A stretch of 29,526 nucleotides of DNA from a virus: positions 1-29,526 of the IMG/VR virus record IMGVR_UViG_3300034374_010178; one strand, 5' to 3'. The notes beneath the pieces were generated by a model. That model did no database searches. It saw only the letters and a list, made by a program, of their open reading frames with translations, and had not been told where the DNA came from. Positions 1 to 29,526 of this stretch are shown here, in pieces. The position numbers and the translations under genes are program-made. How positions within the stretch are numbered: the first letter of the stretch is position 1; each line of letters begins with the position of its first letter.

Positions 1-141
1 CTTCATCTCTTTATGGATGTTATCCATTAATTGGCCTTTTTTAAGCTTCCACAACAAGAAGCTTTCATCAAATTCAACGGATACTTCAGGAATTGTTGGC
101 AATTCTGTATTTAAATCATTATTATCTATAATATATTTCAT
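1..141 (-). CDS. Fibre-associated protein, N-terminal fragment (cut by window edge)
   Basis: Only the first 47 codons are present; the frame is still open at base 1. The start is the ATG at 141-139. The 47 residues differ from the start of the complete 136-aa protein at 28276-28686 at only two or three positions. It lies just downstream of the tail-tip gene, the same arrangement seen at the right end. This is best explained as the same locus of a circularly closing genome, read from a slightly different variant. Its function is not recognised; the position between tail tip and tail fibre suggests a virion or fibre-attachment role. Confidence 0.75.
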   Translation of the reverse strand, partial: MKYIIDNNDLNTELPTIPEVSVEFDESFLLWKLKKGQLMDNIHKEMK

Positions 142-982
142 GAAAAAAACCTTTCTTTAATAGCCCTTAGCAAACCAACTAACATTTTTAGCAGAGTATC
201 CAGCCCCTCTTTCTACTGCAATATCAAAGCTTGTTTTAGTTACATTTTCAATTACTAAATAATCACTGGCAGTACTTCCATCTAATATTGTACCACCAAC
301 AGAAGGCGTCGTTTGGAATGTTTTATTAAAGTTTACCGTTATCGAACCTGATCCGGACGTTGTAAGCTCGCCTGTATCTACTATATCCGGCATATCGACA
401 GTTACGCTTAACTCACTGATCAAAATATTAAAATTGCTCTTTTCTGACTCACAAACTATTTTAAATTTAAACGCTCTAGCATTATAATCACCAGTAAAAA
501 ATTTCCTATAACTAGACCAAGCCGGGCTACCGCTTGGGTCATCATCTGTTGTTGATATGTACGGCGTCACTTTTATTGGGTCGTTATCATCGCCATCAAA
601 TTTCCCACTTGCACTATCAAATAACCCTTGATAATCGTCAAAATAATTTCCTGGCTCATCTATAGTAAACTTTATTGATAAATAAATTCTTGATGTAGAT
701 ATAATACCAGTATCTATATAATCACTAAATTCATATTCACCGCTCGTGACAAATCCTGACCCACCCCCGCCGTCAAAGCTGCCTATTGCGTCATCAAAAT
801 TACCAGATAAGCTGTCAAATAAAGACACACTGTCAAATGATAAATTAGAGCTACTAATATTCATATCTGTTTTTGTTCCTGTAAAAGTTGGGTTTTCTGT
901 TAAAGTTTCAACGACATTCATTTTAATAAGAGTAGGGCTATTTGTTACAATAGTTGTTGCACTATCAGATACATTCCCCTGG
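1..982. repeat. Left copy of imperfect terminal direct repeat
   Basis: This stretch aligns with 28546-29526 with one 1-bp indel (near 142-150) and roughly 95-100 mismatches counted by hand, about 90% identity. Differences are spread over the first 859 bases, and the last 123 (860-982) match 29404-29526 exactly. Most changes in the tail-tip frame are synonymous. Both copies contain the same gene junction, so the window most likely overlaps itself on a circular or circularly permuted genome. A true gene duplication is the alternative. Confidence 0.85.
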
Positions 983-3507
983 CTATCTCTAGCCTTTATT
1001 AAATATGTTCCGCTCAACAAAGGTGCTATTGCATGAGTATCTTTCCCACTAATTTCAGGTATCAATAAATTTGAGTTAGACCATGTCGCCCCAGTTGTCA
1101 AAGGAGAATGTTTTAATATGATAGAACCACCGAAACGAACATCAATATCACTAACTAAATCCCAACTTAAATACGCATTGTTATTTACTGCGTTTAATGA
1201 AAAATTAGAGATATTAGAAGGCACTGCATTTAATCCATAAATTTCTTGTGCTTTCTCAACAAAATTACTATATGAATTTGTTTCTGATATCGCCTTAACT
1301 CGAAATAAATAAGTTTCCGCCTTTATATCATTAATTTCAAATGAGTTAGATTGTGTTCTACCTAATATTATGAATTCAGGTTCATTAATTTGCTTATACT
1401 CTAATTGATATGATCTTGTAAATGCGCTTGGTGATGGGGCAAAACTAATAATCGCCCTTGTCTTTACGCTCGCCCCATTATTTGTAACATAATTCTCCTC
1501 TGTTATCTGTAAGTTTGAAGGTGGCCAAACTTTTTGCTTATCAGGTAATTGTAAGTTTGATCCGATGTCAGGGATTGAGTAATCATCTGAATTAAAATCA
1601 TATAATGTACTTGGCTCATATTTTAATGTTATATTAAATAGTCCACTTTCAATTCTTTCTACATTAATAACTCTGTAAGGCCTACTTGAATAACTAAATC
1701 TTGGTAAATCAACATAAACCATATCATTTGGGGTTATCTCTATTGCCATCATTTTGCAAGTGATATTAATAACCTCATTTGATCTATTTAAGTTTAAAAA
1801 TATAGCAGCGAGACGTTGAGCCCTTTCTATATTTGTCTGTGATTGCAAATCAATTTCTTTTACTATCTCAAAATTATTATCATTACTTTTATAAGTCTCA
1901 TTTACAAAAGTAGGTATATTTGTCGGCGAGTAATCATTCTCAGCATTTAAATATATGCCTGTAATACTATTAAATTTCTCATCTATATTTTGGCTAGTAT
2001 TTAAATTAACAGAATCAACAACCCAGCTCTCATCTATTGTTATAGTCGGTGTGCTGTAAGCCCCTGCCATTATTCTATATTTACCATCAACATAAATTAA
2101 CGAACCCAGCATACTAAATAGTATTTTATTAATATTATCAATAATTGGGTCTTCTGTTGATAATAATAAATCACACGTATATCTTTTTTGTGTGCCGTCT
2201 GTTACATTTACTAACTCATCACATATATTAGCCGATGCAATAACATAATCATCATCAATATCTGACTCTGATATATGATTTCCTGCACCATATCCAGATA
2301 TTAAATAATCACGTAAAATTAAAGCTGGATTTCTAGTATAAACAGTAGTAGAAGTTCTTGGATCGTAGCATTTTTTACCCTCAACAACACAATTTATATT
2401 CGGTATATTCGAAAAACTTTCTGGGTGATATCTTAATCTCACATATATAAAAGATATGCCATTCATAAAACTATCTATATTACCGAATTCGCTATCAGCT
2501 ATAACTCTAGTTCGAACAGGTAATGGGGTATTATCCGTTGCTTCATATCTGTAATATTCTTCAAATCCTGCTTTAGCTAATAAATTAAGCTCAACTTGAT
2601 CTTCTGAATTTAATGTATTAAATTGTGGGTTTAACCCTTTTTTTATTAAGAAAAATACATTTGATGTTATATCTATTTTTTTATTTGTAGTTATTTTTCT
2701 ATTTATATCAGTACTAAATATATAACCACCCAACGATGCTCTTGTACCTGCCCGATTTCTGAATTCTGGTGTAAATTGAAGCGTTCCAACTCCATCACTA
2801 TTTGAATTTAAGGATGCTGTAAGCGTAAACTCTTGAAGTATAGTATATGAATTCCCAGTACGATTACGCCCCTGGGTTATACCTGCAATAGTAAATGTAT
2901 CACCTATCTCCATCAAGCTAGTAGAGTCTGGTGTTAAGTTGTATACAGTTAATGAATTTGTGTATGTATCACTAGTAGTTGCATTATATTCATTTATATA
3001 CGCCTCTCTACTGTTAATTGATCCATCTATATTTATTTTATTATATTTATCGTCTGTAACTTGAAATATATTTATATATGAACTAAATGAGCTATATGTT
3101 AATTCTTCATCATTAAAATAAATATTAGAAACATCATTTATTTCATGTCCTGATAAGGCAATAATTGTATGGTAATATAAATTTTCATTTGGTTTAATCG
3201 TTTCTATAATTTCTGTACCAGGTATATAACCTTCGTCTGTTAAATTTCTGTAAACAACTGCTCCGCCTATTCTTCGTTTCCCATAAATTATTTTATGTGG
3301 TGTTATTGATCCGTCTGTATTAGACTTAATTCCTGTTATTAACTCTGAGCTAATGTTTTCAAGTGGTTTTTGGAAGGCTTGCGATAGAGCATAGTTTATA
3401 CCTGCTAAAAAAATTGCTCCGTATATAGAAGCAAGAACACCGCCACCAGCAGTAGCCACCCCAGCTGACACAACTATAGCTGAAACTGCCGCTGCTACCT
3501 CTGGCAT
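157..3507 (-). CDS. Tail tip / central fibre protein (lambda J and GTA gp15-like)
   Basis: This 1116-aa protein closes the tail operon. Residues about 5-55 are Ala/Gly-rich and hydrophobic, as at the start of J-like tip proteins. The next 500 residues carry the J-type body (a KIIYGKRRIGG stretch near residue 72). A fibronectin-III-like segment starts near residue 660 (PPSNLQITEEN). The C-terminal 250 residues contain repeated acidic FDxxxGxFD-type stretches and probably face the host. The ATG at 3507 has AAGGGTG seven bases upstream, and the gene overlaps the preceding NlpC/P60-like gene by 13 bases. The C-terminal 254 residues recur at 28701-29526 with about 16 substitutions. Role by family: tail-tip assembly, adsorption and possibly receptor binding; receptor binding is inferred. 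Confidence 0.85.
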   Translation of the reverse strand: MPEVAAAVSAIVVSAGVATAGGGVLASIYGAIFLAGINYALSQAFQKPLENISSELITGIKSNTDGSITPHKIIYGKRRIGGAVVYRNLTDEGYIPGTEIIETIKPNENLYYHTIIALSGHEINDVSNIYFNDEELTYSSFSSYINIFQVTDDKYNKINIDGSINSREAYINEYNATTSDTYTNSLTVYNLTPDSTSLMEIGDTFTIAGITQGRNRTGNSYTILQEFTLTASLNSNSDGVGTLQFTPEFRNRAGTRASLGGYIFSTDINRKITTNKKIDITSNVFFLIKKGLNPQFNTLNSEDQVELNLLAKAGFEEYYRYEATDNTPLPVRTRVIADSEFGNIDSFMNGISFIYVRLRYHPESFSNIPNINCVVEGKKCYDPRTSTTVYTRNPALILRDYLISGYGAGNHISESDIDDDYVIASANICDELVNVTDGTQKRYTCDLLLSTEDPIIDNINKILFSMLGSLIYVDGKYRIMAGAYSTPTITIDESWVVDSVNLNTSQNIDEKFNSITGIYLNAENDYSPTNIPTFVNETYKSNDNNFEIVKEIDLQSQTNIERAQRLAAIFLNLNRSNEVINITCKMMAIEITPNDMVYVDLPRFSYSSRPYRVINVERIESGLFNITLKYEPSTLYDFNSDDYSIPDIGSNLQLPDKQKVWPPSNLQITEENYVTNNGASVKTRAIISFAPSPSAFTRSYQLEYKQINEPEFIILGRTQSNSFEINDIKAETYLFRVKAISETNSYSNFVEKAQEIYGLNAVPSNISNFSLNAVNNNAYLSWDLVSDIDVRFGGSIILKHSPLTTGATWSNSNLLIPEISGKDTHAIAPLLSGTYLIKARDSQGNVSDSATTIVTNSPTLIKMNVVETLTENPTFTGTKTDMNISSSNLSFDSVSLFDSLSGNFDDAIGSFDGGGGSGFVTSGEYEFSDYIDTGIISTSRIYLSIKFTIDEPGNYFDDYQGLFDSASGKFDGDDNDPIKVTPYISTTDDDPSGSPAWSSYRKFFTGDYNARAFKFKIVCESEKSNFNILISELSVTVDMPDIVDTGELTTSGSGSITVNFNKTFQTTPSVGGTILDGSTASDYLVIENVTKTSFDIAVERGAGYSAKNVSWFAKGY

Positions 3508-3872
3508 CTATACACCCTTTTGACATTTTTTGTTTTGATAAAATTATACCCTTTTTTACCTAGAAAAATACTATTTATACCATCACATAAACCTAGACCA
3601 CCATTGTATAAAACAATATCGCCACGCTGTGCGTTTTTATTATCAATCTTAATTAAATTATCATCACAATAACTCATGATACTATTGTATCCTAACTGAT
3701 TAAGCTTTTCTATGTAGTCTAATTTTCTTGTGTAATTCCCTATAAACTCATTACCTATACTTGTTTTATGTAATCCTTTAACGAATAAAAAGCAGTCAAA
3801 TTCCCCATATTTAAATTTTTTATTCTTATTTTCGTTTAAATATTTATAAAATAAAGAATTAAATTCTGACAA
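3495..3872 (-). CDS. NlpC/P60-like (DUF6950-type) tail peptidase
   Basis: A conserved FKYGEFDCFLFVKG stretch with a candidate catalytic Cys, followed by an RGDIVLYNGGLGLCDG segment, matches the small NlpC/P60-like proteins between DUF2163-like and tip genes in lambda K and GTA-type tails. Such proteins may open peptidoglycan during entry or act in tip assembly. The start is uncertain. I favour TTG at 3872, which has GGGGGAG 11 bases upstream and overlaps the previous stop by 14 bases. A GTG at 3884 and an ATG at 3941 are also in frame, but the ATG would add a poorly conserved hydrophobic leader and a long overlap. The usual His is not obvious, so activity is unproven. Confidence 0.65.
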   Translation of the reverse strand: MSEFNSLFYKYLNENKNKKFKYGEFDCFLFVKGLHKTSIGNEFIGNYTRKLDYIEKLNQLGYNSIMSYCDDNLIKIDNKNAQRGDIVLYNGGLGLCDGINSIFLGKKGYNFIKTKNVKRVYRCQR

Positions 3873-4431
3873 CGTTAAACCCACTCCCCCAAACGATATT
3901 TTGATTAGATAATTGATCAACATATTTAAAAGCACTGTCAAATGGATGTCTTGTTATTTGGTCAGGTAAGTTATATCTTCTAATATTTGGCTTTGTAAGT
4001 AAAAATAATTTATTGACGGCTGTTAATAATATCTCACTTTCTTTTCCGCTTGATATAGTCATATTATCCAATAAACCGCTAAAAATCTTAACTGGTGTGT
4101 TTATCTGGTATGTTGATAAATTTAAATTAGTTATATATATATTAATTTCTTTGTATTGGTAATTTGTACCTAAAGCTTGTGATATTATTGAATTATTAAT
4201 ACCGCTTAAACTCATAGTTATTTTTTCTACGTTTAAATCTTGACCTGAAATAATTGAACTTATTTTGCCAAAATCACCAAGACCAGTATATGTATTTGAA
4301 TCATATTCAATATCACCAACATAATTATGCAAATATAATGGGGTATCCATATCTATATGAACCAAAACAACTTCTATTAATTTATCTTGCTCAAAAGCTG
4401 TTAGAGTTGTCGAATTAACGTCTCTAGTCAT
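3859..4431 (-). CDS. DUF2163-like distal tail hub protein
   Basis: This 190-aa protein begins MTRDVNSTTLTAFEQDK and continues with hub-like beta-rich sequence (YVGDIEYDSNTYTGLGDFG, then KIFSGLLDNM). It ends in an RRYNLPDQITRHP...FKYVDQL...VWG pattern typical of small tail proteins just before NlpC/P60 genes in GTA-like clusters. Family knowledge places it in the distal tail or baseplate hub, equivalent to lambda L or GTA gp13. The ATG at 4431 shares a base with the stop of the upstream gene, so translation is probably coupled. The exact family is assigned from pattern and position. Confidence 0.65.
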   Translation of the reverse strand: MTRDVNSTTLTAFEQDKLIEVVLVHIDMDTPLYLHNYVGDIEYDSNTYTGLGDFGKISSIISGQDLNVEKITMSLSGINNSIISQALGTNYQYKEINIYITNLNLSTYQINTPVKIFSGLLDNMTISSGKESEILLTAVNKLFLLTKPNIRRYNLPDQITRHPFDSAFKYVDQLSNQNIVWGSGFNVVRI

Positions 4432-5030
4432 TAAGAAAAAACCTCTGTAGCTTGTATAATTATTGGTGAGCTAACAAAACTTCTATTCAATGAAAAATTT
4501 ACTGCGTCAGTTAATAATACCATCTCGCACTTAGCATCATTAACAGTAATTGAAGCATTATCGCTAGGCGAATTTCTCAATGGCGGTTCGAACTCTAAAG
4601 TCGCATTGCCACTTCCGTCACTATCAATATCATTTGTAATAATTTTTAATTCATTATTAACTGAGAAATAATCACCTTTTTTCAATATACCAGTTTGTGA
4701 ACTTGTCCAACCGTCAGTGACTAATGTATTCCCAGTTTGACTACCCCCATTTACTAGAGGGGTGCCTGTTCCAATTCCCCTCGGTGAAGTAGCGTTTGGG
4801 TCATAAGCATAAAAAGTATTTAACCGTCCATTTAGATTAGCAAAAAATGCTTGCCATTCTGCATATCCTTCCCGTTTTAATGGGGGTAATTCATATTGAG
4901 CAACCCACCTCGCACCAGTAGTTGCTTTCCTTTGGATCTGACTTGTTAATGCGTTGCCATAAACTTGTGTATTCCAACTCAGTAAAAAACTTGATGATGT
5001 AAAATTAGAATTAGGCATATTAATTGGCAT
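4431..5030 (-). CDS. Distal tail protein (DUF2460 / lambda M position)
   Basis: A 199-aa protein between the tape measure and the DUF2163-like gene. Its first 90 residues (ARWVAQYELPPLKREGYAEWQAFF, then TFYAYDP) have the distal-tail-protein pattern in which a bulk-editing motif precedes a beta sandwich. The middle is Gly/Thr-rich and may form loops. The start ATG at 5030 has AGGAG ten bases upstream; a second in-frame ATG lies four codons in. It probably forms a ring joining the tail tube to the hub. The role rests on gene order and pattern, not on a diagnostic catalytic motif. Confidence 0.6.
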   Translation of the reverse strand: MPINMPNSNFTSSSFLLSWNTQVYGNALTSQIQRKATTGARWVAQYELPPLKREGYAEWQAFFANLNGRLNTFYAYDPNATSPRGIGTGTPLVNGGSQTGNTLVTDGWTSSQTGILKKGDYFSVNNELKIITNDIDSDGSGNATLEFEPPLRNSPSDNASITVNDAKCEMVLLTDAVNFSLNRSFVSSPIIIQATEVFS

Positions 5031-5035
5031 TTTTA

Positions 5036-6703
5036 TTATACTCCTTTTATTACCTGTCTAGCCCTACCACCTCTTGATATTGCGTCAAGTGTAGAGATTT
5101 TTGCTTGTTCTGCAATAGCAGGTGCTTGACTAGCAACTACTGCCCGAACTTGGCTATCATCTATTCCGGTTAATGGTTGTATTGTTTGATTGATTGTAAT
5201 ACTTTGAGACCCAGCTGTAGAGAAAGCCCTAGCGGTTGGTTGTACTACTGGCGCACCTGTATTAGTTGGTATTGTAGGGGCAGAGTTGTTATTATTTCTA
5301 TTTGTAAATATATCAGTAGCAGATTTAACAATGGGGCTAGCAATTTGAGATTGAACGACTTGAGAGGCTATATCTCTTAATACATTATTAGCAAAATCAG
5401 CTAAACTTTGAAAACCCCCTTTACTATCAATAATAGCGTCTGATAAATTACGACTCCAGCTTTCTGTAGAGTCATTCATTGACTTTTTGATACTTTCAGC
5501 CGTTTTATTCGATACCCCTCTTAAGGATTCTATTTCCTCTTTATTCATCCCAAGATTTGGACCGAATTCTGGCCTATTATCATCTTTAAGAAAAGTTTTT
5601 AATTCAGCTTTTAATTTATTCAATCTAGTTATTTGGCTATCTAATGCGGAATTTAACCCTTCTGTATTTGATATATATTTTTCTTGTGATGGGATTCCGC
5701 CCTGTAAAGCTATAAAAGTTCCTCTAAAAGCTTCTGATAGCACATGGATAGATTTACCTAGTTTATCACTTGTGCTATCTTCATTGAGTTTTTTTATCTG
5801 TTCCCTTAAAGTATTTATTCTAATCTCAGTATTTTTTATATCATTTAAAAGCTCATCTTTTCTACCTATGTTAATCTGAGCAAAATCCTCTAGCATTTCT
5901 TTGAATTTCAAAGCGACTTTAGTCGCTGTTGGCAATAATTTATTCCCTAAATTAATCGATATTATGTTAATAGCATCTTTAATATTAGACAAAACACCAA
6001 TGTATGTAGTTGATTGTCTTCTCATTAAATCTCCAAACCTACCAGAACCACTACTTAGACTCATAATAGCCTTCTCAACTTCTTTAAACCCAATTTTCCC
6101 CTCACTAACCATTTTTTTTATATCTGATTCTGTTACGTTTAATTGTTCAGCTAAAACCTCTATCAAAGGAACACTAGACTCAGTGAATTGTCTCAGCTCT
6201 TGACCAGCTAGCTTTGTTTGAGTTTTTACTTGACCAAACGCAAGTATTAGATTAGGTAATCTGTCACGACCTACAACGCTGGCTATATTCCCTAATGCCT
6301 CTAAAGTTGGGATAACTTTTTCTGCTTCAATATTATATGCTAATAAACGTTTAGCTCCTAATACAGTATCCTGTAATTGGAATGGTGTATTTTTGGTTAA
6401 TTTAATAATGTCTTTTAATAAATTTTCCCCTTTACTTAAAGACCCTAACATAACCTCAAACGCCATTGCATTTTGCTCAAATTCACCAGCAGATGAGAGC
6501 ATTGACTTACCCATTAAACCAAATGATGCAGATAATGCTACAGCAGAAATATTTATTTTATTTAGAGATTTATTTATTTCATTACTCGATCTATCAATAC
6601 TAGATGCACTATTTTTGACAATTTTCTCGGAATTAATAAATGCATTTTTTAATTCTTTTGTGTCTGCTGATATTTTTACAACTAATTCATCTATTGTTGC
6701 CAT
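5036..6703 (-). CDS. Tail tape measure protein (short)
   Basis: This 555-aa protein starts with the usual tape-measure N-terminal domain (ELVVKISADTKELKNAF; SAGEFEQNAMAFEVMLGS; TPFQLQDTVLGAKRLLAY). A coiled coil follows near residues 270-320, then a Ser/Asn/Thr-rich linker and a C-terminal domain (QAPAIAEQAKI...GGRARQVIKGV). By the usual rule of about 0.15 nm per residue the tail would be about 80-85 nm, clearly shorter than lambda. The start ATG at 6703 overlaps the TAA of the frameshifted chaperone extension as TAATG, and AGGAG lies 13 bases upstream. It sets tail length and guides tube polymerisation. Confidence 0.85.
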   Translation of the reverse strand: MATIDELVVKISADTKELKNAFINSEKIVKNSASSIDRSSNEINKSLNKINISAVALSASFGLMGKSMLSSAGEFEQNAMAFEVMLGSLSKGENLLKDIIKLTKNTPFQLQDTVLGAKRLLAYNIEAEKVIPTLEALGNIASVVGRDRLPNLILAFGQVKTQTKLAGQELRQFTESSVPLIEVLAEQLNVTESDIKKMVSEGKIGFKEVEKAIMSLSSGSGRFGDLMRRQSTTYIGVLSNIKDAINIISINLGNKLLPTATKVALKFKEMLEDFAQINIGRKDELLNDIKNTEIRINTLREQIKKLNEDSTSDKLGKSIHVLSEAFRGTFIALQGGIPSQEKYISNTEGLNSALDSQITRLNKLKAELKTFLKDDNRPEFGPNLGMNKEEIESLRGVSNKTAESIKKSMNDSTESWSRNLSDAIIDSKGGFQSLADFANNVLRDIASQVVQSQIASPIVKSATDIFTNRNNNNSAPTIPTNTGAPVVQPTARAFSTAGSQSITINQTIQPLTGIDDSQVRAVVASQAPAIAEQAKISTLDAISRGGRARQVIKGV

Positions 6704-6927
6704 TAGTCAGGAAATCTCCTTTTTAACTCTTCGTATCTCTCCCTTGTAAATGGCTCATAATCTTCATTTATATTATTTTTAATACAAAACCCTTTATAAG
6801 CCATTTCTAAATCCTCCACAGTCGATGAATAAAATTCTTTCCTACTCCATTTTAATATTGAATAGCAAAATATTTTCCATCCTTTTATATCAAAAAATAA
6901 ATTATTGTCTAATTTATTACTTTTTCT
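6703..6927 (-). CDS. Tail chaperone frameshift extension (gpT-like half of a gpG-T fusion)
   Basis: This frame has no usable start codon but is open from the A-run at 6927-6935 to the TAA at 6705-6703, in the -1 frame relative to the upstream chaperone gene. A slip at the A-run would join 94 codons of that gene to 74 codons here, giving a 168-aa fusion ending RRFPD. The extension reads like the small partner in GTA-like tails (GWKIFCYSILKWSRKEF, STVEDLEMAYKG). In lambda the G and GT products are made by the same kind of slip and chaperone the tape measure. The frame and overlap are seen directly; the frameshift itself is inferred. Confidence 0.75.
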   Translation of the reverse strand, partial: RKSNKLDNNLFFDIKGWKIFCYSILKWSRKEFYSSTVEDLEMAYKGFCIKNNINEDYEPFTRERYEELKRRFPD

Positions 6928-7208
6928 TTTTTTTTATCTTTTGATATTAATGTTAACAATAATTCTAAACATAACTTCACTGCGTCTTCATAATTATTTC
7001 TGATAAACTCTTTTATTTCTTTTTCGTTAATATCGTTCTTTGCACAAAAAAACAAAATACTTGATATATCAGTAAATTTTAAAGTAGCAGATTCTTGTAA
7101 TAAAACAAAAATTCCTTTATCTAAATAAGACTCAATTCTTTCTATTGCTTCAATATCAAGAATAAAGTCAATTTTGTTTTTATTAATATCCCTTATTATC
7201 CTATCCAT
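6909..7208 (-). CDS. Tail assembly chaperone (GTA gp10-like / lambda gpG-like)
   Basis: A 99-aa, all-helical acidic protein directly after the tail tube gene, as in GTA and many siphovirus tails. The segment LDIEAIERIESYLDKGIFVLLQE...LKFTDISSILFFCAK matches GTA gp10-type chaperones. The C terminus KDKKKEKVIN is encoded over the A-run slip site, so a fraction of ribosomes should make the longer 168-aa product ending at 6703. It probably coats the tape measure protein before tube assembly and is absent from the mature virion. The gene starts one base after the tube gene's stop codon, so coupled translation is likely. Confidence 0.75.
   Translation of the reverse strand: MDRIIRDINKNKIDFILDIEAIERIESYLDKGIFVLLQESATLKFTDISSILFFCAKNDINEKEIKEFIRNNYEDAVKLCLELLLTLISKDKKKEKVIN
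6926..6935 (-). promoter_or_regulatory. Programmed -1 frameshift site (A9-G slippery run)
   Basis: On the coding strand the sequence is GAT followed by nine A and a G, containing A AAA AAA in the zero frame, a classical -1 slippery heptamer. The zero frame stops 16 bases after the G (TAG). The -1 frame is closed just upstream by a TAA (bases 6936-6934) and then stays open for 74 codons. This matches lambda G/GT-type decoding of tail chaperones. Confidence 0.75.
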
Positions 7209-7209
7209 A

Positions 7210-7617
7210 TTACGCCGTTGTATAAGTTATTGCACCGCTTGATTCTAATGTCATTGAAAATTCTTCTGCACCGTTATATTCAGCACTTCTACTATAATTT
7301 GATATTGCAAAACTAGCTTCTAATGTGTCACCGTTCGGAAAATATAAAGAGAATGTATTTATGGAATTAGCAAATGCATATCCTCTAACTGTCTCCTCGA
7401 TTGTCTCATCTTCAAAAACTCCGCTCATATCTATAGAAATAGATTGAACGCCTGCATCAGCTAGTAAAGTTCTAGCGTTAGCAGAGCTTTGAGTTGTGAC
7501 GTCTACTTGCTCGTTATTTACTGTCATAGATACGGTACGACCACCAGCTATCGTTGTCGGGGTACCTGATACTGCCCCTTCTTTTAATAAAAATAAAATT
7601 CCTTTTTGTGCTGCCAT
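7210..7617 (-). CDS. Major tail tube protein (TP901-1 family)
   Basis: This 135-aa protein opens with AAQKGILFLLKEGAVSGTPTTIAGGRT and has VNNEQVDVTTQSS, a pattern typical of the TP901-1 type tube protein of phages and GTAs. The C-terminal part (FAISNYSRSAEYNGAEEFSMTLESSG) is the usual tube-domain end. It should polymerise as hexameric rings around the tape measure. The ATG at 7617 has AGGAG about nine bases upstream. Size and position between the terminator and the chaperone fit well. Confidence 0.88.
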   Translation of the reverse strand: MAAQKGILFLLKEGAVSGTPTTIAGGRTVSMTVNNEQVDVTTQSSANARTLLADAGVQSISIDMSGVFEDETIEETVRGYAFANSINTFSLYFPNGDTLEASFAISNYSRSAEYNGAEEFSMTLESSGAITYTTA

Positions 7618-7620
7618 TTT

Positions 7621-8049
7621 TTATACTCCTTGAGTTATAATCATAAACCTTATTACCCCTTGTGTTATTCTACCCTCTTTATTATCATCAATAAAGACTT
7701 CGCTTAAACCATCCCATCGACATAATACAAAATTATTATTACTAACTGATAAATCCTGATTATGTAATAACGTATATATTCTACTTAAAATATTAGTTGC
7801 CTCTAGCCTATCGCCTGAATTAGAGAAAACAGATAAAGTAACGTAACACTCTGCCCCATTTGTTGTCTGAGTATCCCACTCTTGAGAATTAACAGATGAG
7901 TAGACTATGTAGGGAAACCCTAATTCATTAGCTTGTATTGGGTTATCTAATATACTATTTACACCATTGTTTAATAAATTTAATAACGTTGAATCACTAG
8001 TTAATACATCATCAACAGATTTTTGTACATCTAATATAGAATAACTCAT
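7621..8049 (-). CDS. Tail terminator / completion protein (DUF3168-like)
   Basis: A 142-aa protein with the DUF3168 pattern: an N-terminal helix (SYSILDVQKSVDDVLTSD), a central PYIVYSSVNSQEWDTQT strand, a VTLSVFSNSGDRLEATNILSRI segment, and a C-terminal strand ending RFMIITQGV. This family caps the tail tube and contacts the head completion complex, as lambda gpU does. The gene overlaps the gp10-like gene by four bases (ATGA) and sits three bases before the tube gene. Confidence 0.8.
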   Translation of the reverse strand: MSYSILDVQKSVDDVLTSDSTLLNLLNNGVNSILDNPIQANELGFPYIVYSSVNSQEWDTQTTNGAECYVTLSVFSNSGDRLEATNILSRIYTLLHNQDLSVSNNNFVLCRWDGLSEVFIDDNKEGRITQGVIRFMIITQGV

Positions 8050-8483
8050 TTAATACTCTTTCTTAATGCTTTTTTAACTGATTTATTTATGTTTTTAGTT
8101 ATATCTTTTTTGTTTTTTAAAAATGTAGGTTGCAACCAAGGTCTAGCCAGCATTTTATAAGTTCCAAACTCTAAAAAACCTCCATCTCGAACATTTGTTC
8201 CAACTAGATATTCAAACCCATAATTGAATTTAGTTTTGTTAATGCTAGAAACAAGTCTACCCGTGTCAGTTTTCGGAGGTTCACCAGGTGCAGAACGTCT
8301 AGATGTTACCCCCCCACGTGAATAAATAACTCCAGAACGAGAACCCGTAGCTATCAATTTTTTTGTATCGTTCTCTATTTTTAAAGCAGATTTAAAAACA
8401 GTTTGTTTGACAGGTAATTGACTAGCGTCACTAAGATTTTTTAGTCGTGAAATTAATCTATTTTTATTTTTTATTTTTATCAT
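8046..8483 (-). CDS. HK97 gp10-like head-tail joining protein
   Basis: A 145-aa basic protein with a helical N terminus and the conserved patch SAPGEPPKTDTGRLVSSI, then FLEFGTYKMLARPWLQPTF. This is the signature of HK97 gp10-type (lambda Z-like) proteins needed for the neck and tail completion. The start ATG at 8483 lies inside the end of the preceding 51-aa gene, with a 20-base overlap. The product likely acts with the tail terminator in head-tail joining. Confidence 0.8.
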   Translation of the reverse strand: MIKIKNKNRLISRLKNLSDASQLPVKQTVFKSALKIENDTKKLIATGSRSGVIYSRGGVTSRRSAPGEPPKTDTGRLVSSINKTKFNYGFEYLVGTNVRDGGFLEFGTYKMLARPWLQPTFLKNKKDITKNINKSVKKALRKSIK

Positions 8484-8619
8484 TATCTTTTTTATCTAAT
8501 GCATTTAACGCTTGTATAATTGGTTTCATAAATCTAAAAGGTACAGGCTGATTTTCGCAATATTGTTCAATCTCTAATATCTGTTTTTTTGTTATTATAA
8601 ATATTTCTTTTTCATCCAT
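8464..8619 (-). CDS. Small hypothetical protein in the neck operon
   Basis: A 51-aa Lys/Asp-rich protein starting at the ATG at 8619, which has AAGGGAG at a good distance upstream. An in-frame ATG at 8679 would add 20 residues with no comparable ribosome site and would lie inside the preceding gene. The C terminus is a run of K, D and N. I do not recognise a family. It sits between the head-closure and gp10-like genes, so a minor morphogenesis role is possible. Confidence 0.6.
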   Translation of the reverse strand: MDEKEIFIITKKQILEIEQYCENQPVPFRFMKPIIQALNALDKKDNDKNKK

Positions 8620-8639
8620 TTTTAAAACTCCCTTGTTAT

Positions 8640-8984
8640 TTAAGATACTGATATTGTAGCATTTTTTGACTGCTCGCATATAGCTAAAATAAATCTCCCT
8701 CGCTCATCTAATTTATAAAAGTCTTTTATATCAAAAAAACGGCTATCGAAACGCAACTTCTTTTTTTCATCTAAATATGAATTATCACGAAAAATAAATT
8801 CATATTTTATATAATTTACTTTATCGTCATTTTGCAATGAATAGTTAGCTGACTTCGCTTTAACGTTAGCCCATAAAATAGCTTCAACAGTCCATGTCTC
8901 AGTCATACCCCCAATATCATTACGAACTAATGATTTTTGTAAGATATCTACTCTATGTCTCATTTTTCCAATATTATTTTTCAT
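8640..8984 (-). CDS. Head closure / head-tail adaptor protein (SPP1 gp16-like)
   Basis: This 114-aa protein carries the adaptor pattern MRHRVDILQKSLVRNDIGGMTETWT, ILWANVKAKS, and the strand-rich end IKYEFIFRDNSYL...RFDSRFFDIKDFYKLDERGR. These proteins bind below the connector and close the head after packaging. The ATG at 8984 overlaps the upstream stop as TAATG; an in-frame ATG at 8963 would give the more typical MRHRVD start. Order connector, adaptor, gp10-like, terminator is standard. Confidence 0.8.
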   Translation of the reverse strand: MKNNIGKMRHRVDILQKSLVRNDIGGMTETWTVEAILWANVKAKSANYSLQNDDKVNYIKYEFIFRDNSYLDEKKKLRFDSRFFDIKDFYKLDERGRFILAICEQSKNATISVS

Positions 8985-9634
8985 TAGAATATTTTGAACT
9001 GTGATAATAAACCTTGTGATATGTCGCTATTTATTTTTTGTTGGTCAAGTCTATCACCTCTGTGTTCATATCGAAAAGCAATTTCTTCTAAAACACCTTG
9101 CTTTATTTGCAAAGGCACGTCACTAGCGTTATCGCCGTATCCACAAACAAATTGTATCTCAATGCCATCAATTGGCTTAGTATATGTAGGCCATGAGTTC
9201 CCATTTTTTAAACTAATCCGACCTCTATTGGCAAAATCGCCGGAATAACTAGACACGCTGTAATTATCGCTACTAAATGTAGTAGCATTATCATCCTCGT
9301 CATAAGTTTTAAAATGAGTGACACTTTGAAGTGGAGCAAAAGGTAACTCAATATATTTTTTCATTACAAAACTACCTATATGCCCTTGTACTATACCATT
9401 CCACCATACGTTATCTAAGTTGTTATCGTAGTAATTGTCAAAGAATATTTTATATGTCTGTGTTATGAATGCTCTGCTTGTGTAATTTTCAGCGCATTTA
9501 GTACATAACTTAATTAAATTCGTTATATAAGTGTCGTCCAATGAAGAATCGACTCTCAAGTGTGTTTTCGCCTCTGCCACAGTTAAAATATCATTTGCAG
9601 GGGCTGTAACTAAAGATAAGTTCTGATTTATCAT
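8984..9634 (-). CDS. Head-tail connector (gp6 / phiE125 gp8-like)
   Basis: A 216-aa protein with the conserved opening LVTAPANDILTVAEAKTHLRV, DDTYITNLIKLCTKCAENYTSRAF and the later PIDGIEIQFVCGYG...VPLQIKQGVLEEIAFRYEHR. These are hallmarks of the phage gp6-like connector family that forms the ring under the portal. The length is near the usual 190-220 residues. It overlaps the preceding 84-aa gene by four bases, so translation is probably coupled. Confidence 0.85.
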   Translation of the reverse strand: MINQNLSLVTAPANDILTVAEAKTHLRVDSSLDDTYITNLIKLCTKCAENYTSRAFITQTYKIFFDNYYDNNLDNVWWNGIVQGHIGSFVMKKYIELPFAPLQSVTHFKTYDEDDNATTFSSDNYSVSSYSGDFANRGRISLKNGNSWPTYTKPIDGIEIQFVCGYGDNASDVPLQIKQGVLEEIAFRYEHRGDRLDQQKINSDISQGLLSQFKIF

Positions 9635-9885
9635 TTAGAACGTGGCCTTCCTCGACGTTTTTTTTCAGTTTTATAATCAATAACTTTTTTTTCATAATCA
9701 ATATTCATTACTTTTTCTTCTTTAATTATAACATCATCTATTACTTCTGTGGCAACGTCGATACATATTAAATCCATTGCTGTTTTATCATCTAATACTA
9801 AAATATCATTTTTTGAGAATTGTTTAGGGTATATATCACCGTCTATAACTATTTTAAACGGCTTTAGTAACTTTATTTTTTTCAT
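9631..9885 (-). CDS. Hypothetical protein with AT-hook-like C terminus
   Basis: An 84-aa protein between the decoration and connector genes. The first 60 residues look like a small beta-rich fold (IKLLKPFKIVIDGDIYP). The C terminus ends KKRRGRPRSK, which contains the RGRP core of AT-hook minor-groove binding motifs. The ATG at 9885 has AAGGAG upstream. Small proteins with basic tails occur at this position in related phages, but I know no function. DNA contact inside the head or during connector assembly is only a suggestion from the basic tail. Confidence 0.65.
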   Translation of the reverse strand: MKKIKLLKPFKIVIDGDIYPKQFSKNDILVLDDKTAMDLICIDVATEVIDDVIIKEEKVMNIDYEKKVIDYKTEKKRRGRPRSK

Positions 9886-9906
9886 AAAAAAGACTCCTTA
9901 ACTTAA

Positions 9907-9931
9907 CCCCAGGGCAATTACATGCCCCAGG
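9907..9931 (-). terminator. GC-rich hairpin between decoration and connector genes
   Basis: In the leftward transcript the arms CCTGGGGC and GCCCTGGG pair over 8 bp, including two G-U pairs, around an 8-base loop (9916-9923). The plus-strand RNA would have C-A mismatches instead, which points to the leftward RNA. The hairpin is strikingly GC-rich for this genome, and a run of six U follows about 18 bases later. It may be a partial terminator or processing site that keeps capsid and decoration RNA more abundant than downstream genes. Confidence 0.5.
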
Positions 9932-9945
9932 ATTAAATATATTAA

Positions 9946-10353
9946 CTACTGTACAGGTGCGGTTATTGGCGAACCTTGTATAGCAATAGCACCTAAAGTA
10001 CCACCGCTAGATGTAGAAGCGCTTACTAGACTAAGTCTAACATATCGCTTACTTCCGACATACCCAATTTTATTAACTGTATTATCGTCAGTCGCAGCGA
10101 AAGAAGCACTAGCCTCTGTGTTTGTTAAATCAGCGTCTGCAACGGCTGTAGCGTCTGATAAATTAGACTCGTCACCATCTTCGATAAGAACAGTGTATGT
10201 TCCATCTGTCAAAGTTCCTGACTGTATAACAAATAAAATACTACCGTATTCAGCAGTATCTATAATGTCACCAGCTGTCGTAGTGTCAGATGTAATTGCT
10301 TGCGTATCAAATGCGTTCGATACCTTATAGCTACTATATAATTCTTTATACAT
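9946..10353 (-). CDS. Putative head decoration protein
   Basis: A 135-aa acidic protein rich in Ala, Thr, Ser and Asp, immediately after the capsid gene and followed by the GC-rich hairpin. The pattern AEYGSILFVIQSGTLTDGTYTVLIEDGDE and IGYVGSKRYVRLSLVSAST is common in small proteins next to HK97-type capsid genes in aquatic phages, where they are taken to be capsid decoration proteins. The start ATG at 10353 has AGGAA upstream. The call rests on composition and place rather than on a diagnostic domain. Confidence 0.6.
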   Translation of the reverse strand: MYKELYSSYKVSNAFDTQAITSDTTTAGDIIDTAEYGSILFVIQSGTLTDGTYTVLIEDGDESNLSDATAVADADLTNTEASASFAATDDNTVNKIGYVGSKRYVRLSLVSASTSSGGTLGAIAIQGSPITAPVQ

Positions 10354-10373
10354 TTTAGTTATTCCTTTCTATC

Positions 10374-11567
10374 TTAAGATGCTAATTTTTGCAATTTAAT
10401 TGCGTCAAAATCAGTTACAGCGCCACCAGTTCGTCTCTCTACTCGATAAGTCACCTGCCCAGGTGTTGAGTATGGGTCTTTTAAGATTTTAGTGCCAAGT
10501 CTATCAACGATAGTATACCCTTTAGAGAAGTCACCGTATGCGATTGATAAAGAATTCGCCCCAATTGCCGGCATATCACTTGCAAATACAACTGGTTTGC
10601 CAAGGATAGAGAAGCTAAGCCCTGCATTTTTATCTAACATTGTATTAAAGAAATAATTATCAGTACCCTTTAATTTAACTAATGCACCAAACGTTTCACG
10701 CTTCATCATAAATACAGCATTAGCTTGATACGCTTCTTTTAAAGCATTTTGTAATTCGATAATACCATCAACAGTTACAGCCCCTGATGACCCAGAGTTT
10801 ACTTGTTCGATTTTATCAAATTCATATGTACCATTTGTTGTCCAAGCAGTATAACTTAAAAATCCCTTTGGAGCTTTAGCACCGCTACCAGATACGTAAG
10901 CAGTATTAGCTCTTAATGATAAATCTAATGACGCTTGTTCTAAAATCTCAGCTTCTAAATCGATTGATGCATCTTCAAAAACTTCTGTAGACATAGGTAC
11001 TGATACAATATCTTTTAATACAGGTATTGTTATTTGTCCGAATGTTCCAGTTGTAGCATTAGTTACAGTTTCTAATTCTCCAAAAAAACCGCCACCAGTT
11101 GTTCTAGTTTTTTGAACAACTTTAACGTATTGATTAGAAGAAATAGATTTAACGCTAGCTACTTGACGGACTGGCGAAGTCTCAAAAACTCGCTTGCCAA
11201 TTTGAGTATCTCTTTCTGGAGCTACTAAGAATCCGCCGTCTGTGTCGATTCTTTCTTGTAACGTCTTTAACTCTAAACCGTTTGTATTACCAGTTAAATA
11301 AGCTCTTGAAGCTTGTTTATATTCTAGATTTTTTTGCTCATCATTAGATTCTTTTAATTCTAAAGATTTTTTGCTTAACGCTTCTAATTTCTCTGATTTT
11401 TCTTTTAATTCTAGTAAAGCGTCTAAATTTTTATTCACTTTAGCTTCAAGCTCGCCAAACGCTTTTCCGTCCGCTTTTGCCTCAAGTCTTTCTTGGTTTG
11501 TTTTTTTGAACTCGGCTACCTCGATTTTAAGCTGTTCGCCTAACTCTTTAATCTCTGAAATTTCCAT
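10374..11567 (-). CDS. Major capsid protein (HK97 fold)
   Basis: A 397-aa HK97-type capsid protein. Residues 1-100 are a charged coiled coil (delta or scaffold domain), probably removed by the prohead protease encoded just upstream. The mature part starts around ERIDTDGGFLVAPERD (residues 105-120), followed by the E-loop and P-domain region with the DIVSVPMSTEVFEDAS motif and the A-domain near GKPVVFASDMPAI. The start ATG at 11567 has AAAGGTGA upstream. It forms the icosahedral shell. The length is normal for self-scaffolding members of the family. Confidence 0.92.
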   Translation of the reverse strand: MEISEIKELGEQLKIEVAEFKKTNQERLEAKADGKAFGELEAKVNKNLDALLELKEKSEKLEALSKKSLELKESNDEQKNLEYKQASRAYLTGNTNGLELKTLQERIDTDGGFLVAPERDTQIGKRVFETSPVRQVASVKSISSNQYVKVVQKTRTTGGGFFGELETVTNATTGTFGQITIPVLKDIVSVPMSTEVFEDASIDLEAEILEQASLDLSLRANTAYVSGSGAKAPKGFLSYTAWTTNGTYEFDKIEQVNSGSSGAVTVDGIIELQNALKEAYQANAVFMMKRETFGALVKLKGTDNYFFNTMLDKNAGLSFSILGKPVVFASDMPAIGANSLSIAYGDFSKGYTIVDRLGTKILKDPYSTPGQVTYRVERRTGGAVTDFDAIKLQKLAS

Positions 11568-11584
11568 TTCATCACCTTTCTATT

Positions 11585-12583
11585 TTACTTAAAAGCCTGT
11601 ATAAGACTCTCAAGCGTTGTTTTTATTTCTTCGGAATTGTCAACGTCACGTTGATTGATTGATTTTATACCCCCCGATATAATTGTTTTAGCTTCTTTTT
11701 GAGAAAGACCAGCATCACGCAAAGTTCTTTCTAAAGCCCTTGGGTTTATATTACCATTTTCTTGCTTTACGTTCAAAACCTCTGCTTCATCGTTCATCGG
11801 GAACGTAACAAAGCTAACTTCTACTAATTTAGAAAAGCTTTTTATAATCCGTATACTTTTCTTATTATCTATTTCATATTCTTTTACATAATAACCAATT
11901 GACATTGAGTCAATAGCACCGCTTTTAACTTCTTCGTACGTGTCTTTTCCGAGCGTAGTATTAATAAATTTACCTTCAACAACAAGCCCTTTTTCATCTT
12001 CATATATATTTGTGATTACCCCGACCACTTTCTTATGATCGTGTTGATATAATAGTTTCGGCATTTTGCCTTTTTTAGCTGACTCAACAACATCATAAAA
12101 AGCACCTCTTTGAATTAAATCATTGCCGTGATCGATATTCCCAGTCGTAGCCCCATAAGCTTTAAATGTCATTTCTTCACTATCTTGCTTTACTTCAATA
12201 TTTAACCCAAAATTCTTAAACTCTTTTTTCTCACTCATCCGGTTTCGTTCCTCTCTAAATTCTTTTGATTTTTTTATTGCCCAGTCGATACCGCTTGTAC
12301 CACCCCATAGCAACCAGGCTATTGTTCCAGCAGTCTGACCACCGTCAACCTCTCGTTTTTCCGGTTGATAATTTTTTCTATGTCTATTAAATGATGCCAT
12401 TCTTTTTATAGTTGACTCACTTAATGACTTGCCATTTGACAAATCTCTAGCTCTTGCGACACCTACATCAGTACCTCCCCTACCCCATTTTTTACGCAAT
12501 TCTAACCCACGCAAAGCATTATTCTGAGCACTTTTTGGGGGTATCGTGTCTATATCTGATAAAGCCTTTATATATTTATTCAT
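11585..12583 (-). CDS. Prohead protease with extra N-terminal domain
   Basis: A 332-aa protein. Residues about 115-260 are an HK97-type prohead protease: FKAYGATTGNIDHGNDLIQRGAF, a candidate catalytic His in LLYQHDHKKVVG (H181 or H183) and a candidate Ser in SGAIDSMSIGYY (S226 or S228). Residues 1-105 form a separate domain (PPKSAQNNALRGLELRKKWG, GVARARDLSNG, IAWLLWGGTSGIDWA) seen in other phage head proteins as a stand-alone or fused module; its role is unknown. The C-terminal 80 residues include an ALERTLRDAGLSQKEAK helix. The enzyme should cleave the capsid delta domain and itself. The gene overlaps the minor head gene by eight bases. Confidence 0.85.
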   Translation of the reverse strand: MNKYIKALSDIDTIPPKSAQNNALRGLELRKKWGRGGTDVGVARARDLSNGKSLSESTIKRMASFNRHRKNYQPEKREVDGGQTAGTIAWLLWGGTSGIDWAIKKSKEFREERNRMSEKKEFKNFGLNIEVKQDSEEMTFKAYGATTGNIDHGNDLIQRGAFYDVVESAKKGKMPKLLYQHDHKKVVGVITNIYEDEKGLVVEGKFINTTLGKDTYEEVKSGAIDSMSIGYYVKEYEIDNKKSIRIIKSFSKLVEVSFVTFPMNDEAEVLNVKQENGNINPRALERTLRDAGLSQKEAKTIISGGIKSINQRDVDNSEEIKTTLESLIQAFK

Positions 12584-13343
12584 ATGTTAAAAAGCACCTG
12601 CAGTTAATAACATTTGATGCACTCCCACTACTATCCCCTGGATACATTAATTTCTCATCATTTACCAAAAAACTTTCATCCATATCAACTTTTTGCCCAT
12701 CAGCTTTCCGATGACTAGAACGTGTTCGCTCATCTTCTGTAGTGTTCCAAACTTTTTTAAATTCAATATTTAACTCATTTGATATTGATTGCGTACTTTC
12801 AATACTTGCCCAGTTAGCCGACGAATGTACTTCTGTTCTGCTGATTAATTCAGCTCTACTTCTTGATATGCCAGCCTTTTCTTTAATGAATTTTGCTATT
12901 TCTTTACTTGACAAATTATCTTTAATACCCTCAGCAATAATATTTTGAACATCTTTTCTTGTAGTATCTGTTAACTGTACACTTAAATCAGCACCTTTTT
13001 TCAGTATATAATCTATAGAAAGTTCTTCAAAATCTTGTAAAGCGTCTTTTTTTTCATATATTATATTTCTTGATTTTTTGATAGAATTGAACTGTTTTTC
13101 ACTAATAGACTCAATAGAATCGCTATATAATCTCATTAATATTTTTTGTAGTGATTTTTTATGATCTAATAAAATTGACTCACTAATGTAATTATTTAAA
13201 TTATAACTATCAGCTAGTTTATTCATTGTTTTCTGTATTTCTCGTTTAAAAGATATTGTATACTTTGTTGAAATAATATCAATTAAGCGTAAAAACCTTC
13301 TTTGCTCTAATTGCCTTTGTCGCTTACTCTTCGATATCGTCAT
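12576..13343 (-). CDS. Minor head protein (Mu F / SPP1 gp7-like)
   Basis: This 255-aa protein has a helical N-terminal half and the C-terminal Mu F-type module: SRSRAELISRTEVHSSANWA, VWNTTEDERTRSSHRKADGQ, and the end PGDSSGSASNVINCRCFLTYE. The NCRC end is a recognisable family feature. Such proteins ride with the portal into the head and may be ejected with DNA. It overlaps the portal gene by 20 bases and the protease gene by eight, so the three are probably translated together. Confidence 0.85.
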   Translation of the reverse strand: MTISKSKRQRQLEQRRFLRLIDIISTKYTISFKREIQKTMNKLADSYNLNNYISESILLDHKKSLQKILMRLYSDSIESISEKQFNSIKKSRNIIYEKKDALQDFEELSIDYILKKGADLSVQLTDTTRKDVQNIIAEGIKDNLSSKEIAKFIKEKAGISRSRAELISRTEVHSSANWASIESTQSISNELNIEFKKVWNTTEDERTRSSHRKADGQKVDMDESFLVNDEKLMYPGDSSGSASNVINCRCFLTYE

Positions 13344-14649
13344 ATATCAAACCTGCCATTTTCTCAGCCTGTTTTTTTTCATACCCCTTTTTTTGTAGTG
13401 ATAAAATATAATCTGATTTATTTTCTACGTTATTATCAATATTTAAACCAATTTCAGATAAAGGTATTTTATTTAATTCAGTTAATAATTGATCTCCCCC
13501 TTCAATGGGCTCTAAACCGATCGATTTACGTTTTTCGTTTATCGTCATAAAGCTAACAGATTCAAGAGCAGTTATTTTTCTATTATTTTTTAACTGTATA
13601 GCTCCTACATTATTTTTGTCATAACTAAGTAATAAATCATCCCCATACCGAGGAACTAGCCAATTATTAAGCTCGTCTAATAAGTGAATTAAATTCGGTT
13701 CGATAGCCTGATCCCATAACAATTCGTATGCTTTTTCTAAATTTTCATACTTTGCCTGATCAGTATTAACTAAATCGTAAGGAACCCCATATGCAAATGC
13801 GATCATTTGACTGCTTGCCTTAATCCCATTAATAAAATCTAAATCACTCGGGCTAAGCCCAATTGGTGTAAATTTAACTCCACCACCTAAAATTGGTATT
13901 CCACCTGTATTATTCCCTCCTAAAATAGAGTCCTTAAATTTTTTTAGTTGCTGGTATTGCGAGGCGCTTAATTCTTGTTCAGCTTCAAGCACTCCTGAGA
14001 CTTTCCCGCCGTTTTTAATAATATTATAATTCCATTTCTTACCCTCTGAAATTATATCAACATCAGGCGCACACGCTTTTAACGGGCTTGTTCCAAGTAG
14101 TTCATTTGTCGGTGAAAATTCTTTTAAGTGAAGAATATTCGATTTACCATTTAAATTAACATTAAATATAGTTTTATTCTCATTTAAACCGAAAATATAT
14201 GAGGCCGGCAATCCGTCTTTACCTGGTTTTACAGTTACAAAATAAGGGTTGACTGAATATAAAAATAATGGTGGTTTTTCTTGATACTCATTTGAAGAGT
14301 CATTGTAAACTGATTCTATATATGCATTCCCAGTAATTAATTTCTGGGAAATAACATCCTGAATAAATTCTTTTTTTGATTGATATGGGTTTGGGTTTTT
14401 CAACAAATCTAAAATCGGGTGTTTATCAATCAATTCACCATTTTTAAATAATTGAAAATTAATTTTAGATAGATTTTCAGCTATTAACTTAACGCATCTA
14501 AAAACAATAACGTTTTTTTCATAACCATCTTCTTGATAATCTTTTATTTTATAATCTTTAAAATCATAATTGTTAAAACTTAAAAGACCTGAGTTTTTTA
14601 TAGCTCTTGTTTTTGACTTCTTCTCAAAAGAAAATAATTTATTAAACAA
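13324..14649 (-). CDS. Portal protein (HK97 family)
   Basis: A 441-aa portal. Conserved stretches include EKNVIVFRCVKLIAENLSKI near residue 41, KHPILDLLKNPNPYQSKKEF, LKEFSPTNELLGTSPLKAC and the AFAYGVPYDLVNT pattern around residue 290. It makes the dodecameric gate for DNA packaging and exit. The start codon is TTG at 14649, supported by GGAG eight bases upstream; no ATG fits as well. The length is normal. The gene follows the large terminase with a 26-base gap. Confidence 0.9.
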   Translation of the reverse strand: MFNKLFSFEKKSKTRAIKNSGLLSFNNYDFKDYKIKDYQEDGYEKNVIVFRCVKLIAENLSKINFQLFKNGELIDKHPILDLLKNPNPYQSKKEFIQDVISQKLITGNAYIESVYNDSSNEYQEKPPLFLYSVNPYFVTVKPGKDGLPASYIFGLNENKTIFNVNLNGKSNILHLKEFSPTNELLGTSPLKACAPDVDIISEGKKWNYNIIKNGGKVSGVLEAEQELSASQYQQLKKFKDSILGGNNTGGIPILGGGVKFTPIGLSPSDLDFINGIKASSQMIAFAYGVPYDLVNTDQAKYENLEKAYELLWDQAIEPNLIHLLDELNNWLVPRYGDDLLLSYDKNNVGAIQLKNNRKITALESVSFMTINEKRKSIGLEPIEGGDQLLTELNKIPLSEIGLNIDNNVENKSDYILSLQKKGYEKKQAEKMAGLIYDDIEE

Positions 14650-14675
14650 TGTATTTCTCCATATTTTTTTCTATT

Positions 14676-15944
14676 TTATAACATACTAACAAATATTTCA
14701 GTATTTTTTTCAGATAAATGTGTTAAACCCCAAACAAGAGCATCTAATCTATCCGGGCTTGATTGTTTACTATCGCCTGTAAAACTCGTCATTTGCTCTT
14801 CTAATTCTGAAAATCTAGCCATATGAAAAACTTTATTCTGCTCATATAATGCAGAAATAGGCTCAGCCCGAATTATCTTCCCCCTTGTAGCTCTAACTTG
14901 TTTAAAATTAACATTATTGTCAATATTCCTGATATTCGATTCTATTAAATCGCCACCATTATTTACCTCGCCTATTATTACGTCAGCATTATATTTTCTA
15001 TACAAATTAATTGCTACATTCGCCCACTCGCCCGGGCTATATGTTCCGCTTTTGTCATCTAAAATAATATAATTGTCAAGCGTGTCTTTAGCGCATACAA
15101 CAATGCCCGTTTCATCACTGTTTTTATTATTTGAAACCGCTGGATCAATAGCTATAACAACTCGTTTATAATCACTAATTTTTCTATATTTTCTCGCTCG
15201 ATCAAGCATTTCATACGACCATAGGGCACCTTCAATATCTTCTAAAATTTCTGCATATAACTCTTGTCTACCGATTCTTGTGTTCTCGTAACGATCAATT
15301 AATATATCTAATTGTTGTTTACTCAAATTTTCTTTATTGTCAAACGTAGACCCCTTATAGATATTTACGTCATCTCGTTTTAGAAGCTCTTTAATTAAAG
15401 ATGTTGGCTGAGGCGTAGTTGTTATATTCAACTTTGTCTGTTCACCTAAACGTAAACAAAACATTAACATATCCCACGCTTCACGCTGATAACGCCAAGT
15501 AGCTAATTCATCAATCCAAGCTCTATGAAATTGCGCACCCCTTAATCTTGAAGGTTCATCAGCTGTAAAACCTTGAATTATTGATCCGTTTATTAACTTT
15601 ATTTCTAATAGTGATTTATTATAATACTCGATAATTTCAGGCGGACATCTAGCTATAATACCCGATTCCCCATCAAACGCTGTTTTTCTAGTATCATTAG
15701 CAGTCGCACAAACAACGCCATAACGTATTTTTTCATTAGTCCAACAATCCCACCACAAATCTTCGACAGCCGTCCTCGTTTTTCCGAATCCTCTTCCAGC
15801 TAACCAAAGATTTACCGAATTATTGTTGTTTTTAGGTATTTGATTTTTTCGTGCAGTAGAAAGCCATTCGAGCCTAGAAAGTACCGCTATTTGATTCTCA
15901 TGTGGAAGATTAGCTAAGTTTTTTTTGATTTCTTCAATATTCAT
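14676..15944 (-). CDS. terL: Terminase large subunit
   Basis: A 422-aa packaging ATPase and nuclease. Walker A is AGRGFGKT at residues 49-56, Walker B with catalytic Glu is AWIDE at 142-146, and the coupling motif is TTTPQP at 175-180. The RNase H-like nuclease begins VVIAIDPAVS (Asp 267), with further acidic residues in VIIGEVNNGGD and SPDRLDALVWG. The N terminus resembles terminases of GTA-like and HK97-like phages. It cuts concatemers and drives DNA into the prohead. The ATG at 15944 lies eight bases after the small subunit gene. Confidence 0.93.
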   Translation of the reverse strand: MNIEEIKKNLANLPHENQIAVLSRLEWLSTARKNQIPKNNNNSVNLWLAGRGFGKTRTAVEDLWWDCWTNEKIRYGVVCATANDTRKTAFDGESGIIARCPPEIIEYYNKSLLEIKLINGSIIQGFTADEPSRLRGAQFHRAWIDELATWRYQREAWDMLMFCLRLGEQTKLNITTTPQPTSLIKELLKRDDVNIYKGSTFDNKENLSKQQLDILIDRYENTRIGRQELYAEILEDIEGALWSYEMLDRARKYRKISDYKRVVIAIDPAVSNNKNSDETGIVVCAKDTLDNYIILDDKSGTYSPGEWANVAINLYRKYNADVIIGEVNNGGDLIESNIRNIDNNVNFKQVRATRGKIIRAEPISALYEQNKVFHMARFSELEEQMTSFTGDSKQSSPDRLDALVWGLTHLSEKNTEIFVSML

Positions 15945-15952
15945 TCAGAATA

Positions 15953-16324
15953 TTATTCATCAATTAATTTCTGAGCTAAATTATTTATAGACTCATTTAA
16001 TTTTGAATTTAATTCAACTTGATTAATATTAACATTACTATCTAATTCAACTTTTTCAACATATCCGCGATTTTTAGCCTTAGTTTTTAGAAAAAATATT
16101 GTTGATGTAGAATTTCCGGATTTTATTTGTTTATGCAACTCAGTTTCAGCGAAATCAATAGCTACATTCTCGATATCTTCAACACGTTTTTTATACTCTT
16201 CATCTTCACGAATCCACTTATAATGAGCTTGTCGTGTGATACCTATAATTTCACAAGCTTGAGTAACTACTCCTAAGGTAGTTTCTAGTGCCGCTATCAT
16301 CGCATTTTTTTGAACTTGAGACAT
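15953..16324 (-). CDS. terS: Terminase small subunit
   Basis: A 123-aa protein with an N-terminal helix-turn-helix (AALETTLGVVTQACEIIGIT, then RQAHYKWIREDEEYKKRV), an oligomerising helical region, and a STIFFLKTKAKNRGY motif typical of phage small terminases. It recognises the packaging start site and stimulates the large subunit. It is the first gene of the leftward late operon; the ATG at 16324 has AGAGG upstream, and the predicted late promoter lies about 35-65 bases further up. Confidence 0.85.
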   Translation of the reverse strand: MSQVQKNAMIAALETTLGVVTQACEIIGITRQAHYKWIREDEEYKKRVEDIENVAIDFAETELHKQIKSGNSTSTIFFLKTKAKNRGYVEKVELDSNVNINQVELNSKLNESINNLAQKLIDE

Positions 16325-16360
16325 AAAACCTCTTTTTTTAGTGTAAACATAAGTTCTTTA

Positions 16361-16389
16361 ATTATACGTACTCTAGAAATACGTATAAA
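16361..16389 (-). promoter_or_regulatory. Late promoter overlapped by a perfect inverted repeat
   Basis: Reading leftward, TTTATA (16389-16384) and TATAAT (16366-16361) are separated by 17 bp, giving a perfect -10 with a weak -35. The inverted repeat ATACGTA-N9-TACGTAT (16364-16386) spans the promoter from -35 to -10 and looks like an operator. It is the only good promoter upstream of the terminase-to-tail operon, so it is probably the late promoter under early or middle gene control. Confidence 0.6.
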
Positions 16390-16474
16390 CTTTCTTATAG
16401 CTACATAAACAATAACAATATTAAAAATACAATGTCAATATAAAATAAAAATACAACATAAAATATCAATGTGT

Positions 16475-16499
16475 ATAGTACCCGAAAATAGGGTATTAT
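16475..16499 (+). promoter_or_regulatory. Inverted repeat upstream of the first rightward early gene
   Basis: ATAGTACCC (16475-16483), a 7-base spacer and GGGTATTAT (16491-16499) form 9-bp arms with one mismatch, and the right arm contains a possible -10 (TATTAT). No good -35 sits 17 bases upstream. The site precedes the gene at 16533 by 34 bases and is a likely regulator-binding site. The rest of 16325-16532 is AT-rich with no coding frame I can defend. Confidence 0.45.
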
Positions 16500-16532
16500 A
16501 CAAACATAATAAAAAACAAGGGAGTAAATAAA

Positions 16533-16871
16533 ATGATAAACTTAAATACAATATTTCCAGCATCGCATTTATATAATCAAGAAAAATATAAATACGCTAC
16601 AGAGAAAGATTTTTATACTGATATTGCTAAAAATATAAGCGAAGATTATGAGTTAATGATTTCGAAATTAATATTAAAGAATATATTATTAGAAGAATAT
16701 GAAGAAGATATATTTAAATCAGAATTGCCTTTATCAAAGAAATTAAAATTAACTAAAATAACGAAAATGGATGTTGAGCAAATTAATAGTATTTTAGAAG
16801 ATGAATTTGAATTATTTGTTTCTAACGAAAAAGCAGATATGCAAGAAATATATTTCAATTCATACTGTTAA
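16533..16871 (+). CDS. Hypothetical early protein
   Basis: A 112-aa acidic, Lys/Glu/Ile-rich protein of unknown function. The ATG at 16533 has a strong AAGGGAG ribosome site within the ACAAGGGAG block reused before several early genes. It is mostly predicted helix, with no signal peptide or membrane segment. It is the first rightward gene, placed back to back with the terminase operon, which makes it a candidate for a host-takeover or regulatory protein. I recognise no family. Confidence 0.7.
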   Translation: MINLNTIFPASHLYNQEKYKYATEKDFYTDIAKNISEDYELMISKLILKNILLEEYEEDIFKSELPLSKKLKLTKITKMDVEQINSILEDEFELFVSNEKADMQEIYFNSYC

Positions 16872-16887
16872 TAAAGGAGAAAGTAAA

Positions 16888-17055
16888 ATGCCAAAAATTT
16901 TAAGCGATTCACAAGTAAAAGAAAGAATAAAATTAATTATCAGGTTAAGAGCGCGAGTAAAGCCGATGAAATGGGCAGATGTAGCTAGAGAAATAGGTAT
17001 CAACGAAAAAAGCCTGTATTTTTTCAGAGCTAGATATCTAAAGGAAACAATTTAA
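16888..17055 (+). CDS. Small HTH DNA-binding protein
   Basis: A 55-aa basic protein starting at the ATG at 16888, preceded by AAAGGAGA; a longer in-frame start at 16801 lies inside the previous gene and lacks a ribosome site. The sequence VKPMKWADVAREIGINEKSL and then YFFRARYL is a convincing helix-turn-helix with a short basic N terminus. It resembles small phage regulators and terminase-type HTH domains. It could bind the inverted repeats at 16364 or 16475, but that link is only inferred from proximity. Confidence 0.7.
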   Translation: MPKILSDSQVKERIKLIIRLRARVKPMKWADVAREIGINEKSLYFFRARYLKETI

Positions 17056-17066
17056 GGAGTAAAACA

Positions 17067-17279
17067 ATGGATAGATTTTCAGGCAGTTTTAAAGATTTTT
17101 TAAATTTATTAAAAATTGGGTCACATAATACTTGCGACAAAAAAAATAATAAAAACAAAGATAATGCAACAAATAAAAATATAGATAATAACTGTAACAA
17201 TATTCGAAATACAAACTATATTGAAGTAAATATTGATTTTATATATGAAAATCATTCAGTTAATTTTTCACTAAATTAA
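17067..17279 (+). CDS. Asn/Lys-rich hypothetical protein
   Basis: A 70-aa protein with AAGGAG upstream of the ATG at 17067. Residues 20-50 are a low-complexity run of Asn, Lys and Asp, while the ends (SGSFKDFLNLLKIGS and VNIDFIYENHSVNFSLN) look structured. It follows the HTH gene by 11 bases, so they are probably co-transcribed. I recognise no function. Confidence 0.5.
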   Translation: MDRFSGSFKDFLNLLKIGSHNTCDKKNNKNKDNATNKNIDNNCNNIRNTNYIEVNIDFIYENHSVNFSLN

Positions 17280-17294
17280 GACAATACAAATAAT

Positions 17295-17711
17295 ATGAAA
17301 AATTTATATATATATATATTATTATTTATTTATTTATTTATTACTAGCAATATTTTATGCACCACAAAAATAAATTTAAATGTAAAAATGTATTCTGGCA
17401 TAGAAATCGGTAAAATTGAAAATGGAAATGGATTTATGAACTTAAAATACTTTGATATTGCAATTAAAAACAAAAAGTTTAAATCTGAATTTACACTAAA
17501 TACTGGTTTTACATCAAATAGAAAATCATTATTAAAATACAATCATTTTATTAACACATTTAGAAACAAAACCACTTATTACATAACAAATAATTTAGGT
17601 ATATTTTTCTCTACATCATTTTCAAATAAAATACAAGGTAGGAATAATTACGTATCATTTTTCACAGAAGATAACTATCAATCGATAGGCATTGATTTTA
17701 TATTTATGTAA
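17295..17711 (+). CDS. Secreted or outer-membrane-like small protein
   Basis: A 138-aa protein with a clear N-terminal signal-type segment (KNLYIYILLFIYLFITSNIL) and possible cleavage after residue 22-23. The mature part alternates polar and hydrophobic residues in strand-like blocks (FMNLKYFDIAIKN, FKSEFTLNTGFTS, NLGIFFSTSF) and ends SIGIDFIFM, close to the aromatic ending of outer-membrane beta barrels. No strong ribosome site is visible. An early exported beta-rich protein could alter the host surface, for instance superinfection exclusion, but this is inference. Its 3' end overlaps the convergent gene by 34 bases. Confidence 0.55.
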   Translation: MKNLYIYILLFIYLFITSNILCTTKINLNVKMYSGIEIGKIENGNGFMNLKYFDIAIKNKKFKSEFTLNTGFTSNRKSLLKYNHFINTFRNKTTYYITNNLGIFFSTSFSNKIQGRNNYVSFFTEDNYQSIGIDFIFM

Positions 17712-17911
17712 TGACGTTTTTCAAGGTATTTAATAGCGGCCTTTAACTCATAAATACAAATCTTATCTTCTAGCTCCATATCATTTATAGCATCATCTAG
17801 TTCATCAATTGCATCTTTTGCTTTTTTGTACACATCTAAAAGTTCTGGAACTGCCACAATCGCTTTTTTATCTTCATAAACTGGCGGCTCTCCACAGCAA
17901 TTCGTTGTCAT
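17678..17911 (-). CDS. Hypothetical acidic helical protein (possible frameshifted extension)
   Basis: A 77-aa protein beginning MTTNCCGEPPVYEDKK and then predicted helix (LDVYKKAKDAIDELDDAINDME). The ATG at 17911 has only a weak GGAA upstream. The frame stays open upstream for 17 more codons (PKPVEFDPFGIKDS-) without a start codon. An ATG at 17975, two bases after the previous stop, opens a short frame (MFVITPIP-) that would join this frame by a +1 shift at the C5 run (plus-strand 17951-17955). A 98-aa product, or a one-base sequence error, is possible. Function unknown; it is the last gene of the leftward replication operon. Confidence 0.6.
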   Translation of the reverse strand: MTTNCCGEPPVYEDKKAIVAVPELLDVYKKAKDAIDELDDAINDMELEDKICIYELKAAIKYLEKRHYINIKSMPID

Positions 17912-17931
17912 GCTATCTTTAATTCCAAAGG

Positions 17932-17945
17932 GGTCGAATTCGACC
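17932..17945. repeat. Perfect 14-bp palindrome in a G-rich patch
   Basis: GGTCGAATTCGACC is a perfect palindrome within 17930-17962, which holds G runs of 4, 2, 5 and 4 and is far more GC-rich than its surroundings. It may simply reflect a Pro-rich coding segment of the extended 17678 gene, or it may be a protein-binding site or folded structure. Nothing else in the window repeats it. Confidence 0.45.
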
Positions 17946-17977
17946 GGTTTGGGGGATCGGGGTTATCACAAACATTG

Positions 17978-18280
17978 TTAATTATTAGTATTATCGCGCT
18001 CAGAAAGCATGGCATCGGAAACTCTATACGAAGCAATTGCGTAAGCTTCTTCTGAATGAACCCTTTTCCCGTCACTAAATAACTCAGTTGCTGGATTAGA
18101 AAGCATTCCTTTTAAAGCCATACCAGCAAACCAATCTCTTAATGTCATACATTCTGAATAAAATCCTGTATCAGGACTATTTGAACTTGTAAAAGCTTGT
18201 ATCTCAGTATTTTTTTTAAGCATTTCTTTGTATTCTTCGATTTGAAGTTGTTGTTTAGCTATTAGTTGATCTTTGGTCAT
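17978..18280 (-). CDS. Conserved phage hypothetical protein (MTLRDWFAG type)
   Basis: A 100-aa protein. The N-terminal 30 residues are a basic coiled coil (QLIAKQQLQIEEYKEMLKKN). The C-terminal half has the pattern MTLRDWFAGMALKGML, then AYAIASYRVSDAMLSERDN, familiar from many proteobacterial phages and prophages (LRDYFA...AYAxADAMLxxR); no function is established to my knowledge. The ATG at 18280 overlaps the TGA of the tiny Cys-rich gene by four bases (ATGA), so translation is probably coupled. Confidence 0.7.
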   Translation of the reverse strand: MTKDQLIAKQQLQIEEYKEMLKKNTEIQAFTSSNSPDTGFYSECMTLRDWFAGMALKGMLSNPATELFSDGKRVHSEEAYAIASYRVSDAMLSERDNTNN

Positions 18281-18369
18281 CTTCTCTCACACTCTTTCTG
18301 ACAAGCTATACAAATCATCTTACCTTTTTTTGTTTTTTTCGTTTTTGCATCGCAACATTTTGAACTCAT
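18277..18369 (-). CDS. Cys-rich microprotein (possible zinc ribbon)
   Basis: A 30-aa frame from the ATG at 18369, with AAAGG about ten bases upstream and ATGA overlap with the next gene. Cysteines lie at 5, 6, 20, 23 and 27 (CC-x13-C-x2-C-x3-C) with a Lys-rich middle, enough for a small zinc site. Cys-rich peptides of this size occur in phage early operons and are often missed. Function unknown; a nucleic-acid-binding or host-factor-binding role is conjecture. Confidence 0.55.
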   Translation of the reverse strand: MSSKCCDAKTKKTKKGKMICIACQKECERR

Positions 18370-18533
18370 TTAAATACCTTTCTTATATAATTTAATTTTG
18401 ACCATATCGAGCATATGTTCTAAATGGTTTCCAATGGAATTTTAAACTCATTTACATAACTCCATGAAAATCTCATCTTAGGATTCTTTTGATAGAAATT
18501 GTGGTAAGAATTTCCTTACATCATCAAAGTTTT

Positions 18534-18671
18534 TTACATAATTTCCCATATTTTTTCACTAATAACATTTGCTATTTCTGGTTCTATATCTTCGGATTCC
18601 GAAACCATTTTGTTAGCTAGTTGAGTTAAAATATGTACAACTTTCAATATATTTATATTTGTTAAAATCAT
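18534..18671 (-). CDS. Small hypothetical protein in the replication operon
   Basis: A 45-aa frame whose ATG at 18671 directly abuts the TAA of the upstream gene (TAAATG), so coupled translation is plausible. The N terminus (MILTNINILKVVHILTQLANK) is amphipathic helix, the middle acidic (SESEDIEPE), and the end helical again (IANVISEKIWEIM). No independent ribosome site is visible. No family is recognised. The following 160 bases (18370-18533) contain only overlapping frames of 11-23 codons that I do not call. Confidence 0.4.
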   Translation of the reverse strand: MILTNINILKVVHILTQLANKMVSESEDIEPEIANVISEKIWEIM

Positions 18672-19148
18672 TTAATCTAGTAATTTTATACTATTATTTT
18701 CTAGTAATTGTATATTTTTATCTTTATTATAAAACAAATAAAACTCCCATATTTTACGAACTTCTTTCAATGTAAAACTAAACTCTTTTGTAGTTTCAAA
18801 ACGTAAATCACGCCCAATTTTTTTTAAAACTAAGGCAACGTCGTCATCTACAACAAAACCAGTGTATTGCTTTTTGAATCGTTCTAAAAAAGATTGAAAT
18901 TTAATTTCTTTTTCGTCATCTTCACTTAAATTATATCTATTAGCATGTTTAATGATATTACTTGGTCTTGGCATATATTGACTATCATTATTTTTAACTA
19001 AATATCTAATTGATTTTACAACATTTTGTATTTCTTCATCAATCAAAAAATCTATATAAGATTTAAACATTTCTTTATCTTTGTTCAATGGATCTTTTTC
19101 ATACGCTCTAAACATTGAATTTAATGCTGAGATCAATTCTTTACTCAT
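18672..19148 (-). CDS. Possible helicase loader / replication accessory protein
   Basis: A 158-aa protein directly after the O-like initiator gene, where lambda P and G39P-type loaders sit. An early region (FRAYEKDPLNKDKEMFKSYI then EEIQNVVKSIRYLVKNN) followed by MPRPSNIIKHANR resembles the N-terminal domain of phage helicase loaders and inhibitors (a short helical bundle, then a PxPxxI motif). There is no Walker A, so it is not a DnaC-type ATPase. The ATG at 19148 has GAGGG upstream. The function is inferred mainly from position and this weak pattern. Confidence 0.55.
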   Translation of the reverse strand: MSKELISALNSMFRAYEKDPLNKDKEMFKSYIDFLIDEEIQNVVKSIRYLVKNNDSQYMPRPSNIIKHANRYNLSEDDEKEIKFQSFLERFKKQYTGFVVDDDVALVLKKIGRDLRFETTKEFSFTLKEVRKIWEFYLFYNKDKNIQLLENNSIKLLD

Positions 19149-19150
19149 AT

Positions 19151-19966
19151 TTACCCTCTTTTCTGTAATTCATTAACAAACTCATATATCTCATTCACAG
19201 ATTCTGTTTCGTATTGTTCGTTATTTTTTTTATTAACGATTTTATTGTAATTATTCTCACTGTACCTTAATAGCCAATTCCTAGAGGCCGCTACCCAGCT
19301 CTTCATTGGCTTTCCTGCAACTTTCCACCCGTTAGATTCATAATAGTTGAAAAATTGCTCTGACTGCAAAAATAAAGCCCTCTCATTAACATTTAGACTC
19401 TTAGAAAATGCATATTTAGATATTTCTTTAAAAATATCATTAATTTCAGGCTTAACAAACTTTTTCTTTTTATCGATACTTTCAAAAATATTAAATTGCT
19501 CATTTTTATCACTTTCTTTTTTAGATATTAATTTATTAATATCTTTTTTCTTTATATTATTATCATTCTTATCATTATTGTTTGTGCGCGCTATCGTTTC
19601 ACTATCGTTTCGCCATCGTTTCGCTATCGTTTCGCTATCGTTTCTTGATTCTTGATATTTATCATAATTTACGCACGAAATTAACGTTCCTTTTCCGATC
19701 GCTATCGTTTCGATCATTGAATCATTTTGTAAAAATTTTATTGCACGTGTGATTGTCGATCTATGAATATTAATTTGCTCTGATAATTTACTAAGAGAAG
19801 TATAAAAAGACCCCCTTTTTATCAATGTTTTTTGATTATTGATAATGATACTCTTATCTTTATGATTACATCTAAGTAAAATCTGAATAAATACTAAAAA
19901 ATATGATTGATTTGTCATTAAATGATGATCTAATAATGATCGATGAAGTTTTATATAACCCTCCAT
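19151..19966 (-). CDS. Replication initiator (lambda O-like) carrying the origin
   Basis: A 271-aa protein. Residues 1-105 form a winged helix typical of phage replication initiators: YIKLHRSLLDHHLMTNQSYF, LIKRGSFYTSLSKLSEQINI, HRSTITRAIKFLQNDSMIE and ISCVNYDKYQ. Residues 105-165 are a polar linker with an 11-residue duplicated segment (NDSETIAKRWR / NDSETIARTNN) encoded by DNA iterons. The C terminus contains a basic helical domain with a SWVAASRNWLLRYSE segment common to O and DnaD-like initiators. It should bind the iterons and recruit loader and host helicase. SD GGGGG precedes the ATG at 19966. Confidence 0.8.
   Translation of the reverse strand: MEGYIKLHRSLLDHHLMTNQSYFLVFIQILLRCNHKDKSIIINNQKTLIKRGSFYTSLSKLSEQINIHRSTITRAIKFLQNDSMIETIAIGKGTLISCVNYDKYQESRNDSETIAKRWRNDSETIARTNNNDKNDNNIKKKDINKLISKKESDKNEQFNIFESIDKKKKFVKPEINDIFKEISKYAFSKSLNVNERALFLQSEQFFNYYESNGWKVAGKPMKSWVAASRNWLLRYSENNYNKIVNKKNNEQYETESVNEIYEFVNELQKRG
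19500..19711. other. Putative origin of replication
   Basis: Six copies of an 11-bp iteron (consensus GCTATCGTTTC) flank the middle of the initiator gene: five in tandem at 19590-19644 and one at 19701-19711 inside the imperfect palindrome GATCG...CGATC. The adjoining 19500-19589 is nearly all A/T and pyrimidine-biased, a candidate unwinding element. Iterons plus an AT-rich tract inside an O-like gene is exactly the lambdoid arrangement. Binding and origin function are inferred. Confidence 0.75.
19590..19644. repeat. Five tandem 11-bp iterons
   Basis: The five units are GCTATCGTTTC, ACTATCGTTTC, GCCATCGTTTC, GCTATCGTTTC and GCTATCGTTTC: exact spacing, two single-base variants. Because 11 is not a multiple of three, coding is preserved only over 33 bp (three units), which explains the 11-residue protein repeat. 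The spacing is one helical turn, so a regular protein array on one face of the helix is likely. Confidence 0.9.
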
Positions 19967-19968
19967 AT

Positions 19969-20139
19969 TTACCCCCGTTTTTTAGAATATTCTCTTAGCC
20001 AATTCATTACCGAATCTAATTCAAAAAGATTTTTTCCGCCCATTCTAAAAACTGGCATACCGAATTTTATGAATTTGTAGATTGTTGTATTCTTGTATTT
20101 TATTTTTTTCTCTAATTCTTTTATTGTTAATAATTCCAT
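19969..20139 (-). CDS. Small excisionase/AlpA-type HTH protein
   Basis: A 56-aa protein from the ATG at 20139, supported by AGGAG ten bases upstream. The sequence MELLTIKELEKKIKYKNTTI, then FGMPVFRMGGKNLFELDSVM and NWL is the MerR-like winged HTH of excisionase and AlpA proteins (HTH_17). It is the first gene of the leftward replication operon and ends two bases before the initiator start. A regulator of the divergent promoters at 20171-20252 is the most natural role. No integrase is present, so excision is unlikely. Confidence 0.75.
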   Translation of the reverse strand: MELLTIKELEKKIKYKNTTIYKFIKFGMPVFRMGGKNLFELDSVMNWLREYSKKRG

Positions 20140-20170
20140 TTTTTATACTCCTGTTTTAGTTATTAACAAT

Positions 20171-20199
20171 ACTATACAATAAACAATTGTGAATTACAA
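20171..20199 (-). promoter_or_regulatory. Leftward replication promoter with overlapping dyad
   Basis: On the minus strand TTGTAA (20199-20194) and TATAGT (20176-20171) are spaced by 17 bp. The dyad ATTGT-N5-ACAAT (20186-20200) overlaps the -35 and spacer, and ACAAT occurs four times in 20166-20200. This promoter should drive the HTH, initiator and loader genes; the dyad is a possible repressor site. Confidence 0.55.
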
Positions 20200-20223
20200 T
20201 GTATTAATATAAATAAAAAACGG

Positions 20224-20252
20224 TTGACTTTTTTATTTATTACATATATTAT
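20224..20252 (+). promoter_or_regulatory. Rightward promoter for the recombination operon
   Basis: TTGACT (20224-20229), 17-bp spacer and TATTAT (20247-20252) make a good sigma-70-type promoter 32 bases before the ERF start. It faces away from the leftward promoter, with a 24-bp gap between their -35 boxes, so one regulator could control both. Confidence 0.65.
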
Positions 20253-20283
20253 AAATTCATTAAAAAACAAGGGAGTAAATATA

Positions 20284-20886
20284 ATGAAAGAATTATTAAG
20301 AAAACTACAAAAGGTTCAATCAGAGTTAAAATCTAAAAAAAAGAGGTATAATTCATTTGGTGAATATAAATATAGATCATGTGAGGATATCCTAGAAGAT
20401 GTCAAACCACTTCTTTTTGAAAATGGATTATTTATCTTAATTTCAGATGATATTGAATATTATCATGGTAGGCATTATGTTAAATCAACAATTAGTGTAT
20501 ATGATATTTCATCAAATACAGGTACTTTTTTAGAGGTACATGCATATGCAAGGGAGGAAGAATCAAAAAAAAAGATGGACGCAAGTCAAATAACTGGTTC
20601 AACGTCATCATATGCAAGAAAATACGCATTAAACGGCCTTTTTGCTATCGATGATGCAAAAGACAGTGATGCGACAAATAAACATGAAAATTACAAAAAA
20701 AAAGAAAAACAACATGTAAATGAAGATAAAAAAAGAGAATATCTAGAAAAAATGCAAAAATCTAATTCTATAGAAGAGTTAAAGGAATTATGGAGTAACG
20801 ATATTCCGCAAGAATATCGAATAGAATTATCATATGAAAAAAATATATTAAAAGAAAAACTTGATAAAGAAGCGAAAAGCAAATAG
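20284..20886 (+). CDS. erf: ERF-family single-strand annealing recombinase
   Basis: A 200-aa protein. The ERF domain covers about residues 1-125: LLRKLQKVQSELKSKKKRYN, FGEYKYRSCEDILEDVKPLL, the strand region HYVKSTISVYDISS, then MDASQITGSTSSYARKYALN and LFAIDDAKDSD. The C terminus is a Lys/Glu-rich coiled coil. ERF proteins anneal single strands made by the partner exonuclease. The ATG at 20284 is chosen because AAGGGAG lies just upstream; an upstream ATG at 20224 overlaps the promoter -35. Confidence 0.88.
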   Translation: MKELLRKLQKVQSELKSKKKRYNSFGEYKYRSCEDILEDVKPLLFENGLFILISDDIEYYHGRHYVKSTISVYDISSNTGTFLEVHAYAREEESKKKMDASQITGSTSSYARKYALNGLFAIDDAKDSDATNKHENYKKKEKQHVNEDKKREYLEKMQKSNSIEELKELWSNDIPQEYRIELSYEKNILKEKLDKEAKSK

Positions 20887-20896
20887 GTGAAATTTT

Positions 20897-21796
20897 ATGA
20901 AAGAATTAAACAAGTATAACTATATTATAGAAAAAGACACATTAACTATTTTTGATGAGGGGGAATTAAGATTAGATTCTATTTTAAATAAAAAAATAAA
21001 AAAATTAAACGCTCCTAATTCTGATGCGATTTATTGCCAAAATAACAATTTAACGGAATTAAACGCTCCTAATGCTAAAAGAATTTCTTGCTACAATAAC
21101 AAATTAACAGAATTAAACGCCCCTAATGCTAAAGGAATTTTTTGTTGGAATAACAATTTAACAGAATTAAATGCCCCGAACGCTAAAGGAATTGATTGTT
21201 CTTATAACAATTTAACAGAATTAAATGCCCCTAATGCTAAAGTAATTTATTGTTCTTATAACAATTTAACAGAATTAAATGCCCCGAACGCTAAAGAAAT
21301 TTATTGCTGGAATAACAAATTAACAGAATTAAACGCTACTAAGGCTGAGATAATTGATTGCCGTCATAACAAATTAACAGAATTAAACGCTACTAAGGCT
21401 GAGATAATTGATTGCCGTCATAACAAATTAACAGAATTAAACGCCCCTAATGCTAAAGTAATTTATTGTTCTTATAACAATTTAACAGAATTAAACGCAC
21501 CTAATGTTGAAAGAATTTATTGCTGTAATAACAAATTAACAGAATTAAACGCCCCTAATGCCAAAAGAATTTATTGTTCTTATAATAAATTAACAGAATT
21601 AAACGCCCCTAATGCTAAAATAATTGATTGCCGTCATAACAAATTAACAGAATTAAACGCCCCTAATGCTGAAAGAATTTATTGTTACAATAACAATTTA
21701 ACAGAATTAAACGTTCCGAATGCAGATTTAATTTATTGTTACAATAACAATTTAACAGAATTAAATGATACCAATACTAAGCTAGAATCTTGGTAA
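20897..21796 (+). CDS. LRR-like 18-residue repeat protein A
   Basis: A 299-aa solenoid. After a cap (KELNKYNYIIEKDTLTIFDE, then LDSILNKKIKK) come one partial, 13 full and one terminal partial repeat of consensus LTELNAPNAKxIYCxxNx. The pattern IxCxxNxLTxL is that of bacterial leucine-rich repeats, but the unit is only 18 residues and the Cys recurs at nearly every turn. There is no signal peptide, membrane segment or effector domain. It follows ERF by ten bases with AGGTGA upstream. A binding scaffold for a host protein or nucleic acid is plausible; the target is unknown. A paralogue lies at 24999. Confidence 0.8.
   Translation: MKELNKYNYIIEKDTLTIFDEGELRLDSILNKKIKKLNAPNSDAIYCQNNNLTELNAPNAKRISCYNNKLTELNAPNAKGIFCWNNNLTELNAPNAKGIDCSYNNLTELNAPNAKVIYCSYNNLTELNAPNAKEIYCWNNKLTELNATKAEIIDCRHNKLTELNATKAEIIDCRHNKLTELNAPNAKVIYCSYNNLTELNAPNVERIYCCNNKLTELNAPNAKRIYCSYNKLTELNAPNAKIIDCRHNKLTELNAPNAERIYCYNNNLTELNVPNADLIYCYNNNLTELNDTNTKLESW
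21314..21421 (+). repeat. Perfect tandem 54-bp duplication in repeat gene A
   Basis: Units 21314-21367 and 21368-21421 are identical, each encoding LTELNATKAEIIDCRHNK. Neighbouring units differ at several bases, so this is a recent unit duplication inside an older array. Confidence 0.9.
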
Positions 21797-21815
21797 CAAT
21801 TTAACAATATAATGG

Positions 21816-21844
21816 TTGATAATAAATTATTATTATGTTAAATT
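21816..21844 (+). promoter_or_regulatory. Early promoter, TGTTAAATT class (before the exonuclease)
   Basis: TTGATA (21816-21821), 17-bp spacer ending TGT, then TAAATT (21839-21844) followed by ATATAT. The block is nearly identical to those at 23820 and 24940 and sits 32 bases before the gene start at 21876. Confidence 0.7.
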
Positions 21845-21875
21845 ATATATGAATTAAAACAAGGGAGTTATAAAA

Positions 21876-22505
21876 ATGATAGTACATAAAATAGAGCAAA
21901 AAAGTGAAGAATGGAACGAGATTAGAAAAGGCAAGCTAACCGCCAGTAATTTTTCTAAAATATTAACAAAAACAGGCAAACTATCTTCACAATATATCGA
22001 TGTTATCTATGAAAATTTAGCAGAGTTGCATACATGCCAAAGTGAATACCAGCCTACAAATTTTTATATGGAAAGGGGGTTAGAATTAGAAGAATACGCT
22101 ATTTTAAACTATGAAAGTATATCAGGCGAAATAGTTGATAAAATTGGGTTTATTGAGTCTGAATGTGGTTTACTTGGGGTTTCACCCGACGGGTTGGTCG
22201 GTAAGGATGGTATTATTGAGGTTAAGTGTTTGATGCAAAAAAAACACATTGCTTTGTTACTTGGAGAATATAAAGAAATAGATACTTATATACCTCAGAT
22301 GCAATTCCAGTTGTTTGTATCTAAAAGGAAATGGGTTGATTTTATTTCTTATAATCCCGATTTTATAGAGCCTGAAAAAAGAATATTTATAAAAAGGATA
22401 TTTATTGATGAGGAATATCAGAAATTAATTTCAAAATCTATAGATCAATACAAAGAAAAATTTATTGAATTAAGTAATTTATTGGGTAAAAATAATATAT
22501 TTTAA
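21876..22505 (+). CDS. YqaJ-type phage exonuclease (lambda Exo-like)
   Basis: A 209-aa nuclease of the YqaJ/lambda exonuclease fold. Key features are WNEIRKGKLTASNFSKIL, ERGLELEEYA (Glu 69 to 73 region), LLGVSPDGLVGKDGIIEVKC with the PD-(D/E)XK set Asp 105, Glu 115 and Lys 117, and PQMQFQLFVSKRKWVDF. It chews 5' ends of double-stranded DNA to expose strands for ERF. It has its own promoter at 21816 and AAGGGAG before the ATG. The length is typical. Confidence 0.9.
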   Translation: MIVHKIEQKSEEWNEIRKGKLTASNFSKILTKTGKLSSQYIDVIYENLAELHTCQSEYQPTNFYMERGLELEEYAILNYESISGEIVDKIGFIESECGLLGVSPDGLVGKDGIIEVKCLMQKKHIALLLGEYKEIDTYIPQMQFQLFVSKRKWVDFISYNPDFIEPEKRIFIKRIFIDEEYQKLISKSIDQYKEKFIELSNLLGKNNIF

Positions 22506-22521
22506 AATAGGAGTAATAAAA

Positions 22522-22851
22522 ATGAATCAAGTAATTTTAATAGGTAATCTTACTCGCGATGTTGAGTGCAATGCTGTGAGTACAGGCGATTTAGTAGCCA
22601 AATTTTCTATAGCTGTAAATAGGGGGAAAGATCATGTTGACTTTATAAACTGCGAGGCATGGGGTAAATTAGCAGATAATCTAAATCAGTACTGTAAAAA
22701 GGGGTCAAAAATAGCGGTTATTGGATCGATTAGAGTAGATAATTATGAAAAAGATGGAGAAAAAAGAACATATTATAAAGTTAATTGTTTCTCTATTGAA
22801 TTTTTAAGTAAAAAAGAATTAACAGACAATAAGATAGAATCTGATTTCTAA
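22522..22851 (+). CDS. ssb: Single-stranded DNA-binding protein
   Basis: A 109-aa OB-fold SSB: MNQVILIGNLTRDVECNAVS, ATxx-like LVAKFSIAVNRG, VDFINCEAWGKLADNLNQYC, KKGSKIAVIGSIRVDNYEKD and YYKVNCFSIEFL. The C-terminal tail is short but ends ESDF, echoing the DDxxF protein-docking tip of bacterial SSBs. It protects single strands during replication and recombination. It lies 16 bases after the exonuclease with AGGAG upstream, so they form one transcript. Confidence 0.93.
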   Translation: MNQVILIGNLTRDVECNAVSTGDLVAKFSIAVNRGKDHVDFINCEAWGKLADNLNQYCKKGSKIAVIGSIRVDNYEKDGEKRTYYKVNCFSIEFLSKKELTDNKIESDF

Positions 22852-22853
22852 TA

Positions 22854-22884
22854 TGTGGACGGACAAGGGGGTGAACCGTCCACA
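22854..22884 (+). other. Strong stem-loop after ssb
   Basis: TGTGGACGG and CCGTCCACA pair perfectly over 9 bp around a 13-base loop containing AAGGGGGTG. It begins two bases after the ssb stop. There is no U-run after it, so it is not a classical rho-independent terminator. It may stabilise the upstream mRNA, act as a processing site, or expose the G-rich loop for protein or RNA binding. Confidence 0.6.
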
Positions 22885-22931
22885 AAAATAATTTAACATA
22901 ATTATCGATAAAATAAAATAAGAGGGTAATA

Positions 22932-23240
22932 ATGGTAGTGAATAAGATAAATAAATCAATTTTATCAGAAGCTTTGAGAATAACAGATGAAAGAATATTG
23001 ACTTATGGTGATCCAGTGGAAAATTTGGAAAATATAGCTAAATTATGGAATACATATATAAAATCAAAAAAAATAAATTATGAAAATGATTTATGTATTA
23101 TTACTAGCAAAGATGTGGCTATGATGATGGTTTTATTGAAAGTAGCACGAGAATTAAACTCAACTAATAAAGATAATTTAATAGATATAGCTGGATACTG
23201 TCGTTTAGCGTCTGTAATAGAGGGGTTTGAAAATATATAA
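22932..23240 (+). CDS. DUF6378-like phage protein
   Basis: A 102-aa protein with the pattern ALRITDERILTYGDPVENLE, IAKLWNTYI, SKDVAMMMVLLKVAREL and KDNLIDIAGYCRLAS. This matches a small all-helical family (DUF6378) frequent in phages near nucleotide-metabolism and recombination genes. Its conserved acidic residues and MazG-like helical layout suggest a nucleotide-related role, but no activity is established to my knowledge. GAGGG precedes the ATG at 22932. Confidence 0.75.
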   Translation: MVVNKINKSILSEALRITDERILTYGDPVENLENIAKLWNTYIKSKKINYENDLCIITSKDVAMMMVLLKVARELNSTNKDNLIDIAGYCRLASVIEGFENI

Positions 23241-23413
23241 TGTTAAGTAATACACTCTTTAAATACGGTTATAATTATAGTAAAAAGAGCAAAAAAATTT
23301 CAGAGTTTCATAGCAATGTTTTTTCAGATAAAAAATGTAGTATTTATTCAATTAAGAAAATAAACTTTATCAATTTTCTGAAATTAAAAATAAATATTTT
23401 TTTTAATAAATAA
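23240..23413 (+). CDS. Possible Lys-rich small protein
   Basis: A 57-aa frame whose ATG overlaps the previous TAA (TAATG), allowing coupled translation. It is rich in Lys, Asn, Ile and Phe (KYGYNYSKKSKKISEFHSN) and has no recognisable motif. In DNA this AT-rich an open frame of this size can arise by chance, so support is limited to the overlap. Without it, 23241-23427 would be empty. Confidence 0.3.
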   Translation: MLSNTLFKYGYNYSKKSKKISEFHSNVFSDKKCSIYSIKKINFINFLKLKINIFFNK

Positions 23414-23427
23414 GTTATATTTTTCTT

Positions 23428-23823
23428 ATGAAACCGTCGAACTTTATAACTATTGATGAATTTAAAAAAATGTCCAAACAATATGATTTATCTAACCTTT
23501 TTTACGCTGAAATTAATCGTCATAAAAAAAATCTTTTATTTGGAATTGAGCGTGAATTTAGATTCCATAAAAAAAGAATGTGGCGCTTTGATTTAGCTTG
23601 GCCTGATTACAATGTGGCTGTTGAAATTGACGGTGGCCAATTTAAAAAATTTGGTGGACGGCATGCAAGAGACTCGGATAGAGAAAAGATGAATAATGCT
23701 GTGATTTTAGGTTGGGCAGTTCTAAGATTCTCTGGGGAGATGATAAAAAAAGACCCTGTTTTGTGCATAGATCAACTCAATACTTTAATTGAAAACAAAA
23801 AGTTAATGTACAAAAGTGATTGA
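23428..23823 (+). CDS. PD-(D/E)XK endonuclease (DUF559/Vsr-like phage family)
   Basis: A 131-aa protein with the phage nuclease pattern EREFRFHKKRMWRFDLAWPD, YNVAVEIDGGQF, GGRHARDSDREKMNNAVILG, WAVLRFSGEMI. Candidate metal ligands are Asp 55 and Glu 66, with Glu 41 or 43 upstream. Such proteins appear in many phage recombination modules, where they may replace a Holliday junction resolvase. The ATG at 23428 has no clear ribosome site, so the start is less certain than the family. Confidence 0.8.
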   Translation: MKPSNFITIDEFKKMSKQYDLSNLFYAEINRHKKNLLFGIEREFRFHKKRMWRFDLAWPDYNVAVEIDGGQFKKFGGRHARDSDREKMNNAVILGWAVLRFSGEMIKKDPVLCIDQLNTLIENKKLMYKSD

Positions 23824-23848
23824 CAACGGATTGTTATTTTGTTAAATT
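23820..23848 (+). promoter_or_regulatory. Early promoter, TGTTAAATT class (before 23882)
   Basis: Consensus -35 TTGACA (23820-23825), 17-bp spacer ending TGT, -10 TAAATT (23843-23848), then ATATATAA. It is the strongest of the three matching early promoters and overlaps the last codons of the nuclease gene. Confidence 0.75.
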
Positions 23849-23881
23849 ATATATAAATTAAAACAAGGGAGTTTAAAAAAA

Positions 23882-24127
23882 ATGATACCAAGAATTTACA
23901 ATAACGGAGAACCGTTTTTAACAGGCATAGATTACAGTAAGAATAATACAAGCCATAATGTTACGCCAAAAATTAAAAAAACTAATCACTATAGTATGAA
24001 TAATTTTACGGCAAACCCTATTATGCTAGCACGACAACACAAAGAAGCTGTAAAGACAATTATTTTATTTTTGTTGCTTGGAATTAGTTTTACATCGGGG
24101 TTTATAATCGGTAAAAAATGGAGTTAA
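23882..24127 (+). CDS. Small single-pass membrane protein
   Basis: An 81-aa protein with a polar N terminus and one C-terminal membrane segment (AVKTIILFLLLGISFTSGFI) followed by the positive tail GKKWS. AAGGGAG precedes the ATG at 23882. It is the first gene after its own early promoter. Topology and early timing fit a superinfection, anti-defence or host-membrane modifying role, but no family is recognised. Confidence 0.65.
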   Translation: MIPRIYNNGEPFLTGIDYSKNNTSHNVTPKIKKTNHYSMNNFTANPIMLARQHKEAVKTIILFLLLGISFTSGFIIGKKWS

Positions 24128-24132
24128 CGCAT

Positions 24133-24513
24133 ATGTGTAATACTAAATTTATAAAAAGAAAAGAATTAGCAAAACTATTAAATATAAACGCAATGACATT
24201 ATGGAAATTAATCAAACGGGATAATGATTTCCCCGTAAATTATATAGGAAACAAAATACTATTTGATAAAAATCAAGTTTTAAATTATTTATCCAATAGA
24301 TATGTTATTGAAGATTTTACAAACATAATAAGTTTAATAGACATAAAAGAATCGGCAAAAATATTAAGGGTCAGTGATACAGTAATGAGGCGGTTAGCAA
24401 AAGACGACATAGACCTGCAATATTTTAGAGTTGGTAGATTGTATAGGTTTTCTAAAGAAAACTTAATTAAATACGTTAATAATAAAATATACAGGAGTAG
24501 TAAAAATGGATAG
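24133..24513 (+). CDS. Tandem double excisionase-type HTH protein
   Basis: A 126-aa protein with two MerR/AlpA-type HTH domains. The first (residues 5-55) reads FIKRKELAKLLNINAMTLWK and later FDKNQVLNYL; the second (66-118) reads LIDIKESAKILRVSDTVMRR, then FSKENLIKYV. I choose the ATG at 24133 because GGAG lies nine bases upstream; the ATG at 24118 overlaps the previous stop without a good site. A two-domain protein could bind two half-sites. It may be an early regulator. No integrase accompanies it. Confidence 0.7.
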   Translation: MCNTKFIKRKELAKLLNINAMTLWKLIKRDNDFPVNYIGNKILFDKNQVLNYLSNRYVIEDFTNIISLIDIKESAKILRVSDTVMRRLAKDDIDLQYFRVGRLYRFSKENLIKYVNNKIYRSSKNG

Positions 24514-24907
24514 TTTAGATAAAATTTTTGAAGGACAAAAAGAATTAAATAAAAAATTAGTGCCTTGGATTGAAGAAGATTTAAAAAAAATAGAGGGGAA
24601 AATTGATTGGATATTTAAGTTTAAACTTGCAATGGATCAAGAAATAGCGGAGATGTCAGATTGTTTACCTTGGAAGTGGTGGTCGAAAAACAAGCCAATC
24701 GATTACCAAAATTTAAAAGTTGAATTAGTTGATATTTTGTTTTTTTGGACATCTATCTGTTTATCGGCTGGATTTTCAGCAAAAGAAATGAGAGAAGCTT
24801 ACTTTAAAAAGTTAATATTAAATCATAAAAGAGCTGATAACGGATACAAAGAAGGTACTTATAATAAATATGATAAAAACGGTTTAGAAGATAATCGTAG
24901 CATTTAA
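24506..24907 (+). CDS. All-alpha dUTPase-like NTP pyrophosphatase
   Basis: A 133-aa member of the dimeric dUTPase/MazG superfamily. The metal-binding helices are QEIAEM (Glu 46, Glu 49) and VELVDILFFW (Glu 73, Asp 76), with the WKWWSKN and NHKRADNGYKEG segments used in dUTP binding. It would hydrolyse dUTP to dUMP, keeping uracil out of phage DNA and supplying dTMP precursor. It overlaps the HTH gene by eight bases, with GGAG upstream. Substrate specificity is by family only. Confidence 0.85.
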   Translation: MDSLDKIFEGQKELNKKLVPWIEEDLKKIEGKIDWIFKFKLAMDQEIAEMSDCLPWKWWSKNKPIDYQNLKVELVDILFFWTSICLSAGFSAKEMREAYFKKLILNHKRADNGYKEGTYNKYDKNGLEDNRSI

Positions 24908-24939
24908 ATCTAATATCAATAATTGATATGTTTAAGTGG

Positions 24940-24968
24940 TTTACAATGAATTGATTTTATGTTAAATT
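24940..24968 (+). promoter_or_regulatory. Early promoter, TGTTAAATT class (before repeat gene B)
   Basis: TTTACA (24940-24945), 17-bp spacer ending TGT, -10 TAAATT (24963-24968) and ATATATAA. It precedes the start at 24999 by 30 bases, so the second repeat protein can be expressed independently of the dUTPase operon. Confidence 0.7.
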
Positions 24969-24998
24969 ATATATAATAAAAACAAGGAGGAAAATAAA

Positions 24999-25787
24999 AT
25001 GAAAGAATTAAGTCAACATAACTATATTATAGAAAAAGATACATTAACTATTTTTGATGATGGGGCATTAATATTAGATTCTATTTTAAATAAAAAAATA
25101 AAAAAATTAAACGCTCCTAAAGCTAAAGAAATTTATTGTAGTGACAACAACTTAACAGAATTAAACGCTCCTAATGCTAAAATAATTGATTGTTACAATA
25201 ACAAATTAACAGAATTAAATGCACAGAACGCTAAAGAAATTTATTGTAGTTACAACAACTTAACAGAATTAAACGCTCATAAAGCTGAGATAATTTATTG
25301 TTACAATAACAAATTAACAGAATTAAATGCACAGAACGCTAAAGAAATTATTTGTAGTTACAACAACTTAACAGAATTAAACGCTCATAAAGCTGAGATA
25401 ATTTATTGTTACAATAACAAATTAACAGAATTAAATGCTCCTAAAGCTGAAAGAATTATTTGCTATAGTAACAATTTAACAGAATTAAATGCTCCTAAAG
25501 CTGAAAGAATTATTTGCTATAGTAACAATTTAACAGAATTAAATGCTCCTAAAGCTGAAAGAATTAATTGTGAAAATAACAAATTAACAGAATTAAACGC
25601 TCCTAATGCTGAAAGAATTTATTTTTCTTATAACAACTTAACAGAATTAAACGCTCCTAAAGCTGAGATAATTTACTGCGCAAATAACAAATTAACAAAG
25701 TTAAATGCCCCGAATGCTAAAGAAATTTATTGTTTAGGTAATAAACTAGAAGAATTAAATGCACCAAACGCTGAAATAATAAAATAG
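24999..25787 (+). CDS. LRR-like 18-residue repeat protein B
   Basis: A 262-aa paralogue of the protein at 20897, with the same N-terminal cap (KELSQHNYIIEKDTLTIFDD) and one partial, 11 full and one terminal partial repeat of the form LTELNAPxAExIxCxxNx. The Cys ladder is kept except one turn (IYFSYNN). Unlike copy A it has its own promoter and an AAGGAGG ribosome site, suggesting high expression. Repeats diverge between the copies while the cap stays near-identical, as expected if arrays turn over by recombination. Function unknown; a cytoplasmic binding protein is likely. Confidence 0.8.
   Translation: MKELSQHNYIIEKDTLTIFDDGALILDSILNKKIKKLNAPKAKEIYCSDNNLTELNAPNAKIIDCYNNKLTELNAQNAKEIYCSYNNLTELNAHKAEIIYCYNNKLTELNAQNAKEIICSYNNLTELNAHKAEIIYCYNNKLTELNAPKAERIICYSNNLTELNAPKAERIICYSNNLTELNAPKAERINCENNKLTELNAPNAERIYFSYNNLTELNAPKAEIIYCANNKLTKLNAPNAKEIYCLGNKLEELNAPNAEIIK
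25437..25544 (+). repeat. Perfect tandem 54-bp duplication in repeat gene B
   Basis: Units 25437-25490 and 25491-25544 are identical, encoding APKAERIICYSNNLTELN twice. Upstream, a 108-bp double unit (about 25208-25423) is also repeated almost exactly, differing by a Tyr-to-Ile codon. Both point to recent expansion. Confidence 0.85.
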
Positions 25788-25843
25788 TTTAAAAATAAAA
25801 AATAAAGGGTAAATATAAAATAACAATAAAACAAGGGGTAAAA

Positions 25844-25948
25844 ATGATTATTCAAATAATAGAAATTCTAATTCTAATAACTCCATTAATTTTAATTATA
25901 AGTTTATTCGACAGCATAAAAGATGAATTGAAAAATAAAAATATTTGA
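25844..25948 (+). CDS. Membrane microprotein
   Basis: A 34-aa frame with ACAAGGGG upstream of the ATG at 25844. Residues 2-21 are an almost pure Ile/Leu membrane helix (QIIEILILITPLILIISLF), followed by a charged tail (DSIKDELKNKN). It is the last rightward gene, downstream of repeat protein B. Single-pass microproteins of this kind in phages can be antiholins or membrane-stress peptides; nothing specific can be assigned. Confidence 0.55.
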   Translation: MIIQIIEILILITPLILIISLFDSIKDELKNKNI

Positions 25949-26032
25949 TAGTGCTTAGCTTGTGAGAAGAAAGCTTGATATATAAAGTTAAGAAGTATTT
26001 TAGATAAATGTTAAGTGAAGGCTAAGCACTAT
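25948..26032 (+). ncRNA. Possible structured RNA closed by a perfect 12-bp stem
   Basis: ATAGTGCTTAGC (25948-25959) and GCTAAGCACTAT (26021-26032) are perfect complements, extendable by one G-U pair, enclosing 61 bases. The element lies in the gap between convergent early and late operons and starts in the stop codon of the microprotein. The enclosed A/G-rich sequence shows no long internal helix by eye. It could be a small RNA, a bidirectional termination or processing structure, or a DNA site with distant inverted arms. It is not a tRNA. Confidence 0.4.
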
Positions 26033-26056
26033 TTAGTTATAAAAACTATAACATAT

Positions 26057-26356
26057 TTATAAATTATTTAAAAAATCATTTAATATTTTTTTGATATTTT
26101 CGTTATTGTTTTGTATGTCTAAATCTAAACGTTTTAGGTTGTCATTCATTTTATTTATAGATTCGATATAAGAATACTCATTTTCTGAGTATTTAATTGA
26201 TAACTCTTCTATTCTGTCTTCTATATCTGATAATCTAATAGCGAATAAGTCAATAAAAACGTCTTCTTTTTTTTTAGATAATGATTGGTTATTTTTTATA
26301 TCAGATACAGTATCATTGAAATATCGAATTAATTTAATGATATCTTCGGAATTCAT
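26057..26356 (-). CDS. Coiled-coil protein of the lysis region
   Basis: A 99-aa, almost entirely helical protein with heptad patterns (ALRLSDIEDRIEELSIKYSE-like, DNLKRLDLDIQNNNENIKKI) and no membrane segment. The ATG overlaps the previous stop as ATGA. It is the last gene of the leftward late transcript. Lysis accessory or virion role is possible; no family is recognised. Confidence 0.6.
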   Translation of the reverse strand: MNSEDIIKLIRYFNDTVSDIKNNQSLSKKKEDVFIDLFAIRLSDIEDRIEELSIKYSENEYSYIESINKMNDNLKRLDLDIQNNNENIKKILNDFLNNL

Positions 26357-26667
26357 TTACCAATATTTTCTATTTTTGTTTTCTGCTTCTCAACTTTTAA
26401 ATTAACCTCGTTTATAGTTTCTCTCAGTTTAGAAAATTCAGAATGTATCATTTTTGTTTGATTATCTAAAGCGTTTTTGAAGCTGTTAATCATTTTATTG
26501 ACAGACTCTTTTTTAACAAATTGTTCCCTCATTAATGAAATTTCGTATTTATGTTTTTCTTCTGTATTATTAATTTCATTTTTTAATTTAAAATGGCTAA
26601 CAGCAAATAACAAAGTTATCGTTGTTAAAGCTGGGTTTTGCGATACATAACTAATTAAAAAATCCAT
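26353..26667 (-). CDS. Membrane-anchored coiled-coil protein (spanin- or holin-like)
   Basis: A 104-aa protein with an N-terminal hydrophobic segment (residues about 9-26, NPALTTITLLFAVSHFKLK) and then a long charged coiled coil to the end. One N-terminal anchor plus a coiled coil is the layout of inner-membrane spanins such as Rz, and it lies two genes after the endolysin. No lipoprotein partner is visible. AGAG lies upstream of the ATG at 26667. Holin or spanin cannot be separated by sequence alone. Confidence 0.55.
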   Translation of the reverse strand: MDFLISYVSQNPALTTITLLFAVSHFKLKNEINNTEEKHKYEISLMREQFVKKESVNKMINSFKNALDNQTKMIHSEFSKLRETINEVNLKVEKQKTKIENIGK

Positions 26668-26668
26668 A

Positions 26669-26971
26669 TTAATCTCTTATTTTTTCAATTAATTGATCTA
26701 TTTTTATTTTTCTCTGCTCTAAAACGATAATTATTTTTTTTTGTAAATCTTGCTTAATTTTCACTGGTAAAAATTTATCTATAAATCTATTGTCTATTTC
26801 TAATATTGCTTCATCGCACAGGGAATATAATTTTAAAATATATTGATCTGGCTTTGCTTTTGCGTAAACAATCTTATAAATTTGATAAAAAATAATACCT
26901 GCGCTAGCTCCAACAACACCGTTTAATGGATTTGTTAAAAATTCCATAATATTAATACCAAAAAATTCCAT
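26669..26971 (-). CDS. Putative holin
   Basis: A 100-aa protein with one membrane helix around residues 15-37 (NGVVGASAGIIFYQIYKIVY) and a charged C-terminal half ending KIKIDQLIEKIRD. GGAG precedes the ATG at 26971, six bases after the endolysin gene. Size, single helix, basic tail and adjacency to an M15 endolysin suggest a holin. Similar proteins may act as antiholins, so the call is moderate. Confidence 0.55.
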   Translation of the reverse strand: MEFFGINIMEFLTNPLNGVVGASAGIIFYQIYKIVYAKAKPDQYILKLYSLCDEAILEIDNRFIDKFLPVKIKQDLQKKIIIVLEQRKIKIDQLIEKIRD

Positions 26972-26976
26972 TTTTC

Positions 26977-27372
26977 TTACTCCTCAATTAATTCGATATG
27001 TGGAAGGTCTTCAAAATTATTCCAAAAACCTCCCCAATCAATTCTTATATCCAATTCCCTTGACGCTTTTAAAAATGCAAAAGCAACTTCTAGCATATAT
27101 ATTCGCTCATACGTCACCTTATCCTTATATGCAAAAAAATCTAATGCTTTTCCGTATTGATGTTTACTTTTTTTAATCGTGCCGTCGCACTGGCTTTTAT
27201 CTTTTAAAAAAAGTTGATATTGCATATCTTCATCACGCAGACCTCCAGTATTCGGAATACCAAAATCAACTCTAGTATATTTTAACGCTAAATGAGCTAG
27301 TTTAACTAATCTATCATCTACACCTTCCATGTTTTTCAATGAATTTTTACTAAAATTAAAATTACTATGCAC
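26977..27372 (-). CDS. M15-family peptidoglycan peptidase (endolysin)
   Basis: A 131-aa zinc peptidase of the VanY/T5 endolysin type. The metal motif SKHQYGKALD (residues 69-78) matches SxHxxGxAxD, giving His 71 and Asp 78, and LPHIEL supplies His 125 with Glu 127 nearby; DWGGFW lies before it. It should cut peptide stems of peptidoglycan at lysis. The start is GTG at 27372, supported by GGGAGG nine bases upstream and overlap with the fibre gene's stop. There is no signal peptide, so a holin is needed. Confidence 0.88.
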   Translation of the reverse strand: MHSNFNFSKNSLKNMEGVDDRLVKLAHLALKYTRVDFGIPNTGGLRDEDMQYQLFLKDKSQCDGTIKKSKHQYGKALDFFAYKDKVTYERIYMLEVAFAFLKASRELDIRIDWGGFWNNFEDLPHIELIEE

Positions 27373-28276
27373 TAGTTATTGCCTCCCAACTACCTGTATA
27401 AACGTTTAATTTATTTGTAGTTGTATTATATATAACAATTCCTAAAGATGGGCTTGATATAGCGTTTCTTTGTGTAGTTGTCATATTCGGAAATCTAATA
27501 CCTTTAGTAGTTGACTGTACATCTAATATAGCTGTTGATACTGGTGAATTAGTGCCGATCCCAACGTTAGAAGACGAGGCATTAACCCGCATAATTTCAG
27601 TTGGTGTTACAACTGCGTCTTTTGTTCTAGCTGAAGCTGAATTCCCTGAAAAAATAATGTCACCCGCAGAACTCCCAAAAGCAACCATCTCTATTGTAGC
27701 TATACCAATTGTACCCGTGTACGATGCTAAAATTTGCCCTGCTGTTTTATCCCCTTTAACGCCAGCCCCTAAAAACAGACTTCCGCTACCATATTCTGAC
27801 CAAACAGTAGTATAGTGGTTCGTACCGGTTGGACCTCCCCAACAAATACCATACCCACCAGATGCATTGCCTAAATCAAGACGATCTTGTGGCGATGTCG
27901 AACTAACTCCAAAATTCCCCGAGCTATCAAATACAGCTTTTTGAGACCCACCCAGAGATATACCTAAGCTATCTGTACCTGCTCTATAAATACCTGTATT
28001 TGTATCACTAGAAAATGATAAACCAGGCGCACTTGCTGATCCGTCATCACATAGATGCTTTCCATCGGTAGTTAACCAAGATATCCAGTCTGAATCAGCT
28101 GTATTTCTAAACTTAAATAATGAGTTTGAAGTATCTGCCCATATCATATAAGGTGAAGTAGTTGACGGGGCAGAGGACCCGGAATTACTAGACAATATAG
28201 CGCTAAAAACATTATTTAGGTCAGTTCTTGTGTTAGGAAATGTTTGGTTTGCAATGTTATAATCGTGTTGAGTCAT
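27365..28276 (-). CDS. Tail fibre protein
   Basis: A 303-aa fibre. The N terminus (MTQHDYNIANQTFPNTRTDL then NNVFSAILSSNSG) and the SPYMIWADTSNSLFKFRNTA segment are widespread in marine phage fibres and probably attach it to the tail. Next comes a PGLSFSSDTNTGIYRAGTDS beta-helix-type region and the end KGIRFPNMTTTQRNAI, IVIYNTTTNKLNVYTGSWE, common in fibre shafts and tips. No autocleaving chaperone domain is seen. The ATG overlaps the upstream TAA (TAATG). It probably determines host binding together with the tail tip. Confidence 0.8.
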   Translation of the reverse strand: MTQHDYNIANQTFPNTRTDLNNVFSAILSSNSGSSAPSTTSPYMIWADTSNSLFKFRNTADSDWISWLTTDGKHLCDDGSASAPGLSFSSDTNTGIYRAGTDSLGISLGGSQKAVFDSSGNFGVSSTSPQDRLDLGNASGGYGICWGGPTGTNHYTTVWSEYGSGSLFLGAGVKGDKTAGQILASYTGTIGIATIEMVAFGSSAGDIIFSGNSASARTKDAVVTPTEIMRVNASSSNVGIGTNSPVSTAILDVQSTTKGIRFPNMTTTQRNAISSPSLGIVIYNTTTNKLNVYTGSWEAITSA

Positions 28277-28686
28277 TACTGAATGCCTTTCTTAGATAAA
28301 AAATTATTAAATTTATTATTTATATTATTAAACTTTATTTTATCTGAATCAAATTTTTCATTATCATTTAATATATTATTTAATTCATTAATAATAATAT
28401 TTATATCATTATAATTATAGTTTGATATCTCATTTTTTAGTATAGACAATATTTGTTGTTTAGCATTATCACTAATAGACTTATGATCTCTAATAAAAGC
28501 CGATATTCCATTATTATTTATTTTTTTGTCTATATCTTTTAAAAACTTCATCTCTTTATGGATGTTATCCATTAATTGCCCTTTTTTAAGCTTCCACAAC
28601 AAGAAGCTTTCATCAAATTCAACGGATACTTCAGGAATTGTTGGTAATTCTGTATCTAAATTATTATTGTCTATAATGTATTTCAT
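28276..28686 (-). CDS. Fibre-associated hypothetical protein (complete copy)
   Basis: A 136-aa protein between the tail-tip and tail-fibre genes. The first 50 residues (TELPTIPEVSVEFDESFLLW then KLKKGQLMDNIHKEMKFL) form a conserved head, and the rest is Asn/Asp/Lys-rich helix. AAGGG precedes the ATG at 28686. The start region is repeated at 1-141. Position suggests a tail-fibre linker or assembly factor; no family is recognised. Confidence 0.65.
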   Translation of the reverse strand: MKYIIDNNNLDTELPTIPEVSVEFDESFLLWKLKKGQLMDNIHKEMKFLKDIDKKINNNGISAFIRDHKSISDNAKQQILSILKNEISNYNYNDINIIINELNNILNDNEKFDSDKIKFNNINNKFNNFLSKKGIQ

Positions 28687-29526
28687 AAATAACCCTTTCT
28701 TTAATAGCCTTTAGCAAACCAACTGACATTTTTAGCAGAATAACCAGCCCCACGTTCTACACCAATATCAAAGCTTGTTTTAGTTATGTTTTCAATCACG
28801 AGATAATCACTAGCAGTAGTTCCATCTAATATGGTACCACCAACTGAGGGTATCGCCTGGAATGTTTTATTAAAATTAACAGTTGTCAAACCAGAACCAG
28901 AAGTTGTCAAATCGCCAGTATCTACGACATCCGGCATATCGACAGTTACACTTAAATTGCTGATCAAAATATTAAAATTGCTCTTTTCTGATTCGCAAAC
29001 TATTTTAAATTTAAATGCTCTGGCATTATAATCACCAGTAAAGAATTTCCTATAACTAGACCAAGTTGGACTACCGCTTGGGTCATCATCTGTTGTTGAT
29101 ATATATGGTGTTACTTTTATGGGGTCATTATCATCACCATCAAATTTACCACTAGCATCATCAAACAAACCTTGATAATCGTCAAAGTAATTACCCGGTT
29201 CATCAATAGTAAATTTTATTGATAAATAAATTCTTGATGTAGACATTACACCCGTATCAATATAATCACTAAATTCATATTCACCGCTAGTTACAAAACC
29301 TGACCCACCACCGCCATCAAAACTGCCAACTGCGTCATCAAAATTACCAGATAAGCTATCAAATAAAGACACACTATCAAAAGATAAATTAGAGCTGCTT
29401 ACGTTCATATCTGTTTTTGTTCCTGTAAAAGTTGGGTTTTCTGTTAAAGTTTCAACGACATTCATTTTAATAAGAGTAGGGCTATTTGTTACAATAGTTG
29501 TTGCACTATCAGATACATTCCCCTGG
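28546..29526. repeat. Right copy of imperfect terminal direct repeat
   Basis: This matches 1-982 as described for the left copy. The final 123 bases, 29404-29526, are identical to 860-982 up to the window's last base, as expected when an assembly stops where two variants become indistinguishable. If the ends are joined, the unit length is about 28,545 bases. Confidence 0.85.
28701..29526 (-). CDS. Tail tip protein, C-terminal fragment (cut by window edge)
   Basis: The frame ends at 28701 and is still open at 29526, so only the C-terminal 275 residues or so are present. The methionine at 29465 is internal, as shown by the matching position in the complete gene. The fragment is about 94% identical in protein to the end of the gene at 157-3507, while the DNA is only about 90% identical, with mostly silent changes. 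It keeps the FDDxxGxFD and SWFAKGY end. It represents either the second strain variant of the same gene or a real second copy. Confidence 0.8.
   Translation of the reverse strand, partial: QGNVSDSATTIVTNSPTLIKMNVVETLTENPTFTGTKTDMNVSSSNLSFDSVSLFDSLSGNFDDAVGSFDGGGGSGFVTSGEYEFSDYIDTGVMSTSRIYLSIKFTIDEPGNYFDDYQGLFDDASGKFDGDDNDPIKVTPYISTTDDDPSGSPTWSSYRKFFTGDYNARAFKFKIVCESEKSNFNILISNLSVTVDMPDVVDTGDLTTSGSGLTTVNFNKTFQAIPSVGGTILDGTTASDYLVIENITKTSFDIGVERGAGYSAKNVSWFAKGY

Follow-up and report, generated by a model that had tools for sequence, protein, structure and literature searches.

We find that the window, i.e. the whole 29,526-base stretch of DNA analysed here (a linear IMG/VR virus record, 70% AT), very probably holds a phage replication origin within its initiator gene, in the part that codes for the linker. 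In the mechanism that we propose, the winged-helix domains of the initiator would line up head to tail on the five 11-bp iterons, each binding at one helical turn and all on one face of the DNA. The resulting nucleoprotein complex would strain and then open the adjoining AT-rich tract, and the C-terminal helical domain, alone or with the product of the gene at 18672-19148, a possible loader, would recruit the host replicative helicase. The repeats are not a product of chance, selection acts on them at the level of DNA, and their period is shared across the initiator's family in phase with a conserved junction element. We assign the locus to a known kind of intragenic phage origin because of the comparison with its nearest relative, the arrays found among 226 initiators, and the layout shared with phages r1t and Tuc2009. 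The initial annotation had already placed an origin within the initiator gene, and this placement gains strong comparative support from the concerted drift of the iterons, the conservation of silent sites, and the phasing of the family's arrays to the junction.

The initiator gene lies at 19151..19966 on the minus strand and encodes a protein of 271 aa (P0001) that profile and fold matches assign to the PHROG 2514 'DnaD-like helicase loader' type. The match to phrog_2514 (E 8.6e-30) aligns residues 1-175 with positions 2-182 of the 270 in the profile, thereby covering the N-terminal domain and the linker; weaker matches were obtained with phrog_186 (3.6e-14) and with the O-like phrog_678 (4.1e-5). 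The AlphaFold (AF2) model, computed from an alignment of 26 sequences (mean pLDDT 79.5), predicts a two-domain fold with a disordered linker: a winged helix modelled with confidence (residues ~10-105), a linker of low confidence (~106-170), and, from ~174 onwards, a C-terminal domain made of helices. The winged-helix domain (residues 10-105, 19652..19939, minus strand; pLDDT 89-98 in blocks 11-100) is the predicted iteron binder, and the helix modelled at residues 69-81 (RSTITRAIKFLQN; 19724..19762, minus strand) its predicted recognition helix. In the PDB this domain matches generic winged-helix DNA-binding proteins, weakly (E 0.004 at best), and the matches of HTH models to P0001 fell below the cut-off. 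In the library of viral structures searched, the proteins nearest to P0001 in fold have a DnaD domain or are replisome organizers.

The C-terminal helical domain (residues about 174-245, 19232..19447, minus strand; pLDDT 86-95 in blocks 171-240) is the proposed contact with the helicase or its loader. This region matches phrog_15768 and phrog_28809, both of unknown function. A search with PF07261 (DnaD/DnaB_2) returned no match in P0001 and one at 3e-11 in the related protein of a Staphylococcus phage (L058). Since the C-terminal domain of P0001 differs from the DnaB_2 domain of this relative, the family seems to share an N-terminal origin-reading module joined to different helicase-recruiting ends.

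Five tandem iterons of the 11-bp unit GAAACGATAGC occupy 19590..19644 on the minus strand, as established by repeat finding, pattern search and codon shuffles. On the coding strand the units lie at 19590-19600, 19601-19611 (GAAACGATAGT), 19612-19622 (GAAACGATGGC), 19623-19633, and 19634-19644; three are exact copies, two differ by one base, and the spacing is exactly 11 bp throughout. TRF, run on the plus strand, reports the array at 19589-19644 with a period of 11, 5.1 copies, 91% match and a score of 98. At lag 11 the gene has 40 matches out of 44, to be compared with a maximum of 34 in 2000 codon shuffles. These three analyses bear out the initial description of five exactly spaced repeats and a sixth copy, and no further copy with 0 or 1 mismatch was found in the whole 29.5 kb beyond these six. 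The outlying copy lies in the part of the gene coding for the winged helix (19701..19711, minus strand, within MIETIAIG), and its role is uncertain. It had been described as part of a dyad, an element that fares less well: the inverted arms around it measure only about 5 bp each (GATCG...CGATC) and are disrupted in the nearest relative, for which reason we consider the dyad probably incidental. The 11-residue duplication that the initial annotation saw in the protein is indeed present (NDSETIAKRWR/NDSETIAR, encoded by the array) and is a consequence of the reading frame, because three units of 11 nt make 33 nt.

In the coding direction, an AT-rich tract begins immediately after the array and runs from 19588 down to 19495. 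This proposed DNA-unwinding element (19495..19588), initially described as a tract of some 90 bp, is 82% AT, and its core (19502-19581) reaches 87.5%, a value equalled by only 1% of the record's 80-nt windows. At the boundary between array and tract lies a junction element, ACAAACAATAATG (19573..19585, minus strand), which is present in 38 homologues. Array and tract are both encoded within the disordered linker, so that a constraint on the DNA is possible without damage to a fold. We also observed that the tract (19495-19585), like its homologues, is often built of 9-nt repeats, AAGAATGAT or AAGAATGTA, which place T at regular intervals on the template strand. One may speculate about an analogy with bacterial DnaD, which binds TnnT repeats (PMC10201434).

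The nearest distinct relative, L023, is a partial sequence with 81% amino acid identity. It keeps the five units at 11-bp spacing, with GAAACG changed to GATACG in all five of them and the same A-to-T change in the sixth copy. Since the units occupy three reading frames, this single base change appears in the protein as N-to-Y, E-to-D, and K-to-I. Five of the 15 differences in the array thus fall in one column, which occurs in 1% of random placements, a figure that ignores both the requirement for the same base change and the sixth copy 67 bp away. Over the AT-rich tract, 95 nt (19495-19589) are identical between the two sequences (P = 2e-4, with placements matched by codon position). Silent codon differences number 0 of 31 inside this identical run and 34 of 159 outside it. 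As far as can be judged from sequence comparison, these results show that selection acts on the repeats and on the AT-rich tract at the DNA level.

The period extends to the whole family. For 13 homologues of P0001 in named phages, with 21-32% identity overall, the autocorrelation of the linker DNA peaks only at lags of 11 (mean z 3.4), 22 (2.4), and 33 (1.8), whereas three control stretches taken from the same genes are flat. A further 35 loci from bacterial genomes give z values of 3.3, 2.1, and 1.4 at these lags. Of the 226 unique initiators collected, 140 repeat most strongly at 11 bp (119 genes) or 22 bp (21 genes); a further 28 do so at 9 bp, which is the repeat of the AT tract itself, and 10 at 12 bp. 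In 38 homologues a conserved DNA element, ACAAACAAnAATG, marks the end of the array. The first Asn codon of this junction is AAC in 37 of the 38, although the remainder of these genes uses AAC for just 279 of 699 Asn codons; its third codon is AAT in all 36 cases that encode Asn there. The arrays of different phages share their phase with ACAAACAAnAATG: the 11-bp power of the C profile is 0.227, whereas 500 controls with random phase did not exceed 0.059. These family statistics are descriptive, since the sequences are partly related by descent, and the robust point of the comparison is a period that is independent of the reading frame.

In view of these arrays, the short iteron with one-turn spacing is, on comparative grounds, typical of the initiator's family. 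The iteron had been called unfamiliar in the initial annotation, and this holds for its exact sequence only, which is unusual. A search for the exact iteron across IMG/VR matched only contigs of the same phage. It does not hold for the design, given that 11-bp intragenic arrays are usual in the family and also occur in r1t and Tuc2009. Moreover, L122, from the Marinilabilia/Labilibacter order, repeats ACGATAGC, and Labilibacter marinus repeats GAAACGCAAG. The initial annotation had also raised the question of whether the repeats can be lost while the initiator is conserved. Close relatives keep the array, but some distant ones do not: a strong array is absent in about 33 of the 226 initiators, including the distant viral contigs L041-L048, which have the same winged-helix domain (about 25% identity) and no detectable array. 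Other variants were observed as well. Five initiators (L051, L053, L065, L123, and L144) have 12-bp iterons at the same place, and the repeat of L050 is 23 bp long. The Marinilabilia-type initiators L063, L064, and L067 are only 162-165 aa long and consist of the winged helix, the iterons, and a short tail; as they have no C-terminal domain, their helicase-recruiting part must be elsewhere.

A broader reading, which we put forward tentatively and consider somewhat less probable than not, is that PHROG 2514-type initiators from several phyla share one undescribed origin module. It would combine iterons of strictly one helical turn (11 bp) with a conserved DNA element made of ACAAACAAnAATG and 9-nt AAGAATGAT-like repeats; the sequence of the iterons would be free to change, and their phase to this element fixed. 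The element would be the site of strand opening and loading, perhaps a template-strand counterpart of the DnaD recognition element (TnnT, PMC10201434). We found no description of a general rule linking 11-bp arrays and junction in the literature searched (open-licence papers only). By itself, the window is unremarkable: its iteron is new, but the kind of origin is known. It is the general rule behind it that is possibly undescribed. Such a rule would be of practical use, as origins are usually hard to locate in uncultured phages: in those of PHROG 2514 type, we suggest seeking an 11-bp array that ends at ACAAACAAnAATG, right after the part coding for the winged helix.

Because the reader and its site lie in one gene, each such phage is a natural protein-DNA specificity pair, and the co-evolution of initiator and iteron becomes directly testable. 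The first loci led us to a code in which the base at iteron position 3 would depend on which amino acid the recognition helix has at residue 70 (K/Q/H giving C, S/N giving A, T/Y giving G), and we rejected it as stated. The association is strong over 65 cluster representatives (z 7.8) but confounded by ancestry. In 54 independent sister pairs, none of the residue-base associations survived correction for 768 tests, and on 28 held-out clusters the residue-70 rule gave 15 correct assignments against 14.4 expected by chance (P 0.46).

Could the repeats serve something other than initiation? Winged-helix proteins commonly autoregulate, and single intragenic copies of a site can serve as operators, so the array might control transcription of the initiator's own gene, with the origin elsewhere. 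We regard this as improbable: the array does not lie at a promoter but ~320 bp into the gene, downstream of the start, and in many phages it goes together with an AT-rich tract and a junction that are conserved. Moreover, characterised relatives use such repeats as ori (PMC8965321). Still less credence is due to the idea that the repeats are a flexible, charged protein linker grown by slippage, with no role as DNA. The linker is disordered and rich in Asn, Asp, Lys, Ser, and Thr, and tandem slippage is easy in such sequence, but a period of 11 nt is not a whole number of codons. What largely refutes this idea is that one and the same base change recurs in three frames and also 67 bp off, in the outlying copy; the silent sites of the AT-rich tract are frozen, and unrelated arrays have a common junction phase.

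A function in partition, packaging or incompatibility seems equally far-fetched. Centromere-type iterons bound by winged-helix proteins do exist, and the fold matches include AspA and TubR. However, the neighbouring genes are those of replication and recombination (ERF, YqaJ, SSB), the family is annotated as initiators and helicase loaders, and a scan of the proteins from about half of the genes in the window found no homologue of ParA or TubZ. Some counterpoints bear on the preferred reading of an origin in the initiator gene. These are the genes lacking a strong array, the C-terminal domain that is neither DnaB_2 nor DnaD, and the weak match of the putative loader. The gene of the latter (158 aa, 18672..19148, minus strand) lies directly downstream of the initiator gene, like lambda P, and matches the helicase loader phrog_2289 at E 0.003.

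The rest of the record provides some context. A divergent block on the plus strand (20281..22851) encodes an ERF annealing protein, an LRR-like protein, a YqaJ exonuclease, and SSB. The cumulative GC skew, which the initial annotation had proposed as a check, does have its minimum near 20 kb, but this coincides with the switch of coding strand; since the skew follows gene strand, it is of no help in locating the origin. An Rfam search of the 29.5-kb window gave no match. Two paralogous proteins (20897-21796 and 24999-25787), one of them between the ERF and YqaJ genes, have 18-residue leucine-rich-like repeats encoded by 54-bp tandem units (LTELNAPNAKxIYCxNNK). The ends of the record (1-982 and 28546-29526) match each other on the same strand over 982 bases with 90% identity. 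The genome may be circular, of ~28.5 kb, with ends from two strain variants, and another contig of the same phage has 28,671 bases; alternatively, the match may be a real second copy of the end of a tail-tip protein with an H_lectin-like domain. In total, 15 other IMG/VR contigs belong to the same phage, with P0001 100% identical, and add no independent evidence. This marine phage probably has a host among Bacteroidota, the host being read from the initiator's kin only (Labilibacter with 44% identity and Marinilabilia with 39%, and the iterons of L122 and Labilibacter marinus). The terminase was tried for the same purpose and is uninformative: its best relative, with 44% identity, is in a Microcystis phage, and the hosts are mixed.

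Among known systems, lambda O with its ori-lambda has the same order as the window, i.e. winged helix, iterons, AT-rich tract, C-terminal domain, and loader gene (the last a weak match in the window). The four lambda iterons are annotated as 18 bp long, with starts 20, 24, and 23 bp apart, whereas those of the window measure 11 bp, adjoin head to tail and contain no dyad. The initial remark that the iterons are shorter than lambda's and spaced by one helical turn is therefore correct, and its term 'lambda-like' is apt for the working layout. It does not appear to extend to close kinship, given the length, spacing, and symmetry of the iterons and the far stronger match of P0001 to PHROG 2514 than to the O-like profile. 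Lambda O itself matches phrog_678 at 1.7e-35 and phrog_2514 at 2.8e-37, chiefly through its C-terminal part. SPP1, compared by its description (PMC6316719), has oriL in its initiator gene 38, with direct repeats and an AT-rich DUE as in the window, and a separate small loader, gp39. It differs by having a second origin, oriR; in the window a single array was found.

The homologous initiators of PHROG 2514/186 come from phages of Staphylococcus, Bacillus, Anoxybacillus, Enterococcus, Vibrio, and Shewanella and from prophages of Bacteroidota and Bacillota. They share with P0001 the N-terminal domain (21-46% identity), an AT-rich tract encoding Asn, Lys, and Asp, and linker arrays that are mostly of 11 bp and in one phase with ACAAACAAnAATG. 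They differ in the iteron, which varies by phage (many are GAACAACAAGT-like, unlike the GAAACGATAGC of the window, and one subclade has 12 bp), and the Staphylococcus phage member has a DnaB_2 C-terminal domain that P0001 lacks.

The characterised replisome organisers of lactococcal P335 phages provide the functional parallel. Both TP901-1 ORF13 and Tuc2009 Rep (ORF16) are reported to bind direct repeats that lie within their own coding sequences and act as ori, and r1t ORF11 to be a homologue of Rep2009 (PMC8965321). The annotation of the Tuc2009 rep gene reads 'contains origin of replication'. All three genes resemble the window in having mid-gene direct repeats followed by an A-rich tract, and in their DnaD-like annotation. 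In r1t and Tuc2009 the likeness extends to an 11-bp unit in the linker part of the gene with an adjoining AT-rich tract: r1t orf11 has 3.6 copies of TGGAACCGAAA and then a AGATAAGAAT-type tract, and Tuc2009 rep has units of CAACCAAATGA. The P335 systems differ from the window in their repeat sequences and C-terminal domains, in the 15-bp units of TP901-1, and in that r1t and Tuc2009 belong to PHROGs 1163 and 5708 rather than 2514. The origin of the window nevertheless appears to stand nearer to the DnaD-like organisers of the replisome than to lambda O itself.
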